Source: Solirubrobacteraceae bacterium
Lineage (GTDB): Bacteria; Actinomycetota; Thermoleophilia; Solirubrobacterales; Solirubrobacteraceae
Direction of reading: 5' to 3'
NCBI GenBank assembly: GCA_024711025.1
Contig: JANJTP010000053.1
Span: 1 to 51,480, forward strand
DNA: 51,480 bases
Part shown: positions 1 through 51,480 of the stretch, piece after piece
How positions within the stretch are numbered: the stretch's first letter is position 1
Layout of the letters: every line of letters starts with the position of its first letter
Program-made: the position numbers and the translations under genes
The notes under the pieces: generated by a model
Told to the model about the DNA's origin: nothing
The model's database searches: none
The model's input: only the letters and a program-made list of their open reading frames with translations

Positions 1-1398
1 GGCGCGCATCCGCGCTCGTACGGCTTCCCGCCGCACCACCCCCCGATGGACACCTTCCTCGGCGTGCCGATCGTCGTGCGCGGCACCGGGTGGGGAAACA
101 TCTACCTGACCGACAAGGCCGGCGGCTTCACCGCGGCCGACCAGCAGGCGCTGCTCGTCCTCTCCGACTGGGCGTCGATCGCAATCAGCAACGCCGACCT
201 CTACCGCATACAGCGAGAGCGCCGAGACGAGCTCGAGCGGACGGTTGCGGCGCTCGAGGCGACGATCTCGATCGCGAGGGCGCTCGGCGCCGAGACGAAC
301 ATCGATCGCGTGCTCGAGCTGGTCGTCAAGCGCGGGCGCGCCCTGGTCGAGGCCCGGGTGATGGTCATCGCGCTGCACGAGGGGGGCGAGCTCGTCGTCC
401 GCGCCGTCGCCGGGCTCGCCGGCGACGACCTGCTGGGACGGCGGATGGTGCTCGGCGGCGAGCTCGGTGCCGGCACCGCGGTTGCGGACGGCGATGGCGA
501 GCGGATCGCCGGCCAGGCGACGCGGCTGCGACGCGCGCTCGCCCGCGAGGTGGGTGCCGAGACCGGCCTGGTCGTACCGCTGCGCTACCGCGATGCGACC
601 GTCGGGGTCCTCGCGGCATTCGACCACATGGAGAGAGAGACCGGCTTCTCAGGCGACGAGGAGCATCTCCTCGAGGCGTTCGCCGCAAGTGCCGCGACCG
701 CCGTCGTGACCGCCCAGCGGGTCGCCGCGAGCACGCTGCGCCGCCGCATGGAGGCCGCCGAGCACGAGCGCGCGCGCTGGGCGCGCGAGCTGCACGACGA
801 GAGCCTGCAGGACCTCGCCGGCCTGAAGATCCTGCTCTCGTCGGCGCGTCGCGGGACCGACGTGGGACGCGTGGGCCGTCTCGTCGACGAGGCGATCGAG
901 CGCCTCTCCCAGAGCATCGACTCGCTGCGGGCCCTGATCGCCGACCTGCGCCCGGCGGCGCTCGACCAGCTCGGCGTCGCCGCCGCCCTCGACGGCCTGG
1001 CCGAGCGCACCCGCGTGACGCATCGGCTCGACGTCCGGCTGGAATGCGCGATCGACGAGAAGCGGCTCGCCCCCGAGAGCGACGGGACCGACGTCGCGAG
1101 CACCGTGTATCGCCTGGTCCAGGAGGCGCTCACGAACGTCGTCAAGCACTCGGGCGCGCGCAGCGTCGCCGTCTCCGTGCTCGAGTGCGGCGACTCGCTC
1201 CAGGTCGTCGTCACTGACGACGGGCGCGGCTTCGACCCCGAGGAGCCGACGACCGGCTTCGGCCTGGTGGGAATGCGCGAGCGAGTCGAGATCGCCCGAG
1301 GCCAGCTCGACGTCGAGCCGATCCCGGGGGTCGGGACGACCGTCTCGGCGACGATCCCGCTGCCGCCCGCCGTGGTGAACGCCGCGGCGAGCGCCTGA
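1..1398 (+). CDS. GAF-domain sensor histidine kinase (5' end outside window)
   Basis: The reading frame is open from base 1; codons before the first ATG (46) read as typical GAF sequence (HPRSYGFPPHHPP), so the gene starts upstream of the window. Two GAF-like sensory regions come first: the end of one up to about base 210, and a second at roughly 280-720. A HisKA_3 dimerisation helix follows with the phospho-acceptor His in ELHDE (His codon 793-795), then a HATPase_c domain with the N-box region around LVQEALTNVVKHS and a G-box DDGRGFDP plus GFGLVGMRERV. This is the NarX/DegS-type kinase layout, and no membrane segment is visible in the part present. The NarL-type regulator at 2034 is the natural partner, so a cytoplasmic sensor pair is likely. 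The signal sensed is unknown. Confidence 0.9.
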   Translation, partial: GAHPRSYGFPPHHPPMDTFLGVPIVVRGTGWGNIYLTDKAGGFTAADQQALLVLSDWASIAISNADLYRIQRERRDELERTVAALEATISIARALGAETNIDRVLELVVKRGRALVEARVMVIALHEGGELVVRAVAGLAGDDLLGRRMVLGGELGAGTAVADGDGERIAGQATRLRRALAREVGAETGLVVPLRYRDATVGVLAAFDHMERETGFSGDEEHLLEAFAASAATAVVTAQRVAASTLRRRMEAAEHERARWARELHDESLQDLAGLKILLSSARRGTDVGRVGRLVDEAIERLSQSIDSLRALIADLRPAALDQLGVAAALDGLAERTRVTHRLDVRLECAIDEKRLAPESDGTDVASTVYRLVQEALTNVVKHSGARSVAVSVLECGDSLQVVVTDDGRGFDPEEPTTGFGLVGMRERVEIARGQLDVEPIPGVGTTVSATIPLPPAVVNAAASA

Positions 1399-1460
1399 GC
1401 GACCACCCCTCGCTCAACGCCGCGGCCCCGCCGTACGACCTCGGGCGACGTGTCACGCCC

Positions 1461-1895
1461 CTAGGCGACGACCCGCAGCGCCGCGACGGGCGTCGCGGCG
1501 ACGACCCGGCGCAGCGTCGCGAACAGCTCCTCCGGCGGCGCATGCTTGACGACCGACGCGGCTGCGCCACAGCCCTCTGCGTGGCGCTCGAGGGCCGGCG
1601 ACTCCTCGTCGGCGAGCACGACGGCGGACGTACGCGGCGAGCTCAGCAGCAGTCGAGGAAGACCGACGAGGCCGCGGCCGCCGAGCAACGCGGGCTCGAG
1701 CAGCAGCAGCCGGGGCCGGGTACGCCTCAGCTGCTGCGCGATCATCTCCGCACTGCCCGCTTGCGCGACGACCGAGAACCCCGGCTCGAAGCCGATCAGG
1801 TCGATCAGCGCCCTGCGCACCAGCGCGTGGCGATCGGCGACGGCGACGGTGATCGCCCGCCGCTGCGCCTCCCCATGTCGGCAGCCGGCTCGCAT
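1461..1895 (-). CDS. Stand-alone degenerate receiver-domain protein
   Basis: This 144-residue protein reads as a response-regulator receiver fold without an output domain. The start TAVADRHALVRRAL lines up with the VADDHxxVRxGL beginning of NarL receivers, but the second acidic residue is Arg. The phospho-acceptor strand is LLLLEPALLGG, with Glu where Asp is expected. The conserved Lys near the end is kept (SVVKHAPPEEL). These changes suggest it cannot be phosphorylated normally and may mimic the phosphorylated state. It lies between the kinase (1-1398) and the regulator (2034), on the opposite strand. The ATG at 1895 was chosen because the frame upstream lacks receiver-like sequence. Function is inferred only. 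Confidence 0.6.
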   Translation of the reverse strand: MRAGCRHGEAQRRAITVAVADRHALVRRALIDLIGFEPGFSVVAQAGSAEMIAQQLRRTRPRLLLLEPALLGGRGLVGLPRLLLSSPRTSAVVLADEESPALERHAEGCGAAASVVKHAPPEELFATLRRVVAATPVAALRVVA

Positions 1896-2033
1896 CCTCA
1901 GCGAATCTACGACCGACCCGGCCTGCCGGGCATCGGTACAGCGCGCGACGCGCGACTGCGGGGTTTCCCGCAGTCCCGGGGCGGAGTAATCCGGTGCAGC
2001 CGCCGCCACGCAAACGCATAGCATGCATCGTTC

Positions 2034-2684
2034 ATGAGCGACGAGCAGACGGGAAACGGCGAGGTGCGGATCGTGATCGCCGACGATCATGAGGTCGTCC
2101 GCTCCGGTCTGAGGCTGCTGCTCGAGGCCGAGCCGGGCTTCGAGGTCGTGGCCGAGGCCGGCGACGTCGACGGCGCCGTACGCTACGTGCGCGGGCATAA
2201 GCCGCGCGTGCTCGTGCTCGACCTCAACATGCCCGGGACGCTGACCTCGTTGGAGGCGATCCCAAGGGTCCGCGAGGCATCACCCAGCACCGAGGTCGTC
2301 GTACTGACGATGCAGGACGATCCTTCGTTCGCGCGTAGCGCGCTGCAGGCAGGGGCGCTCGGCTACGTGCTCAAGGAGGCGGCCGACAACGAGCTGATCG
2401 AGGCCGTGCACCGGGCGGCGGGGGGCGACTCGTACCTCAACCCGCGGCTCGGCGCCGCGCTCGCCTCGTCCCGCCCGACGCAACCGCCGGACGAGCTGAC
2501 CGAGCGCGAGACCGAGGTCCTCCGGCTCATCGCGCTCGGCTATACCAACGCCGAGATCGCCGACCAGCTCCACCTCTCGGTCCGAACCGTCGAATCGCAC
2601 CGCGCTCATATCCAGCAGAAGCTGCGCCGCACCTCGCGGGCAGAGCTGGTGCGGTACGCGCTCGATCGCGGGCTCGTCAAGTAG
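2034..2684 (+). CDS. NarL/LuxR-family response regulator
   Basis: The 216-residue protein has a receiver domain (about residues 10-125) with acidic pair IADDH, phospho-acceptor Asp in VLVLDLNMPG, and switch Lys in YVLKEA. A LuxR-type helix-turn-helix follows at about 150-215 (LTERETEVLRLIALGYTNAEI, then SVRTVESHRAHIQQKL). It is a DNA-binding transcriptional regulator of the NarL class. It probably accepts phosphate from the HisKA_3 kinase encoded just upstream on the same strand. No strong Shine-Dalgarno sequence precedes ATG 2034, so a leaderless or weakly led transcript is possible. Confidence 0.9.
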   Translation: MSDEQTGNGEVRIVIADDHEVVRSGLRLLLEAEPGFEVVAEAGDVDGAVRYVRGHKPRVLVLDLNMPGTLTSLEAIPRVREASPSTEVVVLTMQDDPSFARSALQAGALGYVLKEAADNELIEAVHRAAGGDSYLNPRLGAALASSRPTQPPDELTERETEVLRLIALGYTNAEIADQLHLSVRTVESHRAHIQQKLRRTSRAELVRYALDRGLVK

Positions 2685-3041
2685 GCCCCACGAGGCGGCG
2701 ACCTCGCCGCGTTGCGGGTTCCTCCGCAGTGGGCTGCACCTTTCCCGCAAGGTCGTCCGGAGAGCCAACTGATGCCCGATACGTCTGTGGCCGCGAAAGT
2801 TGACTCCATGCGGCAGCAGGGGACGCCGAGTGATCGCGGACACCGGAAGGTCGTCCGCACACCGCGGCAACGAGACGGACGGTCCCGGAATCGGGCATCC
2901 CATCTCGTTGCCACGACGGGCGGACGTCTCCCTTCCCCCCTCGACGTCTCGCCTCGCTCGTCGTCGTTTCCCTGTGTGCCGGAGATCGGACGCCTTCGCG
3001 GGCCTCGGCGGGTTCCCGCAGGCACCCGATCGTGACGGTGC

Positions 3042-3073
3042 CCGCCGCGCTCCGCTGATGCGGGGCGCGGCGG
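3042..3073. terminator. Strong stem-loop between convergent genes
   Basis: CCGCCGCGC (3042-3050) pairs with GCGCGGCGG (3065-3073), and an inner CCGC/GCGG stem closes a TGAT loop, giving about 14 pairs including one U-G. There is no U-run, so it is a terminator-like or transcript-end structure rather than a textbook intrinsic terminator. Confidence 0.4.
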
Positions 3074-3208
3074 CGCCGCTCGCCGGCTCACAGCTCAGCC
3101 CAACGGTGCGCGGAGCCCCGGCTCGCGACGGCTGAGACCGACGTATCCGGCGAGCTCGAGCGAGCCGTCGACTGCCCCCGATGCCGCGCGGCGAGCCCGA
3201 ACGGGCGC

Positions 3209-3277
3209 CCGCGATGCCGGGAGCGAGGCGTCGCCCGGCCCGCGATGCCGGGAGCGAGGCGCCGCCCGGCCCGCGAT
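3209..3277. repeat. 31-base tandem repeat, about 2.2 copies
   Basis: Two copies of a 31-base unit beginning CCGCGATGCCGGGAGCGAGG (3209-3239 and 3240-3270) differ at one position (T/C near the end). A third partial copy, CCGCGAT, runs 3271-3277. It lies just downstream of the minus-strand gene ending at 3299. It may be a variable repeat. Confidence 0.75.
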
Positions 3278-3298
3278 AGGGTGAAGCGAGCCCGTCCG

Positions 3299-3937
3299 CT
3301 AGTTGGCGATGCCGCCGAGCACGGCAAACGGATGCGTCGCCGTCCAGGCATCGTCAGGCGCACCCTCGACGATCAGCTCGGCGTCGAGGGGCATCTCGCG
3401 CGTGAGCCGTTCGGCCAGCTCGCGCGCGTCGGCCTCGGTCGCGCAGCGCACGAAGACGTGGCGGAAGCCGCGACGCGCGCGCAGCCCCTCCGCCTCGAGC
3501 CGGCGGACGGCCTCGACCGCGTCGCGTCGGCTGTCGAAGTCGATCCGTAGCTGCCACTGCGGCCCGCGCTCGGCGCTCTCGGCGGCCTCGCGCCGCTCCC
3601 GCGCCGCAAGCTCGGCGGCCCGCTCGGTGGGCGTGCGCGGAAGCGGCGCCCCGGCATCATCCCAGCGCTCCTCGTCCGGATGCCAGCGATCGAGGCCGAT
3701 CGTCGCACTCAGGCCGTGCTCGGCAAGCACGTCGGCCAGCGCGTCCACCGCACGCCGCGCGTCCTCCTCGTGGCTCGCATAGACGAACACCGTCCGCTCG
3801 CCGACGCTCACCGTGAGACCGGAGCCGAGCACGGCGCGCGCCTCGCGCTCGATCTCGTGCTCGTGCAGCCCGCGCACCAGCCGCTCGGCCTGCTCGCCGC
3901 TCTCGAGATCTGCACGCACGCGCCAGTCGTCGCTCAT
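3299..3937 (-). CDS. Hypothetical protein with two related halves
   Basis: I do not recognise a named family. The 212-residue protein has two similar halves. Residues about 1-75 start DDWRVRADLESGEQAERLV and contain RTVFVYASHEEDARRAVDAL. Residues about 135-205 start QWQLRIDFDSRRDAVEAVRRL and contain RHVFVRCATEADARELAERL. Each resembles a beta-alpha-beta-beta-alpha unit, as in small ferredoxin-like or SPOR-like folds. A charged linker (about 85-130) joins them. No signal peptide or membrane segment is seen. The start ATG 3937 was chosen because the upstream extension of the frame is low-complexity Arg-rich sequence. It sits downstream of the fatty-acid operon on the same strand, 55 bases after the last gene, and could be its last member. 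Confidence 0.65.
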   Translation of the reverse strand: MSDDWRVRADLESGEQAERLVRGLHEHEIEREARAVLGSGLTVSVGERTVFVYASHEEDARRAVDALADVLAEHGLSATIGLDRWHPDEERWDDAGAPLPRTPTERAAELAARERREAAESAERGPQWQLRIDFDSRRDAVEAVRRLEAEGLRARRGFRHVFVRCATEADARELAERLTREMPLDAELIVEGAPDDAWTATHPFAVLGGIAN

Positions 3938-3992
3938 GGCGCCGGAGGGTAGATGATCGGTCGCGGATCGGCGTGCGCCGTGCCCACCGGGA

Positions 3993-5051
3993 TCAGGCCG
4001 GCATCGCCGTGGCATCCGCCCGCGTCTGCGGGCGCTTGCCCCACGCCGCACGCTCGGCGTACGACATGAGCGCACCGAACGCGCGCACCGGGGCCGTCGG
4101 CTCGATCCCCGCGGGGCGCAGCACTGCTCGAGCACGACGGTCGTCGAACCGCGTACGCACCCCCAGATAGGGGCCCAGCGCGCCGATGCCCTCCGGGGTG
4201 CGCCCGCGCTCCGCGTCGAGCTCGATCGGCGGCAGACCGAGCGTCGCTGCGGCGAGATCGCGCAGCACGGCGACGGTCAGCGCCGCACGGCCGGAGACGA
4301 GGTTGTAGGTGCCGTCGGCCGTGGACGCGTCGAGCAGCAGATGGACGAGGCCGTCGGCGACGTAGTCGCCGGTGACGATGTCCACGTAGCCGCCCGGGTC
4401 CGCCGGGACGCGCGCGACAAGCCCGCGGCGGTAGGCGCGCAGCAACGGGTAGAGCACGTTGAAGCTCGTCGTCCAGCCGGTGCGCGACTCCCCCATCACG
4501 ATGCTCGGACGGGCGACGACGACCGGCAGGTCGCGGGCGGCGTCGCGCACAAGCAGCTCGGCCTCGAGCTTGGAGCGCTCATAGGTGTTGCGAAAGCCCT
4601 GGCCGACGTCGAGGTCGTCCTCGGCGAAGGACCCCTCCCATGTGCCGGCCACGTAAGCCGTCGAGACGTGCACCACCCGCTGGAGGCGGGGTGCACAGCG
4701 GGCCAGGCCGAGCACGGCGCGCGTGCCGCCGACGTTGGCCGAGCGGGCCTGCTCGATCGACTGCTCGAAGCCGATCGCGGCGGCGGCGTGCAACACGTGG
4801 GTGACCTCGTCGAGCCCGGCCAGCGTCACCGGCCCGGCCTCGAGATCGCACGCCACCGCGCGGAGCTGCCGCCGGACGCTCGCGGGCGGGCTGCGCCAAA
4901 GCCGGCGCAGCGTCCCGTCGAGGCGCTCGCCGGCGTGAGCGTCGTTGCGCGCGCGGATCGCGCAGAGCACGCGCACCCGACGCGGGATAAGCCGCGCGAG
5001 CATCAGCGCTCCTATGTAGCCAGTCGCTCCGGTCAGCAGGACCGTCGTCAC
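3993..5051 (-). CDS. NAD(P)-dependent epimerase/thioester-reductase-like SDR
   Basis: This 352-residue extended short-chain dehydrogenase has an N-terminal nucleotide-binding motif TGATGYIG (residues 7-14) and a catalytic Tyr-x3-Lys in TYERSKLEAE (Tyr157, Lys161) with VHVSTAYVAGT just before. The pattern resembles male-sterility/thioester-reductase domains that reduce acyl thioesters, but a sugar-epimerase-like role cannot be excluded. The GTG start overlaps the stop of fabI by 4 bases (GTGA), so it is the last member of the fatty-acid synthase operon. Its position suggests it acts on the acyl product. No carrier-protein or adenylation domain is attached. Substrate is unknown. Confidence 0.75.
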   Translation of the reverse strand: MTTVLLTGATGYIGALMLARLIPRRVRVLCAIRARNDAHAGERLDGTLRRLWRSPPASVRRQLRAVACDLEAGPVTLAGLDEVTHVLHAAAAIGFEQSIEQARSANVGGTRAVLGLARCAPRLQRVVHVSTAYVAGTWEGSFAEDDLDVGQGFRNTYERSKLEAELLVRDAARDLPVVVARPSIVMGESRTGWTTSFNVLYPLLRAYRRGLVARVPADPGGYVDIVTGDYVADGLVHLLLDASTADGTYNLVSGRAALTVAVLRDLAAATLGLPPIELDAERGRTPEGIGALGPYLGVRTRFDDRRARAVLRPAGIEPTAPVRAFGALMSYAERAAWGKRPQTRADATAMPA

Positions 5052-5818
5052 ACAGCCGCGCCGATTGCGTGACGTCCACCGTCGACGTGCACGATCTCGC
5101 CGGTGATGCCGCGCGCGAGCCGCGACAGCAGGAAGCAGGCGGCGTCGGCGACCGGCTCGGGGTCGCGCAGATCCCAGCCGAGCGGCGCCGCTTCGGACCA
5201 GCCGTCGGCGAGCAGCTCGAAGCCGGGGATCCCGCCGGCGGCGAGCGTCTCGAGCGGCCCGGCGGAGACGAGGTTGACTCGTATGCCGCGGGGCCCGAGA
5301 TCGCGCGCCAGGTAGCGCGAGACCGACTCGAGCGCAGCCTTGGCGACTCCCATCCAGTCGTAGGCCGGCCAGGCGACGGTGGCGTCGAAGTCGAGCCCGA
5401 CGATCGCGCCGCCGTCCTCGCCGAACAGCGGCAGCAAAGCCTCGGAGAGCGCCTTCAGCGAATAGGCCGAGGTACGGAATGCCTCCTCGGCGCTCTCGCG
5501 CGGCGTGGCCAGGAAGTCGCCGCCGAGCGCGTCGGCGGGCGCGAACGCGATTGCGTGGAGGACGCCGTCGATGCCGCCCCAACGAGTCTCGATCTCGGTG
5601 CGCAGAGACGCGAGGTCCTCCGCGCGATTCACGTCGAGCTCCAGCACGTCGCACGGCTCGGGCAGCATGCGCGCGGCGCGCTCGGTCAGGCGCCTGCCGC
5701 GGCCGAAGCCCGTCAGCAGCACCTGCGCGCCCTGCTCCTGCGAGCGCCGCGCGACCGCGTAGGCGATCGAGTCGCGGTTCAGCACGCCGGTGACGAGGAT
5801 CCTCTTGCCGGAGAGCAT
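5048..5818 (-). CDS. fabI: Enoyl-[acyl-carrier-protein] reductase, InhA-like
   Basis: The 256-residue protein reduces trans-2-enoyl-ACP in the last step of each fatty-acid elongation cycle. It starts LSGKRILVTGVLNRDSIAY, as in FabI/InhA. It carries the family's Tyr-x6-Lys pair in AYDWMGVAKAALES (Tyr153, Lys160) and the C-terminal DGG of the fold. Length is typical (InhA has 269). Start ATG 5818 overlaps the stop of the MaoC gene (ATGA); a longer frame upstream is not conserved in character. The sequence around VGLDFDATVAWPAYDWM is closer in look to mycobacterial InhA than to E. coli FabI. Confidence 0.93.
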   Translation of the reverse strand: MLSGKRILVTGVLNRDSIAYAVARRSQEQGAQVLLTGFGRGRRLTERAARMLPEPCDVLELDVNRAEDLASLRTEIETRWGGIDGVLHAIAFAPADALGGDFLATPRESAEEAFRTSAYSLKALSEALLPLFGEDGGAIVGLDFDATVAWPAYDWMGVAKAALESVSRYLARDLGPRGIRVNLVSAGPLETLAAGGIPGFELLADGWSEAAPLGWDLRDPEPVADAACFLLSRLARGITGEIVHVDGGRHAIGAAV

Positions 5819-6318
5819 CACGCGCCACCCCAGACCATCTCGCCGCACGGGCCGGCGGGCTCACCGTCGGCGCCCGGCTCACCGCAACGCCAGAGCGCCT
5901 CGATCTTGGCCGCGCAGGCGCGCAGTCCGTCCTGGCGCACGACGTCGAGCGCGAGCGTGACCAGGCCGGCGTCGGCATCCTCGCCGACTGCCTTGAGGCC
6001 GGCGATCTTGCCCTCGACGTGGATCGTGTCGCCGAGCCGCACCGGACGGCGGAAGACCACGTCGCGCACACGGCGCAGCGCGACGACCCGCTCGGGGTCC
6101 AGCGGGATCAGGCCGACGGCGAACGACAGCACGAGCATTCCGTGCGCGATCCGCTGGCCGAATGCGCTGCTCGCCGCCCACTCGGCATCGGCGTGCTGGG
6201 GATGCCAGTCGCCGGTCAGCGCGGAGAAGCCGACGACGTCGGCCTCGGTCACGGTGCGCCCGCGGGTCTTGAAGGCGGCGCCCTCCTCGAGGCGCTCGAA
6301 CGGCACGGAGAACGTCAC
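5818..6318 (-). CDS. MaoC-like (R)-hydroxyacyl dehydratase
   Basis: The 166-residue single-hotdog protein has the hydratase motif GDWHPQHAD (catalytic-type Asp37 and His42) and the overhang region GQRIAHGMLVLS. MaoC/HadB-like proteins dehydrate 3-hydroxyacyl-ACP or hydrate enoyl-CoA. No fabZ or fabA is present in this cluster, so this is the likely dehydratase of the elongation cycle. The GTG start at 6318 overlaps the carboxyltransferase stop by 4 bases (GTGA), and its stop overlaps fabI. The C-terminal tail (about 145-166) is Gly/Glu/Cys-rich and of unknown use. Confidence 0.85.
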   Translation of the reverse strand: MTFSVPFERLEEGAAFKTRGRTVTEADVVGFSALTGDWHPQHADAEWAASSAFGQRIAHGMLVLSFAVGLIPLDPERVVALRRVRDVVFRRPVRLGDTIHVEGKIAGLKAVGEDADAGLVTLALDVVRQDGLRACAAKIEALWRCGEPGADGEPAGPCGEMVWGGA

Positions 6319-7766
6319 AGCGGGATGTTCCTCCCAGGTCGATGGCGCCGGCGGCCGCCGGCCAGCACGGAGAGCGTCGCGGCGAGCCGCTCGCGGGTGT
6401 CGCCCGGAGCGGTGATCTCGTCGAGATACCCGCCGGCGACCGCGGTCTCGACGGCGAGGTGGTCACGGGCGTAGGCGCGCGCCAGGCGGTCGAGCGCGCG
6501 CTCCGGATTGGACGCCTCGGCGATCTCGCGCCGCGAGACGATGCCGACCGCCTGCTTGGCCCCCATCACGCCGACTTGGGCGCCCGGCCAGGCGATGGCG
6601 AGGTCGGCGCCGAGATCCTTGGAGTTCATCGCGATGAACGCGCCGCCGAACGCCTTGCGCATCACGACCGTCAGGCGCGGCACCGTCGCACCGGCGAACG
6701 CGTGCACGAGCTTCGCACCGTGGCGGATCACGCCGATGCGCTCCTGGCCGGTCCCGGGCAGGAAGCCAGGGGTGTCGACGAGCACGATCAGCGGCAGGCC
6801 GAACGAGTCGCACATCCTCACGAAGCGCGCGGCCTTCGTCGCGGAGTCCGCGTCGAGCACGCCACCCAGGTAGCGCGGCTGGTTGGCCACGATCCCGACG
6901 GCGCGACCGTCGAGCCGCGCGAACGCGGTGACGATGTTGCGCGCCCAGCGATCGCCGGTCTCGATCAGTCGCCCGCCGTCGACCAGGCGCGCCGCGACGT
7001 GGCGTACGTCGTAGACGCGGCGGTGCTCGTCCGGGACGACGGCCCCCGGGTCGCCGGGTGCCGGGGCGACGGCCGGCCAGCGGGCGGGGGGCTCACCGGC
7101 GTGCTGGGGAAGGTGGTCGAGCAGATCACGCGCGAGCAGCGCCGCCTCGACCTCGGTCTCGGCGACCATGTGGCAGACGCCGTTGCGATCGTGGACGCGT
7201 GGACCGCCGAGCGCGTCGGCGTCCACCTCCTCACCGGTGACCTCGCGGACCACGCCCGGTCCGGTGAGGAACATGCTCGCCCGGCGCGTCATCACGACGA
7301 GATCGGTCAGTGCCGGAGCGTACGACCCGCCCCCGGCGCTGGCGCCGCAGATGATCGAGATCTGCGGCACGAGACCGGACAGCTCCGTATGCGCGCGGAA
7401 GATCCGCCCGTACCCCGACAGGGCGGCCACGCCCTCCTGCATCCGCGCGCCGGCCGACTCGATGAAGCCGACGACCGGCATCCGCGCGCGGCCGGCCAGC
7501 TCCAGCACGCGGATCACTGTCTCCGCGTGCGCCTCGCCTAGCGATCCGCCGGCAAAGCTGGCGTCCTGCGCGAAGCAGGCGATCGGGCGACCGTCGACGG
7601 CGCCCGTCGCCCCGAGGACCCCGTCGCCGTCGCGCGCACGATCACCGAGCCGATGCGAGCGCACCCCCGTACGCAGGAGGTTGATCGAGCACGGATCGCA
7701 GAGAACCTCCAGCCGCTCGAGCGGCGAGAGGCGCTCGTCCGGTCGTTCGACGAGCGCTAGGGCCAT
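6315..7766 (-). CDS. Acyl-CoA carboxylase carboxyltransferase subunit
   Basis: The 483-residue protein has both crotonase-like halves of a biotin-dependent carboxyltransferase in one chain, as in PccB/AccD5-type enzymes. The N-terminal half includes FIESAGARMQEG and ICGASAGGGSYAPAL. The C-terminal half includes LVDTPGFLPGTGQE and MRKAFGGAFIAMNSKDLGAD. It would transfer carboxyl from carboxybiotin to acetyl-CoA (or another acyl-CoA), making malonyl-CoA for the fabD transacylase in the same operon. No biotin carboxylase or biotin carrier gene lies nearby, so those subunits must come from elsewhere. Start ATG 7766 is 16 bases after the fabF stop. Confidence 0.9.
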   Translation of the reverse strand: MALALVERPDERLSPLERLEVLCDPCSINLLRTGVRSHRLGDRARDGDGVLGATGAVDGRPIACFAQDASFAGGSLGEAHAETVIRVLELAGRARMPVVGFIESAGARMQEGVAALSGYGRIFRAHTELSGLVPQISIICGASAGGGSYAPALTDLVVMTRRASMFLTGPGVVREVTGEEVDADALGGPRVHDRNGVCHMVAETEVEAALLARDLLDHLPQHAGEPPARWPAVAPAPGDPGAVVPDEHRRVYDVRHVAARLVDGGRLIETGDRWARNIVTAFARLDGRAVGIVANQPRYLGGVLDADSATKAARFVRMCDSFGLPLIVLVDTPGFLPGTGQERIGVIRHGAKLVHAFAGATVPRLTVVMRKAFGGAFIAMNSKDLGADLAIAWPGAQVGVMGAKQAVGIVSRREIAEASNPERALDRLARAYARDHLAVETAVAGGYLDEITAPGDTRERLAATLSVLAGGRRRHRPGRNIPL

Positions 7767-7782
7767 CGGACTCCTTCCGCCA

Positions 7783-8988
7783 TCAGGTTCCTTCGAGGAC
7801 GAGCACGGCGTTGTGCCCCCCGAAGCCGAACGAGTTGGAGATCCCCCGCGGGGGCCGACCGTCCGGGACCACGAACGGACGCGCCGAGCCCGGCACGTAG
7901 TCGAGGTCCAGCTCCGGATCGGGCTCCTCGAGGCCGATCGTCGGGGGAGCGATCCGATCTCGAAGCGCGAGCGTCAGCGCGATCGCCTCGACGGCTCCCG
8001 CAGCACCGAGGAGGTGCCCGACCGCCGACTTGGTCGACGAGGTCGGGATCTGAGCCGCCCGCTCGCCGAGCGCGCGCTTGAGGGCGAGCGTCTCCGAGCG
8101 GTCGTTGAGCGGCGTGGACGTGCCGTGCGCGTTGACGTAGTCGATGTCGTCTGGCGTCATCCCGGCGTCGGCCAGCGCCGCCTCGATCGCGCGCGCCGCG
8201 CCGTCGCCGTCCTCGTCGGGCGCGGTCAGGTGGAACGCGTCGCAGGTCGCGCCGAAGCCGGCGACCCGCGCCAGGGCGCGCGCACCTCGCGCCTGCGCGC
8301 TCTCGGCGGCCTCGATCACGAGGACCCCGGCGCCCTCTCCCATCACGAACCCGTCGCGCCGTGCGTCGAAGGGACGCGAGATGCCGAGCTCGGACGTGGC
8401 ACCGAGCGTGCGGAACGCCGCACGCGCGAGACCCGTCAGAGCCGCCTCGGTACCGCCGGCCACGACCACGTCGGCGTCCCCGACCTGGACGGCGCGGATG
8501 GCCGCCCCGATCGCGTGGGCCCCCGCGGCGCAAGCCGAGACGACGCCGAAGCAGGGCCCCCGAAGGTCGTGGCGCAGCGCGACCGCCGCCGCGCCGGCGT
8601 TGCCCATCAGCAGCGGCACCGCCAGCGCCGAGACCGCCTGCGGGCCGCTCTCGAACATCGCCATGTGGTTCGTCTCGAGCGTCTGCATCCCGCCGATGCC
8701 CGTGCCGACGATGCAGCCGATCCGCGTCGCCTCGACCGGCCGACCGGCGCCGGGCGCCAGCCCGGCCTCGGCGAGCGCCTCGTCGGACGCCACCACGGCG
8801 AGCTGGGTGAAGCGGTCGGCGCGACGCGCCTCCTTGCGGCTGAGATGCTCGAGCGGATCGAAGTCGGCGCACGGCGCTTCGCCGTCCCGCACGCCGCAGG
8901 CACCCGCTGTCCAGCGCTCGTGGAGCGTGCGCGCGCCCACGCCCAGCGGCGTGACCGCACCTACCCCGGTGACGACGACCTCACGCAC
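7783..8988 (-). CDS. fabF: 3-oxoacyl-[acyl-carrier-protein] synthase II
   Basis: This 401-residue decarboxylating Claisen condensing enzyme extends acyl-ACP with malonyl-ACP. It has the nucleophile Cys153 in SACAAGAHAIG, the two active-site His residues (His288 in NAHGTSTPLND and His325 in KSAVGHLLGAAG), and Lys320. The protein begins REVVVTGVGAVTPLG, which fixes the GTG start at 8988. Length matches the family. The gene follows acpP after 9 bases and sits in the long minus-strand operon. A polyketide ketosynthase role is unlikely, given its full set of fatty-acid partners. Confidence 0.93.
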   Translation of the reverse strand: MREVVVTGVGAVTPLGVGARTLHERWTAGACGVRDGEAPCADFDPLEHLSRKEARRADRFTQLAVVASDEALAEAGLAPGAGRPVEATRIGCIVGTGIGGMQTLETNHMAMFESGPQAVSALAVPLLMGNAGAAAVALRHDLRGPCFGVVSACAAGAHAIGAAIRAVQVGDADVVVAGGTEAALTGLARAAFRTLGATSELGISRPFDARRDGFVMGEGAGVLVIEAAESAQARGARALARVAGFGATCDAFHLTAPDEDGDGAARAIEAALADAGMTPDDIDYVNAHGTSTPLNDRSETLALKRALGERAAQIPTSSTKSAVGHLLGAAGAVEAIALTLALRDRIAPPTIGLEEPDPELDLDYVPGSARPFVVPDGRPPRGISNSFGFGGHNAVLVLEGT

Positions 8989-8997
8989 GTCGATGGC

Positions 8998-9240
8998 TTA
9001 GATGCGCTCGACGATCATGCTCACGGCGTCGCCGACGCTCGCGATCTGCTTCATGTCGTCGCCCTTGAGGACGACTCCGTACTGCTCCTCGACGATCTGC
9101 GAAAGCTCGGCGAGGTCGAGCGAGTCGACGTCGAGCTCCTCGAACGTGGTCTCGAGCGTGACGCCCTCGGTCTCCGCACCGAAGCTCTCCAGCGCGTCGC
9201 GGACGACCTTCTCTACCTGCTCTGCTGTGACCGTGCTCAT
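8998..9240 (-). CDS. acpP: Acyl carrier protein
   Basis: The 80-residue acidic carrier protein has the phosphopantetheine attachment Ser40 in ELDVDSLDLAELSQIVEE. It holds the growing acyl chain for the Fab enzymes encoded on both sides. It is a typical discrete type II ACP in size. ATG 9240 is preceded on the minus strand by a good purine-rich Shine-Dalgarno (AAGGAG at about 9249-9254), consistent with the need for high expression. Confidence 0.95.
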   Translation of the reverse strand: MSTVTAEQVEKVVRDALESFGAETEGVTLETTFEELDVDSLDLAELSQIVEEQYGVVLKGDDMKQIASVGDAVSMIVERI

Positions 9241-9252
9241 GTTCTGCTCCTT

Positions 9253-9996
9253 TCAGGCGGACAGGCCGCCATCGACGTAGAGGGTGGATCCGGTTACGTA
9301 GCCGGCGTCGTCCGACGCCAGGAACCGTACGCAGGCGGCGACCTCCCCGGGAGTGCCGGCACGTCTCGCGGGCACCCCGTCGACCACCTCGTCGGGCAGG
9401 TCGGCGGTGAGCGCGGTGCGTACGAAGCCCGGAGCGACGGCGTTCACCGTGACGCCGCGGCGTGCGACCTCGACGGCGACGGTCTTCGTCATGCCGATCA
9501 GGCCCGCCTTGGCGGCCGCATAGTTCGCCTGCCCGGCGTTGGCCCGCGGCCCGACGACCGACGCGATGTTGACGACGCGCCCGAAGCGCGCGCGGATCAT
9601 CGGGCGCAGCGCATCGCGCACGAGCCGGAAGGCCGCGGTCAGGTTGGTGTCGATCACGCGCTGCCAGCGCTCGTCGTCGAGCGAGACCGCGAGGTCGTCG
9701 TCGCGCACGCCGGCGTTGTTGACGAGCCCGAGAACCGGCCCGCCGAGCGCCTCGCGGGCATCGTCGAGCGCCGCGGAGGCCTGCGCCGGGTCGGTGACGT
9801 CGGCACGCAGCGCCACGGCCCTGCCGCCGGCCGCCTCGATCGCGGCGACGACCTCGGCGGCCTCGCGCTCCCCGGTCCGGAAGGTCAGTGCGACGGACCA
9901 GCCGTCGACCGCGAGGGCATGCGCCGCGGCGGCGCCGATCCCACGCGAGCCGCCGGTGACGAGCGCCACGGCACCGTCGGGACGATCAGCCACCAC
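9253..9996 (-). CDS. fabG: 3-oxoacyl-[acyl-carrier-protein] reductase
   Basis: The 247-residue classical SDR reduces 3-oxoacyl-ACP with NADPH. Visible motifs are the glycine-rich TGGSRGIG, NNAG in LVNNAGVRDD, the Ser/Tyr/Lys set in NIASVVG and NYAAAKAGLIGMTK, and the C-terminal VDGGLSA. The frame can start at GTG 9996 or GTG 9993. Either overlaps the fabH stop by 8-11 bases, so translation is probably coupled. It belongs to the fatty-acid elongation operon. Confidence 0.92.
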   Translation of the reverse strand: MVADRPDGAVALVTGGSRGIGAAAAHALAVDGWSVALTFRTGEREAAEVVAAIEAAGGRAVALRADVTDPAQASAALDDAREALGGPVLGLVNNAGVRDDDLAVSLDDERWQRVIDTNLTAAFRLVRDALRPMIRARFGRVVNIASVVGPRANAGQANYAAAKAGLIGMTKTVAVEVARRGVTVNAVAPGFVRTALTADLPDEVVDGVPARRAGTPGEVAACVRFLASDDAGYVTGSTLYVDGGLSA

Positions 9997-10984
9997 GCCC
10001 CCAGGTCACGACCGCCGAGGCCCACGTGAGCCCCGCGCCGAGCGCGCACAGGAGGACGCGGCTGCCGTCGGTCAGGCGCCCCTCGTCGCGGGCGGCCGCC
10101 AGCGCGAGCGGCACCGACGCCGCCGACGTGTTGCCTGTCCCGGCGATCGAGTTGACGACGCGGTCCATCGACAGCCCGAGCCGCTCGGCGAGCTTGACGA
10201 GGATCCTCGCATTGGCCTGGTGGAAGACGAACACGTCGATGTCGTCGAGCGTCATGCCCGCCGCGTCGCAGGCGTCGGTCGTGGCCTGCGTCATCCGGAC
10301 GATCGCCTGGCGGAAGACCTCGTGGCCGTCCATCGACATCATGCCGGTGTCGCGCGGCGCGACGATCAGGTGACCATAGCTGCCGTCGGCGCCGAGCACG
10401 GCCGGGCCGACGCGGGCTTCGCTGCTGGCCTCCAGCACGACCGCGCCCGCTCCGTCGCCGAAGATCGCCGCCGTGTGGAGGTCGCGCGGGTCCACGTGGC
10501 GCGAGATGATCTCGGCGCCGATCGCCAGCACGCGGCTCGCGCGGCCCGCCTCGATCATCGCCGCGCCGAGCGAGAGGGCACTGACGAATCCGGCGCATGC
10601 GGCGTTCACGTCGAGCGCGCCGGCGAACGTTCCGAGCTCGGCCGCGACGAGCGGCGCACAGCCGGGTGTGATGTGGTCGGCGGTCACCGTGCCCAGGAGG
10701 ATCAGGTCGATGTCGGTCGCGGCGATCCCGGCGTCGTCGAGCGCGCCGCGCGAGGCCTCGGCGGCCAGGAGCGCGAGCTGATCGGTCGGCTCGGCGTGGT
10801 GGCGCTCGCGGATGCCGGTGCGACGGACGATCCAGTCGTCGTCGACCTCGCGCTCGACCCGGCTCGTGGCCTGGGCGTTGTCGACGACCTTCGGCGGCAG
10901 CGCGACGCCCAGGCCGGCGATCGAGGCGCCGGCGCGGACCGATGGGTCGATGAGCTGCGCCTCAGGCGCTGGCAGCGACGACAT
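9986..10984 (-). CDS. fabH: 3-oxoacyl-[acyl-carrier-protein] synthase III
   Basis: The 332-residue KAS III starts fatty-acid synthesis by condensing an acyl-CoA primer with malonyl-ACP. The catalytic triad is complete: Cys130 in NAACAGFVSAL, His255 in VFHQANARIL, and Asn285 in GTGNTSAAS. It has a ~15-residue extension before the usual VAGLGVALP start. The ATG at 10984 overlaps the end of fabD by 23 bases, so the true start could be slightly internal. Primer choice (acetyl or branched acyl) cannot be read from the sequence. Confidence 0.92.
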   Translation of the reverse strand: MSSLPAPEAQLIDPSVRAGASIAGLGVALPPKVVDNAQATSRVEREVDDDWIVRRTGIRERHHAEPTDQLALLAAEASRGALDDAGIAATDIDLILLGTVTADHITPGCAPLVAAELGTFAGALDVNAACAGFVSALSLGAAMIEAGRASRVLAIGAEIISRHVDPRDLHTAAIFGDGAGAVVLEASSEARVGPAVLGADGSYGHLIVAPRDTGMMSMDGHEVFRQAIVRMTQATTDACDAAGMTLDDIDVFVFHQANARILVKLAERLGLSMDRVVNSIAGTGNTSAASVPLALAAARDEGRLTDGSRVLLCALGAGLTWASAVVTWGRGG

Positions 10985-11810
10985 CTCGTGCTCCCTCCAG
11001 GTTGCGGTTTACAAGGCGGGCGAGCACCTCGCCGGGCCCCAGGTCCACGAAGCGCTCGATCCCGTCCGCGGCGAGCGCCAGCATGACCTCGCGCCAGCGG
11101 ACCGGCGAGACGATAGCCGTGGCGAGCTCGCGAGCGGGCTCGACGAACGGCGCGGCCGTCAGCGACGAGTACACGGGCGCCGCCGGCTCGTGCCACGTGA
11201 CCTGCGCGAGCTCGTCGGCGAAGGCGATCCGAGCGGTCTCCATCGAAGGCGAGTGGAAGGCCCCGGCGACGTCGAGCTCCATCGCGCGAAGCCCCAGCTC
11301 GCGGGCGCCGCGGCGCGCCGTCTCGATCCCGGCTCGCGGGCCGGCGAGCACCACCTGGCCGGGCGCGTTGTCGTTCGCCACAGTCAGGTCGTGGTCCGCG
11401 GCAAGCCGCTCCGCGTCCGCGAGGCCGCCCTTGAGCACGGCGAGCATCGCACCGTCGCCGGCACGCTCGGCGGCCTGCGCCATCAGCTCGCCGCGCACGA
11501 CCGCCAGCCGCACGGCGTCCTCGTGCGCCAGCGCGCCGGACGCGGCCAGCGCGCTGAGCTCACCGAGCGAGTGCCCCGCGAACGCGGCGACCTCGGACGG
11601 CTCCGGGTCCTGCCCGCTCCACGCGGCGAGGCTGGCGAGGACGATCGCCGGCTGGGCGAAGCGGGTGCTCTCGCTGCAGCGCGGGAAGGGGTCCTCGCCG
11701 AGCAGGCCGATCGCGAGATCGAACAGGCCCGGCACGGCCTTACGTGCCAATGGAGCGGAGTCGGGCGTCTGGGAGCCCTGCCCCGGGAATAGGAAAGCTG
11801 TGCGCGACAC
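10962..11810 (-). CDS. fabD: Malonyl-CoA:ACP transacylase
   Basis: The 282-residue enzyme moves malonyl from CoA to ACP. It begins SRTAFLFPGQGSQ, the family's N-terminal signature. It has the nucleophile motif AGHSLGE and the catalytic His in DVAGAFHSPSM, plus the late SSLTAAPFVEPARELA region. GTG 11810 was chosen because the signature begins there. The open frame continues upstream to 11927 through unconserved Pro/Arg-rich residues. The first Fab gene of the operon, it follows the response regulator on the same strand by 113 bases. Confidence 0.92.
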   Translation of the reverse strand: MSRTAFLFPGQGSQTPDSAPLARKAVPGLFDLAIGLLGEDPFPRCSESTRFAQPAIVLASLAAWSGQDPEPSEVAAFAGHSLGELSALAASGALAHEDAVRLAVVRGELMAQAAERAGDGAMLAVLKGGLADAERLAADHDLTVANDNAPGQVVLAGPRAGIETARRGARELGLRAMELDVAGAFHSPSMETARIAFADELAQVTWHEPAAPVYSSLTAAPFVEPARELATAIVSPVRWREVMLALAADGIERFVDLGPGEVLARLVNRNLEGARDVVAASA

Positions 11811-11923
11811 GTGGTGGAGCCTCGCCGAGCGATCGGACGAAGGCGAGGCGGCCCGTCTGTCGACCCCCCCGTTCGGGGGTGTCGGCGAGGTCTCTCCGGG
11901 GGTTCGGGCGTGGGCCACACCGG

Positions 11924-12544
11924 TCACGCGAGCAGCCCGAGCTGCTGGGCGCGGCGCACCGCCTCGGCACGGTTGCGGACGTCGAGCTTGCGGTACAGCG
12001 CGCTCGTGTGCTCCTTGACGGTGTGCGGGGAGAGGAACAGCGAGCCCGCGATCTCGCGGTTGGTCGCCCCCGAGGCGATCAGATCGAGCACCTCCCGCTC
12101 GCGGCCCGACAGCGCCGGGCCCGACGGCTCGGGCTGTGGCGGGAAGACCGTCATCCCGTGGCCGACCATCCGCACCGCGTCCGCCACCTCCTTGGCGGGC
12201 CAGTCCTTGAGCACGAAGCCGGCTGCGCCCGCGGCGCGCGCGGCGGTCGGCGAGATGCGTCCCGCACCGGAGATCAGCAGCACCCGCGGCGCGGGTGCGA
12301 GGGCGCCGAGGCGCTCGGAGATCTCCGCGCCGGACTCCTCCCCCACGAAGAGGTCGACGAGCGCGACGTGCGGCTCGTAGCGCGTCGCCAGCGCCAGCGC
12401 CTCCCCGCCGGTGCGGGCGCTCAGCGTCCGCTCGACCCAGGGGAGCTGCCCCAGCATCAGGCGAAAGCCCCAGTGCACGACGTCGTGGTCGTCGACGACG
12501 AGCACGCGCAGGCGCCGTCGTGAGGCCGTCGACGACTCACGCAT
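11924..12544 (-). CDS. NarL/LuxR-family response regulator
   Basis: The 206-residue protein has a receiver domain with VVDDHDVV, phospho-acceptor Asp in VALVDLFVGEES, and switch Lys in FVLKDWPAKEV. The C-terminal LuxR helix-turn-helix is visible as LSGREREVLDLIASGATNREI and SPHTVKEHTSALYRKLDV. It overlaps the kinase gene by 8 bases, so the two form a pair. It lies directly upstream of fabD on the same strand, which suggests, but does not prove, control of the fatty-acid genes. Confidence 0.9.
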   Translation of the reverse strand: MRESSTASRRRLRVLVVDDHDVVHWGFRLMLGQLPWVERTLSARTGGEALALATRYEPHVALVDLFVGEESGAEISERLGALAPAPRVLLISGAGRISPTAARAAGAAGFVLKDWPAKEVADAVRMVGHGMTVFPPQPEPSGPALSGREREVLDLIASGATNREIAGSLFLSPHTVKEHTSALYRKLDVRNRAEAVRRAQQLGLLA

Positions 12545-13712
12545 CAGGCACCGTGAGCCGCACCTGCCACGAGGCGTCGCCCTGCGGCCCGAACTCCAGC
12601 ACCCCGCCGTGATGGAGCGCCTCGAGCGCCGCCAGCCTCAGTCCCATCCCGGAGCGCCGCTGCCTGCCGGAGACGCCGTCGTTGACGACGTCCAGCACGA
12701 ACGTCCCCCCACCGCGCTCGATCCGCACCGCCACCTCGCTCGGCTTGGCGTGCTTGCCGGCGTTGCGCACGGCCTCGATCAGCACCGACTGGGCAAGCGC
12801 CTCGAGGTGGCGGGGGACGTCCGAGGGGTCGCCGACCTCGAGATGCACGCCGAGCCCGGCATGCTCGCGCTCGAGCCGCCGCAGCTCCTCGGCGAGCGTC
12901 GACTGCGTCGGTCGCGACTCGCGCCCGAGCGGTCGCTGGACGGCCTCGCGCAGCTCCTGCAGCGCACCCTGCAGCTCGTCCGCGCAGCGCGCCCGCGTCT
13001 GCGCGTCGAGCGGTCCGCCGCCGGACAGCGCCAGCGAGACCCCGAACAGCCGCTGGACGACGCCGTCGTGGATCTCGCGGGCGAGATCGATCCGCCGCTC
13101 GAGCTCACGCGAGCGCAGCGCCTGGCTCGTCGCGATCCGGGCGCTGGCGGCGAGCGCCGCGGTCTTGCCGAGCGACCAGAGCAGGTGGCGCTCGGCGGCC
13201 GACACCGGCGGGGCGTCGGGCAGGCGGTCGCCGAGCAGGACGCCGATCCAGCGCCCGCCGGCGACCATCGGCACGACGGTCATCCGCCGATCTCCGACGA
13301 GGTGGCCGTAGCGCTCGGGAACGTCGGGGTGATCGTCGGACACGACGACCTCGTCGCGCTCGAGCGCGACGCGCGTGGCGGGCACCAGCTCGACGCTGAG
13401 GAAGTCGTCTCCGAAGATCTCGATGTCGATGCCGTGAGCCCCGGCGGCGCGCACCTGACGGCGTCCCTCGTCCCAGCGGAAGATCACCGCGCGGCGCATC
13501 GACGTCAGGCGGCAGACCGCCTCGCAGAGACGGTCGTAGAACGTGTCCGGCGAGCTGGGACGGTCGCCGGAGAGGCCCGCGAGGAGGTCGGCGATCGTGT
13601 CGAGGGCGCGGACGAGGTCCGGGGGGCCCTCGGCGAGGATCAGGGCAGCGGCGCCACCGTCAGGCGCAGCGCCTGGTCCTGGCTCAACTCCACCCGTCGT
13701 CTGTTCCGGCAT
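12537..13712 (-). CDS. GAF-domain sensor histidine kinase
   Basis: The 391-residue cytoplasmic kinase has a GAF-like sensor (about residues 55-200), then a HisKA_3 helix with the phospho-acceptor His in LAREIHDGVVQRLFG. The HATPase domain shows N-box Asn in EAVRNAGKHA, DVVNDGVSG, and GMGLRLAALEALHHGG. No transmembrane segment is seen. ATG 13712 is one of several starts (also ATG 13727 and GTG 13736). All lie inside the end of the zinc-ribbon gene, where the kinase N-terminus is Gly/Pro-rich. It is translationally coupled to the regulator that follows (8-base overlap). Confidence 0.87.
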   Translation of the reverse strand: MPEQTTGGVEPGPGAAPDGGAAALILAEGPPDLVRALDTIADLLAGLSGDRPSSPDTFYDRLCEAVCRLTSMRRAVIFRWDEGRRQVRAAGAHGIDIEIFGDDFLSVELVPATRVALERDEVVVSDDHPDVPERYGHLVGDRRMTVVPMVAGGRWIGVLLGDRLPDAPPVSAAERHLLWSLGKTAALAASARIATSQALRSRELERRIDLAREIHDGVVQRLFGVSLALSGGGPLDAQTRARCADELQGALQELREAVQRPLGRESRPTQSTLAEELRRLEREHAGLGVHLEVGDPSDVPRHLEALAQSVLIEAVRNAGKHAKPSEVAVRIERGGGTFVLDVVNDGVSGRQRRSGMGLRLAALEALHHGGVLEFGPQGDASWQVRLTVPDA

Positions 13713-13855
13713 TCCACGCACCAGCATTCCACCCACCAGTCATCGCCGTCGCGGCGTAGGTCGACCGCGCCTGGCCCGTGGAGGCAGACCGGGCACGCCA
13801 GCGAGGCGCGCACCAGCACGTCCGGATCGTCGGCGAGGAACGTCGCGACCTCCAT
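13640..13855 (-). CDS. Small zinc-ribbon-like protein
   Basis: The 71-residue protein has two Cys pairs, CPVC (about residues 21-24) and CWCVEC (about 44-49), separated by a short DDWWVECWC strand. This arrangement is typical of a small zinc ribbon. The rest is acidic with no membrane segment. Its last 73 bases overlap the start of the histidine kinase in another frame. The Cys spacing and natural composition favour a real gene over a shadow. Function is unknown; it may be part of the two-component module it precedes. Confidence 0.6.
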   Translation of the reverse strand: MEVATFLADDPDVLVRASLACPVCLHGPGAVDLRRDGDDWWVECWCVECRNRRRVELSQDQALRLTVAPLP

Positions 13856-13948
13856 CGCGGCTCTGACGCTACGACGAGCGCGGGCGGCGGTCGTTCGTCG
13901 GGACGTGACGACCCCCCGATCGTCGGGAGCGCGGCGGCGTCGCGCGAG

Positions 13949-14167
13949 TCAGCCCGCGCCGAGCGCAACCCGATCGCCGAGCTCGCCGCGCAGCGCCTGC
14001 AAATCGACCGCGGCGCTGGCCGCGGAAGCGAGGTCGTGGAACGTCGCGTAGTCGTTCATCCACGCCTCGTGGCGACTCATCGCCCGGTACAGCAGCCGGT
14101 AGCAGTCGGATGTCGGCCGGTCGACGACACGGGGCTCACCGCCGTCGAGATCGAGGAACAGGGGCAT
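13949..14167 (-). CDS. Small hypothetical protein
   Basis: I do not recognise this 72-residue protein. It begins PLFLDLDGGEPRVVD and contains two short helical stretches (SDCYRLLYRAMSRHEAWM and DYATFHDLASAASAAV). ATG 14167 was chosen because the frame upstream turns into Arg/Pro-rich sequence overlapping the operator region. It is divergent from the gntR gene across the inverted repeat at 14237-14264, so both may respond to that regulator. Confidence 0.5.
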   Translation of the reverse strand: MPLFLDLDGGEPRVVDRPTSDCYRLLYRAMSRHEAWMNDYATFHDLASAASAAVDLQALRGELGDRVALGAG

Positions 14168-14200
14168 CGTGGTCGTCTCCGGGGGTCGTCGGCGGCGTTC

Positions 14201-14210
14201 GGGGGGGGGG
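14201..14210. repeat. Homopolymer run of ten G
   Basis: Ten consecutive G residues lie between the divergent small gene (start 14167) and the gntR operator. Such a run can vary in length by slippage and could shift promoter spacing. It may also be a sequencing weak point. Confidence 0.7.
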
Positions 14211-14236
14211 TCAGGGCCGTCGATCAGGGGGAAATA

Positions 14237-14264
14237 CTTGCATACAAGCATCCATGTATGCAAG
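14237..14264. promoter_or_regulatory. Perfect 10-base inverted repeat, likely GntR operator
   Basis: CTTGCATACA (14237-14246) is followed after 8 bases by its exact reverse complement TGTATGCAAG (14255-14264). The AT-rich half-sites stand out in GC-rich DNA. They end 10 bases before the GTG start of the gntR gene, as expected for autoregulation by an FCD-type GntR dimer. The position also allows control of the divergent small gene. Confidence 0.75.
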
Positions 14265-14273
14265 ATTGAGGTT

Positions 14274-14975
14274 GTGAGCACCGCTCCGTACATCGTCCCG
14301 ATCCGCCGGCGCGCCGGCGCCTCCACCCGCATGCAGGTCTACGTCGCCCTGAGCGAGGCGATCGTACGCTCTGAGCTCGAGCCGGGCCGCCAGCTGTCCG
14401 AGAACGAGCTCGCCTCGCAGCTCGGTGTGAGCCGGACCCCCGTCCGCGAGGCGCTCGCTCGCCTGCGCGAAGACCGACTGGTCGAGGTCGTCCCGCAGAT
14501 CGGCACGTTCGTCTCGCGGATCAGCGACGAGGCCGTCGGCGACGCGCAGTTCATCCGCGAGGCGCTCGAGTGCGCCGCCGTCCGCCGTGCCGCCGAGCTC
14601 GCGACCGAGGACGACGTGCGGATCCTCGAGGAGAATCTCGAAGCCCAGCAACGCGCAGTCGACGCGGTCGACGACGAGGCGATCAACGCGCTCGACAACG
14701 CCTTCCACCAGACCCTCTGCGAGCTGAGCCGCCACCCGATGGTGTGGGCGATCAGCCAGCGCGCGAAGGGCCACCTGAACCGAGTGCGGCGCCTCAGCCT
14801 GCTGCGCCCGGAATACCTCGGGGGGATGCTCGACGAGCACCGCTCGATCCTCACCGCCGTCGAACGTCACGACCCCGACGCCGCCGAGCTCGCCCTGCGC
14901 TACCACTTGCGGATGGTGCTCAGCGAGCTGCCGGCGATCCGCGCGACCCACCCCGACTACTTCGAGGAGGCATGA
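14274..14975 (+). CDS. GntR-family transcriptional regulator (FCD subfamily)
   Basis: The 233-residue protein has an N-terminal winged helix-turn-helix (LSENELASQLGVSRTPVREA, about residues 42-61) and a C-terminal all-helical FCD ligand domain with the expected His residues (FHQTLCELSRHP, ALRYHLRMV). This subfamily senses carboxylic-acid metabolites. The GTG 14274 start follows GAGG closely; ATG 14331 is an alternative. Its stop overlaps the start of the E1 alpha gene (ATGA), so it is co-transcribed with the pyruvate dehydrogenase-type genes and probably regulates them. Confidence 0.88.
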   Translation: MSTAPYIVPIRRRAGASTRMQVYVALSEAIVRSELEPGRQLSENELASQLGVSRTPVREALARLREDRLVEVVPQIGTFVSRISDEAVGDAQFIREALECAAVRRAAELATEDDVRILEENLEAQQRAVDAVDDEAINALDNAFHQTLCELSRHPMVWAISQRAKGHLNRVRRLSLLRPEYLGGMLDEHRSILTAVERHDPDAAELALRYHLRMVLSELPAIRATHPDYFEEA

Positions 14976-16126
14976 TGCCCCGCTCCGACTCCGCCGCCCC
15001 GACCGCCGACCGTCGGGCCCTTGCCGACTCCTCCGACGAGCCGGGCCCGGTAGCCGGCGCCGGCGGCGCCCCCGCCAAGGGCGCGGCCGGCGGCGCTGCG
15101 ACGATCGAACGCTACGAGCGGATGGTTCTGATCCGCGAGCTCGAGACGGAGTCCGAGCGCCAGTACAAGGCGGCCAGGATCGGCGGCTACTGCCACCTCT
15201 CCTCCGGGCAGGAGGCGATCACCGTCGCCGCCGCCGAGGCACTGCGCTCCGACGACCTGCTCGTCACCGGGTACCGCTCGCACGGCTTCGCGCTCGCGCG
15301 CGGAGTGCCGCCCGAGGCCGTGATGGCCGAGCTGTTCGGCCGCCGCAGCGGCTGCGCCCGCGGCCGCGGCGGCTCGATGCATCTGCTCGACGTCGAGCGT
15401 GGCTACTACGGCGGCTGGGGCATCGTCGCCGGACAGCTCCCGATCGCGACCGGCCTCGCGCTCGGCCTCGTCCGCCAGGGCCGCCCGGACGCGGTGCTCT
15501 GCGAGCTGGGCGACGGCGCCGTGAACATGGGCGCCTGGCACGAGGCGCTCAACCTGGCCGCGCTCTGGGACCTCCCGGTCGTCTTCCTCGTGATCAACAA
15601 CGGCTACGGAATGGGAACCAGCGTGGAGCGCGCCTCGGCGGAGCCGGAGCTGTGGCGTCGCGCGAGCGCGTTCCGCATGCACGGCGAGCGCGTCGACGGC
15701 GACGAGCTCGGCGCCAGCCTCGAAGCCTGCGAGCGGCTGCTGGAGCGGGCGCGCTCCGAGCGTCTGCCCGCGGTCCTCGAGGCGGTGACCTACCGCTATC
15801 GCGGCCACTCGGTCGCGGACGCCGGCCTCGCCTACCGCACCAAGGACGAGGTCGCCACACGGCGCGAGCGCGATCCGATCGCTCGTGTGCGCAGGGAGCT
15901 GCTCGCCGGCGGCCTCGCCGAGGCCCAGCTCGATGCGGCCGACGAGCGGGCGCGCGCCGTCGTCGAGGCCGCCTGCGCCTTCGCGGAGGCCGATCCAGAA
16001 CCCGACGTGACGGAGCTGGCGGCGGGCATGCATGCCCCCGGCAGCGCGCAGCAGTTCGCGCGGATGCTCCCGGGCAGCCCCCTCGACGAGCGCGAGCTCG
16101 TATTCGCCGGAGGTCTCGGATCATGA
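14972..16126 (+). CDS. pdhA: Pyruvate dehydrogenase-type E1 alpha subunit
   Basis: The 384-residue thiamine-diphosphate subunit of a 2-oxoacid dehydrogenase decarboxylates the substrate together with the beta subunit. It has the TPP-binding motif GDGAVNMGAWHEALNLA ending in VINN, and the region YRSHGFALARG with SMHLLD just after. A ~40-residue Ala/Pro/Gly-rich N-terminal tail precedes the domain. Start ATG 14972 overlaps the gntR stop, and its own stop overlaps the beta gene (ATGA). Acetoin dehydrogenase E1 is a close alternative, because substrate choice is not readable. Confidence 0.87.
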   Translation: MMPRSDSAAPTADRRALADSSDEPGPVAGAGGAPAKGAAGGAATIERYERMVLIRELETESERQYKAARIGGYCHLSSGQEAITVAAAEALRSDDLLVTGYRSHGFALARGVPPEAVMAELFGRRSGCARGRGGSMHLLDVERGYYGGWGIVAGQLPIATGLALGLVRQGRPDAVLCELGDGAVNMGAWHEALNLAALWDLPVVFLVINNGYGMGTSVERASAEPELWRRASAFRMHGERVDGDELGASLEACERLLERARSERLPAVLEAVTYRYRGHSVADAGLAYRTKDEVATRRERDPIARVRRELLAGGLAEAQLDAADERARAVVEAACAFAEADPEPDVTELAAGMHAPGSAQQFARMLPGSPLDERELVFAGGLGS

Positions 16127-17157
16127 CGATGCTTGCCGATGCGCCCGCCGGGCGTACCCCGATCGAGACCGCCTCGATGACCTATCGCGAGGCGCTGCGG
16201 ATGGCGCTGCGCGAGGAGCTCGCCGCCGACGAGCGCGTCTTCATCATGGGCGAGGAGGTCGGCGTCTTCGACGGGGCCTACAAGGTCACCGCGGGACTGC
16301 TCGCCGAGTTCGGCGCCGATCGCGTGCGCGACACCCCGATCAGCGAGGAGGGCTTCGTCGGCGCCGGTGTCGGCGCGGCGATGCTGGGCGAGCGCCCGGT
16401 CGTCGAGATCATGACCCTCAACTTCCTGCTCGTGGCGATGGACCAGGTCGTCAACCACGCGGCGAAGATCGGCGCGATGTTCGGCGGCCAGCTCCGCTGC
16501 CCGCTCGTCATCCGCACGCCCAACGGGGCCGGCAACCAGCTCACCGCGCAGCACTCGCAGAGCTTCGACCAGTACTTCGCGCACGTCCCCGGGATGAAGG
16601 TCGTGGCGCCGGCCAGCGCCACCGACGCCAAGGGGCTGCTCAAGAGCGCGATCCGCGACGACGACCCCGTGCTCGTGCTCGAGAACCTGCGGCTCTACAC
16701 CGAGAAGGGCGACGTGCCGCTCGACCCGAGCCACACCACGCCGATCGGTCTGGCGCACGTGGCCCGCGAGGGCTCCGACCTGACGATCGTCTCGCACTCG
16801 TACGCGACCGTGAGGGCGCGGCAGGTCGCCGAGCGGCTGTCGGCCGAGCACGGCGTCGAGGTCGAGGTCGTCGACCTGCGCTCGTTGCGCCCGCTCGACG
16901 TCGAGACCGTCGCCGCCTCGGTGTCCAAGACCGGCCGCGCGCTGTGCGTCGAGGAGGGCTGGGCGACCTACGGCGTCGGCGCCGAGCTCGCGGCGCGCAT
17001 CCAGCACGCGTGCTTCGACGACCTCGACGCCCCGGTCGAGCGACTCGGCATGGCCGAGGTGCCGCTTCCGTACGCGAAGAACCTCGAGACCGCCGCGCTG
17101 CCCAACGCCGGGCGGATCGAGCGGGCGGTCCTGCGGATGCTGGGGCTGGCACGATGA
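16123..17157 (+). CDS. pdhB: Pyruvate dehydrogenase-type E1 beta subunit
   Basis: The 344-residue partner of E1 alpha has the transketolase-like pyrimidine domain (TYREALRMALREELAADERV, FIMGEEVGVFDGAYKVT, and DTPISEEGFVGAGVGAA). The C-terminal domain shows EVVDLRSLRPLD and VEEGWATYGVGAE. The length is normal. It is joined to both neighbours by 4-base ATGA overlaps, which implies balanced translation of the E1 heterotetramer. As with E1 alpha, an acetoin or branched-chain substrate remains possible. Confidence 0.88.
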   Translation: MTMLADAPAGRTPIETASMTYREALRMALREELAADERVFIMGEEVGVFDGAYKVTAGLLAEFGADRVRDTPISEEGFVGAGVGAAMLGERPVVEIMTLNFLLVAMDQVVNHAAKIGAMFGGQLRCPLVIRTPNGAGNQLTAQHSQSFDQYFAHVPGMKVVAPASATDAKGLLKSAIRDDDPVLVLENLRLYTEKGDVPLDPSHTTPIGLAHVAREGSDLTIVSHSYATVRARQVAERLSAEHGVEVEVVDLRSLRPLDVETVAASVSKTGRALCVEEGWATYGVGAELAARIQHACFDDLDAPVERLGMAEVPLPYAKNLETAALPNAGRIERAVLRMLGLAR

Positions 17158-18458
17158 CCGAGATCGTCATGCCGCGCCTGTCCGACTCGATGGAGGAGGG
17201 CACGATCATCCGCTGGCTTCGGTCCGACGGCGACCGGGTCGAGCGGGGCGACGAGCTCGTCGAGATCGAGACGGACAAGGCCACGATGACCTACGAGGCC
17301 GATGCCGAGGGCCTCGTTCACATCGTCGCCCGCGAGGGCGACACGCTGCCGGTCGGCACGCTGATCGCCCATCTCCTCCTGCCGGGCGAAGCGACTCCCA
17401 CCGACGGTGGCGCAGAGGAGCCGGCCCGTGCTTCCGGGACCGGCTCCGACGACGGGGGCGGGCCGGCCACTCCTTCCTCGGTCGGCCCGCCCCCCGTCGT
17501 CGTCTCGAGCGACGGCCCACCGGCGACCGGCGAGCGTGTGAAGGCTTCGCCGCTCGCGCGTCGGTTGGCGCGCGAGCTGGGCGTGGAGCTGACGGGCCTG
17601 GCGGGAAGCGGGCCGGGCGGGCGGATCGTCAAGGCCGACGTGCAGAGCGCCGCGAGCCGCGCACTGACCACACCCACGCCCGCTGCGGCAGCGGCGGTCG
17701 CGGCTACGCCTGCTCAGGCACCCACCGCGCCCGCACCGGCCGCTGCGCCGGCGGGTGATGGCGGGACCGCCAAGGGCCACGTCACGATCACCGAGCCGAC
17801 CCGCACCCAACAGCTGATCGCCCGGCGCATGGCCGAGAGCCGCGCCACGATCCCCGCATTCACCCTGCGCACCAGCGTCGACATGACCGACGCCGTCGCG
17901 TTGCGCACCCAGCTCAAGCAGGCCGGCCACCAGCCGCTACCCAGCTACAACGACCTCATCGTCAAGGCCACCGCCCTGGCGCTGCGCCACCATCCGCTCG
18001 CCAACAGCAGCTACAAGGACGGACGCTTCGAGACCTACTCGCGCGTCAACATCGGCATCGCCGTCGCCACCGAGGACGCCCTCATCGTCCCCACGATCTT
18101 CGACGCCGACCACAAGACCCTGACCCAGATCGGCGAGGAAGCCCGCCGCCTGGCCGAGCGCGTACGCGAAGGCACCATCACCCCACCTGAGCTCTCCGGC
18201 GCCACCTTCACCATCAGCAACCTCGGCATGTACGCCATCACCGGCTTCGAAGCCGTCATCAACCCCCCACAAGCCGCCATCCTCGCCGTCGGCAGCATCC
18301 AACAACGCCCCACGAACCACAACGGCGAAATCACCCTGCGCCACCAGCTCGACCTCGCACTCTCCTGCGACCACCGCATCCTCCACGGCGCCCCCGCAGC
18401 AGAGTTCCTGGCGCAGATCAAGCAGACGCTCGAGAACCCACTCGCACTCGCACTCTGA
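17154..18458 (+). CDS. Dihydrolipoamide acyltransferase E2
   Basis: The 434-residue protein has one N-terminal lipoyl domain (lipoyl Lys42 in ETDKATM), an Ala/Pro-rich linker, a peripheral subunit-binding domain (about 125-165, KASPLARRLARELGV), a second flexible linker, and a C-terminal catalytic domain. The catalytic His407 lies in SCDHRILHGAPAAEF. The usual HxxxDG motif is HxxxHG here, so the Asp is replaced by His411. The gene overlaps E1 beta by 4 bases. No lipoamide dehydrogenase (E3) follows, so E3 must be encoded elsewhere. Confidence 0.9.
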   Translation: MTEIVMPRLSDSMEEGTIIRWLRSDGDRVERGDELVEIETDKATMTYEADAEGLVHIVAREGDTLPVGTLIAHLLLPGEATPTDGGAEEPARASGTGSDDGGGPATPSSVGPPPVVVSSDGPPATGERVKASPLARRLARELGVELTGLAGSGPGGRIVKADVQSAASRALTTPTPAAAAAVAATPAQAPTAPAPAAAPAGDGGTAKGHVTITEPTRTQQLIARRMAESRATIPAFTLRTSVDMTDAVALRTQLKQAGHQPLPSYNDLIVKATALALRHHPLANSSYKDGRFETYSRVNIGIAVATEDALIVPTIFDADHKTLTQIGEEARRLAERVREGTITPPELSGATFTISNLGMYAITGFEAVINPPQAAILAVGSIQQRPTNHNGEITLRHQLDLALSCDHRILHGAPAAEFLAQIKQTLENPLALAL

Positions 18459-18528
18459 GCCACAGGCCCACCCAAAGGCGAGGGTCGCCGGTCGCCGAGC
18501 CCGCAGGCCCCAGGCCGGCGCTCAGCGC

Positions 18529-19722
18529 TCAGCGCTCGTCGCGAGGGAGCGACAGCGTGAGCGCGAGCCCGACGAGCGGGAAGAGCGCGAGGACCAGGAG
18601 GACCGTCGTGAGGCTGGTCGCGTCCGCCAGCAGGCCGAGCAGAGCCGCGATCACGCCACCCGCGCCGATCGCCGCACCCAAGGTGACGCCCGAGGCGAGC
18701 CCGATGCGGCTCGGCAGATACTCCTGCCCGAGCAGGACCGTCGTCGAGAAGCTGCCGACGGTGAAGAAGCCGAGGACGGCCATGAGGACGAACGACATGG
18801 CCGGCCCTGAGACGGGCAGCAGCAGGATCGGCGGCGTGAGCGCCGCCATGCAGCCGACGAGGACCGCCCGGTTGCCGATTCGCTCGGCGACCCGCCCGCC
18901 GACCAGCGTTCCGATGGCGCCCGCGACGAGGAGCACCGTCAGCGCTGCGCTCGCGGTCGCGGTCGAGACGCCCAGCCGGGCGATCAGGAGCAGGGGCACG
19001 AAGGCCTGCAGCCCGAAGTAGACGACCGAGCGGAGCCCGGCGATCGTCGCCACCTGTCGGAACGGGCCCCAGCGGTCCGCGGCGCGACGTCCCCCCCGTG
19101 CGGCGCCCGACGGGTCGCGCGGCCGCAGGTCGTTCAGGCGGGGATGGTCGATGCTCAGCCAGACGGCGGCGATCGCGGGCAGCACGAGCAGGCCCAGCGT
19201 GCCGTGGAAGCCGAAGAGCAGGACCAGCGGGGTGACGAGGATCGGGCCGAGCGCGAATCCGACATTGCCGCCCACCGCGTAGAAGCTCATGCCGGTGGCG
19301 CGCCGCTCCCCGGAGGCGAAGTTGGCGAAGCGCGCACCCTCCGGGTGATAGGCGCCGACGCCGAGGCCGGCGAGCATGACGGCCAGGAAGGTGAGGGCGG
19401 GAGTGCCGGTGAAGCCCGCCGCGGCGATGCCCAGACCGCCCACGACGAGGCTGCCGGGCAGCATGCCGGGAAAGGTGCGGCGATCGGCGATGTGACCGAA
19501 CAACGGCTGGATCAGTGACGAGGTGATCGTCACCGCCAGGATCAGCGCCGATGCCGCCGCGATGCTGTACCCGCGCTGATGGACGAGGAACGGGATCAGC
19601 GCCGGCACCGCGCCCTGACAGGTGTCGACGCACATGTGACCGAAGGACAGCGCGGAGATGCTGCGTCTGTCGACGCCTGCCGGCCAAGCGGGAGCGGCGA
19701 TCGTGTTCACGGGGCCGTCCAT
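18529..19722 (-). CDS. MFS transporter, fosmidomycin-resistance-like
   Basis: The 397-residue protein has about 12 predicted membrane helices. It begins with SALSFGHMCVDTCQGAVPAL, which resembles the Fsr-type MFS start (GHxxxDxxxGxxPALxP). It also has GHIADRRTFPGML and AYHPEGARFAN, both characteristic of that subfamily. It probably exports small molecules by proton antiport; the substrate is unknown. ATG 19722 precedes the first helix by about 20 residues. It lies downstream of modABC on the same strand but is separated by 113 bases containing a hairpin, so it may be its own unit. Confidence 0.82.
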   Translation of the reverse strand: MDGPVNTIAAPAWPAGVDRRSISALSFGHMCVDTCQGAVPALIPFLVHQRGYSIAAASALILAVTITSSLIQPLFGHIADRRTFPGMLPGSLVVGGLGIAAAGFTGTPALTFLAVMLAGLGVGAYHPEGARFANFASGERRATGMSFYAVGGNVGFALGPILVTPLVLLFGFHGTLGLLVLPAIAAVWLSIDHPRLNDLRPRDPSGAARGGRRAADRWGPFRQVATIAGLRSVVYFGLQAFVPLLLIARLGVSTATASAALTVLLVAGAIGTLVGGRVAERIGNRAVLVGCMAALTPPILLLPVSGPAMSFVLMAVLGFFTVGSFSTTVLLGQEYLPSRIGLASGVTLGAAIGAGGVIAALLGLLADATSLTTVLLVLALFPLVGLALTLSLPRDER

Positions 19723-19759
19723 GATCGCAGGCGCGTTCGCCGTCGCGTGGCCGGCGGGT

Positions 19760-19788
19760 GCCCGATCGGCGACGCAGATCGCCGGGGC
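19760..19788 (-). terminator. Stem-loop between modC and the MFS gene
   Basis: CGGCGA (19767-19772) pairs with TCGCCG (19779-19784) across a 6-base loop, extended by GCCC/GGGC with a 3-base bulge. It lies downstream of modC and upstream of the MFS start, and could end the mod transcript or act as a leader. No U-run follows. Confidence 0.35.
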
Positions 19789-19835
19789 CCGACGCCGGTC
19801 GCCGGATCGCGGGCCGCCTCCGCTCCCCCTCCATC

Positions 19836-20927
19836 TCAGAGCTTCAGCAGCCGCGTGGCCGCCGCCTTCCAGCTCGCGACGACGGCCATCCCCGGCGCCA
19901 GCTCGAGATCGCGGGCCGCAGGCGCGGTGACCTCGGCCGTCAGCGGCTGCGGGGCGGCGAGGCCGACCCGGACGCGGTTGCCGAGGTGCGTGACCGATGT
20001 GACCTCGACCGCCAGCCGGTTCTGCGCCGACCCGCCGCGTCCGTCGTCGCCGCGAGCCAGGGCGATCTCCCAGGGGTAGACGCTGGCGGCCACCGGGCCC
20101 GACCCCGGGTCGGTGCTGAGCAGCTCGCCCCCGCCGTCGATCACGACGTGCGTGAGGCCGTCGGCGCCCGGCGCCGCCATGCCGGTCAGCACGACGGCAC
20201 CGGTGAAGTCGGCGACGAAGGCCGACGCCGGCGAGGCGGCGAGATCGGCGGCCGTCCCGTGCTGGATCACGCGGCCGCCGTCGATCACGCCGATGTGATC
20301 GCCGAGCAGCGCGGCCTCGGTGAAGTCGTGCGTCACGAGCAGCGCCGGCACGCCGGTCTCGCGCAGCACGGACGCCAGCTCGCGCCCGGCGGCGGCCCGC
20401 GTGCGGGCGTCGAGCGCCGAGAGCGGCTCGTCGAGCAGCAGCGCGTGCGGCCGCGGCGCCAGCGCCCTCGCCAGCGCGACCCGCTGGCGCTCGCCGCCCG
20501 ACAGCGTCCGCGGGTGAGCGTCGGCGAGGTGCGCGACGCCGAACAGATCGAGCAGCTCGTGGGCGCGTCGGCGGCGCTCGGCGCGCGGCAGCTCGCGAAG
20601 CCCGTAGGCGACGTTGCGCCAGGCGCTCAGATGGCCGAAGAGCGCGTAGTCCTGGAAGACGTAGCCGCAGCGTCGGCGCTCGATCGGGACGTCGATCCGC
20701 CGCTCCGTGTCGAGCCACGTACGCTCGCCGCAGGCGACGTGCCCGTGCCGAGGTCGCACGAGGCCGGCGACGACCCGCAACACCGTCGTCTTCCCCGCCC
20801 CCGACGGTCCCGCGAGCACCAGGCAGCGGCCGGCCGGCGCCTCGAGCGCGACGTCGAGCTCGAAGCGCCCGAGGACGAGCGAGGCGTCAACGCGCAGCAC
20901 GCGCACCGCCCAGCCACGAGGAGCCAC
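19836..20927 (-). CDS. modC: Molybdate ABC transporter ATP-binding protein
   Basis: The 363-residue protein has an ABC ATPase domain with Walker A GPSGAGKTT, Q-loop FQDYALF, signature LSGGERQRVALARAL, Walker B ALLLDEPLSALD and the switch His in VTHDF. A C-terminal TOBE-like region (about 290-360, EVTSVTHLGNRVRVGL) matches molybdate importers. The frame starts at GTG 20927, overlapping modB by 41 bases. GTG 20906 or 20900 would trim an unconserved N-terminus and may be the real start. A sulfate or tungstate role is possible, but modB, modA and the TOBE regulator support molybdate. Confidence 0.87.
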   Translation of the reverse strand: MAPRGWAVRVLRVDASLVLGRFELDVALEAPAGRCLVLAGPSGAGKTTVLRVVAGLVRPRHGHVACGERTWLDTERRIDVPIERRRCGYVFQDYALFGHLSAWRNVAYGLRELPRAERRRRAHELLDLFGVAHLADAHPRTLSGGERQRVALARALAPRPHALLLDEPLSALDARTRAAAGRELASVLRETGVPALLVTHDFTEAALLGDHIGVIDGGRVIQHGTAADLAASPASAFVADFTGAVVLTGMAAPGADGLTHVVIDGGGELLSTDPGSGPVAASVYPWEIALARGDDGRGGSAQNRLAVEVTSVTHLGNRVRVGLAAPQPLTAEVTAPAARDLELAPGMAVVASWKAAATRLLKL

Positions 20928-21696
20928 TCAGCAGCCGGACCGCGAGCAGCAGCGCGGCCGACATCCCGACGAGCACCGCCGACAGCGCCAGCGCGCCGGT
21001 GAAGTCGGTCGAGAAGCGCTCGTAGATCGCGAGCGGCACCGTCTGCGTGATGCCGCGGAACGAGCCGGCGAACATGAGCGTCGCGCCGAACTCGCCGAGC
21101 GCCCGCCCCCATGCCAGCGCGAGGCCCGCGACCAGGCCGCCGCCGGCGCCCGGGATCGCGACCCGCAGGAACGTGCGAGCCTCGCCGGCGCCGAGCGTGC
21201 GCGAGGCGTCCAGCCACGAGCGGTCGACCGCCTCGAACGCCGCCTGCGCCTGGCGCACGTAGAAGGGGGCGGCGACGAACGTCAGAGCCACGACGACGCC
21301 GGCCGTCGTCAGCACGAGCTGCAGGCCCGCGTCCTCGATCAGCCCGCCGAGCAGCCCGCGCGGACCGAGCGCCGCCAGCAGGCCGATGCCCGCGACGGCG
21401 GGCGGCAGGACGAGCGGCAGCTCGATCACCGTCATGAGCGTCGATCGGCCGCGGAAGCGACGGGTCGCCAGCAGGTAGGCGGCCGGCGTTCCGACGAGCA
21501 CGATGACCGCCACGGCGATCGAGCTGCACAGCAGGCTCAGCCGCAGCGCCTCGACGGCGCCCTCGTCGCCGAGGCTGCGAACGAGGTCCAGCGGGCCGGC
21601 GTCGACGAAGATCGCCACGACCGGCAGAGCGAGGAACACGACCGTCAGCGCCAGCGCACCGACGAGCAGCGCCCGGAACCAGGCGGGGCCGCTCAC
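20887..21696 (-). CDS. modB: Molybdate ABC transporter permease
   Basis: The 269-residue membrane protein has about six helices and the cytoplasmic EAA loop LDASRTLGAGEARTFLRVAIP, followed by GLALAWGRALGEFGATLMFAG, as in ModB. It forms the membrane channel for oxyanion uptake with modC. The GTG start at 21696 overlaps the modA stop by 4 bases (GTGA), so the three genes form one operon in the order A-B-C. Confidence 0.9.
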   Translation of the reverse strand: MSGPAWFRALLVGALALTVVFLALPVVAIFVDAGPLDLVRSLGDEGAVEALRLSLLCSSIAVAVIVLVGTPAAYLLATRRFRGRSTLMTVIELPLVLPPAVAGIGLLAALGPRGLLGGLIEDAGLQLVLTTAGVVVALTFVAAPFYVRQAQAAFEAVDRSWLDASRTLGAGEARTFLRVAIPGAGGGLVAGLALAWGRALGEFGATLMFAGSFRGITQTVPLAIYERFSTDFTGALALSAVLVGMSAALLLAVRLLSGSSWLGGARAAR

Positions 21697-22526
21697 GACG
21701 GCGGCGGCGGCGGCTCAAAGCCGGCCGCCCGCAGCGCCTCCTGCCCGCCGCCCGAGACGAGCCCGTCGATGAACGCCTGGGCCTGCTCTGGCCGGCGCGT
21801 GCCGCGCACGACCGCGGCGCCGTAGGCCACGGCGGGCTGCAGCTCGGCGGGCAGATCGATCGCGACGAGCCGCCCGCCGCTCGCGCGCACGTCGCTGACG
21901 TAGACGAATCCTGCGTCCACGGCGCCCTGGGTCAGCTTGCCGACGATCCCCGCGACGTCCGGCTCCTGCGAGCGCACGTTGGCTAGGACACGCTCGCGCA
22001 GAGCGTTCGGCAGCCGTCCGAGAACGGTCCGCGTGTACGCGCCGATCGGGACGCCGGGGGCGCCGATCGCGATGTCGACGCCCGGGCGTGCGAGGTCCGC
22101 GAGCGCCCTGACGCGACCGGGAGCACCGCCGCTCTCGGAGGACGGCACCGCGAGCACGAGCCGGTTGCCTGCGAAGACGACGGGTCGCTCGACGAGCCCC
22201 TTCGCGTAGAGCTGCTCGGGGAGCTTCGTGTTCGCCGCGGCGAACACGTCGGGCCGCACCCCCTGCTCGATCTGGGCGGCGAGCTCGTCCGAGCCGGCGA
22301 ACGAGAACCGCACGTCCGCAGAGTCCAGCCGCTTGGCGTAGTCGGTGAACGCGCTCTTCAGCGATGACGCCGCCGAGACGACGAGCCGCGGCTTGGCTTC
22401 GGTCGCCCCGGTCGCGGCGCCACCGCCGCAGCCGGCGATCGCCACCAGGCACGAGATCGCCAGCGAGGCCACCGCCAGCCGCGAGCGCGTGCCAGGCGCG
22501 GATCGAACCGAGGTTCGGGACCGCAT
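21693..22526 (-). CDS. modA: Molybdate-binding lipoprotein
   Basis: The 277-residue extracytoplasmic binding protein has a lipoprotein signal (LAVASLAISCLVAIAGC, acylated Cys33). The mature protein starts its fold with LVVSAASSLKSAFTDY, the ModA oxyanion-binding strand-loop. Later come FSFAGSDELAAQIEQG and GAVDAGFVYVSDV. It captures molybdate (or tungstate) and hands it to modBC. ATG 22526 is used; ATG 22544 is an in-frame alternative. It lies 62 bases downstream of the HTH-TOBE regulator on the same strand. Confidence 0.88.
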   Translation of the reverse strand: MRSRTSVRSAPGTRSRLAVASLAISCLVAIAGCGGGAATGATEAKPRLVVSAASSLKSAFTDYAKRLDSADVRFSFAGSDELAAQIEQGVRPDVFAAANTKLPEQLYAKGLVERPVVFAGNRLVLAVPSSESGGAPGRVRALADLARPGVDIAIGAPGVPIGAYTRTVLGRLPNALRERVLANVRSQEPDVAGIVGKLTQGAVDAGFVYVSDVRASGGRLVAIDLPAELQPAVAYGAAVVRGTRRPEQAQAFIDGLVSGGGQEALRAAGFEPPPPPS

Positions 22527-22588
22527 GCCGAGGTGCCGCCCCATCCTGACCCGAGTGCGTACGGACGTGTCGCGGCGTGCCCGACCGG

Positions 22589-22987
22589 TCACGCCACGTC
22601 CCCCGTGCCCCGCTCGATCATCACCGATGTCGCCTTGACCGCCGCCGTCGCGCGCATGCCGGCCGTCAGCCCGAGCTCGTCGACCGCGTCGCGCGTGACC
22701 GCGGCCGTGATCCGGTGCGGGCCCGCCTCGATCTCGACGAGCGCCATGACACCGTCGACCTCGACCGACCGTACGATCCCGGGGAAGCGATTGCGCGCCG
22801 ACAGCCCGTCGCCCGGCCCCTGGCGCGGCGGCCGCGCGGTCAGCCGCTCGACCTCGGAGCGCGGGACACGCCGGCGGTTGCGCTCGTCGCGGGTCGTGCG
22901 CAGCTTCCCGTCGCGGTCCCAGCGGCGCAGCGTGTCGACGCTGACACCGACGGCGCGCGCGGCCTCTCCCAGCGGAAGATCGGTCAT
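22589..22987 (-). CDS. HTH-TOBE (molbindin) transcriptional regulator
   Basis: The 132-residue protein joins a MerR/excisionase-like helix-turn-helix (residues about 1-55; LPLGEAARAVGVSVDTLRRW, then RRVPRSEVERL) to a TOBE/Mop domain (about 68-130; RNRFPGIVRSVEVDGVMALV). TOBE domains bind molybdate, so this is probably the molybdate-responsive regulator of modABC, which follows on the same strand. It is smaller than E. coli ModE and differently built. ATG 22987 lies just after an AT-rich near-palindrome (22992-23008). Confidence 0.8.
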   Translation of the reverse strand: MTDLPLGEAARAVGVSVDTLRRWDRDGKLRTTRDERNRRRVPRSEVERLTARPPRQGPGDGLSARNRFPGIVRSVEVDGVMALVEIEAGPHRITAAVTRDAVDELGLTAGMRATAAVKATSVMIERGTGDVA

Positions 22988-22991
22988 GCCT

Positions 22992-23008
22992 GTGCACCAT
23001 ATAGGCAC
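22992..23008. promoter_or_regulatory. AT-rich imperfect palindrome upstream of mod regulator
   Basis: GTGC and GCAC (22992-22995, 23005-23008) flank CCATATAG-like sequence in the divergent 102-base interval between the regulator and the DUF1622 gene. On the minus strand it gives TATATG about 10 bases before the ATG at 22987, so it could be a -10 element of a leaderless transcript and/or an operator. Confidence 0.35.
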
Positions 23009-23089
23009 GACCGCCGACATGACGTCTCGTGCATGGGCATTTACAAGGATCGCGATCGCACGAGGCTGGGCGGCGTTACGTTCTCCCCG

Positions 23090-23458
23090 ATGACCTACGA
23101 GGAGACGATCTCCGACGTCGTGAAGGTCGTCGAGGCGTGCGGCGCGGGGATCATGATCCTCGGCGGCCTCGGCGCGTTCCTTGCCGCCGCTCCACGCGCG
23201 CTGCGAGCCGGGACCAGGTCCGGATCCTATGACGATCTCCGCCGCAACCTCAGCCGGGCGATCCTGCTCGGGCTGGAGGTGCTGATCGTCGCCGACATCG
23301 TGCGGACGATCGTCGTCGACACGACGCTCGAGAGCGTCGCGGTCCTCGGCATCATCGTCGTGATCCGGATCCTGCTCAGCTTCTCGCTCGAGGTCGAGAT
23401 GGACGGCGTCTGGCCCTGGCGTCGCCGCCGCCAGGCGCGCGAGGAGACGATCCCCTAG
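23090..23458 (+). CDS. DUF1622 family membrane protein
   Basis: The 122-residue protein has three likely membrane helices: about 15-35 (GAGIMILGGLGAFLAA), 56-76 (AILLGLEVLIVADIV) and 83-101 (VAVLGIIVVIRILLSFSL). The DLRRNLSRAILLGLEVLIVADI stretch, with charged residues before a helix, matches the DUF1622 pattern as I know it. Function is unknown. It is divergent from the mod regulator and convergent with nothing close. ATG 23090 gives the usual family length. Confidence 0.75.
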   Translation: MTYEETISDVVKVVEACGAGIMILGGLGAFLAAAPRALRAGTRSGSYDDLRRNLSRAILLGLEVLIVADIVRTIVVDTTLESVAVLGIIVVIRILLSFSLEVEMDGVWPWRRRRQAREETIP

Positions 23459-23607
23459 AGGGTCGGGCGGAGCACGACGGCGCCGGGGACGATGAGCGCC
23501 GGCTTCCAGGCGCTCCGGGCTGGATCGTCGGCTTCGCGATCAAGGCCTTTATCGCTGTACGCGAGCTTGCCGACGCGCCTCGACACGTTTGCGGCATCCT
23601 TGACGGC

Positions 23608-24237
23608 ATGCCGCGGCAGAACCGCGTTACGCCACTCGGCGACATCATCGCCGATCCGGCGCGGGGGCTCGTCTTCGGTAACCGGGGATGCCTGCACGAC
23701 GACGAAGGTCGGATCCGCCGACGCCACGCCGGCCGCGCGTGGATCGCGTGTCGGCTTGACTTCAAGGACCGCCGCCGTGCGCTGATGCAGCCGGGGCGAT
23801 ACACGGAGCTGTTCTTCCTGGACGACGCGACGGCGCTGGCCGCAGGACATCGGCCATGCGCGGAGTGCCGTCGCGAGGACTACCGCCGCTTCATCGCACT
23901 GTGGCCCGGAGGCGACTCGGAGCGCCCGTCCGCCGCTGCCGTCGACGCCCGGCTCCACGAAGAGCGGCGCACCGACGCCGGCACGCAGCACCATCACGAG
24001 CGCGCCCTCGACGACCTCCCCGACGGCGTGTTCGTCGTCCGCGGCGACGCACCGTGGCTCGTGCACGGTCGCGAGCTGCTGCGCTGGACACCGGCTGGAT
24101 ACACAGACGCCGTGTCCCGGCCTTCCGGCAGCCAGGCCGTCGTGATCACGCCCCCGTCGGTCGTCAGCGTGCTGGAACGGCGATGGCGCCCGACCCTCGT
24201 CTCGTTTCTTCACCCGTCTGCCGAGACCGACGGCTGA
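23608..24237 (+). CDS. Conserved cysteine protein with Ada-like zinc-site pattern
   Basis: The 209-residue protein has no assigned function that I know. It contains GNRGCLHDDEGRI, WIACRLDFK, and then TELFFLDDATALAAGHRPCAECRREDYRRF. The last segment resembles the AxxAGxRPCxxCRP half of the Ada-type zinc-binding domain. With the two earlier Cys residues (about 28 and 48), four Cys could form one metal site. No catalytic module or membrane segment is visible. ATG 23608 begins MPRQNRVTPLGDIIADPARG, typical of the family as I remember it. It may be DNA- or metal-related, but this is inference. Confidence 0.65.
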   Translation: MPRQNRVTPLGDIIADPARGLVFGNRGCLHDDEGRIRRRHAGRAWIACRLDFKDRRRALMQPGRYTELFFLDDATALAAGHRPCAECRREDYRRFIALWPGGDSERPSAAAVDARLHEERRTDAGTQHHHERALDDLPDGVFVVRGDAPWLVHGRELLRWTPAGYTDAVSRPSGSQAVVITPPSVVSVLERRWRPTLVSFLHPSAETDG

Positions 24238-24871
24238 TCGGCGCGCAAGGTGGCGCCGTCCCGTTCGGGTTGAATGGCGCCGGCCGATGCCGGGTCCGAC
24301 CGAGCGAGTCCGCTCGCAGCTTCGCCCCGCAGAATCCGACGCCTTGCGGGCTCTGCGGAGCGGTTCGCTGTGGTTCGCCCTACTGGGCGTATCGGGGCGA
24401 TCCCTTCAACTCCGACCTCCGACGCCTTGATTGCTGAGGTGCTAGATGCTGCCGTGCTCCCGAGTGTGCTGCAAGGCCGTCGGGCGTTCCGGCTGACGTG
24501 CTCCCCATAGGCAGGCCGAGAGTTCAACTCGAGTTGGCGAGGCCTTCAGCAGCAGGAACGTCTTCGCTCGGTACGCCCCCATCGAGGAGAACCGTGCGAC
24601 GCGGGCCGTTCGCGACATGCCGTCGGCAATGCCACGACGGCGGAAGACGTCACGTGCTGTCGCTTCCACGCGAAAGCGCTAGCGCCATAACGAACGCTAC
24701 GGCTTGGTGGGGTTCGGACCCCTTCGGCTCACGACGTTGGCTGCCACCGGACCGTCATTGGGGCGGCCGTCTCCACGGCTCGTCTGGGCGTCTTGTGCCC
24801 GCGCCCGTCCGCAGTTAGCGAGTGACCCGCGGTAGCCGGTCTTTCCGCAGTTGCCCAAGGACGGACTGCCG
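24238..24871. other. Gene-poor interval, 634 bases
   Basis: No convincing coding frame is seen between the convergent genes. A 7-base inverted repeat, CCGCAGA (24327-24333) / TCTGCGG (24352-24358), and a GCCC-TACT-GGGC mini-hairpin near 24377 are the only structures noticed. A T-arm-like GGGGTTCGGACCCC around 24714 lacks any tRNA body. The interval opens the accessory-looking region. Confidence 0.5.
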
Positions 24872-26971
24872 CTAGGAGCCGCGCTCGCCTTCGACGATGC
24901 TGCGGGCCGTATTCAGCACTTCGGCAAGTTCGGGCGACAGCGCCGCTTCATGGTCGACGTCTCGGAGACGCCGAACGGTCCACTCTTCGCCCAGCACCTC
25001 CTTGACCGCTGCCCACGCGAGCGGGCGGGGGCCATCGCCGAAGGATGGCTCCGTGTGAACGAGGAGGTATCGGGCGAACAGCCCGTCGTCCGAGAGCAGG
25101 CGATGGAACCGCGCGAGGTCTGTTTGCGCGTAGTGCTCGCTTGCTAGCCAGAGCATGCGACCTGCGTACGGGCTCCCCAGGATCGTCGCGGCAGGTGTCG
25201 CGGCAACAGCTTCGGCCAGCTGTCCGCGTATGGCGTCAAGAGCGTCTTCGCCGGCGATGGGGCTGCCGTCGTCGGTCTTGTACTTCCCAGCGTTGTAAAC
25301 GTCCAGCTTGGCGACTGGTTCGTCCTCCTCCGTCGCGCGCTCGAGGAGGTACCTCGCGCGTTGTTCCGCAGGGAGCCGAGATACGAGGTCGGCGACGAAC
25401 CACTCGATCTGCCGGAACGGATCATCGACGCGTGCCGGCTCAGACGGAACGCGACGGCGGCCCTCATGCGCGATGATGCGCGCGACGTGCGGGACATCTG
25501 CAAGAGCGATGTCCTTCACGTGGGCTCGCAACCGCTCGACCAGAGCTGGTAACTGTTCGTCCTCCCAGGTGCTGAGTTCCTGGATGAGAATCTCGGGAGC
25601 ATGCGTCGCGTCTAGCACGCGATGGACGGCCGCGAGCGTGAGCGTCTCCTCAGGTAGTACAGCCGTGAAGTAGGTCCAGAAGACCTCGGGGTCCGTGACG
25701 CGTCGACGGCGCTGCGCTTCGCGGTCGTCGGAACCGGCGGCGCCGCTCGCGAGGAACAGGCCTGACCTCGGGAACAGCAGGAGGAACGCGGCACGCGCGA
25801 CATCTGGAGCTTCGGACTCGACGACGACCTCCTCGAGACGGCGAGCAGCCGTTTCCTTCGGCTCGTCCATCAGCACTGCCGACCAGAAGTTGGCGGTCGG
25901 CAGGAGGAACTCAGCGAGTCCCGGCAACGCAGTATGCAGCCCTGGGAGGAAGGTCGTAAGTGCTGCAAGGGCCAGCTGGTCGACGACGTCGACCTCTTCT
26001 CCGTGAAGATGGAGGCTCAAACGCAGCGCGTTCCCATACCGCCGCACGTGCCTCGGAGTCGACACGAGAGGTTCGACGATCTTGGGGAAGACCTCACTCC
26101 ACCGGTCGGCGTCGAACCGGTCATCAGGAAGAGCCACGATCGCCTCCTGGATCTCTGCAAGGAGCATCCCGCTCAGTGCGGCCCTCGGAACCTCGGGGAG
26201 CCGGTGCTCGACCTGAACGATCTTCTCGAGGTACTCCTCACCCGAGACGCCCGGGCTCTTGAGGGCCGACACGACGGGGCGACGATCGTACGACAGCACG
26301 TAGGTCACTCCCGGAAGGTCCCCGACGAGCTTGACCATCCGCATCAGATCCTGGATCTCAGTTGCAGACTGCAGGCGGTCGACGTCATCGATGAGCACCA
26401 CGAGATGCGTGTCGAGGTCCCGCAGGGCGGCGGCGACGGCGGCGCGCTGAGCGGGGAGGCCGACCGGGGCAGTATCGGAGCGTTTCGCGGCTTCCTGCAT
26501 GACGTCCGCCCCCGTCCCGAAGATGCCACCGACGCCGGGTAGGGACCGGAGCGTGCCTAGTGCGGCGCCGTATCGACGCAGGCGGTCCGACGCGGTCGTC
26601 GCGTCCGACCTGCCGAGGACGTCCGGGAGCTGGTCGGCCAAGCTGACGAAGAAGTAGGCGGTCAGCTGCTCGCTGCCGCTGAACAGCCACGGGTTGAACT
26701 CGACGACGACGGCTCTCCTGCCGCTCTGCGCGTCGCTTGAAGCTTCGATCTCCTCGCGAACCATGCGAAGCACGCTCGTCTTGCCGCTGCCCCAGGGACC
26801 GGCCACTGAGACGACGAGGCCGTCGGCGGGCCGGCTCGCCAGGATCTGATGAGCGATTAGTCGGGCGAACGACCGCCGGCCGAGTCGGTCGCCCGCTCGG
26901 CCGACGGGTTCGTCACCGCTGATCGGCGGCTGACCGCCCGTGGGTTGCTCGTGCTCGTTGCAATCGACCAT
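24872..26971 (-). CDS. KAP-family P-loop NTPase
   Basis: The 699-residue protein begins with a P-loop NTPase: Walker A GPWGSGKT (about residues 58-65), the KAP-typical FNPWLF (92-97), and Walker B LVVLIDDVDR (190-199). An arginine-rich sensor region near STPRHVRRYGNALR follows. The rest (about 330-699) is helical with no recognised domain. No clear membrane helices interrupt the NTPase core, unlike many KAP proteins. ATG 26971 is preferred over TTG 26977. It stands alone, divergent from the peptide cluster at 27647. KAP NTPases occur in some phage-defence contexts, so a defence role is possible but not shown. Confidence 0.85.
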   Translation of the reverse strand: MVDCNEHEQPTGGQPPISGDEPVGRAGDRLGRRSFARLIAHQILASRPADGLVVSVAGPWGSGKTSVLRMVREEIEASSDAQSGRRAVVVEFNPWLFSGSEQLTAYFFVSLADQLPDVLGRSDATTASDRLRRYGAALGTLRSLPGVGGIFGTGADVMQEAAKRSDTAPVGLPAQRAAVAAALRDLDTHLVVLIDDVDRLQSATEIQDLMRMVKLVGDLPGVTYVLSYDRRPVVSALKSPGVSGEEYLEKIVQVEHRLPEVPRAALSGMLLAEIQEAIVALPDDRFDADRWSEVFPKIVEPLVSTPRHVRRYGNALRLSLHLHGEEVDVVDQLALAALTTFLPGLHTALPGLAEFLLPTANFWSAVLMDEPKETAARRLEEVVVESEAPDVARAAFLLLFPRSGLFLASGAAGSDDREAQRRRRVTDPEVFWTYFTAVLPEETLTLAAVHRVLDATHAPEILIQELSTWEDEQLPALVERLRAHVKDIALADVPHVARIIAHEGRRRVPSEPARVDDPFRQIEWFVADLVSRLPAEQRARYLLERATEEDEPVAKLDVYNAGKYKTDDGSPIAGEDALDAIRGQLAEAVAATPAATILGSPYAGRMLWLASEHYAQTDLARFHRLLSDDGLFARYLLVHTEPSFGDGPRPLAWAAVKEVLGEEWTVRRLRDVDHEAALSPELAEVLNTARSIVEGERGS

Positions 26972-27646
26972 CGCCAAGCCGACGTTCGCAGGTCATCCCG
27001 ACGGCCTCGCTCGGTCAGGAGCGCTGGTGCGCTGCCGTGCCAGCGCTGAACACCCATCGGATTAGGAACAACCGCCTTCCCGCGAGCGCAGTAGCGCAGT
27101 GGCGCTTCAAGCGCATGGCGGAAGCCTACGCAGGGGGCCGAACGGCCCACACGGGCTGCGCCGGTCAAGCCCCTTCGGAACGGAGGGCGACGCGACACTT
27201 CCTGTTGGACGATCTCTTCGGCAACCGTCTGCGCTAGAGGTGCTCGGGGCACCGTCATCGCGACTTAGAGTCGCTACGGCGTGCTTCAGCGTTGATCCCT
27301 ACCGCATACGCGGCGCTCACGTGTTGGCGGAGAGATGATTCGGCTCGTCGTTCGATGCTGGTTCGCTTCGTCTGCCGCCGCGCGATCGGCGACCCGACGA
27401 ACAGTGTCGAGGGCGTGACTCTCCAGCGCGCGCACAAGTGAGCAACGACGCGACGTCGTTGCGCTGAGCGAGCAGACCGGAGTCCAATGCATGAGCTGTG
27501 TCGGCCGACGATTAACCGTTTGAGCTTCGTCATTACCGGCGCGTCGCTGAGCGCGCGGAGCTGGCTCGACCTTCGACGCGACGTAGATTGCGCCGTCCGG
27601 ATGGCGAGTGGGAGTGATGATTCATAGACGCCCGTACGATGCGCCA
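26972..27646. other. Intergenic interval upstream of the peptide cluster, 675 bases
   Basis: This divergent interval separates the KAP NTPase start and the first precursor gene, and must hold promoters for both. I see no convincing protein gene. A small perfect hairpin GCGACT-TAG-AGTCGC is at 27260-27274. I could not identify a confident -35/-10 pair. Confidence 0.5.
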
Positions 27647-27808
27647 ATGGCAAGTGATCACGCCGCAAGAACCCTGTACGACGAGCTTTCGGAGGTAGCG
27701 CCACTTGGCCTTGGCGCAGGCGAAACGATCGGAACGCGCACGAAGGAGACGCTCGACAATGACGAGGAAGCAATCGCATTCGAGCACGACGGCAGCAACC
27801 ACGGCTGA
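27647..27808 (+). CDS. Graspetide precursor peptide 1
   Basis: The 53-residue peptide has the leader motif RTLYDELSEVAP (LYDEL about residues 10-14) and a C-terminal core GETIGTRTKETLDNDEE. The core is rich in Thr/Lys donors and Glu/Asp acceptors, as needed for ester or amide cross-links by an ATP-grasp ligase. It shares LY(D/S)xL and GETxxT...ETxD with the next two small genes. A tail AIAFEHDGSNHG follows the core. ATG 27647 has no clear Shine-Dalgarno; ATG 27617 would add 10 residues and has a weak one. Its last 50 bases overlap precursor 2 in another frame. Confidence 0.78.
   Translation: MASDHAARTLYDELSEVAPLGLGAGETIGTRTKETLDNDEEAIAFEHDGSNHG
27743..27748 (+). promoter_or_regulatory. Ribosome binding site of precursor 2 inside precursor 1 core codons
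   Basis: AAGGAG lies 10 bases before ATG 27759. The same bases encode the Lys-Glu of the TKET core motif of precursor 1, so peptide sequence and translation signal are shared. Confidence 0.75.
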
Positions 27809-27941
27809 GCCGATCTCGCTCTACGACGTTCTTGCGGCCGCGCCGTCCCCAGTCACGCCGCGCGGCGAGACGAACCTGACGAAGAAGACCGAAACGGTCG
27901 ACGAAACGGAGAGCCTGCATGACGACCCGTCCCTCACGTGA
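27759..27941 (+). CDS. Graspetide precursor peptide 2
   Basis: The 60-residue peptide has a Ser/Thr-rich N-terminus, the leader motif ISLYDVLAAAPSP (LYDVL about 21-25), and a core GETNLTKKTETVDETES with a tail LHDDPSLT. It aligns with precursors 1 and 3 at G-E-T-x-x-T and E-T-x-D. It overlaps precursor 1 by 50 bases and precursor 3 by 23 bases, each in a different frame. It has the best ribosome binding site of the three (AAGGAG). Expected product: a cross-linked peptide after modification by the ligase at 28076. Cross-link pattern is not readable. Confidence 0.8.
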   Translation: MTRKQSHSSTTAATTAEPISLYDVLAAAPSPVTPRGETNLTKKTETVDETESLHDDPSLT

Positions 27942-28101
27942 CCACAGCGACGCCGAGAACTCGCTGTACAGCCTGCTCGGCGAGCCGGCGCCGCCGCAGG
28001 CGGCCGCCGGAGAGACGTCGCTGACCGCGACGAAGGAGACGGTCGACGCGGACACCGAGGACGTGTCGGACGACGATGTCATCCGCCTTCGGGGTGCGTA
28101 A
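27919..28101 (+). CDS. Graspetide precursor peptide 3
   Basis: The 60-residue peptide has the leader motif NSLYSLLGEPAPP (LYSLL about 16-20) and a core GETSLTATKETVDADTED, extended by an acidic run VSDDDVIRLRGA. ATG 27919 is preceded by GGAG (27908-27911) 7 bases upstream, inside the end of precursor 2. Its own last 26 bases overlap the ligase gene. The shared motifs in three frames argue that these are three true paralogous precursors and not one frameshifted gene. Confidence 0.8.
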   Translation: MTTRPSRDHSDAENSLYSLLGEPAPPQAAAGETSLTATKETVDADTEDVSDDDVIRLRGA

Positions 28102-29011
28102 CCGTCCTCTCATAATCGGCAGCGCGGACGACGAGCACGTTCAAGCCGTCCTTGCCGCGATCGGGGACGGCGCGAACCCGCTCCTCGTAGACACCGAGCG
28201 TCTCGAGGACACACCATTCACGCTGACCGCAGACCGCTTCGAGCTTGGCGACGAGGCGATTGAGCTCGGCCGATCTCGCGCGTGGTTGAGACGTCTGAGC
28301 CCGCCACGCTGGCGGATGGGCACCGTGAGCGGGTCCCGCGATGCTGCCGTCCGCGCGTCCTTCGTCTCTGTCATCGTCGCGCTCGGTTCACATCCCGGCG
28401 TTGACTGGCTCACGCCGTACCCCGGCATCATCGCCGCCGAGAACAAGCTCCGTCAGTACGCGCACGCCGATCGCTTGGGCATCCGCACGCCGCGCACCAT
28501 CGTGACGAGCGACGCCGCATCGGTACCGCGGGACCTGGGGAACAAGCTGGTTGCCAAACCATTCGGACCCGGTCACTTCGTCGCAGACGACGGCGAGGCG
28601 CGTGTGGTCTGGGCCCAGACGCTCGACCGCGACGACGAACGCCTGCGCACACTTGCTGCAGCTCCGTTCCTCCTGCAGGAACGCGTTGAGGCACGCGAGC
28701 ATCTGCGCGTCGTCACCTGCAAGGGGAAGAGCTGGGTCGGCGTGCTTGACGCGGAGGGGTTGCCGCTCGACTGGCGCCGCAATGACGACGCCCACCACGC
28801 CTTCGCGTCGGGAGCCGACGAGCACGTGCAACGTGCCGCCGAGCGGCTGGCGCGCGACCTCGGCGTCGGCTACTCGAGCCAGGACTGGATTCGCGACGGC
28901 CGCGACGCCGTCTTCATCGACCTCAACCCCGCCGGCCAGTGGCTTTTCCTCCCCGCCGCCGTGAGGGACGCCGTCACCGCCGCGGTCGCGGCGCACCTCC
29001 TCGGGAGTTAA
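28076..29011 (+). CDS. ATP-grasp ligase of graspetide (microviridin-like) type
   Basis: The 311-residue protein has an N-terminal pre-ATP-grasp region (PLIIGSADDEHVQAVL) and then an ATP-grasp core. The core shows NKLRQYAHADRLGIRTPRT (123-141), ATP-binding Lys161 in LVAKPFG, LLQERVEAREHLRVV (199-213), and a metal-binding end IDLNPAGQWLF (281-291). NPxGQW is the hallmark of ligases that make omega-ester or omega-amide bonds in graspetides; the usual preceding Glu is Asp282 here. It activates Asp/Glu side chains by phosphorylation for attack by Ser/Thr/Lys. ATG 28076 overlaps precursor 3; GTG 28094 is an alternative start. Confidence 0.87.
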   Translation: MSSAFGVRNRPLIIGSADDEHVQAVLAAIGDGANPLLVDTERLEDTPFTLTADRFELGDEAIELGRSRAWLRRLSPPRWRMGTVSGSRDAAVRASFVSVIVALGSHPGVDWLTPYPGIIAAENKLRQYAHADRLGIRTPRTIVTSDAASVPRDLGNKLVAKPFGPGHFVADDGEARVVWAQTLDRDDERLRTLAAAPFLLQERVEAREHLRVVTCKGKSWVGVLDAEGLPLDWRRNDDAHHAFASGADEHVQRAAERLARDLGVGYSSQDWIRDGRDAVFIDLNPAGQWLFLPAAVRDAVTAAVAAHLLGS

Positions 29012-29021
29012 GAACGCTGCC

Positions 29022-29603
29022 ATGTCGTCGCGCACCAAAGCCTTCAAGCGCGGACAGCGCATTTATCTCGAGCACGTCCTCGGACTGATCGCGCCCGGCA
29101 GTGCCGTGCCGACGTTCCCGGCCGACCAGCTCAAGCCTCAGTCGCTCGACGCCTGGACCAACGACGACCTCGGTCACATGATCGAAGAGGGCCGCCGTCA
29201 GTCGGATCGTCAACAGGCCGACCTCGAGCGGATCAGATCGCGCGCCCAGTGGCTCTTCACCGTCGCTGCCGGCGCACTTGCTGCGCTCGGCGCCGGACTC
29301 GTCTCAAGCAAGCCATCTGTGCCGCTGATCGCGCTCTGGCTCGTCGGCATGCTGCTTCTCGTTTACGGCATCGGAGGTGCCGCAGCGATCCTGACGGTCC
29401 GCGCAGACTTCGCGATGATCCATACGGCGGTCCTGAGCGGCGTGTCGCCGCCGGTCGATCGCGAACTCGCGAAGAGTTACTCGCGCATGATGAGCGACGG
29501 TGAGAATACGGTTGCCACCCGCTTGACCGTCTTCCGGCAGGCCGTCGTCTTCTCCCTGTCCGGCGGCTACCTCGGACTGCTCGCTGCAGTGCTCGCCGGC
29601 TGA
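29022..29603 (+). CDS. Three-helix membrane protein of the graspetide operon
   Basis: I do not recognise a named family. The 193-residue protein has a soluble N-terminus (1-75) with a charged coiled-like stretch EEGRRQSDRQQADLERIRSR. Three membrane helices follow at about 76-94, 100-125 and 173-192, with a cytoplasmic-looking loop between the last two. It starts 10 bases after the ligase stop, with GGGAG upstream, so it is co-transcribed. It is not an ABC exporter or a protease. It could help export, anchoring or self-protection; none of this is shown by the sequence. Confidence 0.7.
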   Translation: MSSRTKAFKRGQRIYLEHVLGLIAPGSAVPTFPADQLKPQSLDAWTNDDLGHMIEEGRRQSDRQQADLERIRSRAQWLFTVAAGALAALGAGLVSSKPSVPLIALWLVGMLLLVYGIGGAAAILTVRADFAMIHTAVLSGVSPPVDRELAKSYSRMMSDGENTVATRLTVFRQAVVFSLSGGYLGLLAAVLAG

Positions 29604-29636
29604 CCGGTACCGGAGCCTGTCGAATGCCGCCGGTCA
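29601..29636 (+). terminator. Possible weak terminator hairpin of the graspetide operon
   Basis: TGACCGG (29601-29607) is the exact reverse complement of CCGGTCA (29630-29636), and a self-complementary CCGGTACCGG lies in the left arm. It starts at the stop codon of the membrane-protein gene. There is no U-run. Confidence 0.3.
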
Positions 29637-30031
29637 ACGACACGTCATCGGCTCGTCCGCGAGCCAGAGCGGCTGACCGCTGCTGCTTTGCGCGAGAAGC
29701 GGCACGTTCCTCCGGCGTTCGGAGCTACGCCGGGTGCGCGAACGCTCGCGCCGCCCTTTGCACCGAGCTGGAGACCCTGGCGTTGTCCGCCGCGCGAAAC
29801 ACCTCGATCGGGGCGCGCCGGGTTTGTGCCGGACCGACAACTCGACGCCGTTCGGGCCTCGTAAGGCTCGACGAATCACACTCAGTGGCTCACGGCCACG
29901 GCCACGGCCACGGCCACCTCTGCGAGGAGCTCATCGGCGTATCAGCACTCTCGCGAGATGGCCGTCCGCGACCTCACCTCGTCCACCGGACGGGCTCGGA
30001 AGGACCTGTGCTCGATGCGGGCGTCGTCGAA
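29604..30031. other. Gene-poor interval, 428 bases, with a hexamer repeat
   Basis: This convergent interval lies between the membrane protein and coxG. Apart from the hairpin at its start, I see only (GGCCAC)x4 at 29894-29917. No convincing coding frame was found. Confidence 0.5.
29894..29917. repeat. (GGCCAC)4 microsatellite
   Basis: Four perfect tandem copies of GGCCAC lie in non-coding sequence downstream of coxG. The array may vary in copy number between strains. Confidence 0.85.
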
Positions 30032-30706
30032 CTACGAGGTCGGCGTGCCAGCACGCCGCCGGACGTGGCGGCTGATCCACGCGCGGAGCGCAGCGAGGCG
30101 CCCGCGGACGACCGCGCCGACGACGGTGGAGAGCTTGACGTGCGACGCCGCGGGAGCGGGTTCCGCGACTTGAGGTACGTCGGGCGCCGGAGCGGTCTCC
30201 TGCGCCGCTGTCACGGCCGCGGGGTCCGGCGAGGTCGCCGGCTCCTCGCCATCGGTCGGACCGGCGAGCAGACGCTCCATGTTCTGCGCCATCTCACCGA
30301 TCATCCGCGTCGAGACGTCCTTCATGATGCCGTGGCCCATCTGAGCCACTCGGCCCGTGATCTTCAACTCCGTCGAAACCGCCACCGCCGACGAGCCTCC
30401 ATCACGTTCGGTCACGGCCATCCGCAGAGTGCCCTGCGCCGATCCCTGCCCCTTGGCCTCGGTGCCGCTCGCCAACATGACTGCTGTCCGCGCCGCGGGA
30501 TCCTGGTCGGTGATCGCGACGGTGCCGGCGTACTGCATCTTCATCGGCCCCAACTTCATCTTCATCCGTCCGTCGTAGGCGCCGTCGTCGCGACGCCCGA
30601 GGACCTCGGTCCCGGGCAGGCAGGTTGCAACACGCTCGACATCGACCATGAGCGCGTACACCACATCCGGCGCCGCATCGACATTGAACTCGTTCTCGAT
30701 CAGCAT
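30032..30706 (-). CDS. coxG: CoxG-family SRPBCC protein
   Basis: The 224-residue protein has a SRPBCC (START-like) domain at about 1-145, beginning MLIENEFNVDAAPDVVYALM and including CLPGTEVLGRRDDGAYDGRM, VAQMGHGIMKDVSTRMIGEM. This matches CO-dehydrogenase subunit G. An Ala/Pro-rich linker (about 150-190) leads to a short hydrophobic and basic tail (KLSTVVGAVVRGRLAALRAW), which may anchor it to the membrane. CoxG helps maturation or membrane attachment of Mo-hydroxylases. It lies at the end of the hyuB-hyuA-aminotransferase run and near the hydroxylase genes. Confidence 0.82.
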   Translation of the reverse strand: MLIENEFNVDAAPDVVYALMVDVERVATCLPGTEVLGRRDDGAYDGRMKMKLGPMKMQYAGTVAITDQDPAARTAVMLASGTEAKGQGSAQGTLRMAVTERDGGSSAVAVSTELKITGRVAQMGHGIMKDVSTRMIGEMAQNMERLLAGPTDGEEPATSPDPAAVTAAQETAPAPDVPQVAEPAPAASHVKLSTVVGAVVRGRLAALRAWISRHVRRRAGTPTS

Positions 30707-30887
30707 GTGGTCCTCTCTGATGCGCCGAAGGCCGACACGTCGACGATGGAGACGGTCCGATGACCCATGTCACGGGAGTGTGCCGTTCCTCCCTGGCGCC
30801 GCCTCTGCGCAGTCGGTACAGCAGACAGCTCGCGCTGTGCGGCTCGTGAGCATCCCGCGCCACGAGCGTACGGATCGGCCGGCTTTC

Positions 30888-32114
30888 TCATGACCGGTCC
30901 TCCATGGTCTCGAAGCCGGCCTGCAGCCGGTCGGCGACGTCTTCGATCACGCGCTCGTCCATCGGCGTCGACAGACAGACGACGCCGCTCGCGGACAGCA
31001 GCACCCCGTGGTCGTAGGCCGCCCACCACAACGCTCGCCGCCGTTCGGCGCTGTCGTTCTCGGCCGGTGCGATGCGGAACACGGACCCGACGCCGCGGAC
31101 GTGCCAGCCGAAGGACCGCGCCACCTCGTCCAGGCGATGACGGGCAAATCGACCGAGTCCGTTCAGCCGCTCGACCGCGCCGTGGTCGTAGAACTCGAGC
31201 GCCACCTTCCCTGCCTGCATGCTCACCGGGTTGGCGGTGAAGGTTCCGCCGTGTTGCAGCCCGTCCGGCAGCGCCGGATCGAGCAGCCGCATCGACTTCT
31301 CCGTCCCGAGCACAGCGCCGATTGGAAAGCCGCCGCCGATGACCTTGCCGACGACGAGCAGATCGGGTGCCAGGCCGTACCCGTCGTGCGCATAGCCGGC
31401 GATCGCGTGTCTGAACGAGATGATCTCGTCGACAATGACGAATGCGCCATGGGCCCGAGCGAGGTCGTCCACCGCCCGGACGAACGCCTCGTCCAGCGGG
31501 ACGCACCCACCCAAAGCAGGAGCGAGATCGAGCAGGACCGCCGCTATGTCGTCGCCGAAGGCGTCGAACGCAGCGTGTACCGCGTCGACGTCACCGGGCG
31601 CCACGGTCACCACGTCGGCGAGCGTGCCCTCGGGCACTCCCCGCACGGCGCCGGGCGCGGGGAGCACAGGATCTGCAGTCCCGTGGTAGGCGGGTGAGAG
31701 CATCACGATGCGGTTCCGTGCGGTCGACGCCCGGGCGATCCGGACCGCCAACATCACGGCCTCCGTCCCCGAGTTCGCATAGCGCACCTGCTCGACCCAA
31801 GGCACGCGCGCGACGAGCTCTTCGGCGTGGTCGAGCTCTGCCGCGGTGGGCATGCCGAAGCAGGCGCCGTCCCGCGCCGCGGCGACCGCGGCCTCAGTGA
31901 CGTGGGGATGCGCGTGGCCGTGAACGAGCACCGTGAAGTTGTTGTTCAGGTCGATGAGCTCGCGCCCGCCCTCATCGACCACCCGGAACCCGGAGCCGCG
32001 GACCAGCCGAGGTGAGCGCTCACCGACGTAGAACGTCCCGCGGCCGTAGCCACCCGGCAGATGGAGTTCGCGGGGATCCCGCGGTGAGAGCACCGGCGAC
32101 TGCGACGAGCTCAT
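30888..32114 (-). CDS. Class III aminotransferase, glutamate-1-semialdehyde aminomutase-like
   Basis: The 408-residue PLP enzyme shows YANSGTEAVMLAVRIAR (cofactor phosphate region), AFVIVDEIISFRH (pyridine-binding Asp), the Schiff-base Lys in VVGKVIGGGFPIGAVLG, and GGTFTANPVSMQAG. It resembles HemL. Its place between hyuA and coxG, far from haem genes, suggests a catabolic aminotransferase acting on an amino-acid-like product of the ring-opening enzymes. ATG 32114 overlaps the hyuA stop by 4 bases (ATGA). Substrate is not readable from the sequence. Confidence 0.82.
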   Translation of the reverse strand: MSSSQSPVLSPRDPRELHLPGGYGRGTFYVGERSPRLVRGSGFRVVDEGGRELIDLNNNFTVLVHGHAHPHVTEAAVAAARDGACFGMPTAAELDHAEELVARVPWVEQVRYANSGTEAVMLAVRIARASTARNRIVMLSPAYHGTADPVLPAPGAVRGVPEGTLADVVTVAPGDVDAVHAAFDAFGDDIAAVLLDLAPALGGCVPLDEAFVRAVDDLARAHGAFVIVDEIISFRHAIAGYAHDGYGLAPDLLVVGKVIGGGFPIGAVLGTEKSMRLLDPALPDGLQHGGTFTANPVSMQAGKVALEFYDHGAVERLNGLGRFARHRLDEVARSFGWHVRGVGSVFRIAPAENDSAERRRALWWAAYDHGVLLSASGVVCLSTPMDERVIEDVADRLQAGFETMEDRS

Positions 32115-34228
32115 GCCGACGACGCCGCAGACTGGAGGGAATCCGGCGCGCGCTGCTCCGCAGCGGCCCCGATCTCGACGACCAGGCTGCCACTGGTGAG
32201 CCGCTCCGCGCTATTGCCCGGGTCGATGACCACCGTGGTGAACGGCGATTCGATCACCGCCGGCCCGACCACCGGCTTGCCCGGCGCCAGCCCGTCGAGG
32301 TGGACGACGCGGGCATCGACACGACCAAGCGTCGGGAAGTACATCCGCCGATTCGGCAGCTCGTCGTGAAGTGCTGCGTCGCGGTGAAGCCGCGGCGCGT
32401 CCTCGGAGCGCAGCCGACAGGAGACACGCGCGCGGAGGGCCAGCAGCTCGACGTGGGCAGTCGGCTGGTCGACACCGAAGACCTCGCGATGCGTGGCGTG
32501 GAACGCCTGGCGCAGGTCTTCAACATCCCGCTCGTCGCGGAAGCGTCCGGCCGGCAGCGGGATCTCGAGCTCCCACACCTGATGCGGGTAGCGCGCCTCG
32601 GCGGAGTACACCACGCTGGATTCGGCCGCCGTCGTGCCCGACTCGGCGATGAACGCGTTGCAGCGCGCGCCGAGCTCGGCCAGCAGATCGTTGGCCTTCT
32701 CGAACTCGAACGACTCGGTTGTGGTGACGAAGGTGACTGCGTGGTCGGCCGTGAGATCGGACATCAGCCCACCCGCGGCACTGAGTGCCGCCCCGACCTC
32801 GGGGATCACGAGCACCCGGCAACCCAGATGCGTCGCGATCGCCACCGAGTTGAGGCCCGCAGCCCCGCCGCCTCCGACGAGCACGGCACCGGCAGGATCC
32901 ACCCCCTGGTTGACCGTGATCTCCTTGATGGCCATCACCATCTGGTCCGTGGCGAGCGCGAGCACGCCCGCGGCCGCGGCGTCGACGTCGAGCTCGAGCG
33001 GGGCGGCGATGTGCTGGGCGATCGCCCGACGCGCAGCCTGCACGTCCAGCGCCATGCGTCCACCGAGGAAGTACTCGGGATCCAGATGCCCGAGGACCAG
33101 GCTCGCGTCGGTGACGGTTGGTTGCACGCCTCCGCGGCCGTAGGCCACCGGTCCCGGCACGGCGCCGGCGCTCTGCGGCCCTACGTGCAGCAGGCCACCG
33201 TCGTCGACCCAGGCAATGCTGCCGCCACCGGCGCCGATGCTCTTGATGTCCACTGACGGGAACCCCGTCATGTGACCGAAGTACGGGTCGCCGAGCCACG
33301 TCTCGCGTGTGGTCGGGATGGTGCCCCGACGGACGAGGCTGACGTCATACGTCGTGCCGCCTGTGTCGGCGATGATGGCGGTGTCGGTCTGGCCGTCGAG
33401 GTGAGCGAAGAAGCGGCCCGCCACCGGAGCCATCGCCGGGCCCGAGTTGATGCTGTGGATTGGTTGCGCGGCGACGCTGGCGACGTCCTTGACACCGGCG
33501 CCGGACGTGAGCATGAGCACGCGACCGGGGAACCCCGCCTCCCGCAGCCGGCGCTCGAGTCCATTGAGGTACTCGGTCATCACCGGCTTGAGTGACGCGT
33601 CGATGACGGTCGACGAGGCGCGACGGTACTCCCGCAAACTCGGGTTGAGCTCGTGCGACAGGGTGTACGGCATACCCGGCAGCTCCTGCTCGATGAGCTC
33701 TCCGACTCGGAGTTCGTGCGCAGGATTCATCGTGGACCAGAGCAGGCACACACCGATCGCTTCCGTTCCGGCATGACCGACGCGCTGCAGCACCTCTCGC
33801 GTCCGCTCCTCGTCGAGCGGGCGAACGATCTCGCCCTCCGAACCGATGCGCTCGGGGACCTCGAAAGTGAGGGCCCGAGGCACGTACGGCTCCGGGTATG
33901 CACGGTCGTGATCGAACGGGCGCGTACGTCCGCCTTCACGGAACACCAGCACGTCAGGGTGACCATCAGTGGTGAGGAACGCCGTCTTCGCCGTCGCGCC
34001 CGTGATGATCGCGTTGACGGCCCGCGTGGTCCCGTGCACGAGGATCTCGCCATGCGCGAGGAAGTCCTGCAGCTCGACACCGCGGCTCTCGGCCGCCACT
34101 TGCAGAACATCGAGGATGCCCCGCACCGGGTCGTCGGGCGTGGTGGGGGATTTGTGAACGTGGACGCCGGAGTCGTCCTCGATCACCAGGTCCGTGAACG
34201 TTCCGCCCGTATCGATTGCCAGCCGCAT
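32111..34228 (-). CDS. hyuA: Hydantoinase/oxoprolinase subunit A
   Basis: The 705-residue subunit is of the HyuA family (N-methylhydantoinase, 5-oxoprolinase, acetone carboxylase). It has the N-terminal actin-like ATP-binding motif LAIDTGGTFTDLVIE, HGTTRAVNAI, a second phosphate motif IIADTGGTTYDVSLVRRG, and VGGGGAAGLNSVAIA. The family couples ATP hydrolysis to opening of lactam-like rings or to carboxylation. The partner subunit hyuB is upstream on the same strand, after 101 bases. The set with aminotransferase, Mo-hydroxylase and PucR regulator suggests heterocycle breakdown. Confidence 0.9.
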   Translation of the reverse strand: MRLAIDTGGTFTDLVIEDDSGVHVHKSPTTPDDPVRGILDVLQVAAESRGVELQDFLAHGEILVHGTTRAVNAIITGATAKTAFLTTDGHPDVLVFREGGRTRPFDHDRAYPEPYVPRALTFEVPERIGSEGEIVRPLDEERTREVLQRVGHAGTEAIGVCLLWSTMNPAHELRVGELIEQELPGMPYTLSHELNPSLREYRRASSTVIDASLKPVMTEYLNGLERRLREAGFPGRVLMLTSGAGVKDVASVAAQPIHSINSGPAMAPVAGRFFAHLDGQTDTAIIADTGGTTYDVSLVRRGTIPTTRETWLGDPYFGHMTGFPSVDIKSIGAGGGSIAWVDDGGLLHVGPQSAGAVPGPVAYGRGGVQPTVTDASLVLGHLDPEYFLGGRMALDVQAARRAIAQHIAAPLELDVDAAAAGVLALATDQMVMAIKEITVNQGVDPAGAVLVGGGGAAGLNSVAIATHLGCRVLVIPEVGAALSAAGGLMSDLTADHAVTFVTTTESFEFEKANDLLAELGARCNAFIAESGTTAAESSVVYSAEARYPHQVWELEIPLPAGRFRDERDVEDLRQAFHATHREVFGVDQPTAHVELLALRARVSCRLRSEDAPRLHRDAALHDELPNRRMYFPTLGRVDARVVHLDGLAPGKPVVGPAVIESPFTTVVIDPGNSAERLTSGSLVVEIGAAAEQRAPDSLQSAASSA

Positions 34229-34329
34229 CGGACGGTTATATCCCCGGCGCCTGGACGGCGGCCATCGTATGGTCGCTCAGTTCTGCGAGCACGGTCATAC
34301 CGATGTCAGGTGCTATGACGGCTGAACCG

Positions 34330-36123
34330 TCAGGCCGTCCGACCGGCGGCTGCCAGGAGGCGACGGCTCTGGGCCGTCGCTGCCTCGTCGACCTCATGGT
34401 CATCGTCAATGACGACGCCGTAGACGGTCTCCGCACGTTCGCGGCTGACGTACCCCTCGCGCACGTCGCGCAGCACCAAGGTGACATCGCGCTCGTGCGG
34501 CGGGCCGTATCCGCCCCCGCCGCTGGAGTAGGACACGATGCTCTCGCCCGGCGCAAGCACCACGACGGAGGGCGATATGACCGGTTCGGTCGAGCCGTCA
34601 CGGAGCCGCTTGTACTGGTGCGACACCTGGGCCCCCAGGCCTCCGCGGGCGCCGAGTGCGGGGCTCTCCGTGCTCTCGGCCGTGCAGACGAGCTCAATCG
34701 AGGTCCCGACCGGTCCGTACTCGACGTAGTTCGACAACGCCCCACGCAGACGTCCCGGGCCCTCCGTGTCGGGCACCAGGCGATCCTGGTCGATGCGGAT
34801 GGGGTGCAACAGCTCGTCCATCTCAGCGCTGTCGCGCATCATCATCCCCGCCGCCCCGCCGACCTGGAGGAGCCAGCCGTCAGCGTATGGGCCGGCGGCG
34901 CCGCCCGTGGCGCCGATGACCGGCAGGTTGACGAACGGCTCCCCTCCGCGGCGGGGATCCCGACCGGAGATGATCGAGTCCGACGCGGCGAACATCCCGC
35001 CGGCTTCGGCCATCCCCAGGCCCTCGCCGAGCTCCGCGAAGGCGATCTGAACCGCCCCCGTCAGGCGGGTCGCGATCCCGGTCGTGGCCATCGAGCAGCT
35101 CGCGGGGTGGCGCGGGATGCCGGCGACGCAGTTCTCGCGCAGCAGGATCTGCAGCCTGCGGAAGCTCCCGCCGTTGATCGGGATGTCGCCGGGCAGGCTG
35201 TTGAGCGCGGCGAAGCGGACCGCAGCAGTGGCGGTTGCCTCGGTGAGGTTGATGCCGCAGGGAACGCAGTCGGGGTTGTCGCGGCAGTCGACCTCGATGC
35301 GGCCGTCGTCCGCATCGATCGCAACGGTGGCGCTGATCGTGAGGCCCTGTTCGACGCCCGTAAGTGCCAGAGCGTCGTAGCGCGTGCTGGCGGTGGCCGT
35401 CCCGGCGGGCAGCTGGCGAATGGCGGTCGCCATCCGGCCCTCGCTGTAATCGAGCCACTCGCTCGCGTAGGTCTGCAGCGCGTCCCAGCCGAGCTCGCGG
35501 CCCAGGCCGAGCAGCTCACGCTCGGCCGTACGCACCGCGCCGAGCATCGCCAGGAAGTCCCCGTGCCAGAGCTCGGGCACGCGGAGACGCAGCCGGCACA
35601 TCCGCTGCACGTCCTCCAGGTGCTGGTAGTCGGACTGCACCTTCACCCCGGCGAAGAGGAGCGACCCTTCCTCGTAGACGTCGCGCGCGAGTGGCTGGCA
35701 CGTCGTGGGCAGCGAGTTGCCCGAATCGGCGACGTGAGCCTTCACGCAGACCCAGAACCGGAGCTCACCGGCGTCGTCGACCACCGGCGCGAACACGCTG
35801 TGATCACCGCTGTGCGAGTTGCCGTGGTACGGCGAGTTGTGCAGGAAGGCGTCGCCGGCCTTGATGACGGGGTGCCACTCTCTCAGCCAGGGTGTCACGA
35901 GCTCGGGTCCGGACAACGTCATGATCGGCAGGCTCTCCGCACACGCGAGCATCTCGTCCTCCGGCGTGACGATGCACGCGATGACGTCGCGCGCCGTGTT
36001 CAGGATGCCCGAGCGGCCTGTCCGATACATCGTGTTGAGCATCCCGCGGACGATGCCCTCCATCCGGTTCGTGAGCACCGCCAGTCGGACGGGGTCGCTC
36101 GGCGTAGGCGTGACGGTCTTCAT
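34330..36123 (-). CDS. hyuB: Hydantoinase/oxoprolinase subunit B
   Basis: The 597-residue HyuB-family protein starts SDPVRLAVLTNRMEGIVRGM, then SGILNTARDVIACIVTPEDEML, FLHNSPYHGNSHSGDHSVFAP, and ends with SYSSGGGGYGPPHERD, all typical of the family. It works with HyuA in ATP-dependent ring opening. ATG 36123 was chosen because residues upstream are unconserved. It is the first gene of the minus-strand unit hyuB-hyuA-aminotransferase-coxG and is divergent from the Mo-hydroxylase large subunit, with a 186-base shared upstream region. Confidence 0.9.
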   Translation of the reverse strand: MKTVTPTPSDPVRLAVLTNRMEGIVRGMLNTMYRTGRSGILNTARDVIACIVTPEDEMLACAESLPIMTLSGPELVTPWLREWHPVIKAGDAFLHNSPYHGNSHSGDHSVFAPVVDDAGELRFWVCVKAHVADSGNSLPTTCQPLARDVYEEGSLLFAGVKVQSDYQHLEDVQRMCRLRLRVPELWHGDFLAMLGAVRTAERELLGLGRELGWDALQTYASEWLDYSEGRMATAIRQLPAGTATASTRYDALALTGVEQGLTISATVAIDADDGRIEVDCRDNPDCVPCGINLTEATATAAVRFAALNSLPGDIPINGGSFRRLQILLRENCVAGIPRHPASCSMATTGIATRLTGAVQIAFAELGEGLGMAEAGGMFAASDSIISGRDPRRGGEPFVNLPVIGATGGAAGPYADGWLLQVGGAAGMMMRDSAEMDELLHPIRIDQDRLVPDTEGPGRLRGALSNYVEYGPVGTSIELVCTAESTESPALGARGGLGAQVSHQYKRLRDGSTEPVISPSVVVLAPGESIVSYSSGGGGYGPPHERDVTLVLRDVREGYVSRERAETVYGVVIDDDHEVDEAATAQSRRLLAAAGRTA

Positions 36124-36309
36124 GTGCTTGGGTCTCCGCGATAGCAGGGGCGGCCACTCGGTCCGCCGACAAGCTATGCGTCCTGGAGCCGACCCAACCA
36201 TCGTACGGCTGTCTAGCGAACGGGCCGGGATGCGACATGGCGAAGCCTTGCCGAGCTGCCGCGCCCGCGGTACAAGCCGAGCTCACAGCCCATGCAAGAG
36301 GACGGCGAC

Positions 36310-38685
36310 ATGAACCACACGGCGACGCCAGACCACGCCGGACGTTACACGGGCGCGCGCGTCGCGCGCGTAGAAGACCCCAAGTACCTGATGGGCCGCG
36401 GGACCTATGTCGACGACATTGCGCTGCCGGGGATGCTGCACGCCGCCTTTGTCCGGAGCCCGCATGCGCACGCAAAGGTCCTCCACGTTGACCTCGAGGC
36501 CGCACGCGCGGTCCCCGGAGTCGTCGCCGCCTACTCCGGCCGCGACCTGCTCGGACAGGTCGGCGAGCTCGTCACGCCGCCCAATCGGGCTGAGACACAG
36601 CCCCTCGGTCAGACGCCGCTCGCCCCCGATCGCGTACGCCACGTCGGGGAGGCGGTGGCAGTGGTCATCGCCACCTCCCGGTACATCGCCGAGGACGCGT
36701 GCCAGGTCGTCGAGATCGACTGGGAGCCGCTCCCTCCCGTGTTGGGCGAGGAGGCCGCCATGGCCGTGGATGCACCCGAGCTGCATGCCACGCTCGAGCG
36801 CAACAACGTCGCCCACATCGTGCTCGAGGGCGGCGACGTCGACGACACGTTCGCCTCGGCGCCCCACGTCTTCTCCAAGCGCTTCCACGTGCAGCGCTAC
36901 GCCGCGATGCCGCTGGAGACACGAGGCGTCATCGCGGACTACGACCCCGGGACCCGACGCATCAAGATCTGGATCTCCAATCAGTTCCCGCACAGCACCC
37001 GAGCCGCACTGGCGGTCGCGCTGATGATGCCCGAGCGCAATGTGCAGGTCATCGCCCCCGCCGTCGGCGGCGGATTCGGCGCCAAGGTCGCGGTGTTCAT
37101 GGAGGACCTGGTCATCCCGGCGGTCTCGCGCATGCTCGGCCGGCCGGTCAAGTGGATCGAGGATCGCTACGAGCACCTCGCGACGACCGGCCACTCCAAG
37201 GAGATGACCTGCGACATCGACGTCGCGGTCGATGACGACGGAACCTTCCTCGCGTTCCGCGGGCATTTCATCGGCAACGGCGGCGCCTACTCGTGCTTCC
37301 CGTTCACGACGATCGTGGACTCGTACACCGCGGGCGGCATGCTGGTCAACCAGTACGGCGCCAGGCACGCGCGCAGCACTGTCGACGGTCCCACGACCAA
37401 CAAGGCGCCGCTCACCGCGTACCGCGGCGTCGGCTGGACGTCGGGTCACACGGCGCGCGAGGTCCTCATCGATGACATCGCGCGGGGGCTCGGAATCGAC
37501 CCTGTCGAGCTGCGTCTCAAGAACACGATTCCACAGGAGCCCTACGACGCTCCGTTCGGACAGCGCTACGACGGAGGCAGCTATCGCGACTCGCTCGTCC
37601 TCGCGGCGGAGCGGGTCGACTACGCCAGGTTCCGCGAACGTCAGGCCCAGCTCCGCAACGAGGGCCGGTACATCGGCGTGGGCTTCAGTCCGTATGTCGA
37701 GCCGTCGGGCTTCAGCAACGCGATCAGCAAGGCCAACGGCTGGACCGCCTCGTACTTCGACACCGCCCAGGTCACGCTCGACCCCGACGGCTCCGTGACG
37801 GTCACGACCGGCATCGTCTCGCAGGGACAGGGACATGAGACGTCGTTCGCGCAGGTCGCGGCGGACGCGCTTGGCGTGCGCGTCGAGGACGTGCGCGTCG
37901 TCCAGGGCGACAGCGACACGACCGCCTTCGGGATGGGCACCTACGCCAGCCGCGGGGCGGTCGTCGCCGCCGGCACGATCATGACGGCCGCTGGCGAGGT
38001 GCGCGACAAGCTCGTCGCACTCGCCGGGAACGCGTTGGAGGCTTCGCCCGAGGACATCGTGCTCTCGGAGGGGAACGCGTTCGTGCGCGGCGCCCCGTCG
38101 GTGTCGGTCTCGATCGCCGAGCTCGCCGCCTCGGTGTACTGGCTCGGCGTAGAGCGCCCGGAAGGCGTGGAGGACCTGACGCTCTCGGCTACGAGGTCCT
38201 ACGAGCCAGGCGAGACCTACAGCAACGGGACCGTGGCCGTGGTGGCCGAGGTGGACATCGAGACGGGCGTGGTCCACCTGCAGCAGATCGTGGCAGTGGA
38301 GGACTGCGGGACCATGCTCAACCCGATGATCGTCGACGGCCAGGTGGCCGGCGCGATCGCCCAGGGCATCGGCGGCGCGCTTCTCGAGGAGATCGTCTAC
38401 GGCGACGACGGGCAGCTGCTGTCAGCGTCGCTCATGGACTACCTCTATCCGTCGACAACCGAGGTGCCCGACATGGACATCCAGCACCTAGAGACCCCCT
38501 CCCCGGTCACCGCCGGCGGCGTCAAGGGCATGGGCGAGGCCGGATCGATCGCCGCGCCGGCGGCGGTCATCAACGCGGTCGCGGACGCTCTCGCGCCCTT
38601 CGGCGTCAGCATCGATCGCGCGCCTCTCACCCCAGATCACGTTCGCGAGCTCGTCCGCACGAGCGCCCAGACGACCGAGGCGTAG
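36310..38685 (+). CDS. Molybdenum hydroxylase large subunit (CoxL/XdhB-like, not CO dehydrogenase)
   Basis: The 791-residue molybdopterin subunit of the xanthine-oxidase family has an N-terminal hammerhead domain (VEDPKYLMGRGTYVDDI) and Moco motifs (VGGGFGAKVAVFMED, VSQGQGHETSFAQVAADALG). The active-site Glu is in GVKGMGEAGSIAAPAAV. The loop that carries the Cu-binding Cys in true CO dehydrogenase (AYRCSFR) reads AYRGVGW here (about 370-376), so CO oxidation is unlikely. ATG 36310 is chosen because AAGAGGA lies 7 bases upstream; ATG 36292 is an alternative. Its FAD and 2Fe-2S partners are probably those at 44735-46113. Confidence 0.88.
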   Translation: MNHTATPDHAGRYTGARVARVEDPKYLMGRGTYVDDIALPGMLHAAFVRSPHAHAKVLHVDLEAARAVPGVVAAYSGRDLLGQVGELVTPPNRAETQPLGQTPLAPDRVRHVGEAVAVVIATSRYIAEDACQVVEIDWEPLPPVLGEEAAMAVDAPELHATLERNNVAHIVLEGGDVDDTFASAPHVFSKRFHVQRYAAMPLETRGVIADYDPGTRRIKIWISNQFPHSTRAALAVALMMPERNVQVIAPAVGGGFGAKVAVFMEDLVIPAVSRMLGRPVKWIEDRYEHLATTGHSKEMTCDIDVAVDDDGTFLAFRGHFIGNGGAYSCFPFTTIVDSYTAGGMLVNQYGARHARSTVDGPTTNKAPLTAYRGVGWTSGHTAREVLIDDIARGLGIDPVELRLKNTIPQEPYDAPFGQRYDGGSYRDSLVLAAERVDYARFRERQAQLRNEGRYIGVGFSPYVEPSGFSNAISKANGWTASYFDTAQVTLDPDGSVTVTTGIVSQGQGHETSFAQVAADALGVRVEDVRVVQGDSDTTAFGMGTYASRGAVVAAGTIMTAAGEVRDKLVALAGNALEASPEDIVLSEGNAFVRGAPSVSVSIAELAASVYWLGVERPEGVEDLTLSATRSYEPGETYSNGTVAVVAEVDIETGVVHLQQIVAVEDCGTMLNPMIVDGQVAGAIAQGIGGALLEEIVYGDDGQLLSASLMDYLYPSTTEVPDMDIQHLETPSPVTAGGVKGMGEAGSIAAPAAVINAVADALAPFGVSIDRAPLTPDHVRELVRTSAQTTEA

Positions 38686-39120
38686 CTGCCCGCCGCGAGC
38701 GACGCGCTCCGCGTCGCTAGCGGCGGTGCCGCTTCACCCGTGACGCTTGCAAGCCAGCCACCGCTGCAAGATGCTCGCCGGTGTCGCGGCGCGACGTCGG
38801 GCGAGCCCGATGAAGGTCAGGCCGGCGAGACCTCCACGTCCGACCGGACGTTCGCTCGCCCTCGAACCGTCGTGAGTGCTCGGCGCCGCGCAGAGACGGC
38901 GTTGGCACCGTCCGAGCTCAGAGGCTGCGGCGAGGTTGCGCCTCGGCGAACCGACATGTCGCGACGTGGTGTGCCGCTCTGCCGCCGAGACCTTCGTCGG
39001 GTTTGCGAGAGTGTTTCGTGGGCGCGGAGGTCATGCCGCACGCGGAAGGGCGCCGTCCGTGCCGACGCACGAATCGACAGCACAAGCGGGCGCCTCGTCC
39101 GCACGATGCTCTGGAGCTGT
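38686..39120. other. Gene-poor interval, 435 bases
   Basis: This convergent interval lies between the hydroxylase large subunit and the ABC permease. It contains the strong hairpin at 38691-38725. Short frames here are Arg/Ala-rich shadows with no recognisable character. Confidence 0.5.
38691..38725 (+). terminator. Terminator-like hairpin after the Mo-hydroxylase gene
   Basis: AGCGACGCG (38698-38706) pairs with CGCGTCGCT (38710-38718) around CTC. An outer CGCCGC/GCGGCG stem extends it past one G-A mismatch, to about 15 pairs. It begins 5 bases after the stop codon. No U-run follows. Confidence 0.55.
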
Positions 39121-40137
39121 CTAGCCCGCTCGACCCCGGCGGAGCCACGCGTCCACGATGACCGCGATCACGATGATCACGCCCTGGGCGGTCTGCTGCC
39201 AGGTTGGGGCGATGTTCAGCAGGTTGAAGCCGTTGCCGATCAGCGCCAGCAGAGAAACGCCGACAACGGTGCGCCAGATCGCGCCCTGACCACCGGCGAT
39301 GCTCGTGCCGCCGATCACGACGGCAGCGATCGCGGTGAGCTCGAAGCCCGTGGCGGCGCCGGCCTGACCCGTGCCGACGCGTGACGCGACGAGGACGCCG
39401 GCAACGGCGGCCGCAAAGCCGGAGAGGACGAACGTCAGCGTGCGTACCTGATTGACACGGATGCCCGAGAGCCGCGCGGCCTCAGTGTTTCCGCCAATTG
39501 CCTTTACGTACCGGCCCGTCGTGGTGCGCGTGAGGAGGAACGCCAGGCTCAGCACGAAGGCCGCGAAGATCCAGATCGTCCACTTGACGCCAAGCGCGTT
39601 GCCCTGTCCGAGCGCCGTGAACGAGGTATCCGACACGACGATGAGCGACCCCCCTGTGGTGGCCACCGCCACACCGCGGAACGCGATGCTCGTCGCAAGC
39701 GTGCCGATGAACGAGTTGACTCGGCCGGCCGTCACGATCAGGCCGTTGACCAGCCCCAGCCCAGCGCCGCTGACGAGCGCCGCGATGATGCCGATCTCCA
39801 CCCCCTGCGCGTTGGCGACACGCGCGGCGATGACTCCAGCGACGGCCGCGATCGCGCCCACCGCTAGATCGAAGCTCCCGCCGATGATGACGATCGTCGA
39901 GGCGCACGCGATGATGCCGATGGGCGCCCACTGATCGAGGATGTTGAGCAGGTTCGTCGATGTGAGGAACGCGTCGGATGAAACGCTCAGCGCGACGAAC
40001 AGACCTAGGAAGATCACGAGTACGCCCATGTCGCGCATGGACTTCCCCACCGACGCGCGGGCGCGCGATGAGCGACCGGGGGCGGTGCGGACGATCGCGG
40101 GTTCCCCCGCGGCAGTCACCGACGATTCTGAGCTCAT
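39121..40137 (-). CDS. Ribose-type ABC transporter permease
   Basis: The 338-residue permease of the RbsC/BPD_transp_2 family has about eight to ten helices. Characteristic segments are TNLLNILDQWAPIGIIACA, GGSFDLAVGAIAAVAGV, KAIGGNTEAARLSGIRV (cytoplasmic loop) and GGTSIAGGQGAIWRTVVG. It forms the channel with the ATPase upstream (4-base overlap). The family imports sugars, autoinducers and nucleoside-like molecules; here the neighbours suggest a nitrogenous compound. Confidence 0.9.
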   Translation of the reverse strand: MSSESSVTAAGEPAIVRTAPGRSSRARASVGKSMRDMGVLVIFLGLFVALSVSSDAFLTSTNLLNILDQWAPIGIIACASTIVIIGGSFDLAVGAIAAVAGVIAARVANAQGVEIGIIAALVSGAGLGLVNGLIVTAGRVNSFIGTLATSIAFRGVAVATTGGSLIVVSDTSFTALGQGNALGVKWTIWIFAAFVLSLAFLLTRTTTGRYVKAIGGNTEAARLSGIRVNQVRTLTFVLSGFAAAVAGVLVASRVGTGQAGAATGFELTAIAAVVIGGTSIAGGQGAIWRTVVGVSLLALIGNGFNLLNIAPTWQQTAQGVIIVIAVIVDAWLRRGRAG

Positions 40138-41684
40138 GGCTGGATTCCTTCGTTTTCCGTGGTGTCCGGTGCGCGATGACCTCCGAACGCGGCGCGCATG
40201 ATGCGGTCCGCGTCGACGCCGTCGCCTTGGAACTCGGCGACGATGCGACCGGTCCGGACGACGACAGCGCGGTCGGCGAGGGCGATCACCTCATCGATGT
40301 CGGACGAGACGACGAGTACGGCCATCCCTTCCGCCGCAAGCTCCCGCAGCAGCTCGTAGATCGTCTGCTTCGCGCCGATGTCGACGCCCCGGGTGGGCTC
40401 GTCGACGATGAGGACTTGCGGCTCGGCCAGGAGCCATTTCCCGAACAGGGCTTTCTGCTGGTTGCCACCCGACAGCAACGACACGGGACTATTCAGCCCG
40501 CCGCCCCGGATCGCGACCCGCTCCGCCATGGCTCGCGCCGCCTCGCGCTCCGCCCGGCGCCGTGCGACCCCAAAGTGGCTGAAGCGCTCGAGGACGCCGA
40601 GCGTCATGTTGTCCGCAACCGATGCCCCCATGACGAGCCCTTGGTCCTTGCGGCTTTCGGGCAGCATCGCGAGCCGGTTTCTGATCGCGTCGCGCGGACT
40701 GCGAAAGTGCATGCGGCGCCCCTCGATGGCGACGCGACCGCCATCGACGGGGTCAGCTCCGAAGATGGCCCGCGCGATCTCGCTGCGGCCGGCTCCGACC
40801 AGACCCGCGAGGGCGACGATCTCGCCGGCATGGAGTCGGAGTGAGACATCCTCGAAGACCCCCGTGCGGGCGAGCCCCTCGACCTCCAGCACCACCGGGC
40901 CGAGCTCCCGCGGGTCTCGCCGCCGCGGCTCTTCCACGATCTGGCTGCGCCCGAGCATCATGGTGATGACGTCGGGGATCGAGACCTCCGCCGGATCAAC
41001 GGTGCCCACGAGACGTCCATCGCGCAAGACGGTGACGGTGTCGGCGATCGAGAACGTCTCCTCGAGGAAATGAGAGACGTAGACGATCGTCGTGCCCGCG
41101 TCGCGCAGCTCGCGGATGTCTTGCAGGAGCAGTTCGGCCTCTGGACGCGACAGAGCGGCCGTCGGCTCGTCCATCACGATGACGCGCGCGTCGCGCGCGA
41201 GCGCACGGAGGATCTCGACCTTCTGACGGTCGGCGATGCGCAGGTCGCCGACACGAACGTCGGCCGGGAGCTCGAAGCCGGTGCGCTCGATGAGGGCGTC
41301 GTACCGATGGCGCAGCTGGCGGTCGTTGAGGACGATGCCCCGGCGCGACTCCTCCCCGAGGAACACGTTCTCCATGACCGAGCAGTGGGGGACGAGCGCG
41401 AGCTCTTGGGCGATGATCGCCACGCCGTCGTCAAGGGCGTCCCGGGGGGAGTGGTAGTCCACTTCCCGCCCGCAGACGCGTACCACGCCCGCGTCGCGTC
41501 GATGGACGCCGGAGACGATCTTGCCGAGCGTGGACTTCCCGGCGCCGTTCTCACCGACGAGCGCGTGGACGGTGCCGGCCGCGATGCCGAGCGTGATGTC
41601 CTGCAGTGCGTGAGCACCACCGAAGCGCTTATCGACGGATTCGAGCTGGATGATCAGCTCGCGGTGTGCCGCGGTCGAGGTCAT
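40134..41684 (-). CDS. Ribose-type ABC transporter ATP-binding protein (two ATPase domains)
   Basis: The 516-residue RbsA-like protein has two fused ABC domains. The first has Walker A GENGAGKSTLGKI and Walker B VIVMDEPTAALS, with a weak signature LRIADRQKVEI. The second has the degenerate P-loop GLVGAGRSEIAR typical of this family and a good signature LSGGNQQKALFGKWL, with VLIVDEPTRGVD. It powers uptake through the permease (39121-40137). It follows the binding-protein gene after 70 bases that hold a hairpin. Confidence 0.9.
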   Translation of the reverse strand: MTSTAAHRELIIQLESVDKRFGGAHALQDITLGIAAGTVHALVGENGAGKSTLGKIVSGVHRRDAGVVRVCGREVDYHSPRDALDDGVAIIAQELALVPHCSVMENVFLGEESRRGIVLNDRQLRHRYDALIERTGFELPADVRVGDLRIADRQKVEILRALARDARVIVMDEPTAALSRPEAELLLQDIRELRDAGTTIVYVSHFLEETFSIADTVTVLRDGRLVGTVDPAEVSIPDVITMMLGRSQIVEEPRRRDPRELGPVVLEVEGLARTGVFEDVSLRLHAGEIVALAGLVGAGRSEIARAIFGADPVDGGRVAIEGRRMHFRSPRDAIRNRLAMLPESRKDQGLVMGASVADNMTLGVLERFSHFGVARRRAEREAARAMAERVAIRGGGLNSPVSLLSGGNQQKALFGKWLLAEPQVLIVDEPTRGVDIGAKQTIYELLRELAAEGMAVLVVSSDIDEVIALADRAVVVRTGRIVAEFQGDGVDADRIMRAAFGGHRAPDTTENEGIQP

Positions 41685-41714
41685 GAGAGAGGCCGCCCAG
41701 CGTCACGAGAAGAA

Positions 41715-41739
41715 GGCCCGGCCGGATCAGCGCCGGGCC
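41715..41739 (-). terminator. Hairpin between binding-protein and ATPase genes
   Basis: GGCCCGGC (41715-41722) and GCCGGGCC (41732-41739) form a perfect 8-base stem with a 9-base loop. On the minus-strand transcript it is followed by TTCTTCT. It probably limits read-through or protects the binding-protein mRNA end, giving more binding protein than transporter. Confidence 0.6.
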
Positions 41740-41754
41740 CGCCTCTCGGACGCA

Positions 41755-42906
41755 TCAGGTGTTGGTGAACTGCCCCGCGAAGTCGACCTTCTCGGCGTTC
41801 TCCTTCGTCAGCTGCGTCGGCATGCCGGACGCTTCGACGGGATCGAGCACCGGATTCGCGATCGGCTGGTCGCGGACGGCGCGCAGCGCGATGTCAGCGG
41901 CGTACAACCCGTCGTCGTAGCAGAGCAGAGGCGCCGTGCCGAACATCTCGCCCGCCTTGATCTGCTTCATCCCCTGGAATGAGCCGCCGAGCCCGATCGT
42001 CTTGACCTGGTCGCTCTTCCCCCTGTCCTTGATGGCCAGCTGAGCGCCATATGCCATCTGGTCCCCGGCGGTCACGAACACGTCGAGATCCGGATGCGCC
42101 TGCAGGACATTCGTCGCGGCGGCCTTCGCGGGATCGGCGAGGAACTCGCCGTTCTGGACGGCGACGAGTTCGATGTTGGAATGCGGCTTGATGACGTTCT
42201 TGAGGATCTTCGTCTCGTAGCCCTCGGCCGGCGAAGTCGCGATGCCCGGGATCCAGGCGACCTTGCACTCGTCGTCGCCGTCACAGGCCTGGACCGTAAG
42301 GTTCCCCAGCCGGTCGCCGATCGCCTTGTTGGTCGTGTTGACCGAGCCCGACATTCCGTCGACCTGCGGTTCGTTGGTGTCGTACTTCGGACCTAGCGCC
42401 AGGTCTCCGGTGGCCACAACCTTGGCCCCCGCCGCGATGGCCTGCTTGACCATCGGGACCAGGGCTACGCCATCGACCGGTATCACGACGAACGCGTCGT
42501 AACGGCCGGTTGCAAGCGCGTCCTGGAACTGGCTCTGCTGCTTGCCAGGGTCGAACCCTGCGTCGAAGACGTCGACCTTCGCGTTGCGCGCCTTCGCCAC
42601 CTCCTCGACCCCGACCGCGACCTGGTGCCAGTACGCGTTGGTGTCGGACGCGCTGATCACCGCGATTCGCACGCTCTTGGCGTTGTCCACGGGCTCGAAC
42701 GCGACCTTGCGGGCGTTCGGCGTGCCGGTCTTCCAACCGGGCTGCGCCTTCTGCAGCGCCGATGTGTCGGACGTCTTCGCTCCGCCACTTGCCTCCGAGC
42801 TCTCGGAGTCGTCGGAGCCGCAAGCGGCCACGGCGACCGCGAAGGCACAGGTACAGCTCAGCGCGGCGATGCCGCGCATCCGCCGCCGTGTCGATAGGCC
42901 CATCAT
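41755..42906 (-). CDS. Ribose-type ABC transporter substrate-binding lipoprotein
   Basis: The 383-residue periplasmic-binding-protein type I has a lipoprotein signal (ALSCTCAFAVAVAACGS, lipobox Cys about 29) and an unusual Ser/Gly/Thr-rich linker (about 30-55). The RbsB-like fold follows: VRIAVISASDTNAYWHQVAVG, YDAFVVIPVDGVALVPM, and DVFVTAGDQMAYGAQLAI. An internal Cys pair, QACDGDDEC, may form a disulfide. It is the first gene of the importer unit and divergent from the saccharopine-dehydrogenase-like gene. Confidence 0.88.
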   Translation of the reverse strand: MMGLSTRRRMRGIAALSCTCAFAVAVAACGSDDSESSEASGGAKTSDTSALQKAQPGWKTGTPNARKVAFEPVDNAKSVRIAVISASDTNAYWHQVAVGVEEVAKARNAKVDVFDAGFDPGKQQSQFQDALATGRYDAFVVIPVDGVALVPMVKQAIAAGAKVVATGDLALGPKYDTNEPQVDGMSGSVNTTNKAIGDRLGNLTVQACDGDDECKVAWIPGIATSPAEGYETKILKNVIKPHSNIELVAVQNGEFLADPAKAAATNVLQAHPDLDVFVTAGDQMAYGAQLAIKDRGKSDQVKTIGLGGSFQGMKQIKAGEMFGTAPLLCYDDGLYAADIALRAVRDQPIANPVLDPVEASGMPTQLTKENAEKVDFAGQFTNT

Positions 42907-43162
42907 CTAGTCTCTCCATCCCAGAGTTGCGTGGACGGTGCGCACGCTACGTCTGGGGCAACGGCCCGAGGAACCCGCCAAACGTATGAAGGTCGCGGGG
43001 TCGTCTTACATGGCGTCGAACGCGAGCGTAGGACGAGCAGACCTCGCGAAGACTGTCCTGCTTCGCCGCCCCGGTTCATACGATCCGCCCATCGGATCGC
43101 GCGCGTCGCAGGGTGATGCTTGTCGTCCAAGCGACATCGTGTCGGACGAACAGGAGCAAGTT

Positions 43163-44281
43163 GTGAAGATCGTCATCGTTGGTGCGTGCGGCGCAGTCGG
43201 CCGCTGGGTGGCCGCGGACCTGGCGTCTTGCGCCGAGGTGGATCAGCTCGTGCTGAGCGACGTGGAGATCGACCGCACGAACGCACTCGCCGAGCAGATC
43301 GCCGACGGCGACCGGCCCACGGTCGTCGACGGCCGTGACCAGAGCTCACTGCGGCGTGCGCTCGCCGGCGCCGACCTGCTCATGAACTGCGCGAGCTTCC
43401 TGATGGCCGAAGAGATCCTCGAGCTGGCCCTAGACGCGAAGGTCGACTACGTCGACCTCATGTCCTCTCCCTCCGCCGATGCTCGCGCCCGCGCTGCGGC
43501 GGCCGGCATCGTCGCGGTTACCGGCGTCGGGACCTCGCCCGGGATGACGAACGTGCTCATTCGTCACGCCGCCGACGAGTTCGACGTCCTCGAGGAGGTG
43601 CACATCTCCTTCGCGATCTCACGGCCGCACCTGGCGGCCAGCAAGGGCGGACTCGACACAGTGCTCTGGGAGCTCGGCCGCCACTGTCCTGAAAGGGTCT
43701 ACTACGCCGACGGTGTCCTCCGCCCGGCCGGTCCACGCGAAGGCTCGCGGACCATCGACTTCGGCGAGCGCGCCGGCGTCCGCGACGTGTTCTACGTGCC
43801 GCATCCCGAGACGGCTTCCGTCTCGCGCAACTTCCCGTCCCTGCGATTCTGTGCCGTGCGCGGGACCTGGCACCCACAAGTGATGGCCGAGATCGCGGTG
43901 CTGAACAAGTACGGCCTGCTTGACGCCGACACGCACGAGCAGACGAAAGAGGTGCTCTGGGACAAGCTCGGCACGGCGCTCGATCCGACCATGCCGCACT
44001 ACTGGGGGCTGAACGTCGAGGTCCTCGCCAGCGCGAACGGCGCCACGGTGCAGCGCGTCTACGAGATCATCTACGACCGAGCGACCTGGCCCGAGCAGCC
44101 GGTCACACGCGGCACGGCCGTCGCCGCAGCTGTCTGCGGCCAGCTCGTCGCCCGCAACGCCCGCAACTCCGGGCGTACCGGCGTCCTCGATCCCGAGTCC
44201 TTCTTCGCCCCGGAGGAGTTCCTCGCGACGCTGCGCGAGCGCGGCACGCTCGACGCGCGCTGGACCGACACCGTGATCTGA
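43163..44281 (+). CDS. Saccharopine dehydrogenase-like oxidoreductase
   Basis: The 372-residue protein has an N-terminal Rossmann motif KIVIVGACGAVGRWVAADL and the family's DLLMNCASFLMAEEILELAL and GVGTSPGMTNVLIRHA segments. It probably oxidises or reduces an amino-acid-derived secondary amine with NAD(P). GTG 43163 was chosen because AGGAG (43152-43156) lies 6 bases upstream and the Rossmann motif starts at once. GTG 43139 is an alternative. It is divergent from the importer. Its role in the catabolic set is inferred. Confidence 0.85.
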   Translation: MKIVIVGACGAVGRWVAADLASCAEVDQLVLSDVEIDRTNALAEQIADGDRPTVVDGRDQSSLRRALAGADLLMNCASFLMAEEILELALDAKVDYVDLMSSPSADARARAAAAGIVAVTGVGTSPGMTNVLIRHAADEFDVLEEVHISFAISRPHLAASKGGLDTVLWELGRHCPERVYYADGVLRPAGPREGSRTIDFGERAGVRDVFYVPHPETASVSRNFPSLRFCAVRGTWHPQVMAEIAVLNKYGLLDADTHEQTKEVLWDKLGTALDPTMPHYWGLNVEVLASANGATVQRVYEIIYDRATWPEQPVTRGTAVAAAVCGQLVARNARNSGRTGVLDPESFFAPEEFLATLRERGTLDARWTDTVI

Positions 44282-44734
44282 GTCTTCAGATAGGAGGCGC
44301 CCCGGTCGCCAACGCTCCGCGTCTTTCTTCTCCGGAGCAGCCGCTGGTCGTTGCGGCACGGGGGCGCCTGATCCTCCACGACCGCGGAGCGTTGCGCCGG
44401 GCAGCCGCACGGAGTGTGGAGTTCCTCCAGGAGGCCACGAGCGCCGCTCGCCTCGCGCCACGCCGTCGAAGCGGCCGGGTGGAGCCGGCTCCACCGCGGC
44501 ATCGCGTGCCGGCCAACGCGCTGCTTGACAGCGTCTCCTGCCGCCGGAATTCCGTTCGGTCGTCCGCGAAGGCACGAATGTGACGCGGCCCGCCCGCTCG
44601 ACTGATTCCGGTCGGTCGTGTTCCGACTGGGTCACCTGTGGCAGGTGCGGCAGGCGGAGCGTGGCGGGGACGCTACAGCGTGATCCTCGGCCCGAGCGGC
44701 GACCGGCGTGCAGCCTGCCGCGTCTCGGGGGTGA
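44282..44734. other. Gene-poor interval, 453 bases, structured at its start
   Basis: This convergent interval lies between the oxidoreductase and the coxS-like gene. The first 120 bases hold two crossing inverted repeats (44295-44393, listed separately). The rest shows no gene or motif I recognise. Confidence 0.5.
44295..44393. repeat. Two interlocked inverted repeats
   Basis: AGGCGCCCC (44295-44303) is complementary to GGGGCGCCT (44361-44369), and AACGCTCCGCG (44311-44321) is complementary to CGCGGAGCGTT (44383-44393). The arms cross (A-B-A'-B'), so they can form alternative stems or a pseudoknot. The element lies just after the oxidoreductase stop. Confidence 0.6.
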
Positions 44735-45244
44735 TCAGGCGGTGCCGCCCTGGAGCCGCTTGGCAGCGTCTTTCACGGCCGCGACGATTCCGACGTACCC
44801 CGTGCAGCGGCAGATGTTGCCGGACAGGTACTCGCGGATCTCCTCGTCCGTCGGATCGGGGTTCTCTGCGAGAAGGGCCTCGGTCGTCATGAGGAAGCCC
44901 GGTGTGCAAAAGCCGCACTGCAGCCCGTGGTTCGCGCGGAACGCCTCTTGGATCGGATGGAGGTGTCCGTCTTGGGCAAGGGCCTCCACAGTGCGAACCT
45001 CGCACCCGTCGGCCTGCACCGCGAACGTCGTGCAAGAGCGGGCGATCTCGCCGTCGATCCTGATGGAGCAGGCGCCGCAGACGCCGTGCTCGCACCCGAC
45101 GTGCGTGCCGGTCAGCGCGAGTTCGTGCCGGAGGAAGTCACTCAGGAGGAGCCGTGGCTCGACCGTGGCGGTGCGAGTCTCGCCATTGACGTTGACGGTG
45201 ATGCGCACGGGCTCCGGGCCCGCGTCGTAGGCAGCCGACGACAT
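44735..45244 (-). CDS. Molybdenum hydroxylase 2Fe-2S subunit
   Basis: The 169-residue iron-sulfur subunit has a plant-type ferredoxin cluster motif (HVGCEHGVCGACSIRIDG, then SCTTF) and a C-terminal four-helix domain with the second cluster (LQCGFCTPGFLMTTEALL, GNICRCTGY). It passes electrons from the Mo site to FAD. Its ATG overlaps the stop of the FAD-subunit gene by one base (TGATG). Partner large subunit is most likely the one at 36310-38685, 6 kb away. Confidence 0.92.
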   Translation of the reverse strand: MSSAAYDAGPEPVRITVNVNGETRTATVEPRLLLSDFLRHELALTGTHVGCEHGVCGACSIRIDGEIARSCTTFAVQADGCEVRTVEALAQDGHLHPIQEAFRANHGLQCGFCTPGFLMTTEALLAENPDPTDEEIREYLSGNICRCTGYVGIVAAVKDAAKRLQGGTA

Positions 45245-46113
45245 CAGCTCTGCTCCTTTCCGGCGGCGACGAGCGCGCGGCGGACGAGCACCGCCGTGAC
45301 GTCCTGCCGGTATCGCGACGAGGCGTGGACGTCGGCCGGCGGGCTCAGCGGGGCGGCTGCGAGACGGCCGGCCTCGACGGCGATCACCTCATCGTCCAGA
45401 CGCTCCCCGACCAGTCGCTGCTCTGCCTCGGTGGCGCGCACGGGCACGTCACCGACGCCGGATACCACGATGCGCGCGTGCGCGACATTTCCCGAAGGGT
45501 CGAGGACCAAGCGCGTCGCGACGGCCACGAGCGCGTAGTCGCCGTGGCGCCGTGCGACCTCCAGGAAGACGTCACGGACGTCCCCGGCGACGGGAGGGGG
45601 CACATGCACTTCCGACAGCATCTCGCCCTCTTCCATGGCCGTGGTGAGGTGCGTCACGAAGAAGTCGGACGCGGGCACCTTGCGGGTCCCAGCAGGTCCA
45701 CGGACAGTCATCGTCGCGTCGAGGGCGACCATGACGGCGGGGAGCTCGGCGGCTGGATCGGCGTGCGCCAGCGTCCCGCCCACCGTGCCCCGACTGCGGA
45801 TCGCCGGGTGGCTGACGTACCGCATGGCATGGGCGATCAGCGGCGCGTGGGCGAGCGTATCCGCCGACGCTAGGAGCGCCGCCTGACGCGTCGTGGCACC
45901 GATCCGCAGCCCACCGTCACGCACGATGCCTTCGAGGTCGCGTGCGCGACCGATGTCAACCAGCACCTCCGGCTGGGCGAGCCGCAGGTTCATCATCGGG
46001 ATGAGGCTCTGCCCGCCTGCGAGCAGCTTCGCGTCATCACCGTTCGAGGCGAGTGCGGCCAGCGCCTCCTCGGCCGAGTCGGCGCGCACGTAGGTGAAAG
46101 CGGCGGGTTTCAT
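45244..46113 (-). CDS. Molybdenum hydroxylase FAD-binding subunit
   Basis: The 289-residue flavoprotein subunit has both FAD signatures of the CoxM/XdhC-oxidase family: LLAGGQSLIPMMNLRLAQP (about 31-49) and TVGGTLAHADPAAELP (about 110-125). The C-terminal CO_deh_flav_C region includes FLEVARRHGDYALVAVA. It transfers electrons onward from the iron-sulfur subunit. ATG 46113 has GGAG upstream and a TACAAT -10-like sequence at 46126-46131, so a short-leader promoter is plausible here. It forms a two-gene unit with the 2Fe-2S subunit. Confidence 0.92.
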   Translation of the reverse strand: MKPAAFTYVRADSAEEALAALASNGDDAKLLAGGQSLIPMMNLRLAQPEVLVDIGRARDLEGIVRDGGLRIGATTRQAALLASADTLAHAPLIAHAMRYVSHPAIRSRGTVGGTLAHADPAAELPAVMVALDATMTVRGPAGTRKVPASDFFVTHLTTAMEEGEMLSEVHVPPPVAGDVRDVFLEVARRHGDYALVAVATRLVLDPSGNVAHARIVVSGVGDVPVRATEAEQRLVGERLDDEVIAVEAGRLAAAPLSPPADVHASSRYRQDVTAVLVRRALVAAGKEQS

Positions 46114-46246
46114 GATCTCCAGCTAATTGTACTCGTTGCTCCTGGCGCTGGCCATGCGACAAAAGGACAACGCAGTCGGCACGCATCAGACCCGAACGGG
46201 CCGCGCCGAACGGCTCGTGCGCCGATCGGCGAAGACGAACGGCTGG

Positions 46247-47833
46247 TCAATCGTCCGCCGCACCGGTCAGCGTCAGCGCCCGGCGCGCTTTGATCGACAA
46301 CCAGAGGTCACAGACCTCGTCGGTTCGGTCGAGCCGCCGGCCCGTGAGCTGCTCGATCCGCTTGACGCGGTGGATGAGCGTCTGGCGGTGGATGAACAGT
46401 TTCTCTGAGGCGGTCTTCCAGCTGCGGTTGCACTCGAGGAACACCCGCAGGGTCTGCTCGAGCTCCGCGCCAGTCTGCTCGTCGTGCGCGATGAGCGCCC
46501 CGAGCACGTCGTCGACGATCTGCTCCATCCCGCTCGCCTCCAGCATGAGCCAGGACGGCTGCGCGGCGGAAGCGTAGGACTGCACGCGCAGGCCGTCGTA
46601 GGCCGCGCACCGCAGGGACCACCGCGCTTCGCGCCGCGCGATGGCAAGGTCTGTGGCGGCTGCCACGGAGCTGCTCAGCCCGACGGTCGCCGCCGGCAGG
46701 TGCATCTCGAGTGCGGCCCCGAGGTCGCCGATGTCCTGGTCGCCCAAGGCGACCAGCAGTGCTCCCCGATCCGAGCGTCGCGTCATGCGGTGCGGGAAGT
46801 CATGCTCGTTGAGGCGGTGGTGAAGCTCCCTCCAGCCCGCCGGATCCTCGCCGATGTCGACGACGGCGAACGCGAAGCGCTCCGAGGGACGGCCGGGGAA
46901 CGCGTCGCCAATCGTGCGGGACTTGCCGCGCTCGGCATCGGCCAGCGCACGGGCCAGCAGCTCGCCACCTTCGCGACGCTCGCGCTCGCGCTCGCGGAAA
47001 AGATCCGCCACGAGCAAGCTGACGATGGTGGCTATGTGGTGGAGAATCAGCCGGTCGCCGTCCGAGCCCTCGTTCGACACGGCGACGAGCACTCCGACCG
47101 GCCGCAGGTTGGCCAGGACCGGCACCACGAACACCCGCCGGTCCCCGTGGCCGCCGTCCGGCAGCGGCTGCGGGACGCGCGAGGCGTAGTCCTTCGTCGC
47201 GAGCGCGTCGGCGATGTCCGGCAGGCCCACCGGAAACGCTGGCTGGGCGATCCCCTCGTAGATCGGCCTGCCCATCGGCGTGACGACCGACAACTCGTAG
47301 CCGGAGACCTCGCTGAGCCGGCGGATGCACTCGGGCAGCCGGGCGCCGGACCGCGAGAACTCCGCGAGCGTCTGGTAGACGCGCAGGTGGCGGGCCATGC
47401 GGCTGTGCACGCTGTCCTGGCTCGCTGCGGCAACACGCTGGGCGATGGCGATGAACGGCGTCCAGCCGGTGACCAAGACGATCGGCAATGCCAGGCGGTC
47501 CGCGGCGGCGTAGAACTCGGGCGTCAGGTCGCTGAGGTCGAGGTCCCCAAGGAGCCGGCGGTCGCCGATCGCCAGACCGGCCACCCCGCGTTCGGCAAGG
47601 CGCTCGAGGTACGACACCTGCGCGGACGGAACTGACGGGACGGCCATGCCCGTGGTCATGAGGAGTTCGCCACCGCTCAGCCACGGCGTCGGATCGACGA
47701 GCTCGTTTTGATGGGCCCAGCTGATCCGCCGGTCACCTCCCGCCTCGCCGGCGATGATGCGGCAGTGCAACTCCGCGTACTCGGTGAGCTGCCTGACCGT
47801 GAGCTGCTTGTCCGTGCCCGGTGCAAGGGCCAT
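46247..47833 (-). CDS. PucR-family transcriptional regulator
   Basis: The 528-residue protein has the N-terminal PucR domain (LTVRQLTEYAELHCRIIAGE, ISWAHQNELVDPTPWLSGGE) and a GGDEF-like/GAF-like middle. The C-terminal PucR helix-turn-helix appears as CNRSWKTASEKLFIHRQTLI and HRVKRIEQLTGRRLD. PucR proteins control purine and related nitrogen catabolism. It lies between the hydroxylase subunit operon and the divergent xdhC gene, with 188 bases upstream. It is the best candidate regulator of the heterocycle-catabolic genes. Confidence 0.9.
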   Translation of the reverse strand: MALAPGTDKQLTVRQLTEYAELHCRIIAGEAGGDRRISWAHQNELVDPTPWLSGGELLMTTGMAVPSVPSAQVSYLERLAERGVAGLAIGDRRLLGDLDLSDLTPEFYAAADRLALPIVLVTGWTPFIAIAQRVAAASQDSVHSRMARHLRVYQTLAEFSRSGARLPECIRRLSEVSGYELSVVTPMGRPIYEGIAQPAFPVGLPDIADALATKDYASRVPQPLPDGGHGDRRVFVVPVLANLRPVGVLVAVSNEGSDGDRLILHHIATIVSLLVADLFRERERERREGGELLARALADAERGKSRTIGDAFPGRPSERFAFAVVDIGEDPAGWRELHHRLNEHDFPHRMTRRSDRGALLVALGDQDIGDLGAALEMHLPAATVGLSSSVAAATDLAIARREARWSLRCAAYDGLRVQSYASAAQPSWLMLEASGMEQIVDDVLGALIAHDEQTGAELEQTLRVFLECNRSWKTASEKLFIHRQTLIHRVKRIEQLTGRRLDRTDEVCDLWLSIKARRALTLTGAADD

Positions 47834-48021
47834 GCAGCCGACTATGCGGCTTCACGCGCCTGTCCGCATTGCGCTTGAGGCACAAACGCCCGCGACCACT
47901 CTGCGGAATCAGCAAGGCAGTCAGGAGGAGGTCGTCTTGCCGGAATCGGCAGGGTGACGCGCCCGGCTTTGCGGACTGCGACAGGTCGGACCGGATCGTC
48001 AGATCGCACAATGAACGCTCG

Positions 48022-49143
48022 ATGGAGGGATTGCCACGCTCGCAGACCTTGGCGCTGGACTGGCTCGACGAGCATCGGCGGGTCGTCGTCGCGTCCCTGA
48101 TCGAGACGCTCGGCTCGGCGCCACTCGAGGCCGGCGCCGAGATGCTCGTCGACGACGCTAGCCGCATCGAGGGTTCGGTCACCGGCGGATGCGTCGAAGC
48201 TGCGCTCGTCCAGGAGGCGCAGGCAATCCTCGAGGGCGCGCCGCCGCGCGCCGTGCGCTACGGCATCAGCGACCAGGACGCGGCGGACGTGGGCCTCATG
48301 TGCGGAGGCACGGTCGAGGTCTTCCTCCACGAGCTCACCGAGGAGCACCGCGAGGCCCTCACCGCCGTTCGCGATGCGCGCGAGGATGGCCGACCGGTCG
48401 CACTCGCGACGCTCCTCGACGGCGACCACGCCGGGAGGAGCATGGCCGTACTGGATGACTCCACAGTCGGGACGTTCGACGGTCCACGGCTGCTGGACGA
48501 CGCGGTGACGCGGGACGCCCGCGGATTTCTCGCCGAGGGACGCAGCGCCATCCGGCGCTACAGCGCGCGAGGCGAGGTCATGGGCTCCGATGTCCGCGTG
48601 CACATCCAGGCGTTCGCGTCGCCACCGCAGATGTTGATCTTCGGAGCGATCGACTTCTCGGCGGCGCTCGCTCCGCTCGCCGCTGCAATCGGCTACCACG
48701 TGACGATCTGCGACGCGCGCGCGGCTTTCGCGAGCAGCCCGCGGTTCTCTCGGCACGCCGAAGTGACGATCGACTGGCCGGACCGTCACGTCGCTCAGCG
48801 AATGCTTGGCCCCCGCGACGCGATCCTCGTGTTCACGCACGACCCCAAGTTCGACGAGCCGGCGCTCACGGCTGCGCTGGAGAGCGAGGCGGGGTACATC
48901 GGCGCGCTGGGCAGCCGGCGTACCCACGCGGATCGTGTCGCTCGGCTGCGGGCTGCCGGCGTTGACGATGCCGCCCTCGAGCGCATCAACTCGCCGTGCG
49001 GACTCGACATCGGGGCTCGGACGCCGTCGGAGACGGCGATCGCGGTCCTCGCAGAGATCCTCGCGCTCCGCGCCGGCCGCGACGGCGGGCGCCTCAAGCA
49101 CGGCACCGAGCCGATCCACCCGCGCACCGCGGACGTCACATGA
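48022..49143 (+). CDS. XdhC/CoxI-family Moco insertion protein
   Basis: The 373-residue protein has the N-terminal XdhC domain with RIEGSVTGGCVEAALVQEA and the C-terminal Rossmann XdhC_C domain (MLIFGAIDFSAALAPLAAAIGY, YIGALGSRRTHADRVARL, INSPCGLDIGARTPSETAIA). XdhC proteins sulfurate and insert the Mo cofactor into xanthine-oxidase-family hydroxylases. ATG 48022 gives GLPRSQTLALDWLDE at the start; the upstream frame is not conserved. It overlaps the next gene by 4 bases (ATGA) and serves the hydroxylase encoded nearby. Confidence 0.88.
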   Translation: MEGLPRSQTLALDWLDEHRRVVVASLIETLGSAPLEAGAEMLVDDASRIEGSVTGGCVEAALVQEAQAILEGAPPRAVRYGISDQDAADVGLMCGGTVEVFLHELTEEHREALTAVRDAREDGRPVALATLLDGDHAGRSMAVLDDSTVGTFDGPRLLDDAVTRDARGFLAEGRSAIRRYSARGEVMGSDVRVHIQAFASPPQMLIFGAIDFSAALAPLAAAIGYHVTICDARAAFASSPRFSRHAEVTIDWPDRHVAQRMLGPRDAILVFTHDPKFDEPALTAALESEAGYIGALGSRRTHADRVARLRAAGVDDAALERINSPCGLDIGARTPSETAIAVLAEILALRAGRDGGRLKHGTEPIHPRTADVT

Positions 49144-50105
49144 GCGGCGCACGCGCCACGGCGGCCGCGGGGACTGCGCCCGCCACGGGCGCCTACCGCC
49201 GAGCCGAGTCGGCGTTCCGCCAGTGGGTCCGCCGAGATGGCTCCACCCCCTTCCCGCCGGAGGCGGGCCGTTACCACCTCTACCTGGCGCGTGCCTGTCC
49301 GTGGTCGCACCGCATCGCCATCGTGCGCGAACTCGAAGGGCTCACGAACGTCATCTCGGTGAGCTGGGCCGCGCCGTTCCGTGATGAGCGCGGATGGGCG
49401 TTCCCGGGTGGGGCGCACGTCGACGACGCGAACGGCTTCGCCTTCCTCGCAGAGGCCTACCGTGCCAGCTTGCCGTCGTACGAGGGCCGACCGACGCTGC
49501 CGGTCCTGTGGGACCTTCGGACCGGCACGATCGTCAACAACGAGTCGGGCGACATCATGCGCATGCTCGACCAGGAGTTCGACGGGCTCGGCGACCGCCC
49601 AGGGCCAGACCTCTACCCGCACGCGCTCCGCGCAGAGATCGATCGCATGAATGCGTGGGCTTACGAGGGCATCCAGAACGGCGTCTACGGATGTGGCTTC
49701 GCGAAGACGCAGGAGGCCTACGACGCCGCATTCGCCCGGCTGTTCGAGGCCCTCGGCGCCCTGGACGCCGTGCTCGCCGAGCGCCGATACCTCGCGGGTG
49801 ACGTCCTCACCGACGCCGACTGGCGGCTGTTCCCGACGCTCGTCCGCTTCGATCCCGTCTACCACACCCACTTCCGCTGCAACGGGCGCCGGCTGATCGA
49901 CCACCCACACGCCTGGGCCTATGCGCGCGACCTCTTCCAGGTCCCCGGCATCGCAGCGACCGTGGATCTGGAGGAGATCAAGGCGCACTACTACACGACC
50001 CACGACGACCTGAACCCCAAACGCATCGTGGCCGGGGGACCGATCGACGCCGATTGGTCGCTGCCGCACGGGCGCGACGCCACGCCTCGTGCTCATGAGA
50101 CGTAG
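49140..50105 (+). CDS. Glutathionyl-hydroquinone reductase-like protein (GST superfamily)
   Basis: The 321-residue protein of the YqjG/ECM4 type has the active-site Cys in YLARACPWSHRIAIVRELEGL (Cys of the CPW motif). The thioredoxin-like fold includes TLPVLWDLRTGTIVNNESGDI, and the helical C-terminal domain includes YLAGDVLTDADWRLFPTLVRFDP. These enzymes reduce glutathionyl- or mycothiol-like quinone adducts. Actinobacteria of this type often lack glutathione, so the thiol partner is uncertain. It is translationally coupled to xdhC and overlaps moaA by 11 bases. Confidence 0.85.
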   Translation: MSGARATAAAGTAPATGAYRRAESAFRQWVRRDGSTPFPPEAGRYHLYLARACPWSHRIAIVRELEGLTNVISVSWAAPFRDERGWAFPGGAHVDDANGFAFLAEAYRASLPSYEGRPTLPVLWDLRTGTIVNNESGDIMRMLDQEFDGLGDRPGPDLYPHALRAEIDRMNAWAYEGIQNGVYGCGFAKTQEAYDAAFARLFEALGALDAVLAERRYLAGDVLTDADWRLFPTLVRFDPVYHTHFRCNGRRLIDHPHAWAYARDLFQVPGIAATVDLEEIKAHYYTTHDDLNPKRIVAGGPIDADWSLPHGRDATPRAHET

Positions 50106-51084
50106 TCCGCTCGTCGACGGGCACGGCCGGGTCATCGGCGACCTGCGCCTCTCGGTGACCGACCGCTGCAACTTCCGCTGCCAGTACTGCATGCCGGCCG
50201 AGGGCCTGCCGTGGCTCGAGCGCGCCGAGGTGCTGAGCTTCGAGGAGATCGAGCGCATCGTCCGACTCGTCAGCTCGATGGGCGTCCGCGCCGTGCGGCT
50301 GACCGGCGGCGAACCGCTGGCGCGCCGCGAGTTCCCGCGCCTGGCATCGATGCTCGCCCCGCTCGTCGACGACCTCGCGGTCACCACGAACGGCTTCCTG
50401 CTCGAGCGCGAGGCCGCCGCGCTCGTCCAGGCCGGCATCACCCGCTTCAACCTCTCGATCGACTCGCTGCAGCGCGACCGGTTCTTCGAGATGACCCGCC
50501 GCGACGCGCTCGACCGCGTCCTGCGCGGCCTCGAGGTGCTCGCCCAGTTCCCCGAGGCACATCCGATCAAGATCAACGCGGTCGGCATGCGGGGGTTCAC
50601 CGAGGACGAGGTGCTCCCGTTCGCCCAGTTCGCGCGCACCCACCCGTACGAGGTGCGGTTCATCGAGTTCATGCCGCTCGACGCCGACCACGCGTGGGAC
50701 ATGGACAAGGTCCTCACCGGCGAGGAGATCCGCGCCGCGATCCACGCGGTCTATCCGCTGGAGGCCCAGCCCCGCGAGCCGCACGCCACCGCCCGCGTCT
50801 ACCGCTTCGCCGACGGTCACGGGAAGATCGGCTTCATCAACCCGGTCTCCGAGCCGTTCTGCGGCGACTGCGACCGCATCCGCCTGACCGCCGACGGCAA
50901 GCTCCGCACCTGCCTGTTCAGCGTCGGCGAGACCGACCTGCGCGGCCCGCTGCGCTCCGGCGCCACCGACGACGACCTCGAGCAGATCATCCGCGACGCC
51001 GTCTGGCGCAAGGAGCTCAAGCACCGCGTCAACGAGCCCGGCTTCGTCCAGCCCGCGCGGACGATGTCCGCGATCGGCGGCTGA
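50095..51084 (+). CDS. moaA: GTP 3',8-cyclase
   Basis: The 329-residue radical-SAM enzyme carries out the first step of molybdopterin synthesis, turning GTP into 3',8-cyclo-dihydro-GTP. It has the SAM cluster motif DRCNFRCQYCMP, LTGGEPLARRE, and the C-terminal second cluster (FCGDCDRIRLTADGKLRTC). It ends in the required Gly-Gly (SAIGG). ATG 50095 lies 11 bases inside the previous gene; GTG 50089 is an alternative. Its place after xdhC links cofactor synthesis to the hydroxylase genes. Confidence 0.95.
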   Translation: MRRSPLVDGHGRVIGDLRLSVTDRCNFRCQYCMPAEGLPWLERAEVLSFEEIERIVRLVSSMGVRAVRLTGGEPLARREFPRLASMLAPLVDDLAVTTNGFLLEREAAALVQAGITRFNLSIDSLQRDRFFEMTRRDALDRVLRGLEVLAQFPEAHPIKINAVGMRGFTEDEVLPFAQFARTHPYEVRFIEFMPLDADHAWDMDKVLTGEEIRAAIHAVYPLEAQPREPHATARVYRFADGHGKIGFINPVSEPFCGDCDRIRLTADGKLRTCLFSVGETDLRGPLRSGATDDDLEQIIRDAVWRKELKHRVNEPGFVQPARTMSAIGG

Positions 51085-51085
51085 C

Positions 51086-51480
51086 GTGGTCGTCACCGTC
51101 CGCCTGTTCGCCACGCTGCGTGAGCGCGCGGGCGCTGACCGCATCGAGCTCGCCCTGCCGGACGGCGCCCGCGTTCGCGATGCGCTCGACGCGCTCGGGC
51201 CCTTGGCGCGCGACCTTCCCCTGGTGCTCGCCGTCAACCGCGAGTACGCCGGCCACGACCGGATCCTGCGTGACGGTGACGAGGTGGCGGCCGTGCCGCC
51301 CGTGTCGGGCGGTGCGGCTTCCGTACACGTCAGCGTTACCCCGGGTTCCGCAGTTTGTGGGCGAACGGATGACCGGATTCGTCAGGCGGGGCCTGGGGTT
51401 TTCGAGGTTTCGGGCGGGGGTAGCCGTGTGCCCACGCGCGAGCGGGGCTCGCGGGGCGTTCGCAGCGGGTGCAGGCGCGG
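51086..51480 (+). CDS. moaD: MoaD-like molybdopterin synthase sulfur carrier, open to window end
   Basis: The frame from GTG 51086, two bases after the moaA stop, begins VVVTVRLFATLRERAGADRI and contains LAVNREYAGHDRILRDGDEVAAVPPVSGG, a complete MoaD/ThiS ubiquitin-like fold of about 76 residues. A lone MoaD should stop right after GG (75-76). Here the frame continues AASVHVSVTPGS, which looks like the start of a fused MoaE, and then becomes unrecognisable, with no stop up to 51480. The 3' part may be a different sequence joined at about 51340. Confidence applies to the MoaD part. Confidence 0.7.
   Translation, partial: MVVTVRLFATLRERAGADRIELALPDGARVRDALDALGPLARDLPLVLAVNREYAGHDRILRDGDEVAAVPPVSGGAASVHVSVTPGSAVCGRTDDRIRQAGPGVFEVSGGGSRVPTRERGSRGVRSGCRR

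Follow-up and report, generated by a model that had tools for sequence, protein, structure and literature searches.

A five-gene operon for probable graspetide biosynthesis, with three overlapping precursor genes, in a Solirubrobacteraceae bacterium

Results

Organisation of the locus

The window analysed here is a stretch of 51,480 nucleotides (contig JANJTP010000053.1) from a Solirubrobacteraceae bacterium. Three tiny consecutive genes for precursor peptides (P1, P2 and P3) are followed in it by a gene for an ATP-grasp ligase, as described in an initial annotation made from the sequence, and in addition each gene was found to overlap its successor, by 50 nt (P1/P2), 23 nt (P2/P3) and 26 nt (P3/ligase). 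A gene for a membrane protein, which falls inside the range of the initial annotation and was not mentioned there, begins 10 nt past the ligase stop codon. Given the overlaps through the ligase and this 10-nt gap, the five genes look like one operon (Table 1). Shine-Dalgarno-like sites are present ahead of P1, P2 and P3, and the ligase has an alternative start, GTG 28094. At third codon positions, the GC fraction reaches 0.80 in P2, 0.87 in P3, 0.82 in the ligase gene and 0.80 in the membrane protein gene, and only 0.64 in P1, whose coding signal by this measure is weak.

Table 1. Genes and nested start signals of the operon (positions in the window)
Feature	Position	Strand	Description
Precursor P1	27617..27808	+	63 aa; leader LYDEL, core GETIGTRTKETLDND
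Shine-Dalgarno of P2 (AAGGAG) and out-of-frame P2 ATG	27743..27761	+	Within P1 core codons K-E-T-L-D-N
Precursor P2	27759..27941	+	60 aa; leader LYDVL, core GETNLTKKTETVDET; start codon within P1 core codons
Precursor P3	27919..28101	+	60 aa; leader LYSLL, core GETSLTATKETVDAD
ATP-grasp graspetide synthetase (macrocyclase)	28076..29011	+	311 aa from ATG 28076; assigned by profile, PDB sequence, predicted fold and clade
Membrane protein	29022..29603	+	193 aa; three hydrophobic helices; W45 and EEGRRQ.D.Q...RAQ stretch conserved

The flanking genes are unrelated to the operon: one flank codes for a KAP-type NTPase, a solute-binding protein and an ABC transporter ATPase, the other for CoxG, an aminotransferase, a hydantoinase and a molybdopterin oxidase. 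The gene of the KAP-family P-loop NTPase (24872-26977) sits immediately upstream of the operon and runs against it, on the minus strand. Base composition over the operon is unremarkable. No Rfam match was found in 20000-36000, and the window holds no tRNA that could mark an island edge. The operon contains neither a protease gene nor a known exporter gene, and no C39 peptidase was found in the genome, which is 97% complete.

Relatives of the operon

Protein and profile searches yielded 16 further distinct loci (L002-L010, L012-L014, L038, L039, L043 and L044; L011 duplicates L004 and is not counted separately). Their hosts are two genomes from the family to which the window itself belongs, Nocardioidaceae, Acidimicrobiia, unassigned MAGs, one MAG labelled Terriglobia and one Streptomyces plasmid. 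The order of precursor or precursors, ligase and the same membrane protein is kept in 15 of these 16 loci. The operon is rare: it occurs in 3 of 399 genomes from the window's class, 5 of 246 from the Pimelobacter family and 3 of 345 from the class that includes L005; no relative of it was found in viral contigs.

The ligase branches with graspetide synthetases

Both ligase motifs reported at the outset, Lys161 in VAKPFG and the sequence IDLNPAGQWLF, are present, and the residues invariant in the ligase family include K161, D270, D282, N284, P285, G287, Q288 and W289. Among NCBIfam profiles, TIGR04187 (1.5e-29), MvdC (8.7e-25), MvdD (3.8e-15) and grasp-with-SPASM were matched, all well below their cut-offs; with 103 bits for TIGR04187 against a curated cut-off of 350, the protein stays outside the TIGR04187/TgmB subfamily. 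Its sequence relatives in the PDB are AMdnB (7m4s, 5.4e-17), MdnB, MdnC, CdnC and PsnB, to which a profile of 16 ligases added PruB, AMdnB again being best (1.2e-33).

The structure predicted for the ligase (pLDDT 88.7) gave a similar picture. MdnC (5ig9) came first (Foldseek E 6.1e-21, Z 24.5), and MdnC, AMdnB, CdnC, PruB, MdnB and PsnB all stood above RimK, with E values starting at 6e-21 versus 6e-13 and Z of 22.5-24.5 versus 21.9 and below. In the predicted model, the gap to RimK is clear by Foldseek and modest by Z. Clustering with RimK or D-Ala ligases had been named beforehand as the finding that would speak against a graspetide assignment. This comparison has now been made: identity as a RimK or D-Ala ligase ranked below the graspetide synthetases every time, and the assignment was not overturned.

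In the tree, all window-type ligases form one clade (support 100/99) with a long stem, separate from all the characterised ligases that the tree comprised, among them MdnB/C, MvdC/D, TgmB, CdnC and PsnB. No sequence of TgnB, the thuringinin ligase, was found in the plasmid or phage searches. The clade is small and is unnamed in the libraries searched.

Precursors and their cores

The leader motif LY(D/S)xL, read from the DNA by the initial annotation, was found in all three precursors. The proposed core GETxxTxxxETxDxxxE stood in part: GETxxTxxxETxD is shared by P1, P2 and P3, and the final E (position 17) occurs only in P1 and P3. The shared part arose in 1 (P1), 2 (P2) and 0 (P3) of 200,000 shuffles of each peptide. 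Its DNA form has three matches in the 3.14 Mb genome, exactly P1, P2 and P3, with none on the other strand and none in the reversed whole-genome control.

The matches lie at 27719, 27864 and 28009, a spacing of exactly 145 bp which places the three cores in three reading frames. At L014, successive cores have their Glu codons exactly 142 bp apart, again in three reading frames. Such regular spacing in both loci points to tandem duplication. P3 and B3 of L014 are clear orthologues (score 161, at most 100 for other pairings); the best match of P1 is B1 (score 101), and P2 and B2 match one way only.

Short precursors lie just upstream of the ligase in 17 of 17 loci, and an LY or LF leader motif is common to them. 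Their number varies: three separate precursors at the window and at L014, two at L012, two or three in Nocardioidaceae and one at L013, while L044 has one precursor with two cores. In a marine Acidimicrobiia-type subclade, a single precursor carries the cores in tandem, two or three in number; L043, with two precursors, is the exception. Across 22 single cores, T6 is kept in 21, D15 in 20 and T3 in 16; E10, T11 and D13 are found in 22 of 22, an invariance partly built in, since the cores were collected by searching for ET.[DE]. Of the tandem cores, 18 of 19 begin with GTxxT.

The start of P2 is nested in the core of P1

The P1 codons AAG GAG ACG CTC GAC AAT GAC (K-E-T-L-D-N-D) hold both start signals of P2. 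The same nested arrangement is found at L014 (reverse strand, reverse-complement positions 1152-1170), and in both loci the P2-type start follows the Glu codon's first base by 13 nt; the two ligases, from two species, are 56% identical. Five Nocardioidaceae cores have D-N-D but lack the nested start, their Asn being encoded by AAC and not AAT. Dual coding of this kind, in which a core motif also contains the signals that start the following precursor, is unusual; it was seen in the window and in one relative.

The membrane protein

The membrane protein belongs to an unnamed family. In 16 of 17 loci, the gene that directly follows the ligase codes for a homologue of it, the Streptomyces plasmid being the one without; the copy at L004 looks truncated. 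The conserved charged stretch precedes the first of the three hydrophobic helices. Sequence searches identified no Pfam, PADLOC or PDB relative, nor did Foldseek and VIA-align for PDB folds, where only weak helical-bundle matches came up. The best Pfam hint, 8xMP (E 0.016, 2 of 12 members), was not believed. Thuringinin loci carry a specific uncharacterised membrane protein (cluster 18), for which peptide transport has been suggested (Makarova et al., PMC8939145).

Two plasmids show a comparable gene order. On the Pseudomonas aeruginosa RW109 plasmid (L023:1425-3411), a four-repeat acidic precursor is followed by a graspetide-type ligase annotated rimK and by a membrane protein, and this is possibly a separate graspetide locus. 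Its gene order is that of the operon in the window, and its membrane protein has a W...EEARR.D.EQ stretch at the corresponding position; its core, LLTKTxxxxEADDD, differs. A comparison of the two membrane proteins was suggestive of kinship but fell short of significance (hhalign probability 12.6, p 0.0023). The Rhizobium ruizarguesonis symbiotic plasmid (L022:1438-3361) has a small ORF, a RimK-like ligase and a membrane protein in the same order; no relation was found between this membrane protein and the window type.

Discussion

A proposed route from precursor to product

We conclude that the locus is very probably a self-contained graspetide operon of five genes: one ATP-grasp ligase, three precursors and a dedicated membrane protein. 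The genes themselves, their conserved motifs and linkage, and the homology and predicted fold of the ligase support this. Assignment to the graspetide class, made initially from the motifs, is borne out by the position of the ligase in the graspetide synthetase branch (profile, PDB, tree and fold) and by the pairing of precursor and ligase in 17 loci, with an adjoining precursor that has a leader motif and Thr donors ahead of Asp/Glu acceptors.

In the established graspetide mechanism, as outlined in PMC13097080, which also covers linkage types, the ligase uses phosphorylation to activate a carboxylate, which is then attacked by a donor side chain. Applied to the operon, the LYxxL part of the leader, ahead of a predicted boundary with the core, would dock three different precursors onto one ligase. 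The latter would phosphorylate the core carboxylates E10, D13 and D15, and the upstream Thr hydroxyls T3, T6 and perhaps T11 would join the activated carboxylates to give omega-ester rings. The register of T3, T6 (and T11) relative to E10, D13 and D15 is fixed and suits two esters in each core, the most likely number, or possibly three; repeats of thuringinin and plesiocin are reported to contain two esters each (PMC12291112). The leader would then be cut off by a protease encoded elsewhere in the genome. Most likely, the dedicated membrane protein would export the peptides, protect the producer or anchor the complex of ligase and precursor. By analogy with the graspetides of tested activity, which are protease inhibitors (PMC8939145), the products may have this activity too.

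Group membership and other readings

The graspetide class itself is already known, and the initial annotation suggested that the operon may represent a new group within it. It noted correctly that the core departs from the microviridin and plesiocin patterns. Neither the TxKxPSD core nor the PFFARFL leader of microviridin (group 1) is present in P1-P3 or in the relatives' precursors, and the ligase lies outside the MdnB/MdnC (MvdC/MvdD) clades. The plesiocin (group 2) core, TTxxxxEE, is likewise absent from P1-P3. The thuringinin core motif, which the initial annotation did not consider, is TxxTxxxExxDxD, and the core TxxTxxxETxDxD would fit it: P1, P3 and 13 other cores match strictly, and P2 has T for the last D. 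Novelty at the group level is not established. If the thuringinin motif is right as given, the core is thuringinin-like, and the "new group" weakens to a clade unplaced in any group here.

The operon may belong to one of the groups already on record, the thuringinin type (group 3) or another, and be new only in its host, a reading to which we give a little less than an even chance. Beside the core motif, the specific membrane protein of thuringinin loci (PMC8939145) speaks for it, as do the tandem cores that most Acidimicrobiia-type relatives carry in one precursor, like thuringinin. On the other hand, in a tree with PsnB, MdnB/C, TgmB and CdnC the ligases separate on a long stem as a clade of their own, the cores have an extra conserved Thr after the Glu, and the hosts are actinobacterial. 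We consider it rather unlikely that the operon stands for a distinct graspetide group, mainly of actinobacteria, which would need the membrane protein encoded in nearly every member as a membrane-bound partner for biosynthesis or export and would close a third ring through the extra conserved Thr.

Readings other than side-chain stapling were also weighed. A RimK/LysX-like enzyme could add amino acids to an acidic peptide; such enzymes share the ATP-grasp fold (RimK Z 21.9), the peptides have acidic C-terminal tails, and two members of the ligase family match rimK_fam weakly. Yet graspetide synthetases come first in every sequence and fold ranking, and the Thr donors conserved in fixed register with the acids, the leader motif and NPAGQW all point away from such an enzyme, which makes this reading highly improbable. 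Only marginally better placed is the idea that the operon serves defence or conflict, with the membrane protein as effector and the modified peptides as its inhibitor or signal. Its patchy occurrence, in 3 of 399 genomes from the class, the adjoining KAP-type NTPase gene and the charged helical segment of the small membrane protein would suit it, but there was no PADLOC match, the operon at L014 has no KAP gene alongside, and the pairing of precursor and ligase fits biosynthesis.

As a graspetide operon, the locus brings in a ligase clade whose cores are short and regular (13 residues), borne on separate overlapping genes or in tandem in one precursor. The clade should be useful for learning how graspetide synthetases recognise their leaders and select which donor is paired with which acceptor, and the near-constant membrane protein partner makes export or tolerance of the peptides by such clusters directly testable.

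Comparison with known systems

The ligase finds its best PDB matches, by sequence and by fold, among the microviridin/marinostatin enzymes (MdnB, MdnC; MvdC, MvdD), but the window has neither the core nor the leader of that type, one ligase instead of two, and a separate clade. TgmB / SAV_5884-type (TIGR04187) actinobacterial ligases provide its best NCBIfam match; in contrast to them, the window has no methyltransferase or TgmA-type precursor, and again a clade of its own. Plesiocin (PsnA2/PsnB, PDB 7drm-7drp) has the same ligase fold (Z 24.2) and a single ligase, but differs in its core, and PsnB falls outside the window clade. On the motif given above, the spacing of the core would be shared with thuringinin (group 3, Bacillus thuringiensis; TgnA/TgnB). 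Both have a single ligase and an uncharacterised membrane protein in the loci (PMC8939145) and, if the proposed rings form, would have in common the two esters reported for each thuringinin repeat (PMC12291112). Thuringinin has one precursor with three repeats, whereas the window has three separate precursors, with an extra conserved Thr after the Glu and a host in the Actinobacteria.
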